Made by a program: the position numbers and the translations under genes. Shown here piece by piece: positions 1-64,000 of a DNA stretch of 64,000 bases. The stretch comes from Acidobacteriota bacterium (GTDB lineage Bacteria > Acidobacteriota > Terriglobia > UBA7540). Position 1 is the stretch's first letter. Each line of letters begins with the position of its first letter. The stretch is from contig SCRD01000007.1 of the NCBI GenBank assembly GCA_004298155.1, positions 1-64,000 of the forward strand. Reading direction: 5' to 3'. The notes below the pieces were generated by a model. It was not told where the DNA came from and ran no database searches. It was given only the letters and a program-made list of their open reading frames with translations.

Positions 1-1
1 C

Positions 2-814
2 GGGCGGGTGGTGGCGCTCTGCGCCCAGTCGCTGGAGTCGGTGCGCATCCTTTTCAACTCCGCCAACCGCCAATACCCGAACGGCCTGGCCAACTCCAGC
101 GGAGTGCTGGGCCACTACCTCATGGACCACATTTCAGGTGGCGGCGCCAGCGGAGAACTACCGCAACTTACTGGCAAGCCCACACTCAACAGTCCTAACC
201 GCCCTGACGGCATCTACGTGATCCGGTTTCGAAATACGCACAACGGGTCCAGGTTCGGGAAGTTTCTACGCGGATATGGATTCCAGGGCGGTGGTGGAGT
301 GAAATTCAACCTCGACGCCCCCGGCTTCGGCGAATCCTTCAAAAAGGCCATTCAGGACCCTGTTGTATCAGTTAGTCTGGGAGGCTTCGGGGAGTGTTTG
401 GCGAGCTGGGACAACTATGCGGAGATTAATCCGAACGTCGTGGATACTTATGGGATTCCCGTTCTGAATTTCCATATGAAATACGGAGAGAACGAATACG
501 CCATGCTGAAGGACATGGCCGAGTCTGCGGCCGAAATGCTGGAGACAACTGGCGCAAAGAACATTCATCTCAGCGAGCGCGCCGACGGACCAGGATGGGC
601 TATTCACGAAGTGGGGGTAGCGCGCATGGGCGACAATCCCCGCGCCTCCGTGCTCAACCAGTTTCAACAGAGCCACGACGTCAGGAACATCTTTGTTCTA
701 GACGGAGCGGGGTTCACTTCTACAGCCTGCCAGAACCCGACCCTTACCATCATGGCGCTTTGTGTCCGTTCATGCGATCACCTGATGCAGGAATTAAAGC
801 GCGGGAATGTTTAA
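2..814 (+). CDS. GMC-family FAD oxidoreductase, C-terminal part (5' end outside window)
   Basis: This is the C-terminal part of a glucose-methanol-choline (GMC) oxidoreductase. The frame is open to the first base, so the Rossmann FAD-binding N-terminus lies upstream. What remains shows the family's C-terminal domain. The AIHEVG segment carries the likely catalytic His, and the closing segment NIFVLDGAGFTSTACQNPTL supplies the paired Asn/His position and FAD contacts (VLDGAGF is the usual 'vvDgs.fp' motif). Members oxidise alcohols or sugars such as gluconate or glucose, often at the membrane or in the periplasm with a small partner subunit and a cytochrome. A diheme cytochrome follows 160 bases downstream on the same strand and could accept electrons, but that link is an inference. 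Substrate is unknown. Confidence 0.85.
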   Translation, partial: GRVVALCAQSLESVRILFNSANRQYPNGLANSSGVLGHYLMDHISGGGASGELPQLTGKPTLNSPNRPDGIYVIRFRNTHNGSRFGKFLRGYGFQGGGGVKFNLDAPGFGESFKKAIQDPVVSVSLGGFGECLASWDNYAEINPNVVDTYGIPVLNFHMKYGENEYAMLKDMAESAAEMLETTGAKNIHLSERADGPGWAIHEVGVARMGDNPRASVLNQFQQSHDVRNIFVLDGAGFTSTACQNPTLTIMALCVRSCDHLMQELKRGNV

Positions 815-972
815 GAGCGGTACCAAATCCATTCAGGCTCCACGGGCAAACAATTACCTGCGGGATTCACGAATGTAACTGCAGACAGGATGGTAACGTC
901 TAAGGGTAGGATAATCAGCCGTTTTTGCTTGATGGGGTGCGGCGAAGCGGGTTCCACTTGAAAGGGGCGGAC

Positions 973-2142
973 ATGATCCGGATAAGGAAAAGTGCGGCGG
1001 AAGCCGCAATCGGGCTTTCATCTGTTTTTCTTTTGCTGACAATTACGGTGAGTGGGCCACAAACGTGGGCGCAAACCGGGCCGGGGCCTATGGAGCAACC
1101 CAGCCAAACTCCTGCGATCAAGACAGCCGCAGAGGCTTACAAGAACATCAAGGTCCTCAAGGACATTCCAGCCAATGAGCTGATCCCGACTATGGAATTC
1201 ATTTCGGCGTCGCTCGGTGTACGTTGCGAGTTCTGCCACGTTGAACACCACTTTGACGATGACGCCAAGAAGCCGAAGCAGCGCGCCCGCGAAATGATGC
1301 AAATGATGTTCGCCATCAACAAGGACAGCTTCCATGGGAATCTGGAAGTCACTTGCAACACTTGCCACAACGGTTCCCAACACCCTGCAGGGATGCCGGC
1401 AATCGCTGAAGATGGGGAAACTCCAATGCAGCCTGCTCACGCTGAGGAAAATGGCGGGCGCACGAATTTTGCCTCACTTCCGCAGCCCTCAGCCATTGTC
1501 GCCAATTACGTACAAGCGCTGGGTGGTGCGAACGCGCTGGGAAAAATCAAGAGCCGTGTTATTACAGGCACGATGACGGCCTTTGGACATGCCCTGCCCG
1601 TTGAGATTTACACCAAGGCCCCGGACCAACGCGCCATGGTGATGAAGTTCCCGCGGGGGGAGAGTGTAACGACGTTTAACGGTCATGAAGGCTGGATGTC
1701 CATGATGCCACGGCCTCCGCATCCGCTGGAAGGCAGCGAGCTTGACCGGGAAAGTCTTGAGGCCGACTTCTATTTCCCTCTGGATTTGCAGAAGGTATTT
1801 ACATCGCTGCGCGAACGGCCCCCGCAAAAAGTGGGTGATGAGGAAGCTTATGTAGTGCTTGGCATCCGCCCGGGCAAGCCACCTATGCAACTTTTCTTTG
1901 GTGAGAAGTCGGGATTATTGTTGCGGATGGTCTACTTTACCCAGACTCCTCTCGGCCGACTTCCACAGCAGACGGACTTTTCCGACTTCCGCGAAGTCGA
2001 CGGAGTGAAGGTGCCTTTCCAGTGGACGGTTGCCGACCCTCGGAGCCGGTCAACCGTCCAGGTGGCGCAGGTGCAGCAGAACGTTCCTGTCAGTGAATCG
2101 AAGTTCTCAATCCCGGCGACACCTGGGCCTGCCGGACAATAG
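973..2142 (+). CDS. Secreted diheme c-type cytochrome (reaction-centre cytochrome c subunit-like)
   Basis: Periplasmic c-type cytochrome of 389 residues. The ATG at 973 was preferred to an upstream in-frame start because it follows a GGGGCGG-type ribosome site and begins a clean signal peptide, with a hydrophobic core at about residues 11-27 and an Ala-Gln cleavage region near 33-34. Two heme c motifs are visible, CEFCH at about 85-89 and CNTCH at about 128-132. Their spacing and the surrounding sequence match the acidobacterial family annotated as photosynthetic reaction centre cytochrome c subunit, which in non-phototrophs is a generic electron carrier. The C-terminal 230 residues form a separate beta-rich domain resembling lipoprotein-sorting or DUF-type periplasmic domains. 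The role is probably electron transfer; the partner may be the preceding GMC oxidoreductase. Confidence 0.8.
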   Translation: MIRIRKSAAEAAIGLSSVFLLLTITVSGPQTWAQTGPGPMEQPSQTPAIKTAAEAYKNIKVLKDIPANELIPTMEFISASLGVRCEFCHVEHHFDDDAKKPKQRAREMMQMMFAINKDSFHGNLEVTCNTCHNGSQHPAGMPAIAEDGETPMQPAHAEENGGRTNFASLPQPSAIVANYVQALGGANALGKIKSRVITGTMTAFGHALPVEIYTKAPDQRAMVMKFPRGESVTTFNGHEGWMSMMPRPPHPLEGSELDRESLEADFYFPLDLQKVFTSLRERPPQKVGDEEAYVVLGIRPGKPPMQLFFGEKSGLLLRMVYFTQTPLGRLPQQTDFSDFREVDGVKVPFQWTVADPRSRSTVQVAQVQQNVPVSESKFSIPATPGPAGQ

Positions 2143-2164
2143 ACGACAGAGATCGTTTGGGCAT

Positions 2165-2191
2165 GGGCTGCGGTCTTAAACACCGCAGCCC
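2165..2191. terminator. Hairpin between convergent cytochrome and lexA genes
   Basis: A perfect 10-bp inverted repeat (GGGCTGCGGT / ACCGCAGCCC) with a 7-base loop lies 22 bases after the cytochrome stop and immediately after the lexA stop on the other strand. Its position between convergent genes suggests a bidirectional terminator. No long T-tract follows on either side, so it may act weakly or with Rho. Confidence 0.6.
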
Positions 2192-2194
2192 GCG

Positions 2195-2905
2195 CTAGTA
2201 CTTGCGCAGGACCCCAATCACCCGACCTTGTATCTTGACGTCACCGGCGGCCACGACAATGGGATCCATCTGGGCATTCGCCGGCTGCAGCCGCACCCTG
2301 TCCGCCGCCTCCAGAAAGAAACGTTTCAGTGTGGCTTCCATTCCACCAATCAGCGCTACTACTATCTCGCCGTTTTGCGCCGTCTCGGCGGTTTCCACGA
2401 GGATGTAGTCGCCATTGCAGATGTGATCATCCACCATGGAATCACCTTTGACCCTCAGAACATAAATCTTTCCTTTGCGGCTGGCGAAATCACCCAGTGA
2501 AAAATTCTCTGGTTGCGATATCGCTTCGACCGGCTTGCCAGCAGCAATGTGGCCAAGCAGGGGGAACTCGAAATTCGGCAGGGGATGAAAGTGGATGGAG
2601 TCTGTGGGCATAGGGGCAGGTTGTGAATGCCCAATTCCCGACTGTTCCGTTTCGGAGTGTATGATTCCTTTCCCGTAAGGCACCGATCCGGGAATGGCAA
2701 CCACTTCCACCGAGCGGCTTTGGTTGTACCGCCTGCGGATGAATCCTTTTTTCTCCAAGACCTGCAGGTGCTTGTGCACAGTCGCGAGCGAGGAAAGGTG
2801 GAGGCCAGCCGCCATCTCTTCGAAGCTCGGGGAATATCCGTGCCGGTTGATAAAATGAATGAGAAAATCCAAGACCTGTTTTTGCCGCCGCGTCAATGCC
2901 ATCAA
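2195..2905 (-). CDS. lexA: LexA SOS-response repressor (S24 autopeptidase)
   Basis: Transcriptional repressor of the DNA-damage response that cleaves itself when RecA filaments form. Residues 1-70 are the LexA winged helix-turn-helix (start TRRQKQVLDFL, recognition helix around SLATVHKHLQVLE). The C-terminal half is an S24 peptidase with the Ala122-Gly123 cleavage bond (HIAAGKPVEA), nucleophile Ser156 (GDSMVDD) and general base Lys194 (ATLKRFF), all intact. The protein has 236 residues against about 200 in E. coli; the excess is a linker of roughly 35 residues between the DNA-binding and peptidase domains. A second ATG directly follows the first, so the start could be one codon later; AGGAGG precedes both. 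The promoter contains a direct repeat that may be its own operator. Confidence 0.95.
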   Translation of the reverse strand: MMALTRRQKQVLDFLIHFINRHGYSPSFEEMAAGLHLSSLATVHKHLQVLEKKGFIRRRYNQSRSVEVVAIPGSVPYGKGIIHSETEQSGIGHSQPAPMPTDSIHFHPLPNFEFPLLGHIAAGKPVEAISQPENFSLGDFASRKGKIYVLRVKGDSMVDDHICNGDYILVETAETAQNGEIVVALIGGMEATLKRFFLEAADRVRLQPANAQMDPIVVAAGDVKIQGRVIGVLRKY

Positions 2906-2953
2906 ACTCCTCCTGCTGTGGCGTTAGGGACCACACAGGCTTCAGATTTAGGT

Positions 2954-2980
2954 ATTATAGGCGAATAAAAGGCGAATCAA
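2954..2980 (-). promoter_or_regulatory. Candidate lexA promoter with 11-bp-period direct repeat
   Basis: Read on the minus strand, a TATAAT -10 box (2954-2959) lies about 50 bases before lexA. Just upstream are two copies of ATTCGCC (plus-strand GGCGAAT at 2960-2966 and 2971-2977), exactly 11 bases apart, giving ATTC-N7-ATTC. A TTGATT -35-like element at 2975-2980 leaves a short 15-base spacer. The repeat sits between or over the core elements, where a repressor would act. Direct repeats of the form GTTC-N7-GTTC are the known LexA boxes of Alphaproteobacteria; that this repeat is a LexA box here is inference. Confidence 0.5.
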
Positions 2981-3169
2981 CAAGAAGAAAATACAATTTT
3001 GTTTTTGCCGACGTGGGAAACCCGCCCCGGTTTCCCTGCTGGTGAACCCAACAGGAAATAAAGGGGTGGATTTTATTCATTCATTAATGAAGCTGCCAGC
3101 GGCGCCTCCGAAACCTCAACTAATATAGTTACTGACGAGTAAATTTGATGCCTCGGAGTCGCATTACTG

Positions 3170-3199
3170 TTGACAGTGCATCGCTCGCAAATGTATTCT
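3170..3199 (+). promoter_or_regulatory. Candidate sigma70-type promoter for the Ig-repeat lipoprotein
   Basis: A perfect TTGACA (3170-3175) is followed after 18 bases by TATTCT (3194-3199). The predicted transcript start lies about 55 bases before the GTG start of the lipoprotein gene. The rest of the 2906-3263 gap holds the lexA promoter on the other strand and A/T-rich sequence with no recognisable gene. Confidence 0.5.
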
Positions 3200-3263
3200 G
3201 CCTGCGCCAAATTCAATAATCAGATGGCCGACTTGCCTATTTGGGAGGGGCTAGCAAGTCATC

Positions 3264-5852
3264 GTGAAGAACGCCGCATTTATCGCTGTACTATTTGTTT
3301 TTTTTCTCACGAACTGTGGGGGTGGTTCAAGCTCCCCGGTGTCGACAGCCCTTGCAACCCCTCAACCCTCCGTCATAATGGCACCTGGGACACAACAAAC
3401 TATTGACGAGGGTCAGACTGTAAATTTCACGGCCAGCGTTTCGAACGATACCAGCGGCCAGGGAGTTGTCTGGAGCGTAGCCGGGAGCGGTTGCAGTGGG
3501 AACACTTGCGGAATATTAACCAACACATCCAAGGACTCCGCTACCTACAATGCACCTGCCAACATGTTCTCGGCGCTGAACGTGACAGTGAAGGCCAATT
3601 CGGTTGCGAAAAACACCGTTTCCGCATCAGACATGGTGACGGTGAATCCGCCGCCGGTTATTTCCACAACTTCATTGCCGGGCGGTATCGTGGGAGCTTC
3701 TTATAGCGCTCCATTGCAGGCAACCGGAGGAACAGGACCTCTTTCCTGGTCGATTACGTCCGGCGGTCTCCCTGCCGGCCTTTCTCTGAATCAGAGCACA
3801 GGTGCGATTTCCGGAATACCCACTGCTTCTGCCACATCGACCTTCACGGCGCGGGTCACAGATTCGGCGACTTCGCAGGTGTCGGCCAATCAGCAATACA
3901 GCATCCAAATTGCAAACCGTCTCATTATCGCAACAACTTTGCTGCCGAATGGATCCGTGAACGTGGCCTACAGCGCGACATTGCAGCAAAGCGGAGGAAC
4001 GGGACCTTTTTCGTGGTCGATAACAGCCGGGAGTCTTCCTGCCGGTCTTTCTCTGAATGCGACGAGCGGCGTCATTTCTGGGACACCTACCGCTTCAGCG
4101 AAGTCGACCTTTGCTGTGAAGGTTGCTGATTCGTCAACGCAGACGGCCACCCAGCAGCTCAGCATCACCATCGAGCCGCCTTTGACGATCACGACGACGT
4201 CGCTGGCCGACGGAACGGTGAATGTGGCCTACAGTGCTACTGTTGAAACAGCCTATGCAACGCTGCCAGTGATCTGGAGCGTAAGTTCCGGCGCCTTACC
4301 AGCCGGGCTGGCTCTTAACCCCGGGAGTGGGAACATCTCCGGAACGCCCACGGTGGCCGAGACCGCAAAATTCACCGTGATGGCCACAGATTCAAGCACG
4401 CCCTCGCAGACGGCCACTCAGTCTCTTGGCATTACTGTTAACGGCTCGGGAACACATGACACTGAACTGAGCGGGCGTTACGCCTTCTTGTTGAGTGGTT
4501 ACGACACACATGGAAACCGGGTTGGAGTCGCAGGGAGTTTTATGGCCAACGGCGCCGGTGGGATAACGGGAGGCGTGGAGGATGTGAATGACACGGGCGT
4601 GGCTCCACAAACTGGCTTGATTATCAATTCGGGGACTTATTCGTTGGGCATGGACAACCGCGGCATTATTACCTTTACAAACTCCGTCGGGTCCACATAT
4701 ACCATGGCCATCGCAATGGGAAATCTCGTAGGGGGCACTGCGGAAAGCGGTTCCGCTGTGGAGTTTGACTCGAGCGGCTTTCTCATGAGTGGCACTATTG
4801 AATTGCAGAACGGCGCCGCATTCCTGAAGGCAGTGGTGATTGGCGGCTACGCGTTTGGCTTTACCGGTTCTGACATGGCGGGGAGCCGCCTGGCTGTTGC
4901 AGGCCGATTCACAGCAGACGGCTCAGGCAGCATTACGGGCGGCGTGTTTGACGCTGATGATAGCGGCACTCCTACCGCAGGCGCTGTAATCGCAAGTACC
5001 AATATCTACACTGTGGATACAACGACGGGCCGATGCACCGCAACCCTCACTGGAATTTCGCCCGCGCCTGCCGATTACGTTTTTTACATTGTTTCAGCAG
5101 CTAAACTGTTGGCGCTCAGTATGGACACGGCTTCGAGTTCAGGCCTTGTCACGGGAGAGATCGCTGCACAAACGGGAGGGCCATACTCAAACAGCTCCCT
5201 CATGTCGACGGTAGCGATGGGTGTTGATACGGCTAGATCTAACGGCTCTGAGGTGGCCCTGGGAGTTATTACTTTTGACGGAAGTGGCAATGCCACCTTC
5301 TCCCTGGATGAGAACAACGCCGGTACACTGACAACCGTGGCGGGGAATGGGACCTACACGGCCCCCGATGCGGCGACTGGGCGTTTTACGTTGGCACTCT
5401 CCCCGGGTATGCCTTCCCTTGCCGGATACCTGATTTCCTCGAACCGGGCGTTTGTTCTCGGTGCGGACGGCGGCGTTACCGCGGGAAAGTTTGAAGTGCA
5501 ATCTGCGGGGCCATTTACGAATTCTTCACTTAATTTCTCCGGGTTTCTTGGCGATCGGACGTTTGCAACGGCCCCGGTGCCCTCTCCTTCCGGAGTATAT
5601 CCGGCGACGTTGAGCACTGGATCTGTCACATTTGACGGCATCGGAAAAATCTCGGTCACCCGTGATGAGAATATGCAGGGCATACTGCTTTCAGGCCAAT
5701 CAAGTTCTACCACATACTCGGCGTCTTCAAACGGGAAGGTGGTGCTGAGTTCCGGATCGGTTGTCCTTTACATCGTGTCGCCGACGGAGTTTGTATCCAT
5801 GAGCACAATTCCGAGCGACCCGAACCCGAAGCTTGGGTTCGGCAAACAGTAG
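3264..5852 (+). CDS. Large lipoprotein with He_PIG-like Ig repeats and acidobacterial beta-rich repeats
   Basis: Surface or periplasmic lipoprotein of 862 residues, GTG start. The N-terminus has a lipoprotein signal with lipobox LTNC (Cys18) followed by a GGGSSS spacer. Residues about 40-125 form a first Ig-like domain. Residues about 130-390 hold three putative-Ig (He_PIG-type) repeats of about 87 residues, each with the pattern GGTGPxSWSITxGxLPAGLSL...SGTPTASA. The C-terminal 460 residues contain four looser repeats, each starting near GxxAFxxxGxD or a VTFDGxG strand (for example AGSFMANGAGGITGGVEDVN and AGRFTADGSGSITGGVFDAD). Such proteins are common in Acidobacteria and are presumed adhesive or structural; no enzymatic motif is seen. 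Exact function is unknown. Confidence 0.8.
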   Translation: MKNAAFIAVLFVFFLTNCGGGSSSPVSTALATPQPSVIMAPGTQQTIDEGQTVNFTASVSNDTSGQGVVWSVAGSGCSGNTCGILTNTSKDSATYNAPANMFSALNVTVKANSVAKNTVSASDMVTVNPPPVISTTSLPGGIVGASYSAPLQATGGTGPLSWSITSGGLPAGLSLNQSTGAISGIPTASATSTFTARVTDSATSQVSANQQYSIQIANRLIIATTLLPNGSVNVAYSATLQQSGGTGPFSWSITAGSLPAGLSLNATSGVISGTPTASAKSTFAVKVADSSTQTATQQLSITIEPPLTITTTSLADGTVNVAYSATVETAYATLPVIWSVSSGALPAGLALNPGSGNISGTPTVAETAKFTVMATDSSTPSQTATQSLGITVNGSGTHDTELSGRYAFLLSGYDTHGNRVGVAGSFMANGAGGITGGVEDVNDTGVAPQTGLIINSGTYSLGMDNRGIITFTNSVGSTYTMAIAMGNLVGGTAESGSAVEFDSSGFLMSGTIELQNGAAFLKAVVIGGYAFGFTGSDMAGSRLAVAGRFTADGSGSITGGVFDADDSGTPTAGAVIASTNIYTVDTTTGRCTATLTGISPAPADYVFYIVSAAKLLALSMDTASSSGLVTGEIAAQTGGPYSNSSLMSTVAMGVDTARSNGSEVALGVITFDGSGNATFSLDENNAGTLTTVAGNGTYTAPDAATGRFTLALSPGMPSLAGYLISSNRAFVLGADGGVTAGKFEVQSAGPFTNSSLNFSGFLGDRTFATAPVPSPSGVYPATLSTGSVTFDGIGKISVTRDENMQGILLSGQSSSTTYSASSNGKVVLSSGSVVLYIVSPTEFVSMSTIPSDPNPKLGFGKQ

Positions 5853-5988
5853 CCTTCGGCAGGCCTTGATTGGGCCGGGCAGCTTTCCTCCGTGAAATAG
5901 CCGGGGTATGTGACGGTGGTTGTCACGGTTCCCCTCGTTCCGGTGCGTGAAGGGGTCCTCATGGGCCTTCCGGTTCGAGAGAAGAGTT

Positions 5989-6828
5989 TCAATATCCAGC
6001 TCGCGTCCGCCCGTCTGATTGGGCATGTGAACGGAAAGTGAGCCAGTCGGCTTGCACTTTGTCCCAGTCTTGAATCAACAGCCCCTGTTCTTCAAAGAAG
6101 CTTCGGATGCGCGGCCGGTTCCAGCCGACGAGCTCTTCCAAGATAGGTACTAGAACGCTCAGAGCATCCTCGCTGAGGACGGTTCTCCGGGCAATTTGGG
6201 CGATGGCGCGAGCTTCTGAAACGGCCAGAGTGAATCCCTCGCGCTGATTGACGTGCAGCATGACATGGACATCAGAGCTGCCGTCACCCACGTAGACGAC
6301 GCGGTCAGCACCAACCTGCAGCAAAGTCTGGAGGTCGTCGAGCGTGGTGACCTTCCCATAGCCCGCATTGACACGGATGATACCTTCCACCGAGCCGGAA
6401 GCGTTATAACGCAACTGTGTTCCATGGACGTGGTCCCGAGCGATGATGCCTTCAAGTGCGGACTCCACTACTTCCTGCGGCGCCGCGGAAAGTACGTGAA
6501 AATCAAAAATGTAACCCTCTATAGCTCCTTCCAGAAGATCTCGAAGCTGCTGGATGTTTCGCTTGAGGCGGATGTTTTTTCCCGCCCGGAGCAGGTGCTC
6601 CTTGCGGACACGGGTGTGCAGGTCAGGATCATGGAGCAGAAGGTAAGACAGTTCGGCGCCCTGCTGGACAAAGTTCTGCACTGCGAGGGTAGCGGCCTTC
6701 CTTTCGAATTCTTTGCCCGGAATGCCTACCATCTCGCTAAGAACGTACCCAGAATCATGAAAGCTGAGCGTCTGGTCAAAATCGCTGGCAACCAGAAAGC
6801 GCTTTAGAATTTGCGCTGGGTTTTGCAT
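5989..6828 (-). CDS. HAD-superfamily phosphatase (phosphoserine-phosphatase-like)
   Basis: Haloacid-dehalogenase-type phosphatase of 279 residues. The ATG at 6828 is chosen because AAAGGAGG sits 6 bases upstream; an earlier in-frame ATG at 6846 would place this ribosome site inside the gene. HAD motif I is DFDQT (nucleophile first Asp), motif II the Ser of LSAAP, motif III the Lys in the GKVTT region, and motif IV GDGSSD. The layout resembles phosphoserine phosphatase or bacterial MtnX/PHOSPHO-type enzymes, with a helical cap between motifs I and II. Substrate cannot be read from sequence. It stands alone between the Ig lipoprotein (convergent) and the S41-like protein (divergent). Confidence 0.75.
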   Translation of the reverse strand: MQNPAQILKRFLVASDFDQTLSFHDSGYVLSEMVGIPGKEFERKAATLAVQNFVQQGAELSYLLLHDPDLHTRVRKEHLLRAGKNIRLKRNIQQLRDLLEGAIEGYIFDFHVLSAAPQEVVESALEGIIARDHVHGTQLRYNASGSVEGIIRVNAGYGKVTTLDDLQTLLQVGADRVVYVGDGSSDVHVMLHVNQREGFTLAVSEARAIAQIARRTVLSEDALSVLVPILEELVGWNRPRIRSFFEEQGLLIQDWDKVQADWLTFRSHAQSDGRTRAGY

Positions 6829-7117
6829 AAACTCCCTCCTTTTCACTTTGGCTGAGTTGCGCCAATTCGGGAACAGGTCAAAGATTCATTGTGGGTAACG
6901 ATTGTTACGTCCGAGTTAAATTGTGACTAAATCAGCGTGAAAGGTTTATAAGGTCTTGTTCTTGTATTTACCTGGCCTCCTGCTGGTCTGCAGCGGCACA
7001 CCTCGATTTTGCCGAATTTTGGCTTGTGGGGTCCAATCGATAAAATTAATGGGGAGAATAGGACAGAGGCAGTTCGCAAACCCCTCCCGGGATGTCGATG
7101 CACGGGGATCCGAGGTA

Positions 7118-7126
7118 TGTTATAGT
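7118..7126 (+). promoter_or_regulatory. Extended -10 promoter for the S41-like gene
   Basis: TGTTATAGT (TGn followed by TATAGT) lies about 50 bases upstream of the S41-like start; no good -35 element is visible, as expected of extended -10 promoters. The remaining sequence of the 6829-7175 intergenic region shows no gene or RNA that I recognise. Confidence 0.45.
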
Positions 7127-7175
7127 GAGTGCCATGGGTCCAAAAAGGGATAACCGCTGAAGGAGTAGCAACTCG

Positions 7176-8444
7176 ATGACAAAACGTGTTCGTCTGGTGG
7201 TGATCCTTGTATCCTCACTGCTAATTTTTTACGTCATCATTGGAGGAGTGCTCGGCCGAGGCAGCACAGACCAGGGTGAGAAATCGTACCGCGACCTGGG
7301 TGTTTATAGCCAGGTACTTTCCAGAATTCAGCAGGAGTACGTCACCCAGCCCAACCTGAAAAATGTTACCAAGGGCGCCATACGAGGATTGCTGGAAGCG
7401 CTTGATCCCTACAGCACTTATTTCACCCCTGTGGAATATAAGGAATACATGCAACACCCTGACCCGGGCCCGGCGAGCGTGGGAATCTACCTTTCGAAGA
7501 GGATGGGATTTGCCACGGTAGTATCTGTGTTTCCGGGCAGCCCGGCTGAAAAAGCCGGGATTAGTCCGGGTGACCTGATCGATGAAGTGAATGGCGAGCG
7601 CATTCGGGAATTTTCGGTAGTCCAGATCACCCGTCTGCTGGATGGAGTATCGGGGACTTCGGTTTCGTTGTCTGTGATTAAGGGTACTCAGGGTCAGCCT
7701 CAAAAGCTCACCTTGAACCGCGAGATTCTCAATAACGCTCCATTGGTGACCAATACGATCGACTCCAATACCGCCTATGTGCGCGTGCCAACGTTTGATC
7801 AGGGAAAGTCCGATGCAATTGCCGCTCAACTCAAACACCTTATTTCCTCCGGTGACAGCAAGATTATTCTTGATCTGAGGGATTGTGCCGGAGGGACCGA
7901 AGGTGAAGGCGAAAAAACGGCCAATCTTTTTCTCGACCACGGGTTGATCACTTACCTGTACGGCCAACGCTACCCCCGAAAAGAGGTTGTCGCGCAGGCT
8001 TCAGACCAGATCACCAAGCTGCCGCTGGTTGTCCTGATTAACCAATCGACGGCTGGCCCTGCTGAAATAGTGGCCGGAGCGGTTCTCGACAACAAGCGAG
8101 GCGACGTCGTGGGCGTCACCAGCTTCGGAGTGGGCGTTTACCAGAAACTCATTCCTGTTGGCGACGGGTCTGCTCTGTTGCTTTCAGTGGCCAAGTATTA
8201 CACTCCCGACGGCAAACCCATTCCTGGTAATGGAATCACGCCCAACGTGATGCAGTCTGCTGAAAGTGAAGCCGCCGCTGCGGCGGGAGAAACAGCCCCT
8301 CCCAAGTACGGTGGCCCGGACGACAAACAGTTACAGAAAGCCCTTGAAATCCTCAACGGTAAAGCCGCACCTGTGAAATCTGCCCGGCTGAAAGCAACCA
8401 GACCTGTGGCTCCCAAGGCGATCAGTCAGCTCGCTTGGGCTTAA
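7176..8444 (+). CDS. S41-family C-terminal-processing-protease-like protein, catalytic dyad apparently lost
   Basis: Membrane-anchored protein of 422 residues with the order TM helix (about 7-27), helical N-domain, PDZ domain (about 100-170, PGSPAEKAGISPGDLI) and S41 peptidase core (about 190-365). In active CtpA/CtpB enzymes the core has SASASEI, with the middle Ser as nucleophile, and FGKGxxQ, with the Lys as base 25 residues later. Here the equivalent segments are STAGPAEI and FGVGVYQ. With the conserved Glu297 as anchor, the nucleophile position is Gly294 and the Lys position is Val319, exactly 25 residues apart; Gln323 is retained. It may therefore be a non-catalytic PDZ scaffold or use a displaced Ser/Thr (Ser291, Thr292). 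GGAG precedes the ATG by 10 bases. No operon partner. Confidence 0.85.
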   Translation: MTKRVRLVVILVSSLLIFYVIIGGVLGRGSTDQGEKSYRDLGVYSQVLSRIQQEYVTQPNLKNVTKGAIRGLLEALDPYSTYFTPVEYKEYMQHPDPGPASVGIYLSKRMGFATVVSVFPGSPAEKAGISPGDLIDEVNGERIREFSVVQITRLLDGVSGTSVSLSVIKGTQGQPQKLTLNREILNNAPLVTNTIDSNTAYVRVPTFDQGKSDAIAAQLKHLISSGDSKIILDLRDCAGGTEGEGEKTANLFLDHGLITYLYGQRYPRKEVVAQASDQITKLPLVVLINQSTAGPAEIVAGAVLDNKRGDVVGVTSFGVGVYQKLIPVGDGSALLLSVAKYYTPDGKPIPGNGITPNVMQSAESEAAAAAGETAPPKYGGPDDKQLQKALEILNGKAAPVKSARLKATRPVAPKAISQLAWA

Positions 8445-8671
8445 TCACTGGCCCTTGTGCTGCTAGGACATACCCACAGTTCATCCATAGTGCGATTAGA
8501 TACTGAACGCTCCTGCCTTCGGGGTCCGATGGTACGTGTGTGGATTGGCTGGCATGGAAGTATGAACGGTGCTCCACTCGAGGGGCTAAGGTGTTCGCCC
8601 TCCGCAAAACACACTTCGAACGTCGCGTGCTGCCAAATCACCGAGAAGTTTTAAGATTTTCTTACGAGAAT

Positions 8672-9373
8672 CTACTTGATTAAAGTCTGGGCGCTGTTGC
8701 CATTCTGCTTCTGCTGCTGAGGCTGAGTAGTAATGGTCAAGTCCCTGTCCAGGCGCATTCCAACCAACGAACCAGAAGGAAGTTCAGCTTGTTTGCCTTT
8801 GGGCAAGAAATAAGCTGCAAGTGCGCCTCCCACGCCGGCTGCGATACCAACTCCAATCCCTCCAGCTGCAACGCCGGCCGCAGTGGGTGCCCCGAACAGG
8901 ATAATCCGCTGCGCCTTACCCGGGCCGCCGCCTTTAAGGTCTCCCTCAGCATCCACACTGGAGTTGCCTCCGTTGTTTCCACTTCCAAAAACCTCAGTCA
9001 GCGAACCAGTAATCGCCAGCTTTTGACCATCAGGCAGCGTGAGAGAGTTGAAGAGGACATACAACTGGCCGCCTTTGCCGCGATGGGCCGCCGCATGGAC
9101 TTCCTGGACCCTGCCATCGACACGAACGCCCTTCGCCAGGATCACCTCATCATCTTCTGAGTAGACGGGATCAAACAAGGTGGTGATGACGAGGTCACCC
9201 TTCTTGGATGTCTTGGAGCTGATCTTCGTGTGAAGGACAAGCTTGAACTCGGTCCCTTCAGGGAGCCAGTGCTGGTTCTGTGCTTCCGCCAGGCTTGTCT
9301 GAGCCTGGATAACAACCGGAAGCGCCCCAATCGCAAGCGCAAGCACCAGAACCTTGTATCCAAACCGCACCAT
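8672..9373 (-). CDS. Secreted hypothetical protein with glycine-zipper segment
   Basis: Protein of 233 residues with a Sec signal peptide (hydrophobic core about 8-22, cleavage after VIQAQ). The region 35-150 is beta-rich with a PEGTEFKLVLHTKISS segment and short strands, similar in flavour to periplasmic or conjugation TrbI-like beta domains but not assignable. Residues about 160-190 form a Gly/Ala-rich glycine zipper (GVAAGGIGVGIAAGVGGALA), a type of segment that inserts in or associates with membranes. The C-terminus is Gln-rich. GAGGAGGG lies 6 bases before the ATG, supporting the start. Similar proteins recur in Acidobacteria as hypotheticals. Function unknown. Confidence 0.65.
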   Translation of the reverse strand: MVRFGYKVLVLALAIGALPVVIQAQTSLAEAQNQHWLPEGTEFKLVLHTKISSKTSKKGDLVITTLFDPVYSEDDEVILAKGVRVDGRVQEVHAAAHRGKGGQLYVLFNSLTLPDGQKLAITGSLTEVFGSGNNGGNSSVDAEGDLKGGGPGKAQRIILFGAPTAAGVAAGGIGVGIAAGVGGALAAYFLPKGKQAELPSGSLVGMRLDRDLTITTQPQQQKQNGNSAQTLIK

Positions 9374-10271
9374 AGGATCCCTCCTCTGTTTGCCTATGGC
9401 CTCCCAGAGATAAACCCCCAGCAGCCAATGACTAATTTGAGCACTTTACCTTCTTGTTCGTCAAAGAGAAAATTCAGATGACCGGACGACGTATTAGCAA
9501 AGGCCCATTTTATCAGATAATTATCTTTCCCTGTTGCGCAGGCCTTTAGGAAAGCCTTTCCACGGCGCGCAATAAGAAGGAAGAGCTTACAGGTCAAGCT
9601 CTACTTTCAGCAGCCTCGTCCTCTTGCGAAAACGTATATTTCTGCGGTGTTTAGCTTGAAAGTGACATGATGTCTCGAATTACATTCATACCGTCAAGAA
9701 TATGTAACTGAGTTCCTGGCAATTTGCGCTAATAGACTTCAGGTAATGGTAGCAACCGCTGTTCCAGACCGGTGGGACACGGCTATAACCTCTTTTGCAG
9801 GCCGGGAAGAATGGTACTGTCTTTCATGGTCTGTTTCTCCAGTCCGGGCCGCAAGTTGCCTTCACACATTGCCTGTCCCAGGTTGGCGCGGCACTGTCCT
9901 TAGATTTCCTGGCGTCCGCCCATTGGTACACGGATTGTGGCTGGGCGTTCCATAGGCAGCGCTCCGGCCGATGGACAGGAAAATGGCCAAACCAGCATAA
10001 ATTGCAATGCAACATCTCACACTACCTCCTTTTCTTGATTGCTGTCCTCCTAAAGCCAACTCTGGCGGGCCTCCGAGGAACAATCGGGTAAGCCGCAAGC
10101 CGACAATGGCCCCCCTTCAATTTCGGCTCAGAGCTAGCCTGCGTAAAAACATAGCCCTCCCCCGAAGCGCTGCCCAGCACATCGCAGTTTGGCCGGTTGC
10201 CAGGTCAGCTTCTCTTGAAGGATCAGGGCCGGACGGATACTATTTGCCGTTTCTTTCGGCCGAACGGTTCG
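9374..10271. other. Intergenic region of about 0.9 kb
   Basis: No large gene is convincing here; the open frames overlap one another on both strands and lack ribosome sites or signal/domain features, except the small candidate at 9862-10020. The part from about 9480 to 9730 is A/T-richer than its surroundings and holds one perfect 7-bp inverted repeat (AGAGCTT 9582-9588 / AAGCTCT 9596-9602). No tRNA or known RNA motif was recognised. Confidence 0.5.
9862..10020 (-). CDS. Candidate small secreted peptide (52 aa)
   Basis: A GTG at 10018-10020 follows a near-perfect ribosome site (AAAAGGAGG, 4 bases away) on the minus strand. It opens a 52-codon frame with signal-peptide character: Arg2, two Cys, hydrophobic core about residues 5-17, then small residues SAAYG. 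The remaining mature peptide of about 28 residues is polar, with one Cys and many Pro, Gly and Thr. No homolog is recognised. An ATG five bases downstream in another frame gives an unconvincing product. No clear promoter was found, so this is a low-confidence call based on the ribosome site and the hydrophobic N-terminus. Confidence 0.3.
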   Translation of the reverse strand: MRCCIAIYAGLAIFLSIGRSAAYGTPSHNPCTNGRTPGNLRTVPRQPGTGNV

Positions 10272-10300
10272 TTGACGGTGCCCAACCGCCCCTCTATAAT
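10272..10300 (+). promoter_or_regulatory. Strong sigma70-type promoter of the first VWA gene
   Basis: TTGACG (10272-10277), 17-base spacer, TATAAT (10295-10300). Predicted start of transcription is about 20 bases before the ATG at 10327, with AGGAAAA as ribosome site. Confidence 0.7.
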
Positions 10301-10326
10301 GGTCGGGAAAGTCCATCAGGAAAACG

Positions 10327-11283
10327 ATGAAGAAGTTCTTCGGGCTGCTACTGATCGGGTGTTTTTTCGCAGGACCAGCCGTTGCACAGACTGCGCAGGA
10401 ATCAAAACCCACCGAGAACCCAGCCGGAAACCAGGGCCAGGAAGCCGCGGGCCAGGTTAAGGTTCAGGTGAACCTCGTCAACGTTCTGTACACTGTAGTT
10501 GACAAGAAGGGCCGCCTTCTCGCGAATCTGACCAAGAATGACTTCAGCGTTTTTGAAGATGGCAAACCGCAAACAATTCGGTTCTTTGGCCGTGAATCCA
10601 ACCTTCCCCTCCGGATTGGAATTCTGATTGACACCAGCAATAGCATTCGTCTGCGATTACAGTTTGAGCAGGAAGCTGCCATCGATTTTCTATACGATAC
10701 GGTCCGGCCTGATAAGGACCAGGCGTTCGTAGTGGGCTTTGATGTTGAGCCGGTGATGGTCCAGGACTATACAGACAACCTTGACAAACTCAAGGAAGGC
10801 ATCAATTCGCTTCAGGCAGGCGGCGGAACTGGGCTTTACGACGCCATCTATTACGCCTGCAAGGAAAAAATGATTTACACTCCCCAGCCCGAACCCTACC
10901 TTCGACGCGTGCTGATTGTGGTTTCAGACGGCCAGGACAACTTCAGCGAGTATTCCCGGGAGGAAGCTTTGTCGATGGCGCAGAAAGCGGAAGCGACGAT
11001 TTATGCCATCAGCACGAACTGGACGGGTGTGAAGCAGCGGGGTGACAAAGTCCTTGAGTATCTGGCAAAAGAAACGGGCGGCGGGTTCTTTTTTAATACC
11101 CAGGAAAGCGAAATGGAAACGGATTTCAAGCGGATCGCCAATGAACTCCGCAGCCAGTACAGCCTTGCCTATGTTTCTACTAACGCGGCACACGACGGTA
11201 CCTTCCGAAAAATTTCCATCAAGACCGACAAAAAAGATTTGCGTGTGCAGGCGAAGACCGGCTATTTTGCCCCTTCCCAATAA
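10327..11283 (+). CDS. Secreted VWFA-related acidobacterial domain protein
   Basis: Exported protein of 318 residues with a signal peptide (cleavage near AVAQ, residue 21). A short N-terminal beta domain (VNLVNVLYTVVDKKGRLLAN...DFSVFEDG) precedes a von Willebrand factor A domain, the order seen in the acidobacterial VWFA-related family. The MIDAS metal site is complete: Asp102-Thr-Ser-Asn-Ser106, the Thr in GGGTGLYDA, and the Asp of SDGQDN. Such domains bind protein partners through a divalent cation; the family's function is not established. A second paralog lies convergently just downstream. Confidence 0.85.
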   Translation: MKKFFGLLLIGCFFAGPAVAQTAQESKPTENPAGNQGQEAAGQVKVQVNLVNVLYTVVDKKGRLLANLTKNDFSVFEDGKPQTIRFFGRESNLPLRIGILIDTSNSIRLRLQFEQEAAIDFLYDTVRPDKDQAFVVGFDVEPVMVQDYTDNLDKLKEGINSLQAGGGTGLYDAIYYACKEKMIYTPQPEPYLRRVLIVVSDGQDNFSEYSREEALSMAQKAEATIYAISTNWTGVKQRGDKVLEYLAKETGGGFFFNTQESEMETDFKRIANELRSQYSLAYVSTNAAHDGTFRKISIKTDKKDLRVQAKTGYFAPSQ

Positions 11284-11399
11284 CACCGGGGCGTGAAGGG
11301 CAGCAACCCGGCACTCTGGTCCTCCATAAAATCTTAAGGCGCTCGACTTGCGACTGATAAAAGCAAGAGCCGGGTGCAGATTGCAACGGCAATAACCTT

Positions 11400-11426
11400 C
11401 TTCAACCTAGAGACCGACCGTTGAAG
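11400..11426. terminator. Possible bidirectional hairpin between convergent VWA genes
   Basis: CTTCAAC (11400-11406) and GTTGAAG (11420-11426) form a perfect 7-bp stem with a 13-base loop in the 177-base gap between the two convergent VWA genes. No T-tract follows; support comes mainly from position. Confidence 0.3.
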
Positions 11427-11460
11427 GTTAAGGGGGCCGCATGCGATCCCATCCATTGCC

Positions 11461-12504
11461 TCACGAGTGAGGATAATATCCGCTGCGAGTCTGGATTTTA
11501 TAGTCACCGTGAATAACTCGGACGTTGATCTTGCGAAAGCCAGGATCTTTTCTGGGATTGGACGGAGTGTAGCCCAGAAGATACTGCGTACGGAGTTCTT
11601 CGGCGATTCTCTGAAATGCCTCTGAAGTATTCTGAATTTTTGTCACCTTGATGACATCTCCACCGGTTTGTTCGCACAGCTTGCGCAGTACCGCGTCCCC
11701 GTTGAAACCCATATTACTAAATCTGTAAAAGGTGCGGTCAACGATGTCAACGGCATAAATGATGCAATCGGATTTCTGCGCAGCTTCGAGAGCCTGGTTC
11801 AGGGATTCCTTGCTTCCCTGGTCCTCGCCATCGGTGAGAAGGATCAGCACCTTGCGTCCAACCTCATGGCTCATCAGTTCGCTGGCGGCGAGATAAATCG
11901 AATCGTAAAGGTGCGTGCCTCCGATGTTGCTGGCTGGCAACGGGGAGGGCAACACACCATGCGCCCCTCCGTTGATGACAGTTTCATCAATTGCGCTGTC
12001 GAGGGTATGTACATCGGCGGTGAAATCCTGCAGGAGCTCGACTTCCAGATCGAAGTGGATGACGCAAGCGAGGTCCTTGGGTCGCAACACCTGGCTCAGA
12101 AAATTCTTTGCCTCGCGCTGCTCCACATCCAGAACTCTTTCCTGGCTCGGGCTGGTGTCGACCATGATCGCAAGAGTAAGCGGAGTGTCTGTTTCGCGCG
12201 TAAAGTAAGTAATCTTCTGGAAAATGTTGTCCTCTTTGATTTCGAAATCATCCTTGGTGAGATCGGGAATGAGCCTGTGGTGTTTGTCGCGCACTACGGC
12301 GTAAACATTGACGGCTTCCGTCGTAACTCTCAGGATTGGTCCAGTTGATTGTGGGATCTCCTGTGCTGCGGCAGCCGCCACAAGGGGGAAACAAAGAATG
12401 AGCACGAGGGCCGCTCTTGATGCGGATCGGAGACCGTTGGCGCAGCACGCGTGTTGCCGATGACTCATTCGATTCAGCCTCACTATCAGTTTACTTGGAT
12501 GCAC
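11461..12504 (-). CDS. Second secreted VWFA-related acidobacterial domain protein
   Basis: Paralog of the preceding VWA protein, 347 residues, on the opposite strand. The signal segment is at about residues 29-48 (ALVLILCFPLVAAAAAQ); a later in-frame ATG at 12468 would give a shorter signal peptide and is equally possible. The N-terminal beta domain (AVNVYAVVRDKHHRLIPDLT...DFEIKED) is followed by the VWA domain with intact MIDAS residues: Asp116-Thr-Ser-Pro-Ser120, the Thr in GGTHLYDS, and the Asp of LTDGEDQ. The convergent pairing of two paralogs suggests an old duplication with inversion. Function of the family is unknown. Confidence 0.85.
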   Translation of the reverse strand: MHPSKLIVRLNRMSHRQHACCANGLRSASRAALVLILCFPLVAAAAAQEIPQSTGPILRVTTEAVNVYAVVRDKHHRLIPDLTKDDFEIKEDNIFQKITYFTRETDTPLTLAIMVDTSPSQERVLDVEQREAKNFLSQVLRPKDLACVIHFDLEVELLQDFTADVHTLDSAIDETVINGGAHGVLPSPLPASNIGGTHLYDSIYLAASELMSHEVGRKVLILLTDGEDQGSKESLNQALEAAQKSDCIIYAVDIVDRTFYRFSNMGFNGDAVLRKLCEQTGGDVIKVTKIQNTSEAFQRIAEELRTQYLLGYTPSNPRKDPGFRKINVRVIHGDYKIQTRSGYYPHS

Positions 12505-12642
12505 GAGAAAGTGCTTAAACTTTGAAATGTCCAGATGGCAGAATGTTCAATAGATCGGCGCGCCGCACACTTATCGCGCCAGAAAAAGATGTACGACGGG
12601 ATGTTTTTACTTTCAATTCCGGAATACCACTTCACTTTCTTC

Positions 12643-12678
12643 TTGACAAGATCAACGACTGTCACTATACATTGTGAC
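12643..12678 (+). promoter_or_regulatory. Consensus promoter with inverted repeat over the -10 box
   Basis: TTGACA (12643-12648), exactly 17 bases, TATACA (12666-12671): close to the sigma70 optimum. An inverted repeat GTCAC (12661-12665) / GTGAC (12674-12678) brackets the -10 element, a position where a repressor would block transcription. It drives the small lysine-rich gene at 12741. Confidence 0.75.
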
Positions 12679-12691
12679 TGAGCACGCGCTC

Positions 12692-12710
12692 CGTCAGTTT
12701 TTAACTGACG
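12692..12710 (+). other. Hairpin in the 5' leader of the lysine-rich peptide gene
   Basis: CGTCAGTT / AACTGACG, a perfect 8-bp stem with a 3-base loop, lies near the 5' end of the predicted transcript, 20 bases before the ribosome site. Such hairpins often protect mRNA from decay; no terminator T-tract follows. Confidence 0.5.
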
Positions 12711-12740
12711 CGATCTCACAATGTTTGAGAGGAGAATAAA

Positions 12741-12809
12741 ATGGCAGCAAAGAAGAAAGCAAAATCGAAGGCGAAGCCGAAGGCAAAAGCAAAAAAGAAG
12801 AAGAGGTAA
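12741..12809 (+). CDS. Tiny lysine-rich basic peptide (22 aa)
   Basis: A 22-codon gene below usual annotation cut-offs. The product starts MAAKKKAKSK and ends KKKKR; 12 of 22 residues are Lys and 6 are Ala, with one Pro, one Ser and one Arg. It resembles the lysine/alanine-rich tails of bacterial histone H1-like proteins and could bind nucleic acid or acidic surfaces. The evidence that it is a real gene is its complete unit: a consensus promoter (12643-12671), an AGGAG ribosome site 6 bases before the ATG, and a strong intrinsic terminator 29 bases after the stop. An untranslated or dual-function RNA with a fortuitous frame is the main alternative. No signal peptide, no Cys. Confidence 0.65.
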   Translation: MAAKKKAKSKAKPKAKAKKKKR

Positions 12810-12837
12810 TACTCTTCATTCAGATTGAAAGAGAAGG

Positions 12838-12871
12838 TTCGGGGATGCAGAGATGCATCCCCGAATTGTTT
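12838..12871 (+). terminator. Strong intrinsic terminator after the lysine-rich peptide gene
   Basis: TTCGGGGATGCA (12838-12849) and TGCATCCCCGAA (12854-12865) form a perfect 12-bp stem closed by a GAGA tetraloop, followed by TTGTTTAT. The opposite strand also has a T-rich tail, so it may also end the minus-strand rmuC transcript. Confidence 0.85.
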
Positions 12872-12929
12872 ATACCGGCTTCCAGCCCCAGCTCATCTCT
12901 GTGCTTGGCGCCATGTCCCCGGTTAGGAT

Positions 12930-14321
12930 TTAGTCCGAATTATCCGGATCCGCTGCGTTCAGTTCGCGAGTGATTTCATCCACCGGTTCCAGTTCCGCAA
13001 TCGGCTCTGCAGTGGCTGCGCCAAGCTCCTTCAATTTGCGCACGGAAGGCAGCACGCGCGATTCAAGTGATCCAACTGCGCGGTTGTAACTCTCTGTGGC
13101 CCGTTGCAGCGACGAACCCACTCCTTCGAAATGCCCCAGGAAGGTCCGCACCCGGTCGTAGAGATCTTTTCCCAGGGCGCTGATCTCACGGGTGTTCTCC
13201 GCAATCTGTTCTTGCCGCCAACCGAAAGCCACAGCCCGCAGAAGGGCGATCAGCGTGGTTGGCGTTGCGATCACCACGTGCTTCTGCATGCCGTCTTCCA
13301 ACAGCGTGCGATCCTGTTCGAGCGCGGCGCTGAAAAAGGATTCGCCCGGCAGAAAGAGAACAACGATCTCCGGCGCGGGATCGAACTGGTCCCAATACGC
13401 CTTGGCGGATAGCTCCTTCATCCGCTCTCGGACAAGCTGCGCATGTCTGGAAAGTTTTTGTCTGCGCTCGTCTTCAGTATTTGCCGAAGCTGCATCCAAA
13501 AAAGATTGAAGGGGTGCTTTCGCGTCCACGGCGATCTCACGTCCATTGGGCAGGTGGACGATCATGTCCGGTCGTTGGCGGCCGGTTGCGGATTCAAGGC
13601 TTTCCTGCTCCGAAAAATCGCAGTGTTCCGACATGCCCGCGAGCTCCGCCACGCGTCGCAGCGTCATTTCTCCCCAGCGGCCGCGTACCGCAGGACCTCC
13701 CTTGAGCGTATTCGCGAGAGTTCCCGCTTCCTTCTGTAACTGCTGATTCACCATTGCGAGGTTTCGAAGCTGTTCTTCCAGCGACCCGTAAGCGCTCTGC
13801 CGGGTCTTTTCCATTTCCAGGATTTGAGCTTCGTAGCGCTTCAGTGTTTCGACAAGCGGACTAACCAGGCCTTTGATGGCCTGCTCACGCGTTTCGAGTT
13901 CACCTTTCGCCTGAGTCTGGATGGTTTCAAAGGTGCTGCGGGCCAGCTGGATAAATGCCTGGTTGTTGCTCCTCAGTGCTTGAGCAGATAGCGCTTGGAA
14001 CGCATCCGCCAGCTTCACTCTAGCTTCTTCCAGTAATCGTTTCTGGTCTTCCAGATTGGACTGGGTTTCCGTCAGGCGGGTTTCCGCCGCCACGCGAAGG
14101 TTGGCTTCGTATCGAACTTGCTGCTCGCTGGAAGCCAGCTTTGTCTCAAGGTTTGTTACGTGGGAGCGAAGCGCGTCCGCCATGCTCTCAGCGGCCCTTG
14201 TCTTTCCTTCGGCCTCGACTTGCACGGCGGACAGAACTGAGTTCCGCCGCAGGCCGGCCAACAGGAATCCGATCACTCCCCCAATTCCTATCCCGACAAT
14301 GAAAAGGGTCCACGGATTCAT
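12930..14321 (-). CDS. rmuC: RmuC-family DNA recombination protein
   Basis: Protein of 463 residues. The ATG at 14321 is chosen because AGGAGA lies 4 bases upstream and the protein then begins with a membrane helix (about residues 4-23, WTLFIVGIGIGGVIGFLLAG); the longer frame adds a non-homologous extension. Residues about 25-200 are a long coiled coil. The C-terminal half is the RmuC core with GGPAVRGRWGEMTLRRVAE, a segment DMIVHLPNGREIAVDAKAP with PD-(D/E)XK-like character, and a conserved FLPGESF motif. RmuC limits inversions and rearrangements at short repeats in E. coli. It lies 43 bases downstream of the helicase-nuclease gene on the same strand, so the two are likely co-transcribed repair genes. 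Confidence 0.9.
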   Translation of the reverse strand: MNPWTLFIVGIGIGGVIGFLLAGLRRNSVLSAVQVEAEGKTRAAESMADALRSHVTNLETKLASSEQQVRYEANLRVAAETRLTETQSNLEDQKRLLEEARVKLADAFQALSAQALRSNNQAFIQLARSTFETIQTQAKGELETREQAIKGLVSPLVETLKRYEAQILEMEKTRQSAYGSLEEQLRNLAMVNQQLQKEAGTLANTLKGGPAVRGRWGEMTLRRVAELAGMSEHCDFSEQESLESATGRQRPDMIVHLPNGREIAVDAKAPLQSFLDAASANTEDERRQKLSRHAQLVRERMKELSAKAYWDQFDPAPEIVVLFLPGESFFSAALEQDRTLLEDGMQKHVVIATPTTLIALLRAVAFGWRQEQIAENTREISALGKDLYDRVRTFLGHFEGVGSSLQRATESYNRAVGSLESRVLPSVRKLKELGAATAEPIAELEPVDEITRELNAADPDNSD

Positions 14322-14364
14322 ATGTTCTCCTGGCGTATTTTTAGCGGACGAAATGCAGCAAGGA

Positions 14365-17322
14365 CTATAACTCCTCTTCGTGGGCAGGGCAGATCGGAAC
14401 AAATTCACAATACCTGCATGCGAAGCCCGGCGTAGGGGGAAAAATCATCCGGCGGATTTCTTCTGCAACCGCGAGGATTTTCTGCTGGACTGCTTCCAGC
14501 TCTTTTTCGGTCCTCACGCTTGCGACCGGTTCGTTATTGGTGAGGTTGTAGAAAATAAGTCCTTCAGGTTCAAGTCCCATCTGGTTGCGCGCAGCGAGAG
14601 CGTAGGCAGAAAGCTGCAGGCTTTTGTCAGCGTCTTTTTGTGAGCGCGGTCGTCCCGTCTTGTAATCGACCAGTTGCACCAACCGCGAATCGCGCGGCTC
14701 GAGGGGATTGATCTGGTCGATGCGGCCTTCGAGGACCACGCCCTCCATCGGAAGCTCGAAGTGGACTTCCATGCGCACACTCTCGGCGGCAATCGGTATT
14801 GCGTTGTGGCGTACTGTAAATTCGCGAAGCTGGCTCAGCCCTGACTTGCGATAGGTTTCTTCCTGATAAGAATCTTCAAAGCCCACGGTTTTCCATGAGC
14901 CAAGATAGAACTGGCTCAATTCGTCGAAATCGACCTCGCCGTTTTTCCGAAGTTTGAAGTAGTGTCGTACGGACTGGTGCATGACATTGCCAAAGGTAAG
15001 CGCGGCTTGAGGCCCCGTCGGAATATGGTAGAGGTGGCTGAATTTAAATTTCAACGGACATTCGAAATAAGTTTCAATGGCAGTCGCGCTCAATCGCAGT
15101 TTGCCGTCTGAGAATGCGGCAGGAACAGCCTGGGCCCATTCCTTGATCGGTGGACGGACCGTGTCCGGCGCCGGAGCGGGCTCTCCGAAAAGCGTTGGCT
15201 GCGAGCGACGACCGCTCTGCGGAGCTTTCTGAGAATGCTGTTTTGCCGGTTCTTTCTTCTCCGTCGCTTCAGGTTTCCCGGTTACTTGTTCAAAATCGAT
15301 TCTCGCAACGTCCTGTCCTTCCACTACGGGATCGGAAAGGAGATTGTCGATGAAGATTGAGGGCTTTTTCCCCTTCGCGCTCACGTTTGAAACGTAGAGT
15401 TGGTCGCGCGCACGCGTCATCGCGACGTAAAAAAGCCGCCGTTCTTCCGCCAGATGAAGATTGACTGGCGGAACAGGCCCCCTGCGAAGCTCATCAGGGA
15501 ATTCGATGACCGGCTTCTGCTCGCCGTGGGGGAAGCGCCGCGGGGCGACGCTTAATATGAAAACGACGGGAAATTCGAGGCCCTTCGACGCGTGGACGGT
15601 CATCACCTGAACTGCGTTCGCTGGTGCGGGCGGTTCCGGCGCTACTATTTTTCCACCTGCTTCCAGGAAATAATCGAAGTACTCCATGAACTCAGGTAAC
15701 TTGCCCGTCTCGCTTTTTTCCTCCCATTCACTCACGAATTTTTTGAAGGCCTCCAGGCAAGCAGCGTCGTTGCTGTCGGGGATAAACTTGAGTTCAAGGA
15801 GTTCGGTCATTTGATCAAGAAGGGAAGGCAACCGGACGTTTTCGGCTATGCTTCTGAGCTTGCCAAGAATCGATTTCAATTCCTGCCAGCGAGTCGTCTG
15901 GAGGTCTGTTTTCAAAAGCGATTCTCCAGTCTGCCGGATGGCGTCATAAATTGAGCAGCGATTCCTTGCAGCCTGCTTGCGCAGGTCGGAGGAAAGCGTC
16001 TCGGGAAAACTCCACCGACGCGCAAGGAGCACCCGGGTCAGACTGACGTTGTCATGCACAGAATGCACCAGGCGCAGATATGCCAGCAGGTCGCGCATAA
16101 TGGTTGTGGAAAGCAGCGAGAGCCCGCGGATGACAAATGGAATTTTTCTTCGGCGGAACTCGCGTACCAGCAGGTCACGATGGCTATGGGCACGATAGAG
16201 AATCGCGATTTCCATGAATGATCGCTTTCCCTGGGTAAGGTCCTGTACGAGGTCCACAATCCCATCAGCTTCCAGGGTGTAGTTTGGAGAAGAGAGAAGA
16301 AAGATCTTTGCGCCTTCTGGATTTTCGGTGACGAGTGGCGGCTTTTCGCCGTCGCGCTGCTCATTACAGACAATCACTGCATCCGAGGCTCGCAGTATTC
16401 TTCTGGTGGACCGGTAATTGCGGTTGAGGTATACCTTCTCGGGCGCAGGAAATACCTGCCTGAACATTTCGAAAGTTCCATGCGCTGCTCCACGGAACCG
16501 GTAGATGGCCTGGTCAGGATCGCCCACAGCAGTGATGTTGTAGGGGGGGGCAACCAGGCGCTTTAGCAGTTGCACCTGTCCGTAATTGCTATCCTGAAAT
16601 TCGTCCACCAGAATGTAGCGAAATTGCCGGCGGTATTTTTGCAGAATTTCGGGTTCGCGGTCCCACAGATGGACAACTTCACTGATCAAGGTGCCGAGGC
16701 TCGAATAGCCGGCTTCTTCGATCAGCCGCCGGCTGGTGCGGAATACGCGCGCCAATTCCTGCTGTTTGCGCAGTTCTTCTTCCTGAATCACAAGCTCGGA
16801 CGCGCCCAGCAATGCCACGCGAGTCTCTAATCCACTCCAGCGTTTGCGAACGTAGGCGTCAAACTCATCCGGTCCCACAAGCTCGTCCTGGCACTGCGAA
16901 AAGAAGTTGTTCAGATCATGGAGAAAGGCGCCGGGCGCTGCAAGCTTCCGGTAATACTCCAAGCCAAGTTGTTCCATCCTTCGGCGCAGAAAGATCCAGA
17001 TGTCGATCTTGTCGAGGAGTTTCCGTTCAAAGTGGCGGCTGCGCAGGACGCTGTAACAGAACGAATGGAATGTGGAAATTTGGGGGCTGGTATTGAGGCC
17101 TGGGAGGTCGTGGTCCACACGACTTTTCATTTCTCCCGCAGCCTTGTCGGTGAAGGTCAATGCAAGGATGTTTTCCGGCTGAAGCCCGCGTACTTCCTCA
17201 AGCAGGTAGACGATTCGCTGCGTGATGACGCGCGTTTTCCCGCTTCCGGGGCCGGCGATCACCAGCAGCGGTCCTTCGCCGTGCTCCACTGCTTTCCGTT
17301 GTTCAGGGTTAAGGTTGTACAT
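14365..17322 (-). CDS. UvrD/PcrA-like helicase fused to Fe-S PD-(D/E)XK nuclease
   Basis: Superfamily 1 DNA helicase of 985 residues with a C-terminal nuclease. The ATG at 17322 starts the canonical sequence MYNLNPEQRKAVEHGEGPLL; longer frames need a TTG start. Helicase motifs include Walker A GPGSGKT (about 24-30), VDEFQDSN (motif II), AVGDPDQAIYRFRGA (motif III), the motif V region VMTVHASKGLEFPVVFI and AMTRARDQLYVS (motif VI). A Lys/Pro-rich linker leads to the nuclease: Asp869, Asp886 and Lys888 (GRID...VDYK) form the active site, and Cys755, Cys969, Cys972 and Cys978 match the 4Fe-4S staple of AddB-type nucleases. The architecture suggests DNA-end processing related to AddAB/RecBCD. The intergenic region to eno is shared as a divergent promoter region. 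Confidence 0.88.
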   Translation of the reverse strand: MYNLNPEQRKAVEHGEGPLLVIAGPGSGKTRVITQRIVYLLEEVRGLQPENILALTFTDKAAGEMKSRVDHDLPGLNTSPQISTFHSFCYSVLRSRHFERKLLDKIDIWIFLRRRMEQLGLEYYRKLAAPGAFLHDLNNFFSQCQDELVGPDEFDAYVRKRWSGLETRVALLGASELVIQEEELRKQQELARVFRTSRRLIEEAGYSSLGTLISEVVHLWDREPEILQKYRRQFRYILVDEFQDSNYGQVQLLKRLVAPPYNITAVGDPDQAIYRFRGAAHGTFEMFRQVFPAPEKVYLNRNYRSTRRILRASDAVIVCNEQRDGEKPPLVTENPEGAKIFLLSSPNYTLEADGIVDLVQDLTQGKRSFMEIAILYRAHSHRDLLVREFRRRKIPFVIRGLSLLSTTIMRDLLAYLRLVHSVHDNVSLTRVLLARRWSFPETLSSDLRKQAARNRCSIYDAIRQTGESLLKTDLQTTRWQELKSILGKLRSIAENVRLPSLLDQMTELLELKFIPDSNDAACLEAFKKFVSEWEEKSETGKLPEFMEYFDYFLEAGGKIVAPEPPAPANAVQVMTVHASKGLEFPVVFILSVAPRRFPHGEQKPVIEFPDELRRGPVPPVNLHLAEERRLFYVAMTRARDQLYVSNVSAKGKKPSIFIDNLLSDPVVEGQDVARIDFEQVTGKPEATEKKEPAKQHSQKAPQSGRRSQPTLFGEPAPAPDTVRPPIKEWAQAVPAAFSDGKLRLSATAIETYFECPLKFKFSHLYHIPTGPQAALTFGNVMHQSVRHYFKLRKNGEVDFDELSQFYLGSWKTVGFEDSYQEETYRKSGLSQLREFTVRHNAIPIAAESVRMEVHFELPMEGVVLEGRIDQINPLEPRDSRLVQLVDYKTGRPRSQKDADKSLQLSAYALAARNQMGLEPEGLIFYNLTNNEPVASVRTEKELEAVQQKILAVAEEIRRMIFPPTPGFACRYCEFVPICPAHEEEL

Positions 17323-17431
17323 GCGGATTCGTTGGGCATTATTCCGCCATCCACAGCTCCGAGGCAAGGGTTGAACGCACGCCCACGGTTGTGAATAGTG
17401 TGCCTCAGGCCACAGTATCCCTAATTCGCTA

Positions 17432-17440
17432 TGTTACAAT
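17432..17440 (+). promoter_or_regulatory. Extended -10 promoter of eno
   Basis: TGTTACAAT (TGn plus TACAAT) lies 36 bases before the GTG start of eno. No convincing -35 box. GGAGAG at 17464-17469 is the ribosome site and supports the GTG start. Confidence 0.5.
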
Positions 17441-17475
17441 GAACAGCTTCGATATTCAGTAAAGGAGAGACCTGA

Positions 17476-18759
<1,284 letters not shown>

Positions 18760-18882
18760 GACCAGAGATTAGAGGCCACTGACCAGAGGAAGTTCGATGG
18801 ATTGACGTTAAGGCATAATTGCCTGCCTTCGGCCGCCTAATCGTTAAACCCTTAAGCCCAGATCCTTTTTTTCAAGAGAGTT

Positions 18883-20454
18883 ATGAAAATACCTAAACCA
18901 GTAGTGCTTGTCATACTTGATGGCTGGGGGTATCGTGCCGAGCGCGAGAACAACGCAATTGCCCTGGCCAAGACGCCCAACTACACCGCGCTGCTGAAAG
19001 AATATCCTTCCACGCTGGTCTACACTTCCGGCGAGCGCGTTGGTCTGCCCGAAGGCCTCATGGGTAACTCTGAGGTGGGCCATCTGAACATCGGCGCCGG
19101 GCGCATTGTCTACCAGGACATCACGCGCATCGACGCTGCAATCCGTACCGGCGAATTCTTCAAGAACCCAGCCCTGCTACAGCTTATGGAGGCGGGGCGC
19201 AAGACGCGCCTGCACTTCATGGGGCTGCTCAGCGATGGCGGCGTGCACTCCCACCAGCGACATCTCTATTCGCTGTTGAAGATGGCGCGCGAAAACCGCG
19301 TCAGCGAAGTTTTTGTCCACGTTTTCCTCGACGGACGCGACACGGCGCCCACTAACGGCGCTGGGTATGTCGAGGCGCTGCAAAGGCAGATGCGTGAATA
19401 CAACATCGGCCGCGTTGCCACCATTTCAGGGCGTTACTACGCCATGGACCGTGACAACCGCTGGCAACGCACGCAGCTGGCCTACGACGCCATCGTTAAT
19501 GGCGAGGGCGTGAAGGCCGAGGACCCTGTAGCGGCCATCAAGAACTCCTATAACCAAGGCGTCACCGACGAGTTTGTGGTCCCCATCGTCATTACGGATT
19601 CTCAGGGCCATCCTACGGCTACCATCCGCGGTGACGATGCCGTAATGTTCTTCAATTTCCGCGCCGACCGCGCCCGTCAGATGACCCGTGCGCTCACTCA
19701 GCCTGATCTCCAGGGCTTCCAGCGCCGCGGCTATCCCGAGAAACTGCACTACCTCTCGATGACGCGCTATGACAAGACGTTCACCAATCCTTACGTCTTC
19801 TCGCCCCAATCGCTCACTCACATTCTGGCCGCCGTGATGGCGGATGCGCAGTTGACGAACCTTCGCGTGGCGGAAACGGAAAAATACGCGCACGTCACCT
19901 ACTTTTTTAACGGTGGCGTGGAAAAGGCCTACCCGGGCGAGGACCGCATCCTGGTGCCGTCACCCAAAGTGGCCACCTATGACCTGCAGCCGGAAATGAG
20001 CGCCCGTGGCGTGATGGACACCGTCGTCAAAGCAGTCAACGAAGGCAGCCGGGACGTCATTATCGTCAATTTCGCCAACGCCGACATGGTAGGGCACACT
20101 GGGAAGCTCGAGGCCGCTGTCAAGGCGGTGGAAACCGTCGATGTCTGCCTGGGCGAGGTTTACAAGGCGGTTCGCGCTAAAGGCGGAGCGATGGTTATCA
20201 CGGCGGACCACGGTAACGCCGAATTGATGGTGGATCCCGTGACCGGCGGCCCGCACACAGCCCACACCACCAATCCCGTCCCGCTCATCCTGGTTGCTGA
20301 ACAGGTCCCGCCGAAACTGCGCGAAGGCGGAGCGCTGGCGGACGTCTCTCCCACATTGCTGGGCCTGTTAGGCATTCCGCTGCCCCCTGAAATGACTGGC
20401 CACGACCTGCGCGATGCTGAATTCAAGGGATTGTCGACGCAGCCCGGGCGTTGA
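18883..20454 (+). CDS. gpmI: 2,3-bisphosphoglycerate-independent phosphoglycerate mutase
   Basis: Interconverts 3- and 2-phosphoglycerate using two Mn ions and a phosphoserine intermediate. The 523-residue length is typical. The N-terminal metal site is [10 protein letters not shown], the nucleophile Ser lies in [15 protein letters not shown], and the insertion domain shows [25 protein letters not shown] and [14 protein letters not shown]. The C-terminal metal ligands are in [13 protein letters not shown] and ITADHGNAE. It sits directly after eno; the two successive glycolytic enzymes may share a transcript, although the 123-base gap could hold a second promoter. Confidence 0.97.
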
Positions 20455-20604
20455 CGTATCTCGGGTGCTGGGTACATCGTGGCGTTTCAGATGGGGTGCG
20501 AAGGACTATCGCAAAGTCTGTGCTCGTCTGACTCTTGGGCGCTTGATATCCAGAACAACCCGGACAATTTATCGAATAGAAGGCCCTGTGTCTATTGAAG
20601 CTGA

Positions 20605-21588
20605 TTACTTTAGCGGGACAGCGTGTTCTCTGACGTATGCTTTGACGCGCGGGTCCATATCGGCGCCTGCCGCGCCTGGTGGAATGTAGTGGAACACTTC
20701 AGCATACTCAACCCCGTACTTCCTGCCCATCTCGCGGTTTTCTCTTAAAACAAATTCCTTGATGTAGTTACGGTCGGCGGTGTCGTCATTGTTGCCGAGT
20801 AAGGGCAGGCGCAGATTTCGCTTGGCCAGACTTGCCCGCAGCCGCGAACCGAGGTGCCCGCCCGGACCTTTCGCCTGGTTCGCTCTGTTCGCGTCCACTT
20901 TCTTATCGATATGAGCGCTGATGTCCACCACGCGGGTGATCTCCGGCCGCCGCGCAAAATAGTATTTGTCCTGGACCTCTTTCGGCTGGAGGCCAGCAGC
21001 GAATTGCTCCGGGTAATCGTGCGCGCGGCCAGCCATCCAGCAGGCTGCTTCTACCGCTCTGGCCACCATGTAATGATCGGGATTCTCTTCGTCGTGCGCC
21101 CAGGGATCCCAGCAGATCACAGTATCAGCCTTGACCAACCGGATAATAAGAATCAGCCGGCAGATCAGTTCGTTCAGCGAAATATCGCCCATGCGATGGT
21201 TGCCGTAATTCAGGTCAAAGTGCCGCTTGCAACCGAGCGCCCGCGTCACCTCCGCAGTATCGCGCTCGTTGCCCAGCACGTTTTCGCCAATTGTTCCCGG
21301 TGTACCGAGTCCCGGCGAATCGCCCATGTCATCATTGGTGGCGCGCACCAGATAACCCGTATATCCCTCTTCGATGAGCTTGGCCACTGTGCCCGCGGCC
21401 ATCAACGGGACATCATCCGAATGCGCCTGGATGGCGATAAGCACTTTTCCTTTGTGCGGCTGGCCCGCAGCGGAGCGTTCAACATACGGTTCCTCTGCCG
21501 CCTGCGGAGGCGATAGCTGCGCTGCTCCTGCCAAAGGCGCCATCGCGCTCCCCACAACCAGATTGCCAAAGAATTTGCGTCGTAACAT
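20605..21588 (-). CDS. Exported PIG-L family deacetylase (LmbE-like)
   Basis: Zinc-dependent N-acetylglucosaminyl deacetylase-like protein of 327 residues. The ATG at 21588 starts an export signal with adjacent arginines (MLRRKFFGNLVVGSAMAPLAGAA) that looks like a Tat signal; the longer frame begins in an unlikely leader. The metal motifs are AHSDDVPLMAAGT (the usual AHPDD, here with Ser for Pro) and HDEENPDHYMVARA (the HPDH-type motif). The LmbE/PIG-L family removes acetyl groups from GlcNAc-containing lipids, mycothiol precursors or oligosaccharides; exported acidobacterial members have unknown substrates. It is convergent with gpmI and divergent from the permease gene. Confidence 0.85.
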   Translation of the reverse strand: MLRRKFFGNLVVGSAMAPLAGAAQLSPPQAAEEPYVERSAAGQPHKGKVLIAIQAHSDDVPLMAAGTVAKLIEEGYTGYLVRATNDDMGDSPGLGTPGTIGENVLGNERDTAEVTRALGCKRHFDLNYGNHRMGDISLNELICRLILIIRLVKADTVICWDPWAHDEENPDHYMVARAVEAACWMAGRAHDYPEQFAAGLQPKEVQDKYYFARRPEITRVVDISAHIDKKVDANRANQAKGPGGHLGSRLRASLAKRNLRLPLLGNNDDTADRNYIKEFVLRENREMGRKYGVEYAEVFHYIPPGAAGADMDPRVKAYVREHAVPLK

Positions 21589-21683
21589 GGGGCCAATTAT
21601 ACTCCCGTCGAGGTAGCCAATTACAAGCGTCTGAATTATTTGACCAATAGGGAACATCCTTCGACATGGATGCCTTCACGAAC

Positions 21684-21712
21684 GGCGCCGTGGAATGTGT
21701 TAACCCGGCGCC
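21684..21712 (+). other. Hairpin just upstream of the permease ribosome site
   Basis: GGCGCCG (21684-21690) and CGGCGCC (21706-21712) form a perfect 7-bp GC stem with a 15-base loop, ending two bases before the GGGAG ribosome site of the permease gene. It could modulate translation, but no known riboswitch is recognised. Confidence 0.35.
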
Positions 21713-21727
21713 TGGGAGATCTTAAAC

Positions 21728-23053
21728 GTGGAATCAAAGGCCGAAGGCGCACGTGAATTGTTCCGCAGCCTCGGGATGCTGGATGCCATCGCGATTATCA
21801 TTGGCATCGTGATCGGGTCCGGCATTTTTGTGCTTCCCAACCTGATTGCCAGAAACCTTCCGTCGAGCAATGCCATCGTCATCACCTGGGTCGGCGCAGG
21901 CGTGCTTTCGCTTTTTGGGGCCCTGGCTTATGCCGAACTAGGGGCGATGATACCCGCCACGGGCGGCCAGTATGTTTATCTGCGCGAAGCTTATGGCCCG
22001 TTGTGCGCATTTGTGTGCGGATGGACCTTCATGCTGGCGGTTTTGTCGGGCGGGAGCGCATGGCTGGCAGTGACGTTTTCCATCTACGCGGGCTATTTCG
22101 TTCCGCTCACTCCGGCCGCAAGCAAGGTGGTTTCGATTGGATTGGTTGCAGTTCTGTCGGCAGTAAATTACCTGGGTGTGAGAGAAGGCGCCTGGGTGCA
22201 GCGCGTTTTCACCGCCTTGAAAATTGCTGCGCTCCTGGTCCTAATCGGAGCGGCGTTTCTGCTTTCCCATCCTGCTGGTGCTGTCAAGGCGCCCGATCAT
22301 CATTCGTTGACAATCGGACACTTCAATGTTGCATTGGCAGCCTGTCTGATGGTGTACAACGGCTGGAGCTACGTCAGCTTTGTAGCGGGAGAAGTGCGAA
22401 ACCCTCAACGGAATCTGCTCCGCGCCCTGGTGATCGGGATGGCCGCAGTCATCGTCCTCTACGTGTTGGCAAATCTGGCCTACCTGAGAGTGATGACCAT
22501 ACCGGAAATCGCGGCGACCGAACGCGTGGGTGCAGACCTGGCAACGCGAACGATGGGCCCCATCGGCGGAACTTTTGTGTCCATTACCGTCCTGCTTTCG
22601 ATTATTGGCGCGGTGAATGGCTGCGTATTGACGGCCGCGCGCCTCCCGTTTGCCCAGGCCAGGGACCGCTTGTTTTTCGCGCGGTTCGGAAAGATCCATC
22701 CCAGGTTTCAGACACCTTCCTCCGCCGTTATGTGGGGAGGAATCTGGACCGCCGCCCTCATCCTAACTGGTTCGTACGAGACGCTATATTCTTACTCGAT
22801 CGTGGCAGCGTGGATCTTCTACACCTTGAGTGTGGCTGCTGTTTTTGTGTTAAGACGAAAACAGCCACAGCGGGAGAGGCCGTACAAGATGTGGGGTTAC
22901 CCGTATACGATGTGCCTCTTTGTGGGTGTATCTGTCTGGTTTGTAGTGGATGCATTCCTGGCGCAACCATGGCCTGCATTCATGGCCTTCGTGATTATCG
23001 CTTCAGGGGTGCTGGCATACTGGATTTGGAGAAAGGTGGCGCCGGTTCAATAG
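21728..23053 (+). CDS. APC-family amino acid permease
   Basis: Polytopic inner-membrane transporter of 441 residues, about 12 predicted membrane helices. The N-terminal signature LGMLDAIAIIIGIVIGSGIF is the substrate-binding unwound helix 1 of the amino acid-polyamine-organocation superfamily (the GSGIF motif), followed by NAIVITWVGAGVLSLFGAL. It resembles the LAT-type or basic amino acid/polyamine antiporter branch; substrate cannot be deduced. GTG start with GGGAG 9 bases upstream. It is convergent with the dienelactone hydrolase gene and not in an evident operon. Confidence 0.88.
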   Translation: MESKAEGARELFRSLGMLDAIAIIIGIVIGSGIFVLPNLIARNLPSSNAIVITWVGAGVLSLFGALAYAELGAMIPATGGQYVYLREAYGPLCAFVCGWTFMLAVLSGGSAWLAVTFSIYAGYFVPLTPAASKVVSIGLVAVLSAVNYLGVREGAWVQRVFTALKIAALLVLIGAAFLLSHPAGAVKAPDHHSLTIGHFNVALAACLMVYNGWSYVSFVAGEVRNPQRNLLRALVIGMAAVIVLYVLANLAYLRVMTIPEIAATERVGADLATRTMGPIGGTFVSITVLLSIIGAVNGCVLTAARLPFAQARDRLFFARFGKIHPRFQTPSSAVMWGGIWTAALILTGSYETLYSYSIVAAWIFYTLSVAAVFVLRRKQPQRERPYKMWGYPYTMCLFVGVSVWFVVDAFLAQPWPAFMAFVIIASGVLAYWIWRKVAPVQ

Positions 23054-23104
23054 AGTTTGTTTCCCCAGGCCGCCTGCGCGGAGGTGGCACTAGAATCAGC
23101 CACT

Positions 23105-23908
23105 TCAATGCCCGCCCATGAGGATGTTCTTCCAGCGAGCCCACGCCTCGTCACGAGCTTTCTGGTTGCCCGGGTTCGCGTCCGGCGCTTCGCCCGCGCG
23201 CATAAAGCCGTGGCCTGCCCCTTCGTAGCTCACAGGTTCGTAGACTTTTCCGGCGGCTCTCATGTTTTCACGCGCGGTCGGAATGGTGGCTCCGATCCGT
23301 TCATCATTTCCCCCATAAAATCCGTACACCGGAGCATTGATGCGCGCCATGGCGTCGGCGGATGGCGGTGGTCCGTAGAAGACAAAGACGCCGGAAAGGT
23401 CGGAGCGGTTGGTGGCAAATCGGAAACTTTGGCCGCCGCCCCAGCAAAATCCGGCTACGTAGAGCTTGCCGTTGGCGGAGGGGATCTTGAGTGCGTAATC
23501 GGCGACGGCGTTCAGGTCCGCAGTAATCTGGTCAGGATTGAGGTGGCTGACCGCCTCGACCGCTTTACCCTGAGGAAAGTCGGAACTTCGGCCGCCGTTC
23601 GGAGCCGTGCCGGAAAGCAGGTCGGGAGCTACCGCAATGTAACCGGCTTCAGCGACCTGATCGGCGAGATCCTGTACCCAATCCGTCATGCCGAAGATTT
23701 CGTGAATAATCAGAACCACGGGCCGCTTGTCGCTGACCTCGGGGTAGACCACAAACGTTTCCACGCTGCGGCCATCGTGCTTCACGGCCACCCACTCGCG
23801 GTGCCGCGGAGATTTATCTACCTTTTCCCGCGCCCAATCCTGTGCTGAAAGGATAGACGCGCAAAGGAGCACGAGGACCAGGTTGAGAACTAGAAGCCTG
23901 CCTTTCAT
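23105..23908 (-). CDS. Exported dienelactone hydrolase family protein
   Basis: Alpha/beta-hydrolase of 267 residues with a Sec signal peptide (residues 1-22, MKGRLLVLNLVLVLLCASIL). The ATG at 23908 is chosen for this signal and for AAGGGGGGAATT just upstream. The dienelactone hydrolase triad is visible: nucleophile Cys in GFCWGGGQSF, Asp in YGGNDERI and His in GAGHGFMR, plus the conserved HEIFG loop. Classical enzymes open dienelactones in chloroaromatic degradation; exported homologs act on unknown esters. Confidence 0.85.
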   Translation of the reverse strand: MKGRLLVLNLVLVLLCASILSAQDWAREKVDKSPRHREWVAVKHDGRSVETFVVYPEVSDKRPVVLIIHEIFGMTDWVQDLADQVAEAGYIAVAPDLLSGTAPNGGRSSDFPQGKAVEAVSHLNPDQITADLNAVADYALKIPSANGKLYVAGFCWGGGQSFRFATNRSDLSGVFVFYGPPPSADAMARINAPVYGFYGGNDERIGATIPTARENMRAAGKVYEPVSYEGAGHGFMRAGEAPDANPGNQKARDEAWARWKNILMGGH

Positions 23909-24370
23909 AATTCCCCCCTTCACGCGTGGTGACCGCCGATGGCTGTTTTTTAAACGCCCCAGGTATAGGAGGCCATCATAAGCGAAGGGTAGGAGGGCTG
24001 GCAAGGACCGCGTGAGGACCATGACAGCCTTGTCTGAAGATAATAGCCGCGGTCCTTGAATCGCTGACCGTGTGCTTTTCCCTTATCAAAAGTCTCTCGC
24101 TTCGTGAGGTCGCAGGCACTACAAGACGAGTTTCTATGCTATCAAGGTAGAAACCCCATTATATGCGGAGGTCCGGCTACCTGGACACATGACACTTTCA
24201 CCGTGAAGGCACCACCCGCGGACGCGTGGCATAATGCGCCTTGGATGCTCTGCCCGCGAGTAAAAGAAAGATCAGGCGGCTGAGGTTGTTTATTGTGGAT
24301 AGCCGGTGTGCGGGTCCTGCTGAAGCTGGATCCTCCTATGATGGCATCTGCGAGCACTTGGAGGGAAACG
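23909..24370. other. Intergenic region of about 0.46 kb
   Basis: No open frame here has a ribosome site or recognisable features. It contains the upstream regions of the divergent dienelactone hydrolase and small membrane protein genes and a short TTCAC/GTGAA palindrome near 24198. No RNA gene recognised. Confidence 0.4.
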
Positions 24371-24670
24371 ATGAGCCGCAAAGCGTGGTTGATCTTCCTG
24401 AGCGTGCAGGCGATCGGCATAACTTTTTCGTGGGCGGCCGATTACACTCTGGGCCCCAGCCCTCTTACCTCAGGAATTGGGGTCGGCTTCCTGGTGGTCG
24501 GGAACCTGTTGCTGCTCCCCGGCGGGCTGCTCGCCGCGTTCGCTGTCCAAAGAGTGCTTCTCTACAGCGGCCTCAGTAACAGTCAGCTGTCACTTACGGG
24601 GGTCGTTGCTGCCATTGCGATCAATCTGGGGATTTGGCTTCTATTCGCAAAGCTCCACAGGTCTGCATGA
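24371..24670 (+). CDS. Small integral membrane protein (99 aa)
   Basis: Short hypothetical membrane protein. The ATG at 24371 follows GGAGGG by 5 bases, which decides this start over an upstream in-frame ATG at 24293. Three hydrophobic segments are visible: about residues 5-22, 33-60 and 75-94 (LTGVVAAIAINLGIWLLFAK), ending with a basic tail. No motif or Cys pattern is recognised. It stands alone, convergent with the hydroxylase gene. Function unknown. Confidence 0.65.
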   Translation: MSRKAWLIFLSVQAIGITFSWAADYTLGPSPLTSGIGVGFLVVGNLLLLPGGLLAAFAVQRVLLYSGLSNSQLSLTGVVAAIAINLGIWLLFAKLHRSA

Positions 24671-24749
24671 GTGCGCGGGACGCGCTTTCCGCAGCTTTTG
24701 AAATTTCAGATTCGGGATTGCAGGGTTGGCAATGCCGCCCACCGCAGAC

Positions 24750-25397
24750 CTATGTTACCTTCTTCCTTTGGCACCGGATCCAGATGAGGAGCCGGTTAGC
24801 TAGAGAAAGGGGAAAGGCGGTCGGGCGCCTGAAATTGACAAAAAGCACCACGCGGTAGGAATCCGCGTCGTTCCAGACCTCATGCTCGTGGCTGTCGTCA
24901 AAGATCAGACTTTTCCCTTCCTGCCAGTGCCGGATGTCATTTCCCACCCGAATCCTGCAGCTGTGTTCAGGCTTGGGGACCAGCAAACCCAGGTGATACC
25001 GCAGCACGCCTTTGTAAGCGCCCCGGTGCGGAGGAATGTATTTTCCAGGAGCCAGGATCGAAAACATGGCCGTGTTCATCCCTGGAATCTTCTTAAGAAT
25101 TCGCACGGTCTCCGGGCAGCGGGCGCAGTTTTCTTTTTCAACGTGACCGAACTGGTAGAGGAAGAATGTCTTCCAGCGGTCGTCCTGGGTAATGCGCCTC
25201 TGGATGGGGGAGTAATCCTGAAAGTTCGGGATTTCGTCCCTGCGGAGCATCAGCTCGTCGAGTTCTTTTCGTATAGTCTTCCATTCCGCTTCAACGGCAG
25301 GCACCCAGGGAAACTCTTGTGGCTCAAAAAACGTTCGCTCAGCGTCGCGGTAGAACAGAAAGTTTTCCGCAGCGTTCTTCACCATTTCCTTGATCAT
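24750..25397 (-). CDS. Aspartyl/asparaginyl beta-hydroxylase family dioxygenase
   Basis: Non-heme Fe(II)/2-oxoglutarate-dependent oxygenase of 215 residues. The iron and cosubstrate residues are in PPHRGAYKGVLRYHLGL (first His of the HxG pair and second conserved His) and in the C-terminal segment FDDSHEHEVWND...RVVLFVNFRRP, which supplies the third His and the 2-oxoglutarate-binding Arg. The family includes AspH and the lipid A hydroxylase LpxO; the hydrophobic, Arg/Lys-rich C-terminus may associate with the membrane as in LpxO. The ATG at 25397 follows a G-rich ribosome-like stretch; a GTG at 25406 is an alternative. Substrate not determinable. Confidence 0.85.
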   Translation of the reverse strand: MIKEMVKNAAENFLFYRDAERTFFEPQEFPWVPAVEAEWKTIRKELDELMLRRDEIPNFQDYSPIQRRITQDDRWKTFFLYQFGHVEKENCARCPETVRILKKIPGMNTAMFSILAPGKYIPPHRGAYKGVLRYHLGLLVPKPEHSCRIRVGNDIRHWQEGKSLIFDDSHEHEVWNDADSYRVVLFVNFRRPTAFPLSLANRLLIWIRCQRKKVT

Positions 25398-25406
25398 CAG
25401 CCCCAC

Positions 25407-26564
25407 CCCCTGTCTGCAGTTAGTAATAAACTGGCAGGCTCCCAGATGATGCCCTTGCAGTTTTGCTCGGAATCGGGCATCTCATACAAACGTGCACAGT
25501 GCGCGTGGCCGCCCTACCGCAGTCGCCGCGCACCGGCACATGTCCACCTTCTAATTTGTGACTTTAAGCACTTCGCCTGCCAAAAGAGGAGCTACGAATA
25601 ATTTCGGGATTCAATTCAAGATCAGTCCGAAGATTGACAAAGTCCCTTTCAGTTCAGTGGGTTATGGAAATGAGCCTGTGGCCCGACCTTCCCCGGCAGG
25701 GGCCTCTGCCTTCAGCTCGTAGGCTTCCATTGTGCAACTTATTTCCGGCTCCAAAACCCGGAGGCAACATTCCCTTCACCCTCCTGGCCTGCCACAGATG
25801 TCGGCTGCCACTCGACCCCACTGCCCACAAGCAGTGTGGCGCGCATTCTTTTCAGCATGTTAAGCTCTGGGTCGGAAATCCTCTGGCTCGAAGAGCGAAC
25901 TACTTCGCGGCCGCAACCTGTGGTTCGGGTGCGCAACTTCTTTCCGGCCTGCGGAATGCGGCGGTTCCATGCTTTTCATACTCTGGAGTTCTGCGTACTG
26001 CCGATGTGTCCGCGAGGCTGTATATCGGCACCCCGGCGTCTCGTCACAACCGCTTGAATCCACACACTTCCCAGAATTTTCCCCTGGTCCAGATTCCGTC
26101 GCTGGCGTTGGCTGGGAGTGGAAATTCCGCTTGGAAGCGCCAGCAAGCAGGCATAGCCGCTAGGTGGGCGTTATGGAGAACCGCATAGGCGAACATTAAA
26201 GCCCAATGGGCAACGGGCGAGTCCATCCATCGCAGCGGAATTTTTTGATTCGGTCCTCCGGGCTGCCTAAAGCCTCCGCAAGCATCCCAGAGCCGGGCGC
26301 TTTCCGCCATGGCTGCACGCGGTTCGATCCCGTGCTGACGGGCGTGACAATGAGGAGGCGATAATCAAAAGGATTCTTCATCGGGCAAATCATGCCGAAA
26401 TAGGGGACCGGAGCGGACATAGCCCGACGATTCTACCTCCGCGCGCCGATGGCCTTGCTCTCCCCCCAGCAAGGCCATTATCTCCTTCCTCCTCTTTTCA
26501 CTCACACACTCCAACTCCACACGGGGATACGATGTGAGTAGGCTGTACCACAGCTTTGTCGCTT
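25407..26564. other. Gene-poor region of about 1.2 kb
   Basis: Many open frames overlap on both strands, but their products look like random translation: rich in Arg, Pro, Ser and Trp, with no domains. The best small candidate is a 37-codon minus-strand frame, 26365-26478, whose ATG follows AGGAGGAAGGAG closely; its product is polar and unrecognised. In adjacent minus frames (down to about 26000) short stretches could be the remains of a decayed gene. Mobile-element ends, tRNAs and palindromic repeats were looked for and not found. Confidence 0.45.
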
Positions 26565-26593
26565 TTGACACCATATTTCGCGTGTGCGATAAT
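26565..26593 (+). promoter_or_regulatory. Consensus promoter of the TPR gene
   Basis: TTGACA (26565-26570), 17 bases, GATAAT (26588-26593), with a TG extension before the -10. Transcription would begin near 26600, which excludes the ATG at 26556 and supports translation from 26628. Confidence 0.75.
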
Positions 26594-26627
26594 CCGGGAG
26601 ATAGTGCTAATAGGGCGAAGTACGGAA

Positions 26628-28715
26628 ATGACAACAAGAAGAGTAAGATATGGCGCGGCGACAATCTGCCTTTTAATGTTTGTGTTGGCGGCTCTCGCCC
26701 GCGCACAGGCGCCGGCGCAGAATAAGGCTGACAACTCTGCGAGGCAAGCCGCGGAAAGCCAGGACCATGCAGCAGCTTACTACCATTACATGCTAGCTCA
26801 ACGGTACAAGGACCTGGCTGGCATTTACAACCGCAGCGATTACGTTGATCGCGCGATCACCGAATATCAGAAGGCCATCGCTGCGGACCCCGGTTCGCTT
26901 TTCCTTCGAGTGCAGCTTGGCGAGCTTTATTGGCGCGTCAGCCGCATTGAGGATGCTGTCAATGAAGTCCAGAGCGTGTTGAAAGACAATCCAGACGATG
27001 TCCAGGCCCACCGTTTGCTCGCCCGCATCTATTTCAGTTCTATGGGGGATTCCAATTCGGGTTCGGGCACTCCCGGCATGCTTGAAAAGACCATTGCCGA
27101 ATTTGAGGCTGTGCATCGGCTTGACCCGGACGACGCCGACTCGGCCCTGATGCTGGGGAGGCTTTATAAGGCTGACAATCAACCGAAGAAAGCAGAAGCC
27201 CTGTTTGAGAAGGTGCTTTCAGACAATCCGGATTCGCGCAATGTGCTGGTCAACCTGACCCAACTTTATTTTGACCAGGGCGACTATGACAAGATTATCT
27301 CCCTGCTTGAGAATGTTCCTGACAGCCGCATGGACCCTGCGTTGCTCTACCTGTTGGGAAGTTCGTATGCCCAAACCCGTGATCTGAAGAAAGCTGAGGA
27401 TGTTTTCAAGAAGGCCCTGGACAGGGAGCCTGACAGTGAAGATATCCGTCGCGCTTACGCGGAATCGTTGATGGCTGAAGGCAAGACGGAAGAGGCGCGG
27501 TCGCAACTCCAGGAAATCGTCAAGTCTGATCCACAATCTCCCATGTCTTACGTCCGGCTGGCCCAGCTTGACCGGCAGATGGGGAATTTTGAAGATGCGC
27601 GGAAAGAACTGGAACAGGCGCGCGGTTTGGCCCCCGACAATCTTGAAATTCCTTATCAGCAAGCGGTGCTGGAAGACACGCTCGGAAACGAAACCAAGGC
27701 AATCAGCCTGCTGCAGGAAGTGCTCAAAAAAACCGAAAAGCCGGACGGTAAGTACAACCCGGCGGAAGCTAATAATCGTGCCATCTATCTGCAACGCATG
27801 GGCACCATCTATCGCTCCCAGGAAGACTACGATAAAGCCATTGAGACTTACCAGGGCATTGTGGCTTTGGGCGGCGACCAGGCCCCGCGAGGCGAGGCCC
27901 TGATTGTTGAGACCCTGCAGTTGGACCAGAAGAACCATAAGGCCATGCAGGCGGCCGAAACTGCTCTCAAGAAGTATCCGAAGAACCGCGAGCTCCTGAT
28001 GCAACGCGCTTCACTGCTGGGACAGGAAGGGCATCGGGATGAAGCCGTCGCCCAGCTCGAAAACATGCTGACGGGCAACGCTGATGATCGCGACATCTAT
28101 CTGTCAATTGCGCAAATCTATTCCCAGGCTAAAACTTATGCCAAGGCCGAAGAGGTTATCCAGAAGGCCCTGGCACTCAGCAACAATCCCGATGATCAGG
28201 AATATGCGCGGTTTCTGCTGGGCTCTGTTTATGAACGTGAAAAGAGGTTCGATCTGGCTGAGGAGCAGTTCAGGAAGGTCCTCGATGCCGACCCGCTGAA
28301 CGACGCCGCGGCGAACTACCTCGGTTACATGCTGGCGGACCGTGGTGTGCGCCTCGATGAGTCGGTGAAATACATTAAGGACGCCCTCAGAATCGAGCCT
28401 AATAATGGCGCCTATCTGGACAGCCTGGGATGGGCCTATCACAAGATGAACCGCAATGACATGGCGCAGAGCCCTCTTGAAAAAGCCGTTAAGCTGATTC
28501 CTAATGATCCCACGATACGCGAGCACCTGGGGTACGTCTATCTTGCCCTCGGCGAGAAAGCTAAAGCCCTCCAGGAATGGGAGCATGCTCTGAAATTTCA
28601 ACGCAGGGGTGTGTCAGGCGATTTTGGCGCGCAGCAGGCTGCTAAACTCCGCAAACAGGTCAACAACCTGAAGCACGAGATTGGCCAGCCGGAAGCTGCC
28701 GTGGGACAAAATTAG
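26628..28715 (+). CDS. Exported TPR-repeat protein
   Basis: Protein of 695 residues with a signal peptide (about 1-27, ending ALARAQ) and then tetratricopeptide repeats along almost its full length. At least a dozen TPR-like units are visible through the spaced pattern A..LG..Y....D...A...F...L...P (for example AAANYLGYMLADRGVRLDES and YLDSLGWAYHKMNRNDMAQS). TPR arrays are protein-binding scaffolds; large exported ones in Acidobacteria are presumed to organise envelope complexes. The start is fixed by the promoter at 26565-26593. It is followed 69 bases later by ispE, without an obvious functional link. Confidence 0.85.
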   Translation: MTTRRVRYGAATICLLMFVLAALARAQAPAQNKADNSARQAAESQDHAAAYYHYMLAQRYKDLAGIYNRSDYVDRAITEYQKAIAADPGSLFLRVQLGELYWRVSRIEDAVNEVQSVLKDNPDDVQAHRLLARIYFSSMGDSNSGSGTPGMLEKTIAEFEAVHRLDPDDADSALMLGRLYKADNQPKKAEALFEKVLSDNPDSRNVLVNLTQLYFDQGDYDKIISLLENVPDSRMDPALLYLLGSSYAQTRDLKKAEDVFKKALDREPDSEDIRRAYAESLMAEGKTEEARSQLQEIVKSDPQSPMSYVRLAQLDRQMGNFEDARKELEQARGLAPDNLEIPYQQAVLEDTLGNETKAISLLQEVLKKTEKPDGKYNPAEANNRAIYLQRMGTIYRSQEDYDKAIETYQGIVALGGDQAPRGEALIVETLQLDQKNHKAMQAAETALKKYPKNRELLMQRASLLGQEGHRDEAVAQLENMLTGNADDRDIYLSIAQIYSQAKTYAKAEEVIQKALALSNNPDDQEYARFLLGSVYEREKRFDLAEEQFRKVLDADPLNDAAANYLGYMLADRGVRLDESVKYIKDALRIEPNNGAYLDSLGWAYHKMNRNDMAQSPLEKAVKLIPNDPTIREHLGYVYLALGEKAKALQEWEHALKFQRRGVSGDFGAQQAAKLRKQVNNLKHEIGQPEAAVGQN

Positions 28716-28784
28716 CGCTGTCACCCAGCTTGCTGCGTTGGCCTTCTCAGTCATCCAAAACCAAACACCGTCCTGCGGCATCCC

Positions 28785-29675
28785 TTGACCAAAACCGTCC
28801 AAGCCCGCGCTTTTGCCAAGATCAACGTCGGACTCAAGGTTCTGGCCAGGCGCGCCGACGGGTTCCATGAAATTCGCACCATCTATCAGACGGTCGGGCT
28901 CGCTGACGGCTTGGAGGTCACCATTTACACCAGACGGAAAGGCATCCGGCTGGAGTGCGACCACCCGGAGCTCACCTCGGCGAGAGACAACCTGGTTTAT
29001 CGTGCCGCCAGGCTCTGGCAAGATGATTGTGGCTTTAGAGGCGGCATCAGCGTCAGACTCGAAAAGAGAATTCCGATGGGCGCGGGGCTGGGCGGTGGGA
29101 GCAGCGACGCAGCAGTCACTCTTCTGGCGCTGGAAAGCCTGACTGGGAATCAACTTGGCCTCTCGGCCCGTCTGGAATTGGCCGCAAAACTCGGGTCAGA
29201 CGTTCCCCTGTTCCTTCTGGGCGGCCGCGTGCTGGGCTGCGGGCGGGGCGAGGAGGTTTATCCTCTCACTGACCTTCCGGTGCGTCATTGCCTGATTGCG
29301 TTCCCCGGGTTTTCTGTCTCCACGGCGGAAGCCTATGGTGCGCTGGATTTACGGTTGACGGAGCAGGGGGAAGACCGTAGAATTAAGTCTTTGGGCAAGT
29401 GGTCACCTTTTCCTCTGGAAGTGTGGGGACCGGCCGAAAACGATTTTGAAGGGTTCGTTTTCGCGAGGTGGCCTGAGCTGGCAAAAGTAAAGCGCCAGCT
29501 TATCCGGGCCGGGGCCGAAACAGCCTCCTTGACGGGTAGCGGTTCAGCGCTATACGCCGTCTATGAATCTGCCCAACAATTAAATCGAGCTGAAAGCAGG
29601 ATACCCGCTGGATGGAAGGTGTTCAAGGTTCGCACCCTTCCTCGCGCGGCCTATCGACGGCAGCTTTTCCTTTGA
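28785..29675 (+). CDS. ispE: 4-diphosphocytidyl-2-C-methyl-D-erythritol kinase
   Basis: GHMP-family kinase of the non-mevalonate (MEP) isoprenoid pathway; phosphorylates CDP-methylerythritol. The 296-residue length fits. The N-terminus ARAFAKINVGLKVLARRADGFHEI is diagnostic, the ATP loop is RIPMGAGLGGGSSDAA, and a C-terminal GHMP motif reads ASLTGSGSALYAVY. The only suitable start codon is TTG at 28785, without a clear ribosome site, so the exact start is uncertain. tRNA-Gln and prs follow, a common order in bacteria (ispE-prs-rplY-pth). Confidence 0.95.
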   Translation: MTKTVQARAFAKINVGLKVLARRADGFHEIRTIYQTVGLADGLEVTIYTRRKGIRLECDHPELTSARDNLVYRAARLWQDDCGFRGGISVRLEKRIPMGAGLGGGSSDAAVTLLALESLTGNQLGLSARLELAAKLGSDVPLFLLGGRVLGCGRGEEVYPLTDLPVRHCLIAFPGFSVSTAEAYGALDLRLTEQGEDRRIKSLGKWSPFPLEVWGPAENDFEGFVFARWPELAKVKRQLIRAGAETASLTGSGSALYAVYESAQQLNRAESRIPAGWKVFKVRTLPRAAYRRQLFL

Positions 29676-29779
29676 TGAAGTGGATGTGAAACAGGCCGTT
29701 TGTTTCGCTCCCGGATGCCGGGAGGGCCCGCATCGGGAGAAACTTGAATGAGCTTCCTTTCTTTTTTTGGCCGGGGTAC

Positions 29780-29853
29780 TGGGAGGTCGTCCAGTGGTAG
29801 GACACATGCCTTTGGAGCATGGAACCCTGGTTCGAATCCAGGCCTCCCAGCCA
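29780..29853 (+). tRNA. tRNA-Gln (anticodon UUG)
   Basis: A 74-base cloverleaf with encoded CCA. Acceptor stem TGGGAGG (29780-29786) pairs with CCTCCCA (29843-29849), discriminator G and CCA at 29851-29853. The anticodon arm is CATGC-CTTTGGA-GCATG, giving anticodon TTG after the invariant T33. The T arm is CCTGG-TTCGAAT-CCAGG. The first U1-A72 pair is typical of glutamine tRNAs. It sits between ispE and prs. Confidence 0.95.
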
Positions 29854-29888
29854 GATTCAGAATTTGACGAGAATTAAGGATAGACGCG

Positions 29889-30842
29889 ATGGCTGACCGA
29901 ATTCATCACGCGTTGAAAATTCTGACAGGGAATGCACACCCGGTGCTGGCGCGGGAAATTTGTCAGCACCTGCGCGTCCCCCTCGCGCGTATGAACGTCA
30001 GCCGGTTTCCTGACGGGGAAGTACGGCTCCAAATCAAGGAAAACGTTCGCGGTGCAGACGTCTTTGTGGTGCAGCCGACCTGCCGGCCCGTGAATGACAA
30101 CCTGGTTGAGCTGTTGGTTATTCTTGACGCTCTGCGGCGCGCTTCCGCTTACCGGATTACGGCGGTGATGCCGTATTATGGTTATGCCCGGCAGGACCGC
30201 AAAGACCGGCCGCGCGTCCCCATCTCCGCCAAACTGGTGGCAGACCTGCTGACCTCTGCGGGCGCCAACCGGATATTGGCCCTCGACCTGCACGCTGGGC
30301 AGATTCAGGGTTATTTCGATATTCCCGTCGATCACCTCTACGCAACGCCGGTTACGGTGAACTACTTCCGAAAGCTGCGGCTGAAGAACCTTGTAGTGGT
30401 TTCGCCGGACACGGGCGGAGTGGAACGGGCCAGGGCTTTCGCCAAACGGTTGAAGGTGCCTCTGGCCATCATTGATAAGCGCCGGGAAGATGCGGACGTC
30501 GTCGAGATGTTCAACGTGATTGGCGAAGTTGATGGGAAATCCTGTTTGATCATTGATGACATGATTACGACGGGCGGCACGCTCGCGAAAGGCGCAAAGG
30601 CCTTGAAGGCCAAGGGTGCGACCCGTGTTCTAGCCTGCTGCACTCATGGGGTTTTTGCAGGAAACGCGATCGGTAACATCAAAGATTCGCCGCTCGAACA
30701 GGTAGTAGCCACCAATTCGATTCCGCTGCTGCCGGAGGCCCAGGCGTGCGATCGCATCAAGGTTTTGAGTGTGGCAAATCTGCTGGCAGACGCCATCAAA
30801 TCAATCTATCAGGAAACATCGGTGAGTAAGCTGTTTATCTAG
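29889..30842 (+). CDS. prs: Ribose-phosphate pyrophosphokinase (PRPP synthetase)
   Basis: Makes phosphoribosyl pyrophosphate from ribose-5-phosphate and ATP, feeding purine, pyrimidine, histidine and NAD synthesis. The 317-residue length is typical. Visible motifs are FPDGEVRLQIKENVRGADVF, the flexible ATP loop region VMPYYGYARQDRKDRPR, the metal site ILALDLHAGQIQGYF, VSPDTGGVERAR, and the PRPP loop CLIIDDMITTGGTL. The product is a substrate of the histidine operon further downstream. It starts the prs-rplY-pth-rpsF-rpsR-rplI run, all on the plus strand. Confidence 0.97.
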   Translation: MADRIHHALKILTGNAHPVLAREICQHLRVPLARMNVSRFPDGEVRLQIKENVRGADVFVVQPTCRPVNDNLVELLVILDALRRASAYRITAVMPYYGYARQDRKDRPRVPISAKLVADLLTSAGANRILALDLHAGQIQGYFDIPVDHLYATPVTVNYFRKLRLKNLVVVSPDTGGVERARAFAKRLKVPLAIIDKRREDADVVEMFNVIGEVDGKSCLIIDDMITTGGTLAKGAKALKAKGATRVLACCTHGVFAGNAIGNIKDSPLEQVVATNSIPLLPEAQACDRIKVLSVANLLADAIKSIYQETSVSKLFI

Positions 30843-30899
30843 GCACTCAGCCGGGAGGTTTGCGTCTGATATTTGCAATGTATCGAGGTGTAATCAACT

Positions 30900-31619
30900 A
30901 TGGCTGAGATTTTTACTGTTCACGCTGAGGCGCGCGAAACGTTCGGCAAGAACGCCGCCAGGCGACTTCGGCATTTGGGTCGCATTCCCGCCGTCGTGTA
31001 CGGCAGCGGAGGCCCTTCTGTTTCGGTCACCGTCGACCCCAAAGCGATCGTTCGCATTCTGCATTCCGAGGCTGGCCATAACGCCATCTTCACTCTGCAG
31101 ATTCCGGAGAAAGCGCCTGCCCGCGTCATGCTGCGCGACTGGCAGTGGGAGCCCATCAAGGGCGGCCTGATGCATGTTGACATGGTCCGGATTGCGCGCG
31201 ATGAGAAATTGCGGGTGCGGGTACCGATCCGGATTACGGGCGAGCCCCAGGGGGTGAAAATCCAGGGCGGCGTGCTGGAGTTCATACTGCGCGAAGTGGA
31301 AGTTGAGTGCCTGCCGGACGATATCCCGGAGCACATCACCCTGGATGTGTCTGACCTGGTAATCGGGCGCCAGCTTCGCGTTTCTGACCTGCCCGTGGCG
31401 GCGGGCGTTAAAGTGGTGGCTGAGCCTGGACGCGTTGTCGTACATGTCGTCACGCCGAAGGCCGAGGTTGAGCCTACTGTGGAGGCAGTGGCGGCTGAGG
31501 CAGCACCTGCCGAGCCCGAACTGATCCGCAAGCGCAAGCCTGAGGAAGAAGAAAGTGCTGAGGAAGCAAAGGAAGTAAAGGAAGATAAGGAAAAAAGGGA
31601 GAAGAAGGAAAAGAAGTAG
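30900..31619 (+). CDS. rplY: 50S ribosomal protein L25 (CTC form) with charged tail
   Basis: Binds 5S rRNA in the large subunit. Residues 1-95 are the L25 domain (RETFGKNAARRLRHLGRIPAVVYG, then a beta barrel), residues about 96-185 the TL5/CTC C-terminal domain (LPDDIPEHITLDVSDLVIG). The last 50 residues are low-complexity Glu/Lys-rich sequence beyond the usual end. At 239 residues it is longer than most CTC proteins (about 200). The stop is almost immediately followed by the pth gene region, as in many bacteria. Confidence 0.95.
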   Translation: MAEIFTVHAEARETFGKNAARRLRHLGRIPAVVYGSGGPSVSVTVDPKAIVRILHSEAGHNAIFTLQIPEKAPARVMLRDWQWEPIKGGLMHVDMVRIARDEKLRVRVPIRITGEPQGVKIQGGVLEFILREVEVECLPDDIPEHITLDVSDLVIGRQLRVSDLPVAAGVKVVAEPGRVVVHVVTPKAEVEPTVEAVAAEAAPAEPELIRKRKPEEEESAEEAKEVKEDKEKREKKEKK

Positions 31620-31670
31620 TTGCAGCGATTGCCGGCGTCCGCTGGCACAGAAGGGAATGGAAGAAGCGGG

Positions 31671-32252
31671 GTGAAACTGATTGTGGGACTGGGAAACCCC
31701 GGGTACGAGTACCATTTAACGCCCCACAATCTGGGGTTTATGGCTGTTGACCGCCTGGCGGAAATCTGCAGGGCCGAGTTCTCGCGACGCGAAGCACGCG
31801 CGAAGGTTGCTCCGACCCGGTTTCACGGCGAGCAGGTGATTCTGGCGAAGCCCCAGACGTTCATGAACCTGAGCGGAGCTTCTGTTTCGGGCCTATTGCG
31901 GAACCTGGATGTTCCCGTGGAGGATTTGATCGTTCTCGTTGACGATGTCAATCTGCCATTGGGCACCGTGCGGGTTCGTTCGAAGGGCAGTGCGGGCGGC
32001 CACAATGGGCTGAAGTCGGTAATCGGCGCCCTGGAGACGGAACACTTTACGCGGATACGAATGGGGGCGGGACCTGGCAATCCGGCGGAGGATCTGGTCA
32101 CCCACGTCCTTTCTCCTTTCTGTGAAAAAGATCAGGAAATGGTGGCGGGGATGGTCGATCGGACCGTAGAGGCGATTCGAGTCATCCTGAAAGAAGGCGT
32201 GGAGAAAGCGATGAACCTTTTCAATCGAAAGGTTCAAGCAGAGGAGCAGTGA
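31671..32252 (+). CDS. pth: Peptidyl-tRNA hydrolase
   Basis: Releases peptides from peptidyl-tRNAs that drop off the ribosome. The GTG at 31671 gives the canonical start VKLIVGLGNPGYEY and 193 residues, the usual size; a longer frame from a TTG at 31620 adds a non-conserved leader. The catalytic His lies in PHNLGFMAVD, the substrate-binding Asn in TFMNLSG, and the Asp in VDDVNLPLG, with GGHNGLKSV and RMGAGP further on. It ends 6 bases before rpsF, so translation is probably coupled. Confidence 0.95.
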   Translation: MKLIVGLGNPGYEYHLTPHNLGFMAVDRLAEICRAEFSRREARAKVAPTRFHGEQVILAKPQTFMNLSGASVSGLLRNLDVPVEDLIVLVDDVNLPLGTVRVRSKGSAGGHNGLKSVIGALETEHFTRIRMGAGPGNPAEDLVTHVLSPFCEKDQEMVAGMVDRTVEAIRVILKEGVEKAMNLFNRKVQAEEQ

Positions 32253-32258
32253 GAATTT

Positions 32259-32654
32259 ATGGCGAAATATGAAATGATGTTTATCGCTCGGACGGATGTT
32301 CCCGAGGAGGAAATCGACAAGCTGACCGCGCAGATGGACGCAGTGGTTTCAGGCGCCGGTGGGAAGACCGAAAAGATCGACAAGATGGGTCGCCGAAGGC
32401 TTGCTTACCGTGTGAAGAAACAGCGCGAGGGTTTTTATATCCTGTTTACCTTTGAAGGGAACGGCGACACCGTGCGGGAATTTGAGCGGAGGCTGAAGGT
32501 TACCGATTCCGTAATCAAGTTCCTGACCGTGCGTGTTGACGGGCGCGTGAAGGCGGCGGAAGCGAAACCTTCGCCGGACCGTCACGCAGCGCCGGCACCC
32601 GCCCCCGCCCCTTCCGAAGCCCCGTCCGGGACGGAAACGGCATCTCAGAATTAA
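32259..32654 (+). CDS. rpsF: 30S ribosomal protein S6
   Basis: Small-subunit protein that pairs with S18 on the platform. Residues 1-95 are the ferredoxin-like S6 fold (YEMMFIARTDVPEEEIDK, MGRRRLAYRVKKQREGFYIL, FERRLKVTDSVIKFLTVRVD). The last 30 residues are a Pro/Ala-rich tail, as in several other bacteria. GAGGAG inside the end of pth serves as ribosome site. Confidence 0.96.
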   Translation: MAKYEMMFIARTDVPEEEIDKLTAQMDAVVSGAGGKTEKIDKMGRRRLAYRVKKQREGFYILFTFEGNGDTVREFERRLKVTDSVIKFLTVRVDGRVKAAEAKPSPDRHAAPAPAPAPSEAPSGTETASQN

Positions 32655-32669
32655 GGGAGAGTAGCATCT

Positions 32670-32966
32670 ATGGCATATGATCGATCAAAGTCGGCAGAAG
32701 GAAGTGGCGGAAGACGTCCGGCAGGTCCCGGAGGGCCAGGACGGCGGCAATACTTCCGTCGGCGCAAGGTCTGCAAGTTCTGCGTGGAGAAGATTGCTTT
32801 TATCGACTACAAGGACCTCAGGATGATCGGGCAGTTTGTTGCGGAGCGGGGTAAAATTCTTCCACGCCGGTTGACGGGGACCTGCTCGCCGCACCAGCGG
32901 GAGCTGACCCGGGCCATCAAGCAGGCACGCAATATCGCGCTGCTTCCTTTCGCAGCGGAGGTTTAA
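32670..32966 (+). CDS. rpsR: 30S ribosomal protein S18
   Basis: Small-subunit protein of 98 residues that forms a dimer with S6. After a Gly/Pro/Arg-rich leader of about 30 residues come the S18 signatures [40 protein letters not shown] and [13 protein letters not shown]. The CKFC pair marks the zinc-binding type. It follows rpsF by 15 bases; the ssb gene often found between them is absent. Confidence 0.97.
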
Positions 32967-33049
32967 CTTTCTTCCCGCCGGTTGAAGGCACGGCTGAAAG
33001 GTTGCGTGAGGATCGACAGCGAAAAACTTTGTATTGAAAGAGGCAGGAT

Positions 33050-33625
33050 ATGGAAGTCATTCTTCTTGATAATGTTGAAACGCTCGGATCGCGCGGCCAG
33101 ATCGTCAAGGTGGCAAACGGCTACGGCCGGAATTATCTGCTGCCGAGAAAGATGGCGATCGCTGCAACCCCGCAGAACCGTAAGTGGATTGAGCAGCAAA
33201 GAGCGCGCTTCCTGAAGCTGGAAGCCAGGGAGCGGGGTGAATCCGAAGAGCTCGCCAAGTTGATGGAAGGCGTCACCGTCGTCGCGACGCGCCGTTCCGG
33301 CGAAAAGGGGCAGCTTTTCGGTTCCGTCACTGCCATAGACATCGAGGAAGGTCTTGCAGCCCAAGGCTACAAGATCAGCCGGCGCAAGATCCATCTGGGC
33401 AGCCCTCTGAAGTCCATTGGAGAGTTTGACGTTCCCGTCAGGCTGCACCGCGACGTTACCATTACGGTGAAAGTACGGGTGGAAACGGAAGGCGAGCCCG
33501 AAGTCAACCCGGAAAGCGAAGTCAATGCTGAAGCCGCCGCGGCTCAGCCCGCTGACGCGCCCGGGGCCGACGCTGACGCCAAAGCTGAAGCTGAAAGCGG
33601 CGAAACTGCTCCAAAATCTGAGTAA
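33050..33625 (+). CDS. rplI: 50S ribosomal protein L9 with acidic tail
   Basis: Large-subunit protein that bridges to the neighbouring ribosome. The N-domain MEVILLDNVETLGSRGQIV, the NGYGRNYLLPRKMAIAAT signature and the C-domain (GEKGQLFGSVTAIDIEEGL) are all present in residues 1-147. The last 45 residues are an Ala/Glu/Asp-rich extension absent from E. coli L9. GAGGCAGG precedes the ATG. It closes the ribosomal run before dnaB, which has its own promoter. Confidence 0.96.
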   Translation: MEVILLDNVETLGSRGQIVKVANGYGRNYLLPRKMAIAATPQNRKWIEQQRARFLKLEARERGESEELAKLMEGVTVVATRRSGEKGQLFGSVTAIDIEEGLAAQGYKISRRKIHLGSPLKSIGEFDVPVRLHRDVTITVKVRVETEGEPEVNPESEVNAEAAAAQPADAPGADADAKAEAESGETAPKSE

Positions 33626-33711
33626 CTGCTGATCCTCTTGCTATCCTGGCATTGCTGGAATTTTTTGTCAGAAGCCCGGTCACGAGAGTGGTTTTTGTTT
33701 TTCCCCCGCGC

Positions 33712-33720
33712 TGGTATAAT
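33712..33720 (+). promoter_or_regulatory. Extended -10 promoter of dnaB
   Basis: TGGTATAAT, a perfect extended -10 (TGn plus TATAAT), lies 32 bases before the ATG of dnaB; the region upstream is T-rich with no strong -35. Confidence 0.6.
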
Positions 33721-33752
33721 CTGCTCATTCGACATCTTTGGATTCGATCTCC

Positions 33753-35117
33753 ATGGCAAGCACTACCGTCAGCGAGAAAGCCTTTCCCCACAACCTTGAA
33801 GCCGAACGCGCATTGCTGGGCTCCATCCTGCTGGACAACGGCGTCTTGAATCAGGTCCTGGAAATTATCGATTTAAACGACTTCTTCTCAGATGGGCACC
33901 GTACCATCTTTGAAAAGATGCTGCTGCTTTCTGAGAAGAGCCGGACCATAGACCTGGTGACGCTTTCCGAAGACCTTTCGCGCGAGGGGATGCTGGAGAA
34001 AGTGGGCGGGGCCGGATATCTGGCCGCGCTGACGGACGGGATTCCGATCGGCGTCTCAGCCAGCATTGATGAGTATTCGCGCATTATCAAAGAGAAATCG
34101 CTGGTCCGGCGGCTTATCAACGCCTCAAACAATGTCATCACCCGATGCTTTGAGGGGGTTGATGATCCCGAAACGCTGATCGACCTGGCCCAGGGACAGA
34201 TTTTTGAAATTGCCGAGAAAAGAACACAATCCGGCTTCCTTGATATCCGCCAGATTGTTAAGACAAGTTTTGGAGACCTTGACAAGCTGCTCGACCGGGG
34301 CCATCGTGTCACCGGGATTGAGACCGGATTCGTCGAGCTGGACAACATGACCTCCGGGTTCCAGCCTGGCGAGTTAATCGTTCTTGCCGCGCGGCCTTCG
34401 CTGGGAAAGACAGCCCTGTGCTTGAACATTGCTGCGCACGCCTGCATCAATTGCGGAAAGAAAGTCGGCATCTTCTCGCTCGAAATGAGCAAGGAGTCGC
34501 TTGCACTCCGGCTGCTCTGCTCAGAGGCGCGCATCGACAGCCACAAGCTGCGGACCGGTTTCACCACTCGCGAGGACTGGCCCAAAATGACACAGGCGCT
34601 TGGCCGCCTGGCGGAAGCGCCGCTCTATATTGAAGACACACCGGCCTTGAGCATCATGCAGATTCGTGCCAAGGCGCGAAGGCTGAAGGCCGAAAAGGGT
34701 TTGGACATGGTGATTATTGATTACCTTCAGCTTGCCACCGGGCACGGACGCTATGAAAACCGCACCCAGGAAGTCAGCTATATTTCGCGCGGGCTCAAGA
34801 GCATTGCTAAGGAGCTGAATGTACCCGTCGTGGCCCTTTCGCAGCTGAGCCGCGCCCCTGAGCAGCGCCCGGGACAGAAACCGATGCTTTCTGACCTGCG
34901 TGAATCTGGCTCCATTGAGCAGGATGCCGACGTCGTGATCTTTATCTTTCGCGAGCGCCGGTCAAACGAAGACAGCGAGGAGATTGCCGGAGAAGAAACC
35001 AAGCTCATCATCGGAAAACAACGCAACGGGCCTACTGGAGAAATCCCAATCGTTTTCATTAAGTCATATGTCCGTTTTGAAAATATGGCTACGGGCCGCG
35101 AAGACGAATCCTATTAG
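33753..35117 (+). CDS. dnaB: Replicative DNA helicase DnaB
   Basis: Hexameric helicase that unwinds DNA at the replication fork. The ATG at 33753 fits the promoter at 33712-33720; an in-frame TTG at 33738 is the alternative. The N-terminal primase-interacting domain begins PHNLEAERALLGSILLD, the RecA-like domain has Walker A ARPSLGKTALCLN, FSLEMSKESLALRLLC, Walker B MVIIDYLQLATG and the arginine finger region LRESGSIEQDADVVIF. At 454 residues it is normal, with no intein or insertion. Order rpsF-rpsR-rplI-dnaB is conserved in many bacteria. Confidence 0.97.
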   Translation: MASTTVSEKAFPHNLEAERALLGSILLDNGVLNQVLEIIDLNDFFSDGHRTIFEKMLLLSEKSRTIDLVTLSEDLSREGMLEKVGGAGYLAALTDGIPIGVSASIDEYSRIIKEKSLVRRLINASNNVITRCFEGVDDPETLIDLAQGQIFEIAEKRTQSGFLDIRQIVKTSFGDLDKLLDRGHRVTGIETGFVELDNMTSGFQPGELIVLAARPSLGKTALCLNIAAHACINCGKKVGIFSLEMSKESLALRLLCSEARIDSHKLRTGFTTREDWPKMTQALGRLAEAPLYIEDTPALSIMQIRAKARRLKAEKGLDMVIIDYLQLATGHGRYENRTQEVSYISRGLKSIAKELNVPVVALSQLSRAPEQRPGQKPMLSDLRESGSIEQDADVVIFIFRERRSNEDSEEIAGEETKLIIGKQRNGPTGEIPIVFIKSYVRFENMATGREDESY

Positions 35118-35179
35118 CTTTCTTTCTAAGTCAACGCTCACTTCGTCTTGGCAGGAAGCTCCTTGAAGAAGAGAGAAGA

Positions 35180-35701
35180 ATGATGAAAGAGCCGTGGTGG
35201 TTGCGAGTGATCGGCTTGGCGGCCCTCCTTTCTGCCGTTGCGCTTGTGGTGAGAATCGCCATTTACCCCGGCCTCTTCAGGATGCCGTCGATGCTGCCTT
35301 TCCTGGTGGCGTGGACGATTGTGACCGTTGGATTATTCGTGGCCTGGGTGATGATCAGAGGGATGATTTGGGTAGCAAACCGCAGTGCACGGGCGCAGGC
35401 GGCGATAACGTGCGATGTGCTAGCTGAGCTGGTGAAGAGGATGCAGATGCTGACAGGAACTGCTCCGGAGGCGCCTGAAAGCGGTGCCTGGGAAAATCCC
35501 CCAACTGGTATTATCTGCGACACGTGCGGCCGGCCCAATGCCATGCTGCATTGCGAGAAGCACAAAGCGACCCTTTGCTTTCCGTGTACCGGAAAGCATG
35601 ACGCAGAAGACTGCTCGTACATAGCCGCTGACCGCTTTGTTCAGGGACCGCAGAGGCAGACCAGGCAAACGAAGACCCTGGGCAAACTGCTTGGAATATG
35701 A
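35180..35701 (+). CDS. Membrane protein with Cys/His-rich zinc-finger-like tail
   Basis: Hypothetical protein of 173 residues. Two membrane helices are visible at about residues 8-30 and 38-62, followed by an amphipathic helix. The C-terminal segment (about 112-150) has the pattern CDTCGRPNAMLHCEKHKATL then CFPCTGKHDAEDC, i.e. a B-box-like arrangement of seven Cys and three His that could hold two zinc ions. B-box-like fingers are rare in bacteria but known in small membrane-associated proteins. AAGAGAG precedes the ATG. Placed between dnaB and alr; function unknown. Confidence 0.7.
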   Translation: MMKEPWWLRVIGLAALLSAVALVVRIAIYPGLFRMPSMLPFLVAWTIVTVGLFVAWVMIRGMIWVANRSARAQAAITCDVLAELVKRMQMLTGTAPEAPESGAWENPPTGIICDTCGRPNAMLHCEKHKATLCFPCTGKHDAEDCSYIAADRFVQGPQRQTRQTKTLGKLLGI

Positions 35702-35813
35702 TTCTCCTTTTCACCCAGACCGGGACTGCCCCGGGAGAATCGTTGAATTGGCCCAATCCCCAGAGAGGGACCAACTTTTGAGTGATCGTGCTATCGGGGC
35801 TTTATAACGCCGA

Positions 35814-36968
35814 GTGAAAACAAACACCCAAAACCTGTTGCGGCCAACCTGGGCGGAAATCTCGCTTCCCAGACTCCGCAGGAATTTTGATTATGTGCGG
35901 CGTGTGGCAGGCCTGCGCCGTGTGATGGCGGTAGTGAAGGCCGATGCATACGGGCACGGCGCCGTAACGATTGCCAAAACGCTGGCGGCCGCCGGCGCCG
36001 AGTGGTTCGGCGTAGCCACCGTGGAGGAAGCCCTCGAGCTGCGTGCCGCCGGCATCGAACAGCCGGTCCTGCTGCTGGGCGGGCTTTACATGAGCGACCC
36101 GGCACACCTGATCGAGTATCGGCTGACCCCAACACTGTCTTCCACGGCCCGCCTCGACACTTATTCCGAGTGCGCACGGCGCTTTGGCAAGCCGATTGGG
36201 TTCCACCTGAAAGTTGATACGGGAATGGGTCGCCTGGGGCTGCCGCCAGACCGTCTGCAGGTCTTCGTGGACCACTACCGCGAGCTTCCCGGCCTCGACA
36301 TGAAAGGCCTGTTTACGCACCTTGCTTCCGCCGAAGACCTGGTTGCGTCGCAGACGGAAGACCAGGCTGCAAGCTTCAAAAAAGTGGTGCGCCAGGTGCG
36401 CGAGCTTGGCATCAATCCCGAATGGTTGCACGTGGCGAACAGCGCCGCGCTGGTGGCGGGCTGGCCTCTTACGGAAAACATGGTGCGTGTTGGCGCGCTT
36501 CTTTACGGCTATTGCCTCCCACTGATGCTGCCGCCCGGCAGGCAAGGACCGGAGCTGCCGCAAGTTGAGCCGATCCTCACGCTAAAGTCGCGCGTCGTCT
36601 TTTTAAAGGATGTTCCCAGCGGCACTCCGCTCGGTTATGGAGCGGCTTTCCACACGCGGCGCCGCTCGCGCATCGCCACGGCGCCGGTTGGTTATGCTGA
36701 CGGATTGAGCCGCGCCCTTTCCAACCGCGGCAGGGCGATCGTGCGCGGCCGCGTCGCCCGAATTGTGGGCAACATCAGCATGGACCTCACGCTGCTGGAC
36801 GTGACGGACGTTCCGGGGGTGGACATCGGCGATGAGATCATCCTGCTGGGCCAGTCGGACCACTGCTCGATTACGGCGCTTGAAATCGCCGACCTGGTGG
36901 GTACGGTCCCTTATGAAATTCTTTGCTCGATCGGCAAGCGCGTCCCGCGCATCTATCTGGATTCCTGA
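35814..36968 (+). CDS. alr: Alanine racemase
   Basis: PLP enzyme making D-alanine for peptidoglycan. Residues about 30-50 hold the PLP lysine in MAVVKADAYGHG; the barrel continues with FGVATVEEALELRAAGI and HLKVDTGMGRLGL. The C-terminal beta domain carries the catalytic Tyr in GYGAAF and the RGRVARIVGNISMDL signature. GTG start at 35814, without a clear ribosome site. The 3' end overlaps the convergent glycosidase-like gene by 16 bases. Confidence 0.95.
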   Translation: MKTNTQNLLRPTWAEISLPRLRRNFDYVRRVAGLRRVMAVVKADAYGHGAVTIAKTLAAAGAEWFGVATVEEALELRAAGIEQPVLLLGGLYMSDPAHLIEYRLTPTLSSTARLDTYSECARRFGKPIGFHLKVDTGMGRLGLPPDRLQVFVDHYRELPGLDMKGLFTHLASAEDLVASQTEDQAASFKKVVRQVRELGINPEWLHVANSAALVAGWPLTENMVRVGALLYGYCLPLMLPPGRQGPELPQVEPILTLKSRVVFLKDVPSGTPLGYGAAFHTRRRSRIATAPVGYADGLSRALSNRGRAIVRGRVARIVGNISMDLTLLDVTDVPGVDIGDEIILLGQSDHCSITALEIADLVGTVPYEILCSIGKRVPRIYLDS

Positions 36969-38761
36969 CGCGCCACTTCCTCAGATTCCTTCACCGGCTT
37001 GCCTGGGCTAGCATATTGCCGCTCCCCGTTTTGATACCACTTGCTGACCACTTCCATCGCTGGCTTCCCCCACGGAGTCAGGGAAGCGTCTTTGGGGCCG
37101 CCAAATCCGTTCGTTCCAACTTTCCACCAGTACATGCCTTCGAACCACGGCTGGCCATAGAAGGCCTGAAAAATTGTGCGGTAGCATCGAGCCTGGAGTT
37201 GAAGGTCAGCTTCGCCAGGCTTTCCGTCTGCCCACGGGCGACGATTTCCCCCATGCGCGCTGGGGAAGCCAACCTCGGTGAAAATGACGGGTTTGTGGAA
37301 CCGCTTCTCGATGGCTTCGACCTTCTCGACCAGGGTCCCAGTGGCGAGATCATCAGGCAGCGGGTAGTATTCCTGCAGGCCGATGTAGTCGAGCGCGTCC
37401 CAAAATCCAAGGTTCTGAAACTCCTCCCCAAAATTCGCCGCGTAGGTCACGGGTCCGCCGTATACCCTGCGGACGTTCGCGATGATTTTGCGCCATTCTG
37501 AGTCGTAGCGCGACATGCGGACGAATTCGCCGCCAACGCAGAACACGTCCGCGTGGATTTCTGTGGCAAGCTCTGCATATCGGTCGATGAATCTGCCGTA
37601 ATTGTCGAACCACTTTTCCCTGTCAGCTTCGGTGGTGAATTCGATCTCGCCGCCAAAGTGCCCGCGGATCCAGATGCCGGGCTTCAGCATCACCCTGGTT
37701 CCGATGGCATGGGCCAGCCGCGAGAGTTCGCGCAGGCCCTCGTCACTTTCCCAACTGTGCTGCCCGAATGCGCGCACTTTCGGCGAACCAAGCTGCATTC
37801 CGCCGTAGGGCACCAGCGCCACGGCGTTCACGCCATCCGCGTGCAGCATGCGGAGCATCTGCCGCGCGCCAGGGCTGGCATAAGGATTTGGAAACTCCGC
37901 GGAAAGGCTAACCCCCTTCTGGAAAAAGATTTTTTCATATTGAGCGTTTAAGGGAATCGGCGGAAGCTTGCTGATTTCCGCCTGATTGGCCTGCTCCCGG
38001 CGCTGTTGGAAAGCGTGGACAATCATCGGGCCGGCCGAAGCGACGCTCATGACAAGCAGGATTGTGACGGAAATCCCTGTGAGGATGGCCTTCGCGCCAA
38101 ATGGCTTTGGGCCTCGGCGGGAAGCCGTTGGAGCACGGAAGCCTGCAAGCAGCGCCGCAATGGCCGTGGGTGGAGCAAGCATCCAGAGGAAATCCCGGAG
38201 GTGGGATGCCTGAAGAAGGTGGAACAGCAGCCAGAGCAGCAAAGGCATCAGCGTGGCGCAAGCCCATAATCCCCCCAGCCTGGCCCAATCTCCGCAGCCA
38301 TCCCAGGCGGCCGACATCCAATAAAGGCCAAGGCAGAGCACGGCAAAAAAGAAGATTGACGAAAAAATGAGCGGCGCACTGACATGGACAGGTCCTCGTA
38401 AGCGTGCGAACGGCATAACGAGGGCAACATCCGCAAGCACGGCAACGGTCAGGCCCCCAATGATGCGGCGTGCAGATCCTGCGTGAACCAGGGCGATGGC
38501 AATTGCCGCCGCCATTGGAAGCAGAATCCAAAAAGAGGGTGAGGAAGCAAAAAATGAGTGGGAGGCATCGGCATGAACCGAAGGGTTGGAAGGCGCGCTC
38601 CAGAGCATGAGGCCGACAGCCGTTATGCGAAGGCCGACGATGCGCTCACCGGAGAATGTACTGCGGAGCAAGGCCGGAAGCGTCCAGAAGCAAGACGCAG
38701 CGAGCCAGAGGGCCGGATAGTAAAAAGCCGCGCATAAAATCCAGGACCTTGTCCAGCGCAT
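36953..38761 (-). CDS. Membrane-anchored GH113-like glycoside hydrolase
   Basis: Protein of 602 residues joining an N-terminal membrane domain of about seven helices (residues about 5-245) to a C-terminal TIM-barrel hydrolase (about 275-580). The barrel resembles family GH113 beta-mannanase and related glycosidase-like barrels of clan GH-A: a general acid at Glu412 (VGGEFVRMSR) on strand 4, the IGLQEYYPL strand, and nucleophile Glu496 (IFTEVGFPSA) on strand 7. The final segment has GMYWWKVGTNGFGG. The membrane domain implies a barrel facing the periplasm, where it may process cell-envelope glycans; substrate is unknown. The stop overlaps the alr 3' end by 16 bases. Fusion of many helices to this barrel is unusual but not unique to this genome, as far as I can judge. 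Confidence 0.75.
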   Translation of the reverse strand: MRWTRSWILCAAFYYPALWLAASCFWTLPALLRSTFSGERIVGLRITAVGLMLWSAPSNPSVHADASHSFFASSPSFWILLPMAAAIAIALVHAGSARRIIGGLTVAVLADVALVMPFARLRGPVHVSAPLIFSSIFFFAVLCLGLYWMSAAWDGCGDWARLGGLWACATLMPLLLWLLFHLLQASHLRDFLWMLAPPTAIAALLAGFRAPTASRRGPKPFGAKAILTGISVTILLVMSVASAGPMIVHAFQQRREQANQAEISKLPPIPLNAQYEKIFFQKGVSLSAEFPNPYASPGARQMLRMLHADGVNAVALVPYGGMQLGSPKVRAFGQHSWESDEGLRELSRLAHAIGTRVMLKPGIWIRGHFGGEIEFTTEADREKWFDNYGRFIDRYAELATEIHADVFCVGGEFVRMSRYDSEWRKIIANVRRVYGGPVTYAANFGEEFQNLGFWDALDYIGLQEYYPLPDDLATGTLVEKVEAIEKRFHKPVIFTEVGFPSAHGGNRRPWADGKPGEADLQLQARCYRTIFQAFYGQPWFEGMYWWKVGTNGFGGPKDASLTPWGKPAMEVVSKWYQNGERQYASPGKPVKESEEVARQESR

Positions 38762-38869
38762 AGCACCTCAAATTTCGTTGTCTGGTCCCGCAAGAGTTTT
38801 GGGAAACGCGGCTCGACGCCCCTACCATGAGCCCGGTCCTCATTCTAAACCGCGGACGCGAACCGGCCA

Positions 38870-39568
38870 CTAGCTTTTCCTGCCTGCTCCGAACAATTCC
38901 GGGAATGTCTTGCGGTAGATGGACATGCCGAGCGCCGCGTTCATTCCCATTTCTTCAAGCGCGCGAATTTCGTCATCGGTTGTAATGCCGCCGGCGGCCG
39001 TGATGGGCAAGCTGGTGACGGCACGCAGCGATTGAAAATATTCGAGGTCGGTACCCTGCAGCTTTCCTTCCCCATCGATGTAGGTGCATAAAAATTCCGA
39101 GCAATAAGGCTCAAGCTGTGGAAGGACTTCGGCGGGCGCCAACGGAAGAGTTTCTTTCCAGCCGTGGATGGCCACGCGCTTGCCGAAACAATCGACACCG
39201 ATCATCAGCTTCTCTCGCGAAATGCGGCCGGAAAGCGCCCGGAGGAATTCCGTGTTGATTCCTTTGGAGGTGAACGCCGAACTGCCCACGATGATCTTGT
39301 GCGCCCCGTCCTGGTCAACCTGGAGGGCGCGCTCGACGCTGCGGATGCCGCCGCCCACTCGGCAGGGCTTGCGCCGGCACAACTCGCGAACGATGTCAGC
39401 TTGCGAATCGCGGCCCATGGCGCCATCGAGATCAATCACCTGAATTTGCGGATAGTCCTTAAATTTTTCAAGCACCGCAAAAGGGTCAGGCAGCTCGATG
39501 GCTTTGCTCTTGCCCTGAACGAGCTGGACTACCTTGCGGCCCATCAGATCGATGCACGGAATAATCAC
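38870..39568 (-). CDS. hisA: Phosphoribosyl-formimino-AICAR-phosphate isomerase (HisA)
   Basis: Fourth step of histidine synthesis, an Amadori rearrangement. The half-barrel repeat is visible as [19 protein letters not shown] with catalytic Asp8 and a phosphate loop VGGGIRSVE; the second catalytic Asp lies in [15 protein letters not shown] and the second phosphate loop in [11 protein letters not shown]. At 232 residues it is normal. It is the last gene of the his operon; its ATG overlaps the hisF stop by 4 bases. Confidence 0.93.
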
Positions 39569-40338
39569 AGGCGGACTGAGACTCCTTTGGAACGTAGAAA
39601 TTCCTTGAGGCTGCGGATGGTGTGCGTCCCGAAATGGAAAATGGACGCGGCCAGCGCGGCGTCCGCCGCTCCGTCAAGGAAGACGCCGGAAAAGTGCTCC
39701 AGGTTTCCAGCGCCACCAGAGGCGATCACTGGAATGGGAACGGCGCGGGCGATCGTGGCCGTCAGTTCGCAATCGAACCCCGCCTGCGTACCGTCCGCGT
39801 CCATGGAAGTCAGCAGGATTTCCCCCGCTCCTAACTCGTCCACGCGACGCGCCCACCAGAGTGCATCGACGCCCGTGTCCTTCGTGCCGCCGTAGGTTAC
39901 CACGTTCCAGCGCGCAGGTCCCTGCTCGCCACGGGGTCCCCTGCGGGCGTCAATGGCCACCACAATGGCTTGCCTCCCGAACTTCGCAGCGAGTTCACGC
40001 ACGATTTCAGGATTTTCAACCGCAGCCGTGTTGATGGCCACTTTGTCGGCGCCCACTGAAAGCAACCGGCGTGCGTCTTCAATGGTCCGAACACCCCCGC
40101 CCACGGTGAGCGGAATAAAGAGCCTTCGCGCAACGCGATTGACGGTGTCCATCAAGGTGGCGCGTCCTTCGCGTGAAGCCGAAATATCGAGCATCACCAG
40201 TTCATCAGCGCCCTCGGAGTTGTAAGCTGCCGCGAGATCGCCGGGATCGCCTGCATCGCGCAGGTTGACGAACTGCACTCCCTTAACGACCCGGCCGTCT
40301 TTGCAATCGAGGCACGGAATAATGCGTTTGGCAAACAT
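39565..40338 (-). CDS. hisF: Imidazole glycerol phosphate synthase cyclase subunit (HisF)
   Basis: Forms imidazole glycerol phosphate and AICAR with HisH. Signatures are [19 protein letters not shown] with catalytic Asp11, [43 protein letters not shown] with the second catalytic Asp, and [14 protein letters not shown]. Length 257 is typical. Its 3' end overlaps hisA by 4 bases; 65 bases separate it from hisH. Confidence 0.96.
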
Positions 40339-40403
40339 GAAACTCTTTCAATTGGAGAGAAGACTGCGGCTCCGTGTGGCAGGCCGCCCATTCTCATTCG
40401 GCC

Positions 40404-40997
40404 TTAGAACTTCAGAAAATTTTCCAGGACCTTCAATCCCACATCGCCGGACTTTTCTGGATGGAACTGGACGGCGTAAACCGTACCCACCTGGGCCGCG
40501 GCTGCAAAATTCTGTCCGTATTCGGTGACGACCGTCGTTTCCGTCGTGACGGGACCATAATACGAATGGCAAAAGTAAGCGAAACTGCCGTCGGGAACGG
40601 CTTTGAAAAGCCCATCCTGACGGCGGACCTGCAGTTGATTCCAGCCAAGGTGCGGAACCTTGAAGACCCCCTTAAACCTTGTCACGCAGCCCGGCAGCAA
40701 CCCAAAACCTGTTCGGCCCGGGGCCTCTTCGCTCGACTCATAAAGTGCCTGAAGGCCCAGGCAGATTCCCAGAAAGGGTTTTCCGCCGGCCATCTGCTCG
40801 CGCAGTGGAGCAATCATCTTTTTCGATTCCAACGCTTCCATCATCGCGCTGAAGTGTCCCTGGCCGGGCAGAATGAGCTGGTCGGCGGACTGCAACCGTC
40901 CAGGGTCCTCGACGGCTTCCGCCGGGAAACCGAGATACTGGACAGCCCGCAGCACCGAGCCGACGTTGCCCGCGCCGTAGTTGATCACGCCGATCAT
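40404..40997 (-). CDS. hisH: Imidazole glycerol phosphate synthase glutaminase subunit (HisH)
   Basis: Class I glutamine amidotransferase that supplies ammonia to HisF. The start is [18 protein letters not shown], the nucleophile Cys is in [15 protein letters not shown], and the His-Glu pair in [14 protein letters not shown]. Length 197 fits. Its ATG overlaps the hisB stop (ATGA), implying translational coupling. Confidence 0.96.
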
Positions 40998-41587
40998 AGA
41001 AGCCCTTTGGTTGACGGAAGCTGGTCCTTCAGCCGGGTGTCACGCGAGCACGCATAACGCAAGGCCCGCGCGAGGGCCTTGAACAGCGCCTCAATGCCAT
41101 GGTGGCTGGAGCGGCCATAAAAAATCTTGAGGTGCACGTTGGCTTTGGAGCTCGTCGCAAAGCCCTGGAAAAAATCCTCCAGAAGTTCTGATTGAAGATC
41201 GCCCACTCGCCGTGCGCGGATGGGTGCATTCAGCGCAAGGTAAGGCCGGCCACTCAAATCAACGGAAGCGAGCGCCAGCGTCTCGTCCATGGGCATCACA
41301 AAGTAGCCGGCGCGATTGATTCCTTTTTTGGTTCCCAGCGCCTTAAGCAGCGTTTCTCCCAGCGCAATGCCAACGTCTTCAACGGTGTGGTGCTGGTCAA
41401 CATCAAGGTCGCCCCGCGCTTTAAGATCGAGATCGAAGCCGCCGTGGCGCGCAAAAAGCTCCAGCATATGGTCGAGAAACCGGATGCCGGTGGAAACCGA
41501 GTATCGCCCGCGGCCGTCAAGGTCAAGCCGGATACGGATGTCGGTTTCCGTGGTCTTGCGATGGAGCGATGCCGTGCGGGCCTTCAT
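40994..41587 (-). CDS. hisB: Imidazoleglycerol-phosphate dehydratase (HisB)
   Basis: Dehydrates imidazole glycerol phosphate in histidine synthesis. The ATG at 41587 overlaps the hisC stop by 4 bases and gives 197 residues, the usual monofunctional size; the longer frame runs back into hisC. Metal-binding signatures are [34 protein letters not shown] and [15 protein letters not shown]. There is no fused histidinol phosphatase domain, so that enzyme (hisN or hisJ type) must be encoded elsewhere. Confidence 0.96.
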
Positions 41588-42696
41588 AAAGGCCGCCTTT
41601 TTGAAGACTTGCTCTGAGAACCGTTTCGTGTTTGTGTTTCCATCATGGGCCGGAACTCTGCGAGCCCCTGAATCAGCCGGCGCGTCTGTTCTGTTGAGCC
41701 GACGGTGAATCGCAGATAGCCCAGCAGGCGCGGATCGTAGCTCCAGTCGCGGATCAGGATGTCCTGGCCGCGCAGTTTCAGCGCGATTTCCGAAGCCTTC
41801 GAGCCGACACGCGCCAGAACGAAATTTGACGAACTCGGGACGTAAGGAATGCCAATCCTGTCGAGAAAACCGCAGAGCTTGTCGCGGTTGCTGCAAACCT
41901 GCCGGGCATAGCGGGCGACGAATCGGTCATGCTTGATGGCTTCCAGCGCGCAGGCCAGAGCCAGGGAATTCACCGCAAACGGGTTCTGCGCGCGACGCAT
42001 GGGCTCAGCGATCCGGGCGTTGGTCAGGATGCATCCCAGGCGCAGCGCGGCCAGGCCGAAGGCTTTTGAAAACGTCCGCGTCACCACAAGATTGGGATAC
42101 TTTCTGATCCACGGCAGGACCGTTTGGCCCGAAAAGTCGACATAAGCTTCGTCCACCAGGACCAGCACATCGGGAGCTTCACGCAGAATCGTGCGCAAGT
42201 CGCGCTGCGAAACCACAGTGGCGGTGGGGTTGTTGGGATTGGCTATGGCCATCCAGCGTGTGCGCTTGTTGACGGCAGCAAGCAGCATGCGCGCCGTCAG
42301 GCGGAATTTTCCGTCATACCGGACGCGCGTGGTGCGTCCTCCGGCGACGGTGTGGAAGAACTCATAGACGGGAAAAGTGGGCGCAGGAACAATCAACTCA
42401 TCGCCCGGACCCACGAATGTGTCGCAGACCATCTTGATGGCATCGTCCGTGCCGTTGGCCAGGAGCAGCTCGTCGGCTGCCACACCAAAGTAGCGGGCGA
42501 GTTTTTCACGCGCCTCTTCGTATTCGGGATAGCGTGAGAGCCAGTCACCGTTCAGTTTGCTGCGCAGAGCGCGGACCACCTGCGGCGCGCAGCCCACCGT
42601 GTTTTCATTGAAGTCGAGCCGGAGCTTCCCGCCGCGCCCCTCGCGTGGAGGGCGATAAGCCTTCAGGCGCTCAACGGCCCTTCGGGGTCGAACCAT
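41584..42696 (-). CDS. hisC: Histidinol-phosphate aminotransferase (HisC)
   Basis: PLP-dependent transaminase making histidinol phosphate. Residues [14 protein letters not shown] are the substrate-binding start, [15 protein letters not shown] follows, then [31 protein letters not shown] with the PLP Asp/Tyr, and the Schiff-base Lys in [18 protein letters not shown]. Length 370 is typical of class II enzymes of this type. The gene overlaps hisD by 26 bases and hisB by 4. Confidence 0.95.
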
Positions 42697-43969
42697 GGAC
42701 CTTAAACCTCGTTTCGATGGAATAGGCGTGCGCTTTCAGGCCCTCAGTGCGGGCCAGCGTGGTGATGGTCTTTCGAATACGCGCAAGCCCCTGCGGAGTG
42801 AGTTTCTGTACGGAAATCGTCTTGACGAAATCGGCTGTGCTCAACCCTCCGCGCAGACGCGCCGCCCCGGCGGTGGGCAGGATGTGATTGGTCCCGGAGG
42901 CGTAGTCGCCCGCCGCAACGGGGCTGGTTTCGCCGAGAAAGATGGACCCAGCCGAGCGCACGCGATCGAGCATCCGGCTTGCGGCGCCGAGCAGCGAGAG
43001 GTGCTCGGGAGCAAAGGCATTCACCAGATCGATGGCTTCTTCCAGGGTCTTCGTTACCACCACGGCTCCATGCCCGTTCAGCGCTTTTGTTGGAACTCCG
43101 CCCTCCCTGGCGAAAACCTCTTCCAGTATCCTTTCCACGGCGCCCTGGACTTCAAGCGCCAGCTTGCGCGATGGAGTCAGGAAAATGGCCACCGCGTCCG
43201 GATCGTGTTCGGCCTGCGCCACCAGGTCGGAAGCGATCCACCTGGCGTTGCCCTCGGACGCAACCACCATCAGTTCCGAGGGACCTGCAACAAAATCGAT
43301 CCCGCAGTCACCGGCCACCAGCTTCTTGGCGGCGGCGACGTAGCGGTTGCCGGGCCCCACGATCTTGTCCGCGCGTGGAATACTTTCCGTGCCATAGGCG
43401 AAGGCGCCAATGGCCTGCGCTCCGCCGAGGCGAAAAATCTTCTTGATGCCCAGAATGTCGGCTGCAACCAGCACGGCGGGAGCGGGGCGCGGGGAAGTGA
43501 TGAAAATCTCGCCTACGCCCGCGACCTGTGCCGGAATCACGCTCATCAGCACGGTCGAGGGAAGCGGAAAACGGCCGCCGGGCACATAGCAGGCAACGCG
43601 GCCGAGAGGGCGCACAATCTGGCTGACCTTAATGCCGGGGCCGTTGCTGATTTGCCAGGAGCGCGGCAACTGCTCGCGAGCGGCCTTGCGAATGTTGCGG
43701 GCGGAAGTTTGTACCGCGTCCGCAAAGCCTTCGGGAACCTGCCGGTAGGCCTTAACGACTTCCCGCCGCTTGACGGCAAACCCTTCCCGGGCAAGATCGA
43801 CCTTATCCAGTTGCAGGGTCCAGCGTTTGAGCGCGCGGTCGCCCTCGCGGCGGACATCGCTCAGGATGCGCCGGGCGGCGGCTTCAGCTTTCTTAAGCTG
43901 GGTCTCGCCGGAACGGAGAATTTGCTTGACGCTCTTGACGTCTGTACTGCGGAAGATTGGAATCATCAC
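42671..43969 (-). CDS. hisD: Histidinol dehydrogenase (HisD)
   Basis: Zinc enzyme that oxidises histidinol to histidine in two NAD-dependent steps. Signatures are RPLGRVACYVPGGRFPLPST, GGAQAIGAFAYGTESIPRADKIVGPGN (substrate and NAD regions), DFVAGPSELMVVA, LVAQAEHDPDA and NAFAPEHLSLL with the catalytic Glu-His. The C-terminus has GTNHILPTAGAARLRGGLST. Length 432 is typical. Two adjacent ATGs give start options one codon apart. Confidence 0.96.
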   Translation of the reverse strand: MMIPIFRSTDVKSVKQILRSGETQLKKAEAAARRILSDVRREGDRALKRWTLQLDKVDLAREGFAVKRREVVKAYRQVPEGFADAVQTSARNIRKAAREQLPRSWQISNGPGIKVSQIVRPLGRVACYVPGGRFPLPSTVLMSVIPAQVAGVGEIFITSPRPAPAVLVAADILGIKKIFRLGGAQAIGAFAYGTESIPRADKIVGPGNRYVAAAKKLVAGDCGIDFVAGPSELMVVASEGNARWIASDLVAQAEHDPDAVAIFLTPSRKLALEVQGAVERILEEVFAREGGVPTKALNGHGAVVVTKTLEEAIDLVNAFAPEHLSLLGAASRMLDRVRSAGSIFLGETSPVAAGDYASGTNHILPTAGAARLRGGLSTADFVKTISVQKLTPQGLARIRKTITTLARTEGLKAHAYSIETRFKVHGSTPKGR

Positions 43970-44026
43970 TCTATCTCAATTGCGGCGGCCCGAAGGATGC
44001 GGTTGCCACCGCCTCGATTCTTCAAT

Positions 44027-44614
44027 TCATCTCAGCGCCGCGAAGCTCCGGCAGTCCGCGCTCCAGGGTGTGGCGGCGGAAATGGCCTGAGGCACTTCTT
44101 CAGGCTCACCCACAACGCTCCACATGCGGGCGTGCCGGGTATCCATGAAGCGCTCGCCGATGCACTGGTCGAGAAGCCGGATAAGCGGCTGGTAAAATGA
44201 TTGAGTGTTCAGGATGACGATGGCCCCCAGATAAAGGCCCAGCCGTTTCCAGGTGATCGCCTCCATCAGTTCTTCCAGCGTGCCGCATCCACCAGGAAGG
44301 GCGATAACGGCGTCCACGCCATCGATCATCTGTTTCTTGCGCTCGTGCATGTCGTTGACGACAATGGTTTCAGGCAGCTGCGGGTCCATCCATTCCAGCT
44401 CAACCATGAATTCCGGAATCACGCCCACCAGGCGCCCGCCTTCGGCCACTACGCCGTCGGCGAGGCTCTTCATCGAGCCGGCAGCGCCGCCGCCATAGAC
44501 CACCGTAAAATTGTTCCGGGCAAGCACACGGCCGAGCCGCTCGGCAGCTTTCAGGTAGGTGGAGTCGCACTGGCGGCTTGATCCGCAGTAAACGCAGGCT
44601 TTCCGGTTTTCCAT
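44027..44614 (-). CDS. LOG-family (TIGR00730-type) Rossmann protein inside the his operon
   Basis: Protein of 195 residues of the lysine-decarboxylase-like/LOG family, members of which hydrolyse nucleoside monophosphates (cytokinin riboside phosphates or AMP) to base and ribose-5-phosphate. The start is MENRKACVYCGSSRQCDSTY; the nucleotide and catalytic motif is LPGGCGTLEELMEAITW, and VYGGGAAGSMKSLADGV is the other conserved loop. The ATG at 44614 is chosen for homology; the longer frame adds a non-conserved leader. Placed between hisG and hisD with gaps under 60 bases, so it is co-transcribed with histidine genes. A role in AMP or phosphoribosyl recycling linked to the pathway is a guess. 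Confidence 0.88.
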   Translation of the reverse strand: MENRKACVYCGSSRQCDSTYLKAAERLGRVLARNNFTVVYGGGAAGSMKSLADGVVAEGGRLVGVIPEFMVELEWMDPQLPETIVVNDMHERKKQMIDGVDAVIALPGGCGTLEELMEAITWKRLGLYLGAIVILNTQSFYQPLIRLLDQCIGERFMDTRHARMWSVVGEPEEVPQAISAATPWSADCRSFAALR

Positions 44615-44658
44615 AAGGCATCTCTCTTGGCACGGACGTCGAGTCGGCGCGCGCAACT

Positions 44659-45537
44659 CTAGAAGATAATTTTGCTTAAAGGATATTCCACAATCCCTTG
44701 CGCGTTCGCGGCCTTGAGCCGTGGAATGATTTCCCGCGCGGTCTTATCTTCAATTACGGTGTTGACCGCCACCCAATCCGAATCGCTAAGGTCTGAGATA
44801 GTCGGCCGCTTAAGGGCCGGCAGCACGTCGAGCACGGCTTTCAGGTCCGCGCGTTTCACGTTCAGCATCAGCCCTACCTTGCCGGCCGCGTCGATGGCAC
44901 CTCTCAGCAGCATGACCAATGTCTCGATTTTCCGCCGCTTCCAGGCGTCATTCCAGGCGGCCTTGTTCACGATGAATTTGGTGTTCGATTCGAGGAGGGT
45001 CTCAACAATCCGCAGGCCGTTGGCGCGCAGCGAGGAGCCGGTTTCCGTCACCTCAACAATGGCGTCGGCGAGCACAGGCGGCTTCACTTCCGTCGCTCCC
45101 CAGGAGAATTCCACCTTGGCATTCACGCCGTTTTTCGCCAGGTAACGCTTCGTCACATTCACCAGTTCCGTGGCCACGGTTTTTCCTTCCAGATCTTTGA
45201 CGCCCCGGATATCAGAATTCTCCGGCACGGCCAGCACCCATCGGACTTTCCCAAAGGTGTTCTTTGCATAGATCAGGTCGGCCACTTCCACCACGCCGGT
45301 GCCGTCTTCGTTATTCTCCAGGATCCAGTCCCGGCCGGTCATGCCGGCGTCCAGAACGCCGTCTTCCACGTAGCGGGCCATTTCCTGGGCGCGAATCAGC
45401 ATGCACTCCATTTCGCTGTCGTCAATCACCGGGAAATAGGACCTCGAGCCGACGGTAATCTCATAGCCCGCGCGCCTGAACAGTTGAAGCGATGCCTCCT
45501 GAAGGCTGCCCTTGGGGATTCCCAGTTTCAAACTCAT
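44659..45537 (-). CDS. hisG: ATP phosphoribosyltransferase, long form (HisG)
   Basis: First and committed step of histidine synthesis: joins ATP and PRPP. At 292 residues it is the long form, with two periplasmic-binding-like catalytic domains ([28 protein letters not shown], phosphate loop [15 protein letters not shown]) and a C-terminal ACT-like regulatory domain ([20 protein letters not shown]) that binds histidine for feedback inhibition. No hisZ is needed for this form. Its ATG overlaps the hisI stop by 4 bases. Confidence 0.96.
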
Positions 45538-45923
45538 GCTTTCGTCTCCTGTTTCGAACTGCCATAAATCTGCTCGGGATTAAATTCCTGCCGGGCGATC
45601 ACTTCTTCGCCCTCAGGCGTCACCTTGCGGAAAAAGCACGACCGGTAACCCATGTGGCAACACCCGGGTCCCGCCAGTTCCGCGCGTACGAGCAGCGCAT
45701 CTTTGTCGCAATCCACCCGCACCTCGCGGACCTTCAGCTTGTGGCCGGAGGTTTCACCCTTGGTCCAGAGTTTCTGCCGGCTGCGGCTGTAGAAGGTGAC
45801 GAAGCCAGTGCTCAACGTCGTCTGGTAAGCCTGGTCGTTCATATAGCCCAGCATCAGGACGTCGCCGGTCTCCGAGTCCTGGACGATGGCTGGGATAAGA
45901 TTGTCCTGGAATTTCAAGTCCAT
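45534..45923 (-). CDS. hisI: Phosphoribosyl-AMP cyclohydrolase (HisI)
   Basis: Opens the purine ring of phosphoribosyl-AMP. The protein (129 residues) has [38 protein letters not shown] and the metal ligands in [20 protein letters not shown] with HMGYRSCF. There is no fused HisE domain and no hisE gene nearby, so the phosphoribosyl-ATP pyrophosphohydrolase must lie elsewhere. It is the first structural gene of the operon, 22 bases after the T-tract of the leader terminator. Confidence 0.95.
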
Positions 45924-45944
45924 GTTCCTGGCACTCCGTTGCGC

Positions 45945-45982
45945 AAAAATAAAAAAACCCGCTAACTCTACTTGTCAGCGGG
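45945..45982 (-). terminator. his operon attenuator terminator
   Basis: Read on the minus strand, CCCGCTGAC (45974-45982) pairs with GTTAGCGGG (45958-45966) over 9 positions with one G-U pair and a 7-base loop, followed by TTTTTTTATTTTT (45945-45957). This is a textbook intrinsic terminator located between the leader peptide and hisI. Confidence 0.92.
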
Positions 45983-46012
45983 CCCTAACTTGATTCCGAT
46001 CCTGATTCTCGA

Positions 46013-46084
46013 TTAGGCCAGCACCCACTGACACCACACCTCGTGGTTTGTATGGTGATGGTGATGTGCCAGCGCGTACCGCAT
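46013..46084 (-). CDS. hisL: his operon leader peptide, histidine-rich (23 aa)
   Basis: A 23-codon frame, ATG at 46082-46084, stop TAA at 46013-46015, preceded by TAAGGAG 3-4 bases upstream. The peptide starts MRYALA, continues with five consecutive His codons (codons 7-11, 46052-46066) and has another His at codon 14; it also contains two Trp and one Cys. A run of the pathway's own amino acid in a short peptide directly before a terminator is the hallmark of ribosome-mediated attenuation. The peptide itself is expected to have no function other than ribosome stalling when histidyl-tRNA is scarce. Confidence 0.93.
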   Translation of the reverse strand: MRYALAHHHHHTNHEVWCQWVLA

Positions 46085-46218
46085 AGACTCCTTACGTTAG
46101 ACTACGGCATCTGATTTGTCAATAAGCGCAAAGCTTTTTCCAATCGCGTTCGAGAAATAAATGGTACAGCCTTGCGGTGTAATATACTATTGAAACACGG
46201 CAGCGAGGGCGAAGAGCG

Positions 46219-46458
46219 ATGAAATTTTACTCTTTCCAAATCGTCATTGAGAAAGAGCCGGAGGACGAGGGCTACTATGCCTATACCCCAAACGTCCCCG
46301 GCTGCTTTAGCAACGGTAAGACCATAGAAGAGGCTAAACACAACATCCGGGAGGCTGTCGAACAGCACCTGGCCTCCATGCTGGCTCACGGCCAGACGGT
46401 CCCGCAGGAGGACCGGCTGGTTCATGTCGAAGAACTCACCGTCGGCGTCCCCGAATGA
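46219..46458 (+). CDS. hicB: HicB-type antitoxin
   Basis: Antitoxin of a type II toxin-antitoxin pair, 79 residues. The partial RNase H-like HicB fold is visible as FQIVIEKEPEDEGYYAYTPNVPGCFSNGKT with the IEEAKHNIREAVEQHL helix. It lacks a clear C-terminal DNA-binding domain, being of the short HicB type. The frame overlaps hicA by 4 bases, so the pair is translationally coupled. A TATACT -10-like box lies at 46184-46189. It starts 135 bases from the his leader on the opposite strand. Confidence 0.9.
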   Translation: MKFYSFQIVIEKEPEDEGYYAYTPNVPGCFSNGKTIEEAKHNIREAVEQHLASMLAHGQTVPQEDRLVHVEELTVGVPE

Positions 46459-46682
46459 CTCGCCTTCCGCAAGTGACGGCTCGGGAACTTATTCGATTCT
46501 TGAAATCGCAGGGATTCGTCGAGGATCGGCAATCAGGAAGTCACCTCACCTTATGGCACCTCGACCGGCGCGTTTCGGTTACGATTCCAGTTCACACCGG
46601 CTGCGATATAGGACGCGGCCTCGCCGCCCGAATCCTTAAAGACGCTGGTTTTAGCGTTGACGACTACTTGCGATTGCGGTGA
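46455..46682 (+). CDS. hicA: HicA-type mRNA interferase toxin
   Basis: Toxin of 75 residues with the double-stranded RNA-binding-like HicA fold. Conserved residues are the catalytic His in RQSGSHLTLWH, PVHTGCDIGRGLAARILKDAG with the I..G..R.I..D.G pattern and the closing DDYLRLR. HicA cleaves mRNA when not bound by HicB. Antitoxin-first gene order is the reverse of E. coli hicAB but is common. No truncation seen. Confidence 0.9.
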   Translation: MTRLPQVTARELIRFLKSQGFVEDRQSGSHLTLWHLDRRVSVTIPVHTGCDIGRGLAARILKDAGFSVDDYLRLR

Positions 46683-47383
46683 GGTAAGCGCAGCTGCGAC
46701 GGTGATTTGCCCTTTGCCGGCTTCCCGATCATGGCCTCGGCGGATAGCACAATGACCATCGTGATCGTGGTTGTGTAGAGCGGGGAAGCAGGTAGCCACG
46801 TCAGTGCTTTTCTGACCGTGGGTTCTTCGCAAGGGAAAATACCAACGGACCGGAAAACGTTGTCCGTGGCTACCAAACCGTGAGAATTTGCTTGACAAGC
46901 ACTGGCCTAGCATGGTAGCCTCCGTCCAGTGTCAGAGGACAGTAATTTGTGGGACAAATGAGACGAATGGGACAAAAAAATTCGTTTTTTGAAAAACGAA
47001 CCGGAGAGGTTGTTGAAAACAAAGGACCGGCCTCAAAAAACGAACCGGAACGAACCTGAAAACGAAGCGGGGAAATTGTTGAAAACACGTAGCCGCAGAA
47101 AAAACGAACCGGAGCGAACCGAAAAACGGAGCTGGCCATGTTGCTGAAAATAAAGGACAGTCAAAAAACGGGCCGTAAACGAACCGGGGAATTTGACGGG
47201 GCTAGACATCCTGCGTAGAACCAGAAAAATCATCAATCCGGCAGGGAACTGGCGCGCCTTCCGGGGATCGGCTTTTTGAACTGCCTCTGCCTTAAGTTGC
47301 GCCCCCCCAACACATGCGCCGCGGGACAGGATCGCTGCCGCGCTGAAACGTAGCACGGCAAACCAGAACCTGGCTCGCGCCGG
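46683..47383. other. Gene-free stretch of 0.7 kb between hicA and the MFS gene
   Basis: No open frame is convincing: minus-strand frames across 46870-47356 translate low-complexity Phe/Ser/Arg-rich sequence and are produced by the tandem repeats described separately. A 9-bp inverted repeat GGTAGCCAC (46791-46799) / GTGGCTACC (46866-46874) lies nearer hicA. Composition is A-rich on the plus strand from about 46940 to 47200. Confidence 0.55.
46992..47190. repeat. Imperfect 64-base tandem repeats (about 3.4 copies)
   Basis: Each unit begins AAAAAACGAACCGGA and continues with GCGAACCGAAAACG, then G-rich sequence, then TGTTGAAAAC/TAAAGGAC. Starts are near 46992 (shortened, 44 bases), 47035, 47099 and 47163; the two spacings 47035-47099 and 47099-47163 are exactly 64 bases. 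Because 64 is not a multiple of 3, the frame shifts from unit to unit, arguing against a coding repeat. Confidence 0.8.
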
Positions 47384-48628
47384 TTATGCGGTGGTGGAGC
47401 TGACGGCGCGGATGGCGGTTTGCTCGCGCTCGACCTTGATGGAATAGATCAGGAAAGCCCCCACAACGCCGCCGATGGTGACCGCGGCCCAGGCGATGTT
47501 ATAGCTGTGAGTAGCGTCAAAAATCAATCCTGCCGTCCAGGGACCGATCCACTGGCCCAGTGAGTTGGCCATGATGATGACAGCCAGCAGCTTGCCGAGC
47601 GTGGCCAGGCCGAAACATTCCGCAGTGACCAGCGGAATCAGCATATAGTCGGCGCCCATGGCAAAGCCAAAGATGATGGCAAATGACCATGCGGCGACGG
47701 GATAACGGGCAACGAACAGCAACGGGATCACCAATGCCAACACCAGGTAGAAAGTGGCCATCACATTCTTCTTCTGGAAGCGGTCGGCCAGGTAGCCGAC
47801 AATCACGCGCCCCGCGAGCCCGGCAAACAGAAGGCCGCTTGAAATCACAGAAGCCTGGCCGAGCGTGTATTTCTGGTCATGCAAAAAGAGCACAAACTGC
47901 TGAATGACGGTGCCGATGGCTCCGATCACGAGCGTGCTGCCCATCATGATCAGCCAGAAGTTGGCTGAGCGGGCCACGCGGCGAAGGTCAAACACCACGC
48001 CCGGTGCGGAGGGTTGCGCCACAGGAACTTCGACGCCATCAGGAGAGAGTCCCATTTCTTCCGGAGCGGACCGTGTGACCCACTGCGCGACGGGGAGCAG
48101 CACGACCAGAATGAGAAGCCCGACCACTTCGAAGGCCCGTCGCCAGCCGTAGTGCGCAACGAGGAAGTGGACGAGGATGGGCGATACCGCGCCGCCGACT
48201 CCCAGGCCCAGGTAGGCATAGCCCATTGCGCGGCCCCGCGCCGCGCGGAACCAGCGCGAGATCAGCACCTGGTTCGGGATGGGTCCGGTAAGGATGTAGC
48301 CAAAAACTTCTGCGATGGAAAGCAGGTAGTACTGCCACAGGTGCGTCATCCACCCCATCAGGATGAGCGGGCCGCCCACAAAGATCAGCCCGAAGCGAAT
48401 GATGGAACGCGCGCCACGCCGATCAATCAATGAGCCGAGGTAACCCACAAACGGAGCAACGATCAGAAAGCCCAGCAGCAGGCCCGCCGTCACCTGGCTC
48501 CGCGAGAATCCCAGGTTTCTTACCAGTTCCGGATAGAAGACAGGCATGCCGTAAAATACGATTCCAACCCCAAAAAAGAGGTTCAGGAAGGCCGCGGCAA
48601 CAACCCACCAGCCGTAAAAGATCCGCAT
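47384..48628 (-). CDS. MFS transporter (OFA/monocarboxylate-like)
   Basis: Major facilitator of 414 residues with 12 predicted membrane helices. It begins YGWWVVAAAFLNLFFGVGIV; the loop motif between helices 2 and 3 is GYLGSLIDRRGARSIIRFG and that between helices 8 and 9 is GYLADRFQKKNVMATF. The N-terminus and layout resemble oxalate:formate-antiporter or monocarboxylate-type carriers. It is the last gene of a four-gene minus-strand operon with enzymes of the enolase, DapA and DHODH-like superfamilies and probably imports or exports the small acid they act on. Confidence 0.88.
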   Translation of the reverse strand: MRIFYGWWVVAAAFLNLFFGVGIVFYGMPVFYPELVRNLGFSRSQVTAGLLLGFLIVAPFVGYLGSLIDRRGARSIIRFGLIFVGGPLILMGWMTHLWQYYLLSIAEVFGYILTGPIPNQVLISRWFRAARGRAMGYAYLGLGVGGAVSPILVHFLVAHYGWRRAFEVVGLLILVVLLPVAQWVTRSAPEEMGLSPDGVEVPVAQPSAPGVVFDLRRVARSANFWLIMMGSTLVIGAIGTVIQQFVLFLHDQKYTLGQASVISSGLLFAGLAGRVIVGYLADRFQKKNVMATFYLVLALVIPLLFVARYPVAAWSFAIIFGFAMGADYMLIPLVTAECFGLATLGKLLAVIIMANSLGQWIGPWTAGLIFDATHSYNIAWAAVTIGGVVGAFLIYSIKVEREQTAIRAVSSTTA

Positions 48629-48691
48629 GAACTTTTTCCTCTTTGTGACGCTGCCCCGTGCCGTGAGGCCGTTTGGAGATCCTGTTTGTTT

Positions 48692-49999
48692 CTAATGGCT
48701 ATCGCAAGCAAATTCTGCTTCCACGTCCGCCCAGTGGTCCCTGCACCACTCCGCCATTTCACGAACGCACATGCCGCTTTTCCATCCGAACTTTGCACGA
48801 AGATGGAGAAGCCAGGCGATCAGCCCTTCCTCGGGATGAAAGAGCAGCAGATGAAGGGCCTTCTCCGGCTTGCCTCCGGTGTTCATGGCATACTCGCTGT
48901 CCGGCAACTGGAAGATCGTGTGCATCTGGAAAGTGGAGCAGCCGCACAGGAGATATTCAGCGGCGATGCGGCCGGAATGGATGTCGCCCGTGGCGCTGAC
49001 GGGGAGAAATTTCCGTTTCGTCCGAGAGACAGACTGTCCGGCCAGGAATTTTTCCAGCACGCTCAGATTGCGGTCGCTAAGGTCCGGTCCTCCGAAGGCC
49101 ACGCCCACCTTGTCCAGGTATTGTTTCGTCGGGTCAAACAGGCGGTTGGCATAGATCAGAAAATCCGCCTGGTTGTCGCCCAAAGCCTGGTGCACGGCAT
49201 CCAGCATGCGGAGCTGGAAATCATCTTCAAAAAGGGCGTTGAACATCTTGAGGCCGGCGCGAACTTTTCCGGGTGCGGCCGCGTGGATGAGGGCCGGTAC
49301 CCTGGCCAGCCACTCCAGGATTTTTGCCTGCTGTGCCGCGCGTCCCGAGCCCGCAAGCGTGGGGCTGAAATCTTTTTCGAGCGGCATGGCCAAAGCCGGG
49401 CAGTATTTGTTCCACGGTTCCAGCAGGAGTTTGGTGGTGAAATCGTATTCATCCTCTTTCCAGAAGTCTTCCTCGGGCGTGGGCAGGTGATACTTGACAG
49501 AAGGGACGATCAGCATCCCGGAGTCAGCTCCAATCGAGAGCGCCTGGCCGAAGAAATCGCGATAGGCCTCGAGCGTGTCGTACCAGCCGCGGCCCTTCCA
49601 GGTGACGGTCCAGCCTTCTTTGCCACTGCGGCCTCGAATGCGCTCCACGGTCATGCGCGTTTCATGGATTGCCCATTCCCACATGCTCTGCTCGCCGTGG
49701 CTGTCCTGTGCAATGACGGTTTTGAGAACAACAAAACCCAGGCCCGCGCTCGAATCCTTTTCCACCTGGTGAGCGGCGAGCGAGAGCTGCCCGGAAGCTT
49801 TGCCGAGCGGGTTCTTGACGGGCAGGCCGGCGTATTCGCTCTTCAGGTCGATGCCGTAGACAGAAAGGATGCGAGGTTCGAGCGGGCGGGGGAGGCCTTC
49901 CCGAAAATCATCAAAGTCCTTTTGAAGCTGGGCGAAATCCTGTTGGCTTAGTTGCGGCTTGCCGCGAAGCCGGATTCGCGGCGGGAAATATTGCTCCAT
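48692..49999 (-). CDS. Dihydroorotate-dehydrogenase-like FMN barrel protein, function unknown
   Basis: Protein of 435 residues with dispersed similarity to class 1 dihydroorotate dehydrogenase and dihydropyrimidine dehydrogenase. The N-terminal part VYGIDLKSEYAGLPVKNPLG with GLGFVVLKTVIAQD matches the start of the barrel (GLxLxNP...GfGfvevGTv). The C-terminal part GGPDLSDRNLSVLEKFL and VSATGDIHSGRIAAEYLLCG with FQMHTIFQ matches the FMN phosphate-binding strands 7 and 8. The middle is long and divergent, with many Trp, and no clear catalytic Cys or Ser loop is seen. It lies 7 bases downstream of the DapA-like gene, so both act in one pathway. The reaction is unknown; it could reduce or oxidise a C-C bond next to a carbonyl. 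Confidence 0.65.
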   Translation of the reverse strand: MEQYFPPRIRLRGKPQLSQQDFAQLQKDFDDFREGLPRPLEPRILSVYGIDLKSEYAGLPVKNPLGKASGQLSLAAHQVEKDSSAGLGFVVLKTVIAQDSHGEQSMWEWAIHETRMTVERIRGRSGKEGWTVTWKGRGWYDTLEAYRDFFGQALSIGADSGMLIVPSVKYHLPTPEEDFWKEDEYDFTTKLLLEPWNKYCPALAMPLEKDFSPTLAGSGRAAQQAKILEWLARVPALIHAAAPGKVRAGLKMFNALFEDDFQLRMLDAVHQALGDNQADFLIYANRLFDPTKQYLDKVGVAFGGPDLSDRNLSVLEKFLAGQSVSRTKRKFLPVSATGDIHSGRIAAEYLLCGCSTFQMHTIFQLPDSEYAMNTGGKPEKALHLLLFHPEEGLIAWLLHLRAKFGWKSGMCVREMAEWCRDHWADVEAEFACDSH

Positions 50000-50006
50000 G
50001 AAAAGT

Positions 50007-51014
50007 TCAATCCTTTTCGCCGTTCAGGCTGTCAAGCTCCCCGATGCCGGCCAGTGTTTCCCCGATTTTTGCGAACTCGCTTTGCGGCAACTCGGGTCCC
50101 CACGGATCGTGGGTGGACTCGCGCCCGATAACCCCCAGATGGGCCAGGGTCCAGAGCATCCTTTGGATGTAGCCCTCCATGGGCGGGATGAACAACACCT
50201 GGGACAGGCGGTCGACGGCGCCGGAAAGGTCTAGAAATTCCAAAGAGTGTCCGCCAAAATATGCGTCCATCATGTTGTGCTGGAGTCTGGTACAGGCCGC
50301 TCCCATGCCGATCAGGGCCGCCTGCGCGCCGGCCATCAGGCTGTAACCGAGAAAGCGGTCCTCGCCGGTGATGAGGAGCTTCTCCGGGAACTCTTCGGCA
50401 ATCAGGCCTGCCACGTTCTGATAAGTCATCACGCTATCGAGCGTGGCGAGTTTGATGCCCAAAACCTCCGGCAACGCGAAGAGCCTGCGAAGGAGCCCCG
50501 GTGAATACGAAATTCCACCAGCGGCCTCATAGAGGTAAAAGAGAATGACAGGCTCATGAAGTGAGGCAAGTTGCTGGTGATAGTCCAGCACCAGCTTTTC
50601 AAGTTCGCCTTCGCCCGCGATTTTTCGGAGCGGCGAGGGGGCATAAACCAGGAATGCATTCGCGCCATGCTGAAGAGCGTCATCAGCCATTTCAAGGGCA
50701 GATTCGGCATAGGCCGAAAACGAGGCGGCGCCCTCGTGCGGGCCTCCGACGCCGGCGATAATCAGCTTGTCGCGGCCGAGTCCGTTGGCCCAGGCTTTCA
50801 AAACCTGAAGCCGCTGCTCGCGGCTGAGGTGCAGGCCGCGGCCTGTGTGCGCCCACAAGGCTACGCCGGCAACGGGCTGCTGGCGCATGTAGGCAATGTA
50901 TTTTTCCTGCGCAGCAGAATCGATTTGGCCGCCGGCCGTCATCGGCACAGGGACGGCAGGGACAAGGCCATGCCAGAGGAGGCGTCCGCATTCGTCAACC
51001 GTAAGCGGTTTCAT
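50007..51014 (-). CDS. DapA-family lyase/aldolase
   Basis: Class I aldolase-type TIM barrel of 335 residues in the dihydrodipicolinate synthase/N-acetylneuraminate lyase superfamily. The Schiff-base Lys is in VLGIKLATLDS and the conserved Tyr in ILFYLYEAAGG; GVALWAHTGRGLHLSREQR replaces the usual GTTGE loop, suggesting a substrate different from the pyruvate/aspartate-semialdehyde pair. The ATG overlaps the stop of the enolase-superfamily gene by 4 bases. Members often cleave or form C-C bonds with a 2-oxo acid such as pyruvate. Confidence 0.85.
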   Translation of the reverse strand: MKPLTVDECGRLLWHGLVPAVPVPMTAGGQIDSAAQEKYIAYMRQQPVAGVALWAHTGRGLHLSREQRLQVLKAWANGLGRDKLIIAGVGGPHEGAASFSAYAESALEMADDALQHGANAFLVYAPSPLRKIAGEGELEKLVLDYHQQLASLHEPVILFYLYEAAGGISYSPGLLRRLFALPEVLGIKLATLDSVMTYQNVAGLIAEEFPEKLLITGEDRFLGYSLMAGAQAALIGMGAACTRLQHNMMDAYFGGHSLEFLDLSGAVDRLSQVLFIPPMEGYIQRMLWTLAHLGVIGRESTHDPWGPELPQSEFAKIGETLAGIGELDSLNGEKD

Positions 51015-52135
51015 GGCCGGAATTCCTCAAACCGGATTCGGCGCCGTTCGACTTTTTCCAGGTCGATTTGATAGCCCATGCCCGGGCCCTCAGGCAGTTC
51101 GATGAAGCCGTCTCCGGAAATTTCAATGAGAGGCTCAATGATATCATCCTTGAACCAGCGCGCTGAAGCTTCAACGTCCGTCGGGAAAGTGAAGTTCCCG
51201 AGCGTCGCCAGGTGCAACGCCTGCGCGGAAGCCACGCCGAGTTCGGGCATGGTTCCCATCCAGCAGGGAATGCCTGCCGCCTGTGCTGCGTCGTGCGCCT
51301 GTTTCGCCGGCGCCAGTCCGCCCATGCGTTGGACCTTGATGTTGATAATCTTCGCGCTCCCCAGCCGGATGGCCGTGCCAATCGACTCCAGATCTTCAGC
51401 GGATTCGTCGAGACAGATAGGGGTCTTCAGGCGGCGCTGGAGTTCCGCATGGTCGGCGAGCGCTTTGCGGCCTAATGGCTGTTCAAACATCATCAGGCCG
51501 TATCCATCCAGTTCTTCAAAGATGGCGGCGTCTTCCAGGCGGTAAGCGGCATTGGCGTCAACCATTAGCGGGATGTCTCCGAACCGTTTGCGGACCGCCC
51601 GCACGAGTTCCACATCATGCCCTGGCATGATCTTGATCTTGATGCGGCGGTATCCCTGGCGCAAAAAAGTGTCCACGCGATCGAGCAATCCATCGACGGT
51701 GGGCATTAACCCGATGGCTGCGCCGGATGGGATGGGCCGCCTGGCCCCGCAAAGCATTTTGAAGAGCGGTACGGAGGCCTGGTTGGCCCAAAAATCCCAA
51801 ACCGCCCCTTCAACTCCGGCCTTGGCAAAAGGTTCGCCGGGGAACTGTGAGAGCCACTCGAAGCACCGGCCGGCTTCAGGAACGGGCTGCGTAAGCAATC
51901 CGGGGACGGCTTTGTTGCAAAGGAAATCCCAGGTTGTGTCGGGCGTTTCAGAAGAATAGAAAGAGCCGCCCATGGGCGAGGCCTCTCCCCATCCGGCGTT
52001 GCCGTTTTTGCCCTGTAATTCCACCAGGATAGCGTCTTTGACGGAGACTTCGCCGTTCGATATCTTAAAGGGTTCGTGCAAAGGGACCTGCACCCAGTGC
52101 AGGCGGATTGCTGAAAGATGCATCGCTTTCGACAT
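51011..52135 (-). CDS. Enolase-superfamily enzyme (muconate-cycloisomerase / OSBS-NSAR-like)
   Basis: Protein of 374 residues with the capping domain (residues 1-130) and a barrel of the MR/MLE enolase superfamily. The catalytic KxK pair lies in RRIKIKIMPG, metal ligands in VDANAAY, FEQPLG and LDESAED, and the second Lys in INIKVQRMGG. These match the o-succinylbenzoate synthase/N-succinylamino acid racemase group, but no menaquinone genes are nearby, so an acid-sugar cycloisomerase or racemase role is equally likely. It is the first gene of the four-gene operon. An internal ATG at codon 5 is an alternative start. Confidence 0.85.
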   Translation of the reverse strand: MSKAMHLSAIRLHWVQVPLHEPFKISNGEVSVKDAILVELQGKNGNAGWGEASPMGGSFYSSETPDTTWDFLCNKAVPGLLTQPVPEAGRCFEWLSQFPGEPFAKAGVEGAVWDFWANQASVPLFKMLCGARRPIPSGAAIGLMPTVDGLLDRVDTFLRQGYRRIKIKIMPGHDVELVRAVRKRFGDIPLMVDANAAYRLEDAAIFEELDGYGLMMFEQPLGRKALADHAELQRRLKTPICLDESAEDLESIGTAIRLGSAKIINIKVQRMGGLAPAKQAHDAAQAAGIPCWMGTMPELGVASAQALHLATLGNFTFPTDVEASARWFKDDIIEPLIEISGDGFIELPEGPGMGYQIDLEKVERRRIRFEEFRP

Positions 52136-52344
52136 AATGAGCAGGTCAACAGCAATCTATTCTGGCCAGCGGGGGGAAGTCAATAAATTATTGAAGATAC
52201 TGGAATCCGGGCAAGAGGCACTTGTCCCTATGTCAATATCAGAATTTGCTGCAATATCTTTTGATCGAGGGCGTTTTGTGGTGAAATAGTGGGCTCCCCG
52301 GTTGTTTTATGGAAGATGCGTGACGGGAAATCGAAGACAATTGT
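52136..52344. other. Upstream half of the divergent promoter region
   Basis: Together with 52345-52521 this makes a 386-base region between the divergent enolase-superfamily operon and the transhydrogenase operon. This half is A/T-richer and holds no supported gene; short frames around 52190-52290 lack a ribosome site. Confidence 0.4.
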
Positions 52345-52378
52345 GTGATTCATCACGAACGGATGTGATGCGCATCAC
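52345..52378. promoter_or_regulatory. Two inverted-repeat operators upstream of the transhydrogenase operon
   Basis: GTGAT-TC-ATCAC (52345-52356) and GTGAT-GCGC-ATCAC (52365-52378, a perfect palindrome) lie with centres 21 bases apart, i.e. two helical turns. The second, extended by its flanks, is TGTGA-N6-TCACG, close to the CRP/FNR-family consensus TGTGA-N6-TCACA. A TATTAT -10-like box follows at 52452-52457 without a good -35, which fits an activator-dependent promoter. The sites could also act on the divergent enolase-superfamily operon. Confidence 0.6.
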
Positions 52379-52521
52379 GCCATCGAGACGCAAAAGAATA
52401 GAGAATCTGTCCCCTGAGCCAATCAGCGGCGTCTCAAACCGTACTGGCTGGTATTATCTGACAGCAAGGGCGATCGGGCCCTGAGGGGAGCTGGGAAAGT
52501 GGAAAAAGGAGAGGAGTTGTC

Positions 52522-53700
52522 ATGATCATAGGTATTCCCAAGGAGAGCTTTCCTGGAGAGAGGCGAGTGGCCATGGTGCCCTCCGCTGTTCCTTTACTGA
52601 CGAAAGCGGGGTTCGAAGTCGTCATGGAAGCCGGAGCGGGCGTCAGCGCAGGCTATCTGGACAAGGACTATGCCGACAAGGGCGTCAAGGTGTTGGGCAC
52701 ACGCGCGGAAATCTTCAAAACTGCCGACATTGTTGTGCAGGTCCTCTGCTACGGTTCCAACGACAGGACGGGGAAAGAAGATATGGCGCTCTACCGGGAG
52801 GGCCAGTTTCTCGTGGGCTTCCTCCGGCCGCTGGGAGCAGTGGAAACACTGCAGGACATCGCCTCCAAAGGGGTGTCGTCGTTCAGTGTCGAATTCATGC
52901 CCAGAATCACGCGCGCACAGAGCATGGACGCTCTTTCCTCCATGTCCACCATCTGCGGTTACAAGGCGGTGCTGCTGGCTGCCGACACGCTGCCACGGCT
53001 GTGTCCCATGCTGACCACCGCTGCGGGCACCATCACGCCTGCCCGTATTTTCATCATCGGGGCCGGAGTGGCCGGCCTCCAGGCAATTGCGACGGCGCGC
53101 CGGCTGGGCGCTGTCGCCTCGGCCTATGACGTGCGTCCCGCCGTCAAGGAGCAGGTGCAGAGCCTTGGCGGCCGTTTTGTCGAACTGCCGATCGAGGCAA
53201 AGGACGCGCAGGACGCGCGCGGATACGCCACAGCCCAGGATGAAAGCTTCTACCAGCGCCAGCGGGAACTGCTGGGCCGCGTAGTGGCGGAGAGTGACGT
53301 GGTGATCACCACGGCGGTGATCCCTGGCAAGAAGCCGCCTATCCTGGTGACGGAGGACATGGTGAAGAGCATGGCGCCCGGCTCGGTGATTGTAGACCTT
53401 GCCTCGGAACGCGGCGGAAACTGTGAATTGACCGAGGCCAGCAGGATTGTGGTGAAGCACAACGTCAACATCGTGGGCTACATCAACCTGGCCAGCAGCG
53501 TCCCGTATCACGCCAGCCAGATGTACGCACGGAACATCAGCACCTTCCTGGTCCACCTGTTCAAGGGAGGGAAGCCGGAACTCAATCTGGAAGACGAAAT
53601 TACACGGGAGACGATGATCACGCGGGGTGGAGAGATTGTTCACGGCCGCGTGCGCGAGTTTTACTCTTTGCCTGCCCTGAGCGCGGCGAAGAATGCTTAG
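52522..53700 (+). CDS. pntAA: NAD(P) transhydrogenase subunit alpha, part 1 (domain I)
   Basis: NAD(H)-binding domain I of the proton-translocating transhydrogenase, 392 residues, split from the membrane part as in Rhodospirillum. It begins MIIGIPKESFPGERRVAMVP, typical of the AlaDH/PNT family, with the Rossmann motif IIGAGVAGLQAIATARRLGA followed by SAYDVRPAVKEQVQSLGG and the mobile-loop region VVITTAVIPGKKPPILVTEDM. AlaDH is excluded by the pntAB and pntB genes that follow. GGAGAGGAG precedes the ATG. Confidence 0.95.
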   Translation: MIIGIPKESFPGERRVAMVPSAVPLLTKAGFEVVMEAGAGVSAGYLDKDYADKGVKVLGTRAEIFKTADIVVQVLCYGSNDRTGKEDMALYREGQFLVGFLRPLGAVETLQDIASKGVSSFSVEFMPRITRAQSMDALSSMSTICGYKAVLLAADTLPRLCPMLTTAAGTITPARIFIIGAGVAGLQAIATARRLGAVASAYDVRPAVKEQVQSLGGRFVELPIEAKDAQDARGYATAQDESFYQRQRELLGRVVAESDVVITTAVIPGKKPPILVTEDMVKSMAPGSVIVDLASERGGNCELTEASRIVVKHNVNIVGYINLASSVPYHASQMYARNISTFLVHLFKGGKPELNLEDEITRETMITRGGEIVHGRVREFYSLPALSAAKNA

Positions 53701-53783
53701 TGGGGATTGGAGGCCGCGCCGAGGCTTGCTGAAGGCCTTCGGGTGGTCCGCATCACCAAACGCTTAGTCATAAGGAGGGTACG

Positions 53784-54080
53784 GTGCCAGAAGGTTTTGT
53801 TTCAAACTTGTATGTTTTTGTGCTGGCGGGCTTTCTCGGATTTGAAGTCATCCGCCGGGTCTCGCCGCTGCTTCACACCCCGTTGATGGCTTTGACCAAC
53901 GCTTTGGACGCGATTGTGGTGGTGGCAGCCATCATCATCGCCGGACGCGAGGGAACGGTGCTTACCGAGATTCTGGGAGCGATTGCAGTCGCCGCCGCCT
54001 TCAGCAACATGGTGGGCGGCTTCCTGATCACTGACCGCATGCTGCGGATGTTCAAATTGAGTGGGCGCAAAAAACAATGA
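53784..54080 (+). CDS. pntAB: NAD(P) transhydrogenase subunit alpha, part 2 (membrane)
   Basis: Small membrane subunit of 98 residues with three or four hydrophobic helices, including FVLAGFLGFEVIRRVSPLLHTPLMALTNA, here quoted only in part as GFEVIRRVSPLLHTPLM, the signature of domain II alpha. GTG start with AAGGAGGG 5-6 bases upstream. Its stop overlaps the pntB start (ATGA). It forms part of the proton channel with PntB. Confidence 0.95.
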   Translation: MPEGFVSNLYVFVLAGFLGFEVIRRVSPLLHTPLMALTNALDAIVVVAAIIIAGREGTVLTEILGAIAVAAAFSNMVGGFLITDRMLRMFKLSGRKKQ

Positions 54081-55468
54081 GCCAGATCACAGTGCAATAC
54101 CTCACCGACTTCTCGTATATTATCGCCATCGCCTTCTTCATCCTGTCGCTGAAGTGGCTGAGTTCGCCTGCTACGGCGCGCCGCGGGGTCCTTGTGGGTG
54201 AGATTGGCGCGGCCATGGCGGTGGTCACCACTTTTTTCAACCCCGACCTTGTCCGCTTCAAGTGGATCCTGATCGCGCTGCTGATTGGAGTGATCATCGG
54301 CATTCCACTGGGCATGGTGCACATGACGGCCGTGCCGCAGCGGACAGCCATGAGCCACGCCTTCGGCGCCCTGGCCGCGGCCCTGATCGGGATTGCCGAA
54401 TATTATATGCGCATCCCGCATATTAACAAGTTCGAGATGACCGAGATTGCGATGGAAGTCATCATCGGCTCACTCAGTTTTACCGGCAGTTTGATTGCGG
54501 CCGGCAAATTGCAGGAATGGCTCCCGCAGCGCCCCATTGTCTACAAAGGCCAGAATATCGTCAGCCTGTCCGTGCTGGGCGCAGCGGTCCTGACGGCCCT
54601 GGTCCTCATTTTCAATCCCATTGCTCCCTATTTCTTCCCCGCCATGGTGATTATTTCGCTGCTATTTGGCGTGATGCTGGTGACGCCGATCGGCGGCGCC
54701 GATATGCCGACGGTCATTGCGCTGTTGAACTCCTACGTCGGTCTCACTGCCGCCCTGCTCGGCTTTGTGCTCAACTCCAAGGTGCTGGTAGTGGCCGGAG
54801 CGCTCGATGGTTCTTCCGGTTTCATTCTGGCCGTGATTATGTGCAAGGCCATGAACCGTTCCTTCACAAACGTCATGTTCGGGGCCTTCGGCCAGCTTCA
54901 GTCCTCGGCCAAGGTCGAGGAGGGAGAGCGGGTTGTGCACACCGCCTCGCCGGAGGAGGCTGCCGCCATTCTCGCCGCGGCGAACACCGTGCTGGTTGTA
55001 CCCGGTTACGGGATGGCTGTTGCCCAGGCCCAGCATAAAGTGAGGGAGCTGTACGATGCGCTTACAAAGAAAGGCGTGGATGTGAAGTTTGGCATCCACC
55101 CGGTTGCGGGGCGCATGCCGGGCCACATGAACGTCCTTCTTGCCGAGGCCGACGTGCCCTATGACAGGCTCATCGAGATGGACACGGCCAACAGCGAAAT
55201 GCCCCAGACCGATGTGGCGCTGGTGATCGGCGCCAACGATGTTACCAACCCTGCCGCCAAGACTGACCAGGGCAGCCCGATTTATGGCATGCCGATTATC
55301 GAGGTCAATGGCGCCCGGACGGTAATGGTGATCAAGCGCAGCCTGAATCCCGGCTTTGCAGGCATCGATAACCCTCTTTATTACATGGATAACACCCTGA
55401 TGCTCTTTGGCGATGCCAAGGTGTTCGTCAGCGGCATCGTCAAGGAACTGGCAGGAGGCGGCGAGTAA
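54077..55468 (+). CDS. pntB: NAD(P) transhydrogenase subunit beta
   Basis: Carries the rest of the membrane proton channel (about residues 1-260, nine helices) and the NADP(H)-binding domain III (about 285-463). Domain III is recognised by VPGYGMAVAQAQHKVRELYD, FGIHPVAGRMPGHMNVLLAEADVPYD, DVALVIGANDVTNPAAKTD and VMVIKRSLNPGFAGIDNPLY. The complete pntAA-pntAB-pntB set uses proton-motive force to make NADPH from NADH, or the reverse. Confidence 0.97.
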   Translation: MSQITVQYLTDFSYIIAIAFFILSLKWLSSPATARRGVLVGEIGAAMAVVTTFFNPDLVRFKWILIALLIGVIIGIPLGMVHMTAVPQRTAMSHAFGALAAALIGIAEYYMRIPHINKFEMTEIAMEVIIGSLSFTGSLIAAGKLQEWLPQRPIVYKGQNIVSLSVLGAAVLTALVLIFNPIAPYFFPAMVIISLLFGVMLVTPIGGADMPTVIALLNSYVGLTAALLGFVLNSKVLVVAGALDGSSGFILAVIMCKAMNRSFTNVMFGAFGQLQSSAKVEEGERVVHTASPEEAAAILAAANTVLVVPGYGMAVAQAQHKVRELYDALTKKGVDVKFGIHPVAGRMPGHMNVLLAEADVPYDRLIEMDTANSEMPQTDVALVIGANDVTNPAAKTDQGSPIYGMPIIEVNGARTVMVIKRSLNPGFAGIDNPLYYMDNTLMLFGDAKVFVSGIVKELAGGGE

Positions 55469-55732
55469 AATCCCCAGCAAGGCTCTGGACGCTGCGGCAG
55501 GACCTGTGCCCAGAGCCGCCCCGGGGAGTTGGCCGCCATGTCACTTTTATCGTCGTGCCAAAGCACCGCGTTGGACCTTCAGGTAGTTCTTCCTTCCTCT
55601 CTGGAATTGTGAAACTTATCGTTCCTCTTGCCAGGAGAACGTCCTGGCTTGAACTCCAATGCCTCAGAATGATATTCCACAAGGGTAGATTGATGAAGCG
55701 GGCCGCGATAAAATGGGCCGGAGGCGGCGAAG

Positions 55733-56578
55733 ATGGCCCATCTTTCGGATGATCACTCTGAATTTGCGCTGGAAAGCACTTTACCGAATGCACGGGGATC
55801 GTCCCGGTCTGCGTTCATGCTGTTGGCCGTAGTCGTGGTTGTGGCGCTCGGCGTCCTCTCTTACCTGGTGCTGTCCCGCCTCAGCCACATGGATCAGCAG
55901 GTCTCTCAGCTCAGGACGCAAGTCGAGGAGTCAAACATGAAGGCCGAGGCGGCTTCCTCGAAAGCAGATTCAGCGCTTGGCCGGGCTTCCCAGGCCGAGC
56001 AGAACGCGCAGAGTGCCGCAAGCCAGCGGGACCAGGCGGAAAAGGCCAAAACGCAGTTCCAGCAGCAGGCGCAGCAGGCTCAGCAGCAGGCCGCTGAGGC
56101 CCAGGCCAAGTCGGAGGAGTATCGCAAGGAACGCGAAGCTGAACTGGGCCGCCTGCAGGAGGCCTTGGGCCAGATTGCCTCCACGCGCCGCACTGCCATG
56201 GGACTGGTGATGACCCTGGGGAGCAAGTCCATCCGGTTCGACTTTGATAAATCGGATTTGCACCCGGTGGACAAAGAGGTCCTGAGCCGCATTGCGGGCA
56301 TCCTCTCCACCTTGAAGGGATATCAGATTTCCGTTTACGGCTACACGGACGACATTGGCACTCAGGAATATAATCAGAAACTTTCAGAGCGGCGGGCCCG
56401 GTCCGTCTATGACTACCTTGCGCATAACGGCCTGGACCCCAGGATCATGACCACCAAAGGCTTTGGGAAAGCCGATCCCCTGGTGCCCGGAGATTCTGAG
56501 CAGGCGCGCGCCATCAATCGCCGCGTCGAAATCGGCCTCGTCGATTCCACCATTAAACCTATTTCATCCCTGAACTAG
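55733..56578 (+). CDS. OmpA-domain protein with membrane anchor and coiled coil
   Basis: Protein of 281 residues. A single membrane helix (about 27-49, AFMLLAVVVVVALGVLSYLV) is followed by a coiled coil rich in Ala, Gln and Lys (about 52-145) and a C-terminal OmpA-like peptidoglycan-binding domain (about 160-275): SIRFDFDKSDLHPVDKEVLS, VYGYTDDIGTQEYNQKLSERRA and GFGKADPLV...RAINRRVEIGL. It probably links the inner membrane to peptidoglycan. No good ribosome site before the ATG; 264 bases separate it from pntB. Confidence 0.88.
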   Translation: MAHLSDDHSEFALESTLPNARGSSRSAFMLLAVVVVVALGVLSYLVLSRLSHMDQQVSQLRTQVEESNMKAEAASSKADSALGRASQAEQNAQSAASQRDQAEKAKTQFQQQAQQAQQQAAEAQAKSEEYRKEREAELGRLQEALGQIASTRRTAMGLVMTLGSKSIRFDFDKSDLHPVDKEVLSRIAGILSTLKGYQISVYGYTDDIGTQEYNQKLSERRARSVYDYLAHNGLDPRIMTTKGFGKADPLVPGDSEQARAINRRVEIGLVDSTIKPISSLN

Positions 56579-56667
56579 AAATAGCGCAAGGCAGCCGAAC
56601 TATCAGCGACAAGTGGGCGTTGGAAGAGTACAAAGTGTGGGCATTTTGCCGGGAGCCCAGAAATCCG

Positions 56668-56696
56668 TTGACACTTTTCTCTGCTTTTTGTTACGT
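56668..56696 (+). promoter_or_regulatory. Candidate promoter of the arginine decarboxylase gene
   Basis: TTGACA (56668-56673), 17 bases, TTACGT (56691-56696), about 100 bases before the ATG at 56796. The -35 is perfect, the -10 weak. Confidence 0.4.
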
Positions 56697-56795
56697 TCAA
56701 AAGCTTGCAGCTAATGGAAGTAGAGAGGAATCTTCCCGCCCTAAGAGGGTGTGCCGGTCCGGGCCACAGAAGGGATGGGAATCTGGTGAGGTGAG

Positions 56796-57350
56796 ATGTT
56801 TGTTCCAAAGAGAATGTTTCTGACCAAAGGGGTCGGCAAGCACCGGGAAAAGCTCACAAGCTTTGAGCTGGCGCTTCGGTCCGCCGGGATCGCGGCCTGC
56901 AATCTGGTCAGGGTTTCCAGCATTTTCCCGCCTCGCTGCAAAATGGTCCCGCGAGCTGAAGGCACCAAGGAGCTGCATCCCGGCCAGGTTACATTCGTGG
57001 TGATCAGTGAAAATTCCACGCGCGAGCCTCACCGGCTGATCGCCGCATCCATCGGCGTGGCGATGCCGGCTGACCGCGACACCTACGGCTACCTTTCCGA
57101 GCACCATTCCTTTGGCCAGACCGAACAGGTTGCCGGGGAATACGCCGAAGAGTTGGCCGCCGAGATGCTGGCCACTACTCTGGGCCTGGAATTCGATCCG
57201 GACCAGAGCTGGGACGAGAAGAAGGAAATTTACCGCATCTCGAATAAGATTGTTAGAACGTCGGAAATTACCCAATCGGCGATCGGGGACAAGCGGGGGC
57301 TTTGGACCACGGTTTTGTCGGCGGCCGTTCTGCTGGGTGTTGAAGATTGA
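56796..57350 (+). CDS. Pyruvoyl-dependent arginine decarboxylase
   Basis: Makes agmatine from arginine. The proenzyme (184 residues) is cleaved between two serines, giving a pyruvoyl group on the second; the site here is VRVSSIFPP, Ser41-Ser42. Further family residues are the N-terminal [50 protein letters not shown] and the Glu-containing stretch [17 protein letters not shown]. It is followed by a deoxyhypusine-synthase-like gene 100 bases later, suggesting a polyamine pathway starting from agmatine. Confidence 0.9.
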
Positions 57351-57449
57351 CGCCTGTAGTTGCATCGATGAGGACGGGTCAGGGGCTCCCTAACGGTCCT
57401 CGCAATTTTCCCTCCCGGCCCCGCAACCTGAATATACTGGAGCTATTTT

Positions 57450-58487
57450 ATGCGTAAACGTGAGATCCTGACGGTCCCAACTCGTCCTCTGGAAATCGAC
57501 CGGAAGAAGAATGTAGCGTCGCTGCTGGAGAAGATGCAAGGCATCTCTTTCCAGGGGCGAAACCTCGGCACTGCCTTCCAGGTTTGGAAACGCATGCTTG
57601 GCGACCGCGTCATGATCATGATGGGAATGTCAGGGGCGATGGTTCCGGCCGGCATGCGGCGCCTGGTGGTCTACATGATCAGGAACCGCCTGATCGACTG
57701 CCTCGTCTCGACGGGAGCCAATTTCTTCCATGATATTCATGAAACGTTCGGCCAACTCCATTACCAGTGCTCTCCAAACATTGACGACGTGCACCTTCAG
57801 AAAAACCTGATTGACCGCATGTACGATACGCTGGCCGACGAAGAGGAGTTCCGCAAAGAGGATGAATTTATCGGCCGGTTCGCCGCCACGCTCGACCAGT
57901 CGCGCCCCTACACCACGCGCGAATTCCTGTTTCTTCTGGGCAAAGAAATTTCAAAATTCGCAAAAGAAGACGGGATCGTGACCGCCGCCTACAAAGCGCG
58001 CGTCCCACTCTACTGCCCCGCTATTGGGGATTCTTCAATCGGAATCGGGATCGCTGAAAACCGGCACCTCGGGAAAAACCAGTTTGCTTTCGATGTGATC
58101 GGAGACGTCCTGGAAACTGCGCATCTGGCCGGCGACTCGCCCGCCAGTGGAGTGATCTATTTTGGTGGTGGAACGCCCAAAAATTTTGTGCAGCAAAGCG
58201 AGGTGACGGCAACCTTCTTCCGGCAGGCGACAGAAGGGCACAAGTACGCGATCCAAGTGGTGACTGACGCGCCCCATTGGGGCGGACTTTCCGGCTGCAC
58301 CTTCGAAGAAGCCCAGAGCTGGGGAAAAATTGCTCATGACGCCAGCATGGCTACCTGCAATTGCGATTCGACGATCGCCATGCCAATCCTCGTCACGGCG
58401 ATGTCAGAGGAACGGGAGCTGATCAAGAAACGAAAGAAGCCCCTCTTTGAAATGGGCAGGGAACTGAAATTTTCCTTCCCGAAATGA
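57450..58487 (+). CDS. Deoxyhypusine-synthase-like protein (bacterial polyamine enzyme)
   Basis: NAD-dependent aminobutyl transferase family, 345 residues. Conserved segments include MMGMSGAMVPAGMRRLV, LVSTGANFFHDIHETFG, PLYCPAIGDSSIGIG, YFGGGTPKNF with Lys244 at the position of the catalytic Lys of eukaryotic deoxyhypusine synthase, and APHWGGLSGCTFEEAQSWGK. Bacteria lack eIF5A, and characterised bacterial homologs make polyamines such as homospermidine. Next to an arginine decarboxylase this one probably acts on putrescine or agmatine. GGAG precedes the ATG. Confidence 0.88.
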   Translation: MRKREILTVPTRPLEIDRKKNVASLLEKMQGISFQGRNLGTAFQVWKRMLGDRVMIMMGMSGAMVPAGMRRLVVYMIRNRLIDCLVSTGANFFHDIHETFGQLHYQCSPNIDDVHLQKNLIDRMYDTLADEEEFRKEDEFIGRFAATLDQSRPYTTREFLFLLGKEISKFAKEDGIVTAAYKARVPLYCPAIGDSSIGIGIAENRHLGKNQFAFDVIGDVLETAHLAGDSPASGVIYFGGGTPKNFVQQSEVTATFFRQATEGHKYAIQVVTDAPHWGGLSGCTFEEAQSWGKIAHDASMATCNCDSTIAMPILVTAMSEERELIKKRKKPLFEMGRELKFSFPK

Positions 58488-58819
58488 GCAAGAGCGAAGA
58501 ACGATGGAGAGCCGTTGCCTCGGTTCTCCTTTGTTTATAGTTTGGATACGCTAATCTGACCGGCCCTGAGCTTTCGGCTGGCTGCCCAACTCGGCCTCCG
58601 CGATGATCGTGCGTGCTCTGCCGGAACTCAAGGCCCTCCGGTGTAGCACGGTCTGCTGCTGATCGCGCCATCTGTCTTTTCCTTTCTTTTCCCTCCAATT
58701 TCCTTTCGTATCGTTTAAATTGTGACCTGTATCACTGCGCTTTATGCTCAGGAATGTTGCCATAAAGCTGGGCTGGAGGTGTCAACCGGCCGGCCTCCAG
58801 ATTTCGCGGAGGGAAATAA
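58488..58819. other. Intergenic region with no gene
   Basis: No frame in these 332 bases has a ribosome site or recognisable product. The only feature seen is the CRP-like palindrome at 58721-58736. Confidence 0.5.
58721..58736. promoter_or_regulatory. CRP-like site upstream of the Gfo/Idh/MocA gene
   Basis: TGTGACCTGTATCACT fits TGTGA-N6-TCACA with one mismatch, 84 bases before the start of the oxidoreductase gene. It shares the half-sites of the operators upstream of the transhydrogenase operon. Confidence 0.5.
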
Positions 58820-60145
58820 ATGAAGAACATGCAGGAAGTCACACGAAGGGACTTTTTGAAGACTGCGGCGCTGGTGGCAGCGGCCGGCAGCGCAAAACCG
58901 ATGACCGCGGCGCCGGCGATCTTAAGCAGTCCTAATCCGGGGAGTATTGTTCATTACGGCTTTATCGGGACCGGCACGGAGGGATGTGATCTCCTGAAGC
59001 GTCTGGCGACTATTCCGGAGGGCCGTTGCATTGCTACTTGCGATATTTATGCGCCCAACCTGAAGCGCGGGGTTGAAACCATCGGTTCGAACCCCCAGAC
59101 CTATACCGGCAGCCCCACCGAATATCGCCGGATGCTTGAGCGGAAGGATATGGACGCTGTGCTGATTGCAACACCGCTCAACGAGCACGCGCAAATGGTG
59201 ATCGATGCCCTCAATGCGGGCAAACACGTTTTTGTTGAGAAAACGATGTACTTTAAGGAGGAAGAAGGCGAGCAGATCAGGAAGGCAGCCGAAGCCAACT
59301 CCAGACAGGTCCTCCAGATCGGCTTGCAGCGCCGCTCGAGCGTGCTTTACAACGTTGCCGTCCAGATGATCCGCAAGGGCGCTCTGGGGAAGGTGATGTT
59401 TGTGCGGACGCAGTGGCACCGCAATAACAACTGGCGCCGGCCGGTCCGTGATTCCAGGTTTGAGCGTCTGATCAACTGGCGGATGTACAGGCAATATTCC
59501 GGCGGTCTGATCGCGGAACTGGCGTCTCACCAGGTGGACATCGCCAACTGGGCTTTTGACGCGGAGCCACTCTCGGTGATGGGTGCGGGCGGAATCGACT
59601 ATTGGAAAGACGGACGCGAGGTCTGTGACAATGTTGAGCTCATTTACCAATATCCTGGCGGGCGGAAAATGACCTTCACTTCCATTCTTTACAACGCCCA
59701 CCTGGGCTTCGACGAGCAGATCATGGGCGATCATGGGACGTTGATCATTACCATTGGCAAAGGAATGTATTACCGTGAAGCGGCAGCCAAAGCGACGAAC
59801 GGGAAAACCAAGGAGAACTGGTGGGCCGGCGCGACGGTGACAGAGCAGGCTTTGGAGAAAGGTATCCCGCTGTTTCCGGAACAAGCCCAATCCGCTCCGC
59901 AAGGTTTCCTTGACCGTGAAGTCCTCTATGCGAAACGGTGGCTTGCTTCCATGGGTATTTATGAGTACGAGGAGCCGCACGAACCGTATTGGATGGAACT
60001 CTCCAACTTTATGGCAAGCATTCGAGACGGGAAACCGAATGCCTGCGGCATTGACATTGGTATGGCGGACGCCCGGGCAGTGATCTATGGCAACCGCACT
60101 GTTGACACCGGGGCCCCAGTCTATTGGCCGAAGAAAGGGGCGTAA
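58820..60145 (+). CDS. Tat-exported Gfo/Idh/MocA-family oxidoreductase
   Basis: Protein of 441 residues. A twin-arginine signal TRRDFLKTAALVAAAGSA opens it, so it folds with its cofactor in the cytoplasm and is exported. The NAD(P)-binding Rossmann domain has YGFIGTGTEGCDLLKRL and ATPLNEHAQMVIDALNAGKHVFVEK (quoted in part: VLIATPLNEHAQMV); the usual EKP motif is EKT here. The C-terminal domain (about 165-400) includes ELASHQVDIANWAF with the conserved His. The family oxidises or hydrolyses sugars, some by an NAD-dependent glycosidase route. GGAGGG precedes the ATG. Substrate unknown. Confidence 0.88.
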   Translation: MKNMQEVTRRDFLKTAALVAAAGSAKPMTAAPAILSSPNPGSIVHYGFIGTGTEGCDLLKRLATIPEGRCIATCDIYAPNLKRGVETIGSNPQTYTGSPTEYRRMLERKDMDAVLIATPLNEHAQMVIDALNAGKHVFVEKTMYFKEEEGEQIRKAAEANSRQVLQIGLQRRSSVLYNVAVQMIRKGALGKVMFVRTQWHRNNNWRRPVRDSRFERLINWRMYRQYSGGLIAELASHQVDIANWAFDAEPLSVMGAGGIDYWKDGREVCDNVELIYQYPGGRKMTFTSILYNAHLGFDEQIMGDHGTLIITIGKGMYYREAAAKATNGKTKENWWAGATVTEQALEKGIPLFPEQAQSAPQGFLDREVLYAKRWLASMGIYEYEEPHEPYWMELSNFMASIRDGKPNACGIDIGMADARAVIYGNRTVDTGAPVYWPKKGA

Positions 60146-60166
60146 ACTCACCGCTCTCCCCATGCT

Positions 60167-61324
60167 ATGGATACTTTGCCCATCACAGGGTTGGCGCTTC
60201 ACCAGTCTGGCCGCTCGGATTGCCATCCCCTCACAGCCAGCACCGCCGGCCGTTCTTGTTTCTCCCTTCTGGCACGGTGGCTGGCGGCGCTTTCCTTCCT
60301 ATTCCTGTTGCTTCATGTGGCGAGCCCACGGTTGCGAGCGGCGGATTCGCTGGTCCGGTTCGAGGCCTCGCATCGTGCGATGGGCACGGTTTTCACCGTC
60401 GTCGTGTACGGGTCCAACAGTGATTATCTTGAGGAGGTAACCAATCAGGTCTTCCAGGAAATCGACCGGCTGGACGACCAGATGAGCAATTACAAACCGG
60501 AGAGCGAACTCTCTTCAATCAATCGTGAAGCCGCCCGGCATGCCGTGGTTGTGGAACCTGGGTTGTTCAATCTGATCCGGGACTCGCTCGAGTACAGCAG
60601 TGAAAGCGGAGGCGATTTTGACATCACCGTCGGGCCTCTGATGAAGTCCTGGGGATTCTTTCGAGGGCAGGGGCGTCTGCCGTCAAAGTCTGAGCTGGCG
60701 CAGGTGCGTAAGAGAATCGGCTACCAGCACGTCAAGCTGGATGCCTCGGCCCGCACCATCCGGTTTGACATGCCTGGAATCGAAATTGACCTGGGAGCAA
60801 TTGCGAAAGGATATTCCGTTGACCGCGCTGTAGAAATCCTGCGCGACAATGGCATCGAGGCGGCGTTGATTTCAAGCGGTACCAGCAGCATCTATGCCCT
60901 GGGATCTCCACCCGGCGAACACGGATGGCAGATCTCCGTGCGCGACCCGCTGGACGAAACCAAAGCCGCGTGCGTACTGAAGCTTCAGGACCTTTCGCTG
61001 TCAGTTTCCGGAAGCTACGAGAAATTCTTCAAGGTGGGCGGCAAGACCTATGCTCACATTATGGACCCGCACACCGGCATGCCCGTTGTAAACATGTTGT
61101 CAACCACCGTCGTGTCGCCTTCAGCGACTGACAGCGATGCCTTGTCCACTTCCTTTTTTGTTGAAGGTCCCGATGCCGCACGCCATTATCTGGACCATCA
61201 TCCCAACCTGACTGCGGTTTTCTTTCTGCCCGGACAGGGACGGCATGCCTTTGAGCGGGTTGATCTGAAGTCGAGCCTCACAAAACTCCCCGCCGATGCC
61301 TTTGTCAGCATGGAATGCCACTGA
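60167..61324 (+). CDS. apbE: FAD:protein FMN transferase (ApbE)
   Basis: Attaches FMN covalently to Thr or Ser of flavoproteins in the periplasm. The 385-residue protein has a membrane/signal segment (about 33-58) after a long N-terminus, whose exact start is uncertain. ApbE signatures are HRAMGTVFTVVVYG, the QMSNYKPESELSSINR loop, DITVGPLMKSWGF, EIDLGAIAKGYSVDRAV and the metal-binding SSGTSSIYALGS with YAHIMDPHTGMPV. It lies 21 bases after the oxidoreductase gene. No target flavoprotein (Rnf, Nqr) is encoded nearby. Confidence 0.93.
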   Translation: MDTLPITGLALHQSGRSDCHPLTASTAGRSCFSLLARWLAALSFLFLLLHVASPRLRAADSLVRFEASHRAMGTVFTVVVYGSNSDYLEEVTNQVFQEIDRLDDQMSNYKPESELSSINREAARHAVVVEPGLFNLIRDSLEYSSESGGDFDITVGPLMKSWGFFRGQGRLPSKSELAQVRKRIGYQHVKLDASARTIRFDMPGIEIDLGAIAKGYSVDRAVEILRDNGIEAALISSGTSSIYALGSPPGEHGWQISVRDPLDETKAACVLKLQDLSLSVSGSYEKFFKVGGKTYAHIMDPHTGMPVVNMLSTTVVSPSATDSDALSTSFFVEGPDAARHYLDHHPNLTAVFFLPGQGRHAFERVDLKSSLTKLPADAFVSMECH

Positions 61325-61636
61325 TTTCAATACTCTTGGGCGATTTATCGGGGCACCCTGAGGCAGCGAATCTGTGGGCAGGCCCTATGTTGCAAACCTG
61401 GTGGCAGGCGTTTTTCCTTCGACCGGGTCTGCACATTTCTGTGGGGCCGCGCCCTAACTCCAGAAATTATCATAACTAGTTGATTCTACATATGTTAATA
61501 GACACTCTACTGGCAGGGCATGGCAGTTAAGGCACCCGTAACTGACGGGAAACGCATGGTTTGACTGCCAGCCCGAAAGCTGTTAGCATACAGATATCGC
61601 TGGTCATCGTTGATTTGCTATCTGTTTGGAGGGGTC
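61325..61636 (+). other. Intergenic region with nested inverted repeats
   Basis: No gene in these 312 bases. An outer inverted repeat GGCAGT (61522-61527) / ACTGCC (61564-61569) encloses an inner perfect hairpin CCCGT-AACTG-ACGGG (61535-61549). It could be a structured leader of the following TPR gene or a remote terminator; no known RNA family is recognised. Confidence 0.35.
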
Positions 61637-62302
61637 ATGATTAGAGGAACCCGACAAAAGCAGACCAGGCTCTCCTCTCAGCGGGGGAAGACATCCTCAA
61701 CCCGTAGAGCTGCAGGCACAAGAAGCGCTTCACGGCGTGAAGCGGCGCACCGGGTGAGAACCAAGCTGAGCAGGAAGGCCGCTCCGGTAGTAATCCATAG
61801 CCCAAAAGATCTGGAGCGCGAAGCGTCGCTGAAGAATTTTGGGACCGCAGTCCGGTACTTTCAGAGAAGAAACTACGAAAAAGCAGCCGAGCTTTTTGAG
61901 AAGGTCGCCGCAGGCCCGGTCCGCGAGATGGCTGACAGGGCAAGGGTCCATCTAAGTTTTTGTGAACGCAAGCGGCGCCATGAAAAGCATCCCAGGACCG
62001 CGGAAGGATACTACGCGCGTGGAGTGGCTGCGCTCAACAGCCGTGAATTCGATCAGGCCCTCGAGTATCTCAGCAAATCGAACAAAATGGTCCCCGGCCA
62101 GGAATACGTTCATTATGCTCTGGCTGCTGCGTACGGACTCCAGGGCGATTCGGACAATGCATTCATCCACCTTGAGGAAGCGGTCAGACTCCGCCCGCAA
62201 AACCGCGTCCAGGCCCGTCATGACGAGGACTTCCAGGCCCTCTCAACGGACCCGCGCTTTGCCCGGCTTCTGAGGGCTGAGGCCCGCCAGCCGCTGGCAT
62301 AG
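61637..62302 (+). CDS. TPR-containing protein with basic N-terminus
   Basis: Protein of 221 residues. The ATG at 61637 follows GGAGGGG by 3 bases; a TTG-started longer frame is less likely. The first 55 residues are strongly basic and Ser/Arg-rich (RGTRQKQTRLSSQRGKTSST) and could bind nucleic acid. Residues about 65-205 hold three TPR-like units (AVRYFQRRNYEKAAELFEKV, YYARGVAALNSREFDQALEY, HYALAAAYGLQGDSDNAFIH). Cytoplasmic, function unknown. It is followed by the YvcK-type gene after 60 bases. Confidence 0.75.
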   Translation: MIRGTRQKQTRLSSQRGKTSSTRRAAGTRSASRREAAHRVRTKLSRKAAPVVIHSPKDLEREASLKNFGTAVRYFQRRNYEKAAELFEKVAAGPVREMADRARVHLSFCERKRRHEKHPRTAEGYYARGVAALNSREFDQALEYLSKSNKMVPGQEYVHYALAAAYGLQGDSDNAFIHLEEAVRLRPQNRVQARHDEDFQALSTDPRFARLLRAEARQPLA

Positions 62303-62362
62303 GGTGGCCGAAGTTACTCCTCAAGCTTCGTTTTTCCCAACGTATCGAAACGGGTGTGTGGC

Positions 62363-63364
62363 ATGAGGGTTGTCGCTATCGGGGGCGGCACCGGTCTGGC
62401 CGTCCTGCTGCGCGGTTTAAAGCAGTGGGTCAGCCCTGAGACCTCTCCGGGACGCCGCTCAATAACGCAGTTGACGGCTGTCGTCACTGTAACAGATGAA
62501 GGCGGGAGTTCAGGACGCCTGCGGCGTGACTTTGGCATGTTGCCGCCGGGCGACATTCGCAACTGCCTTGTGGCATTAGCCGAGGACGAGAAAGTCCTCA
62601 CCCGGTTGTTCAATTATCGTTTTTCGGCGGGGAAGGGCCTTCGTGGGCATAGCCTCGGCAACCTGTTTCTCACTGCGCTGACCAACCTGACAGGTGATTT
62701 TTCAATGGCGGTCAGGCTGGCCAGCGAAGTGCTTGCCGTCCGCGGCGATATTTTCCCCGCCACTCTTGCAGACGTCCGCCTCAGCGCCCGGCTTGTTGAC
62801 GGCCGGCGCGCGCAGGGAGAATCGCAAATTCATGGGACGCGGGTGCCCATCCGCAAGCTTTCAATTGTGCCGGCCCGCTGCCGCCCCATGCCCGAGACCC
62901 TCAAGGCCCTTGCGGAAGCCGATTTAATCACGCTGGGGCCGGGTTCACTGTACACATCGCTCCTGCCCAACCTGCTGGTTTCCCGCATCGCGGAGCGGAT
63001 AAGGCGTTCAAAAGCTACCAGGGTTTACATTGGCAACCTGATGACGCAACCTGGAGAGACGCGGGGTTACAGCGCCGCAGAACATCTCGAGGCGATCATG
63101 CAGCATGTTGGGAGGAACATTTTTGATTTTGCTGTTCTGAACAGCCGGCCGTTCCCGCTTTCGATGCGGAAGCGTTATGCGGCCGACCAGGCTGAGCCCG
63201 TCGCCAATGACCTTGCGAACGTCCGTGCCCTCGGGGTTGTTCCGGTCTCGTTGCCGCTGCTTCAGGCCGAGGACGGGATTGCGCGCCACGACGCGGACCG
63301 GCTCTCGCGCGTGCTGCTGGATCTTGCCAGGCCGCAGAGATCGCGCCCTGAACGCTCTGTGTGA
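62363..63364 (+). CDS. YvcK/CofD-like (gluconeogenesis factor family) protein
   Basis: Protein of 333 residues. It starts MRVVAIGGGTGLAVLLRGLK and has VVTVTDEGGSSGRLRRDFG, PPGDIRNCLVAL, RGHSLGNLFLTALTNL, ITLGPGSLYTSLLPNL and NLMTQPGETRGYSAAEHLE, all typical of the UPF0052/YvcK group related to CofD. In Bacillus YvcK binds UDP-GlcNAc and links carbon metabolism to cell-wall synthesis. A GTG three codons upstream is an alternative start. Its stop overlaps the GTG of a short frame containing a transposase remnant. Confidence 0.92.
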   Translation: MRVVAIGGGTGLAVLLRGLKQWVSPETSPGRRSITQLTAVVTVTDEGGSSGRLRRDFGMLPPGDIRNCLVALAEDEKVLTRLFNYRFSAGKGLRGHSLGNLFLTALTNLTGDFSMAVRLASEVLAVRGDIFPATLADVRLSARLVDGRRAQGESQIHGTRVPIRKLSIVPARCRPMPETLKALAEADLITLGPGSLYTSLLPNLLVSRIAERIRRSKATRVYIGNLMTQPGETRGYSAAEHLEAIMQHVGRNIFDFAVLNSRPFPLSMRKRYAADQAEPVANDLANVRALGVVPVSLPLLQAEDGIARHDADRLSRVLLDLARPQRSRPERSV

Positions 63365-63504
63365 CCGCAGCTTTTGCAGGGGTTCTGTCGGCATCCATTG
63401 AATTTGATACGCGCGCCATCGGATTTTTTGCGGGCCGCTTTAACAACCCGGTCAGGAAGGACCTCGCCCAGGACGCGCGGGATTGGCCCTATTCGGGTTC
63501 ATGA
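63361..63504 (+). pseudogene. Remnant of a REP-associated tyrosine transposase (C-terminal fragment)
   Basis: A 47-codon frame whose second half reads RFNNPVRKDLAQDARDWPYS (63436-63495). This matches the conserved end of RAYT/Y1 transposases (hNNPVr.gLv..p.dWpyS). The catalytic HUH domain and the Tyr are missing, so only the tail survives. The first 25 codons do not look like the transposase and may be unrelated sequence at the junction with the YvcK gene. REP-like palindromes follow, the usual substrate of these enzymes. Confidence 0.6.
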
Positions 63505-63584
63505 GTATTTGACCGGAGAAAGGCCATGGGCCCAATCGAACCCTACGCCACACCCTGGAAGAGCCACGCCTTCATCGCGTCTCC

Positions 63585-63644
63585 GTAGCGGCGGCTTCAC
63601 GCCGTCACGCGGCCACGAACATGGCGAGGTAAACTCGCCGCTAC
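63585..63644. repeat. BIME-like 60-base palindromic element
   Basis: GTAGCGGCG (63585-63593) and CGCCGCTAC (63636-63644) are perfect 9-bp inverted ends. Inside are two smaller hairpins, CGGCG-GCTTCA-CGCCG and GGCGAG-GTAAA-CTCGCC. Two REP-like units in opposite orientation are typical of bacterial interspersed mosaic elements. Confidence 0.7.
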
Positions 63645-63813
63645 AACGTCGCTGTGAATTGGTACCGACGGATAATGTTTTCTAGTCCTCGGCTGGCGCA
63701 TCCATCGCACATCATGCATTGGGTGCAGACATTGAATGTCCTGGAAGGCGGGGCAGAAGTTGCCGCCACAAAGGCATGCGACCGGCCAGCTCCGGAGGAG
63801 CGGCAGAATTTAG

Positions 63814-63833
63814 CCCACGGCGCAAGCCGTGGG
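63814..63833. repeat. REP-like hairpin with GCAA loop
   Basis: CCCACGGC-GCAA-GCCGTGGG, a perfect 8-bp stem with a GNRA-type loop, near 63800-63840. The flanking AGCTCCGGAGGAGC is itself nearly palindromic. Confidence 0.65.
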
Positions 63834-63911
63834 TGAACGGTCGCGCCCCACACCCCAACCCTCTCCCCAAAGAAACTGTGACGTGTCATGAGTGAAAAGT
63901 GACGGGCCAGT

Positions 63912-63925
63912 GGCGACGCGTCGCC
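63912..63925. repeat. Perfect 14-bp palindrome
   Basis: GGCGACGCGTCGCC reads identically on both strands; it lies between the other REP-like hairpins. Confidence 0.65.
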
Positions 63926-63935
63926 CCGGCTGTAG

Positions 63936-63956
63936 CGCAGGCCCTTGCGGCCTGCG
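63936..63956. repeat. REP-like hairpin
   Basis: CGCAGGCC-CTTGC-GGCCTGCG, a perfect 8-bp stem with a 5-base loop. Confidence 0.65.
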
Positions 63957-63978
63957 GTTCTTTGTTTGCGGGAAAAGC

Positions 63979-63999
63979 CGCGGGCCGTAAAGGCCCGCG
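63979..63999. repeat. REP-like hairpin with GTAAA loop
   Basis: CGCGGGCC-GTAAA-GGCCCGCG, a perfect 8-bp stem; its GTAAA loop is the same as in the right half of the element at 63585-63644. Confidence 0.65.
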
Positions 64000-64000
64000 C

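Follow-up and report, generated by a model that had tools for sequence, protein, structure and literature searches.

The operon that runs from hisI to hisA in the window (the whole 64,000-nt stretch of acidobacterial DNA analysed here) is very probably controlled by a histidine-responsive, ribosome-mediated transcription attenuator. An earlier reading of the sequence alone had proposed a complete attenuator of this type, and this main interpretation is supported by the anatomy of the leader, its conservation among relatives, the complementarity of its pairing segments, and its geometry. As predicted from its sequence, the element is a histidine attenuator of known logic, but in a variant distinct from the Rfam families and in a phylum where such sensors have hardly been described.

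Anatomy and predicted start of the his leader

The leader, its terminator, and the his genes all lie on the minus strand, and all coordinates are positions in the window. The leader is composed of the following features.

46117..46122, minus strand: -35 hexamer of the predicted promoter, an exact TTGACA, shared by 26/29 family loci with a scorable promoter region
46094..46099, minus strand: predicted -10 hexamer TAACGT, separated from the -35 hexamer by a 17-nt spacer and ending 9 nt before the leader ATG
46013..46084, minus strand: leader peptide ORF of 23 aa, MRYALAHHHHHTNHEVWCQWVLA*, identified by sequence, with a counterpart in 30/30 nearest and 58/60 further class loci
46043..46066, minus strand: putative regulatory His codons (codons 7-11 and 14), supported by the sequence and a shuffle null test
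46066..46074, minus strand: segment 1 (CGCTGGCAC), which mimics segment 3 and is predicted to pair with segment 2 in the 1:2 hairpin (folds, pair counts, and matched-versus-permuted test)
46023..46033, minus strand: segment 2 (TGTCAGTGGGT), within the 3' end of the leader ORF, predicted to pair with segment 1 or segment 3
45973..45983, minus strand: segment 3 (GCCCGCTGACA), 5' arm of the terminator and predicted antiterminator partner of segment 2
45957..45966, minus strand: segment 4 (GTTAGCGGGT), 3' arm of the terminator
45945..45957, minus strand: T-tract TTTTTTTATTTTT of the intrinsic terminator (sequence and terminator scan)

The leader frame can be read directly on the minus strand from 46084 to 46013 (ATG CGG TAC GCG CTG GCA CAT CAC CAT CAC CAT ACA AAC CAC ... 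TAA) and, as had been claimed, it includes five tandem His codons (46066..46052) plus one more (46045..46043). Thus, a short ORF with tandem His codons stands before the first his gene. Among 20,000 first-order Markov shuffles of the 420 nt upstream of hisI, none produced a short ORF with five His in eight codons (observed, six; shuffle maximum, four) and the His run is therefore beyond chance. Segment 1 can also be delimited as CGCTGGCACA, which sits immediately 5' of the His run and extends into it. It is a near copy of segment 3, making segments 1 and 3 rivals for segment 2. Further downstream, GTCAGTGGG is located at 46032..46024 inside the leader ORF, CCCGCTGAC at 45982..45974, and GTTAGCGGG at 45966..45958. 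Pair counting gives the terminator stem as GCCCGCTGAC / GTTAGCGGGT, while the terminator scan assigns it 13 pairs. The intrinsic terminator and T-tract reported just upstream of hisI were confirmed; the T-tract ends (45945) 21 nt before the hisI ATG (45923). A HicB-like antitoxin gene (PF15919; 46219-46440, plus strand) is found directly upstream of the his promoter in divergent orientation.

The order of elements on the minus strand is TTGACA-17 nt-TAACGT-AAGGAGTCT-ATG, and the predicted -10 position places the transcript start approximately 1-5 nt 5' of the leader AUG. The leader mRNA is probably leaderless or nearly so, based upon the -10 spacing, the lack of Shine-Dalgarno (SD) pairing, and the behavior of the TAAGGAG sequence in front of the start codon. 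The distance from the end of the -10 hexamer to the start codon is 8-14 nt in 28/29 scorable family loci, with the single exception (L024) scoring poorly. Class-wide, a -10-like hexamer occurs 7-15 nt before the start in 54/86 loci, compared to 5 and 7 in two control intervals. The sequence-only reading had interpreted TAAGGAG as a ribosome site and, because AGGAG is indeed just upstream of the ATG in the window, the leader could conceivably be translated from a conventional SD site on a longer 5' UTR, which would compete only with the leaderless part of our interpretation. We consider this unlikely. TAAGGAG spans 46094..46088 and shares its first T with the 3' end of the predicted -10 hexamer (46099..46094), so it is probably not transcribed at all; nor is it conserved, as a relative from the same genus has AAGTTCT at that place. 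An SD-like match was present in only 3/29 scored loci, and the class-wide mean anti-SD energy before the leader is just -0.19 kcal/mol, versus -6.25 before hisI and -1.49 in shuffled sequence. Together with the position of the -10 box, these values argue for initiation at or near the RNA 5' end.

Competing RNA segments and the proposed switch

The full window leader folds as the 1:2 hairpin followed by the terminator (-58.3 kcal/mol, z=-2.85), whereas removal of its 5' part leads segment 2 to pair with segment 3 at the expense of the terminator (-29.8, z=-2.45). The predicted exchange of terminator and antiterminator was thus seen upon folding with and without the leader 5' part. Single-sequence z-scores of only about -2.5 to -2.9 might by themselves suggest that the His run and terminator are a chance coincidence, but the probability of this is vanishingly small, as none of the 20,000 shuffles contained such a run and conservation in dozens of genera already refutes it. 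In an alignment of the nearest loci, the 1:2 and 3:4 pairs were formed in 90.1% of alignment cells with a covariation score exceeding all 500 shuffles, while the 2:3 pairs were formed in 97% of cells, yet are almost invariant within the family.

Equilibrium folding was dropped as a proof of antitermination, since the terminator remains the favored fold of the full-length RNA in 64/86 loci even where segment 2 is left free, from which it follows that the switch must be kinetic. It was replaced by folds ending before segment 4 and by a matched-versus-permuted pairing test, in which the duplex energy of each leader's 3' part with its own terminator arm is compared to that with the arms of other loci. 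Among the 88 class loci, segment 2 paired with its own segment 3 at -19.8 kcal/mol, versus -17.5 after permutation and -18.5 after permutation within families (p<5e-5 for both). Segments 1 and 2 gave the same outcome in 86 loci (-18.7 for own pairs, versus -15.3 overall and -17.4 within families). By comparison, the antiterminator pair count is only weakly specific, as 55% of shuffled spacers reach 8 or more pairs, and the real spacer surpassed all 20 of its own shuffles in duplex energy in only 39/86 loci (means of -20.8 versus -14.5). Because GC-rich spacers often pair with segment 3 by chance, raw pair counts are not evidence and the permutation test carries the weight. Within these limits of pair-count specificity, the antiterminator pairing is mutually exclusive with the terminator and has covariation support. 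A leader segment able to pair with a terminator arm had been part of the original proposal, and this 2:3 alternative fold was both found in the window and conserved across the class.

The spacing of these elements matches what stalling and read-through would demand. This spacing is constant across the class: the median distance from the first His codon to the start of segment 2 is 32 nt, segment 2 stops 6 nt short of the last base of the stop codon, and the terminator begins 25 nt past the leader stop. Accordingly, a ribosome positioned on the His codons leaves segment 2 free and one at the stop codon covers it. When a stalled ribosome was masked at the second His codon before segment 4 was made, segment 3 paired upstream in 86/86 class loci; with the ribosome masked at the stop codon, the terminator formed in 86/86. 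The distances judged suitable in the sequence-only reading therefore yield the expected structure each way.

A different outcome of the same stalling event would be attenuation of translation, with the hisI ribosome site hidden, or attenuation via Rho, instead of via the intrinsic terminator. A precedent comes from mycobacterial leaderless poly-Cys ORFs, which PMC13236596 reports as translation attenuators. For the his leader, we judge such a mechanism very unlikely, because 86/88 class loci having a leader carry an intrinsic terminator complete with T-tract, and because the hisI start is far downstream in several loci, with up to 240 nt between the leader stop and hisI.

The following model of transcription attenuation is consistent with these results. 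The leader ORF would be translated as the RNA emerges, most likely in leaderless fashion, with its AUG at or a few nt from the 5' end. Under conditions in which charged His-tRNA is scarce, the ribosome would stall on the His codons and cover segment 1, which should leave segment 2 available for segment 3 ahead of the synthesis of segment 4. Terminator formation would then come too late and the operon would be transcribed. Conversely, with charged His-tRNA available, the ribosome would proceed to the stop codon and cover segment 2, such that the intrinsic terminator could form from segments 3 and 4, which begin ~25 nt past the stop, and end transcription 21 nt before hisI. We infer four parts of this model from sequence: ribosome stalling, the dependence on His-tRNA, termination itself, and the leaderless state of the 5' end.

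Distribution of the leader and its operon

We examined conservation using the 30 closest hisI loci, chosen by HisI similarity only, of which 29 (the window included) belong to the window's own family f1 and one to a sister family (f2). Family f1 also takes in genomes of Acidobacteria subdivision 13 (L137, L134). A leader of 19-25 aa laid out in the same way is present in all 30 loci, together with a terminator and the conserved segment 2/3 motif. The His codons vary between CAT and CAC among relatives, and a few leaders swap some His for Arg, Tyr, or Ser. In the leaders of L024, L025, and L005, Arg stands in place of many His (e.g. MRGSLIYRHRRLSHQAQCQRAPLAS) and only 2-3 His are left. A covariance model of the leader matches 114/200 class genomes, and all 40 of the fetched matches from outside the family sit just upstream of hisI. 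A His-rich leader is nonetheless present in 18 of 20 class loci missed by the model, and 16 of these 18 have a clear terminator. Both the His run and the segment pairing are thus kept in related genomes, where a lack of conservation would have contradicted the proposal.

Candidate his leaders are also widely distributed in the phylum. In a separate sample of named genomes, most Acidobacteriota loci have 3-7 His per 8 codons (mostly 4-7), while approximately 40 non-acidobacterial hisI loci had no His leader, with at most 2 His per 8 codons. Outside the class, about a dozen families have a similar leader in front of hisI or hisG. With terminators judged by eye only, they were found before hisI in f27, f36, f45, f56, f58, and f70 and before hisG in f17, f29, f30, f35, and f38, as well as before hisG in f33 and f39, where no clear terminator was evident. 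Within the class, families f4, f8, f9, and f13 had no leader before hisI nor, where seen, before hisG; in most of them, HisG is short and hisI has another position in the operon. No leader was found in the stretches read from other-class families including f21, f32, f40, f44, f61, f65, f66, f67, f72, and f76. The suggestion that attenuation of this kind could extend to the phylum is therefore borne out by related leaders in much of Acidobacteriota, with near-universal presence in the window's family. Across the class and phylum loci, a his leader tends to accompany long-form HisG together with hisI or hisG as the first gene, and families with short HisG mostly have none.

Poly-His peptides bind metals. 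It is conceivable, then, that the ORF encodes a short peptide with its own function (e.g. metal binding) followed by an ordinary terminator, with hisI expressed from another promoter, and the predicted promoter and terminator of the ORF would suit such a unit. We find this highly improbable, as the rest of the peptide, apart from the His run, varies freely from family to family but the RNA segments and their spacing are kept, and the element stays before the first his gene even where that gene is hisG. In addition, other biosynthetic genes are preceded by sister elements whose leaders specify different amino acids, and only 21 nt separate the terminator from hisI in the window.

The genes downstream of the leader, identified by NCBIfam, are arranged in the order hisI-G-(LOG)-D-C-B-H-F-A.

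45534..45923, minus strand: hisI (phosphoribosyl-AMP cyclohydrolase), first gene of the operon (NF000768, 150 bits)
44659..45537, minus strand: hisG, long form (TIGR00070 and TIGR03455)
44027..44656, minus strand: LOG-family gene between hisG and hisD (TIGR00730)
38870..43969, minus strand: hisD, hisC, hisB, hisH, hisF, and hisA (NCBIfam)

The nine-gene operon with a LOG gene described previously is therefore correct for the window, but the LOG gene occurs in only 6/30 nearest loci and so does not generally belong to the regulated unit. From this distribution, it is an apparent clade-specific insertion.

Known attenuators and sister leaders

The acidobacterial element resembles the enteric his leader (RF00514, hisL of E. 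coli/Salmonella), which has seven consecutive His codons (PMC3896937), in its His-codon run, competing RNA segments, and terminator before the first his gene. Competition among three segments is likewise seen in the enteric trp attenuator. Unlike hisL, the first gene is hisI rather than hisG, the conserved segments are TGTCAGYGGGC/GCCCGCTGACA with segment 1 copying segment 3, and there is probably no 5' UTR or SD. RF00514 was not matched at its gathering score in the window or 16 his relatives, and was not reported for the window even at E<=10. No Rfam 15 family reached its gathering threshold for the leader, and the T-box (RF00230) gave no covariance-model match to the window leader. The best of a few weak cmscan similarities was to the trpB motif (RF04312), which scored 25 bits against a cut-off of 59. 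This motif similarly consists of a hairpin followed by a terminator, with the antiterminator strand inside the first hairpin (PMC11109978), but the his leader falls far below its threshold and the motif was described in Firmicutes and Fusobacteria (PMC11109978). An Acido-Lenti-1 RNA (RF01687, 53.8 bits) is found elsewhere in the window (63788-63833, minus strand).

Histidine attenuators are known from Proteobacteria, and candidates have been proposed in some Firmicutes, where comparative genomics identified a His-rich leader and terminator/antiterminator in 17 species (PMC9413887). Unlike those candidates, the present leader occurs almost universally in the window's family and is widespread in Acidobacteriota. 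A peptide predicted to be translated from the RNA 5' end without an SD is comparable to the leaderless trpL leader peptide of Sinorhizobium meliloti (PMC7298713) and to the mycobacterial leaderless poly-Cys ORFs (Canestrari 2020, as cited in PMC13236596). Those leaders use Trp or Cys, whereas the acidobacterial leader uses His, and the mycobacterial case is described as translation attenuation; the leaderless state of the his leader is predicted from promoter spacing. For the attenuators predicted in Acidobacteria, almost no function emerged from a 2010 survey (PMC2965389). We found no description of an acidobacterial his leader in the accessible literature, although a prior prediction is possible, e.g. 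by Lopatovskaya 2010 (PubMed 20198868). The present analysis gives one such predicted attenuator a named function, an anatomy, and a wide distribution in one of the most abundant soil phyla. With its likely leaderless design, it offers a way to test ribosome loading and RNA polymerase coupling in attenuation where no SD is involved.

The his covariance model also matches three further places in the same genome, each with a terminator and an alternative pairing. The first is an aromatic leader (MVSSNFAYAFSFSYWYWGFFASIR) with a terminator before DAHP synthase (L032:1487-1655; G000:C17:130691-130830), and Phe/Tyr/Trp-rich leaders occur in ~24/30 DAHP synthase loci (f1, f5, f6), many with a nearby -10 box. 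The second is a Cys leader containing MCCCTCTVRGRRAAGD with a terminator before ATP sulfurylase (L033:1461-1697; G000:C16:50905-51033), which recurs in the nearest genera only. The third, also a Cys leader (MGKRLHSADGMCCCTSAPACGG) with a terminator, precedes nitrite/sulfite reductase (L034, minus strand; G000:C6:116145-116275). The Cys-run leaders suggest cysteine attenuation of sulfur assimilation. We lean toward the broader view that Acidobacteriota possess a general repertoire of leader-peptide attenuators of the leaderless type (His, aromatic, and Cys) as a principal form of amino-acid control, in which the his version would be ancestral in much of the phylum and SD-free initiation at the RNA 5' end would be the normal form of translation-transcription coupling in the attenuators of this lineage. 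The his leader points to more amino-acid sensors in the same genomes and may help to predict regulation in organisms that are hard to grow. Among other class genomes, we also noted a Cys leader (MCCCMPSAGGVLSSGNRDS) before a TauE/SafE sulfite exporter (L254), a Cys leader (MCMCSCTCRATSGRGGPSV) before an ATP-grasp gene (L267), and a Phe-rich leader (MTSSMHRTGFSFAFRFFTGGAG) before prephenate dehydratase (L257).
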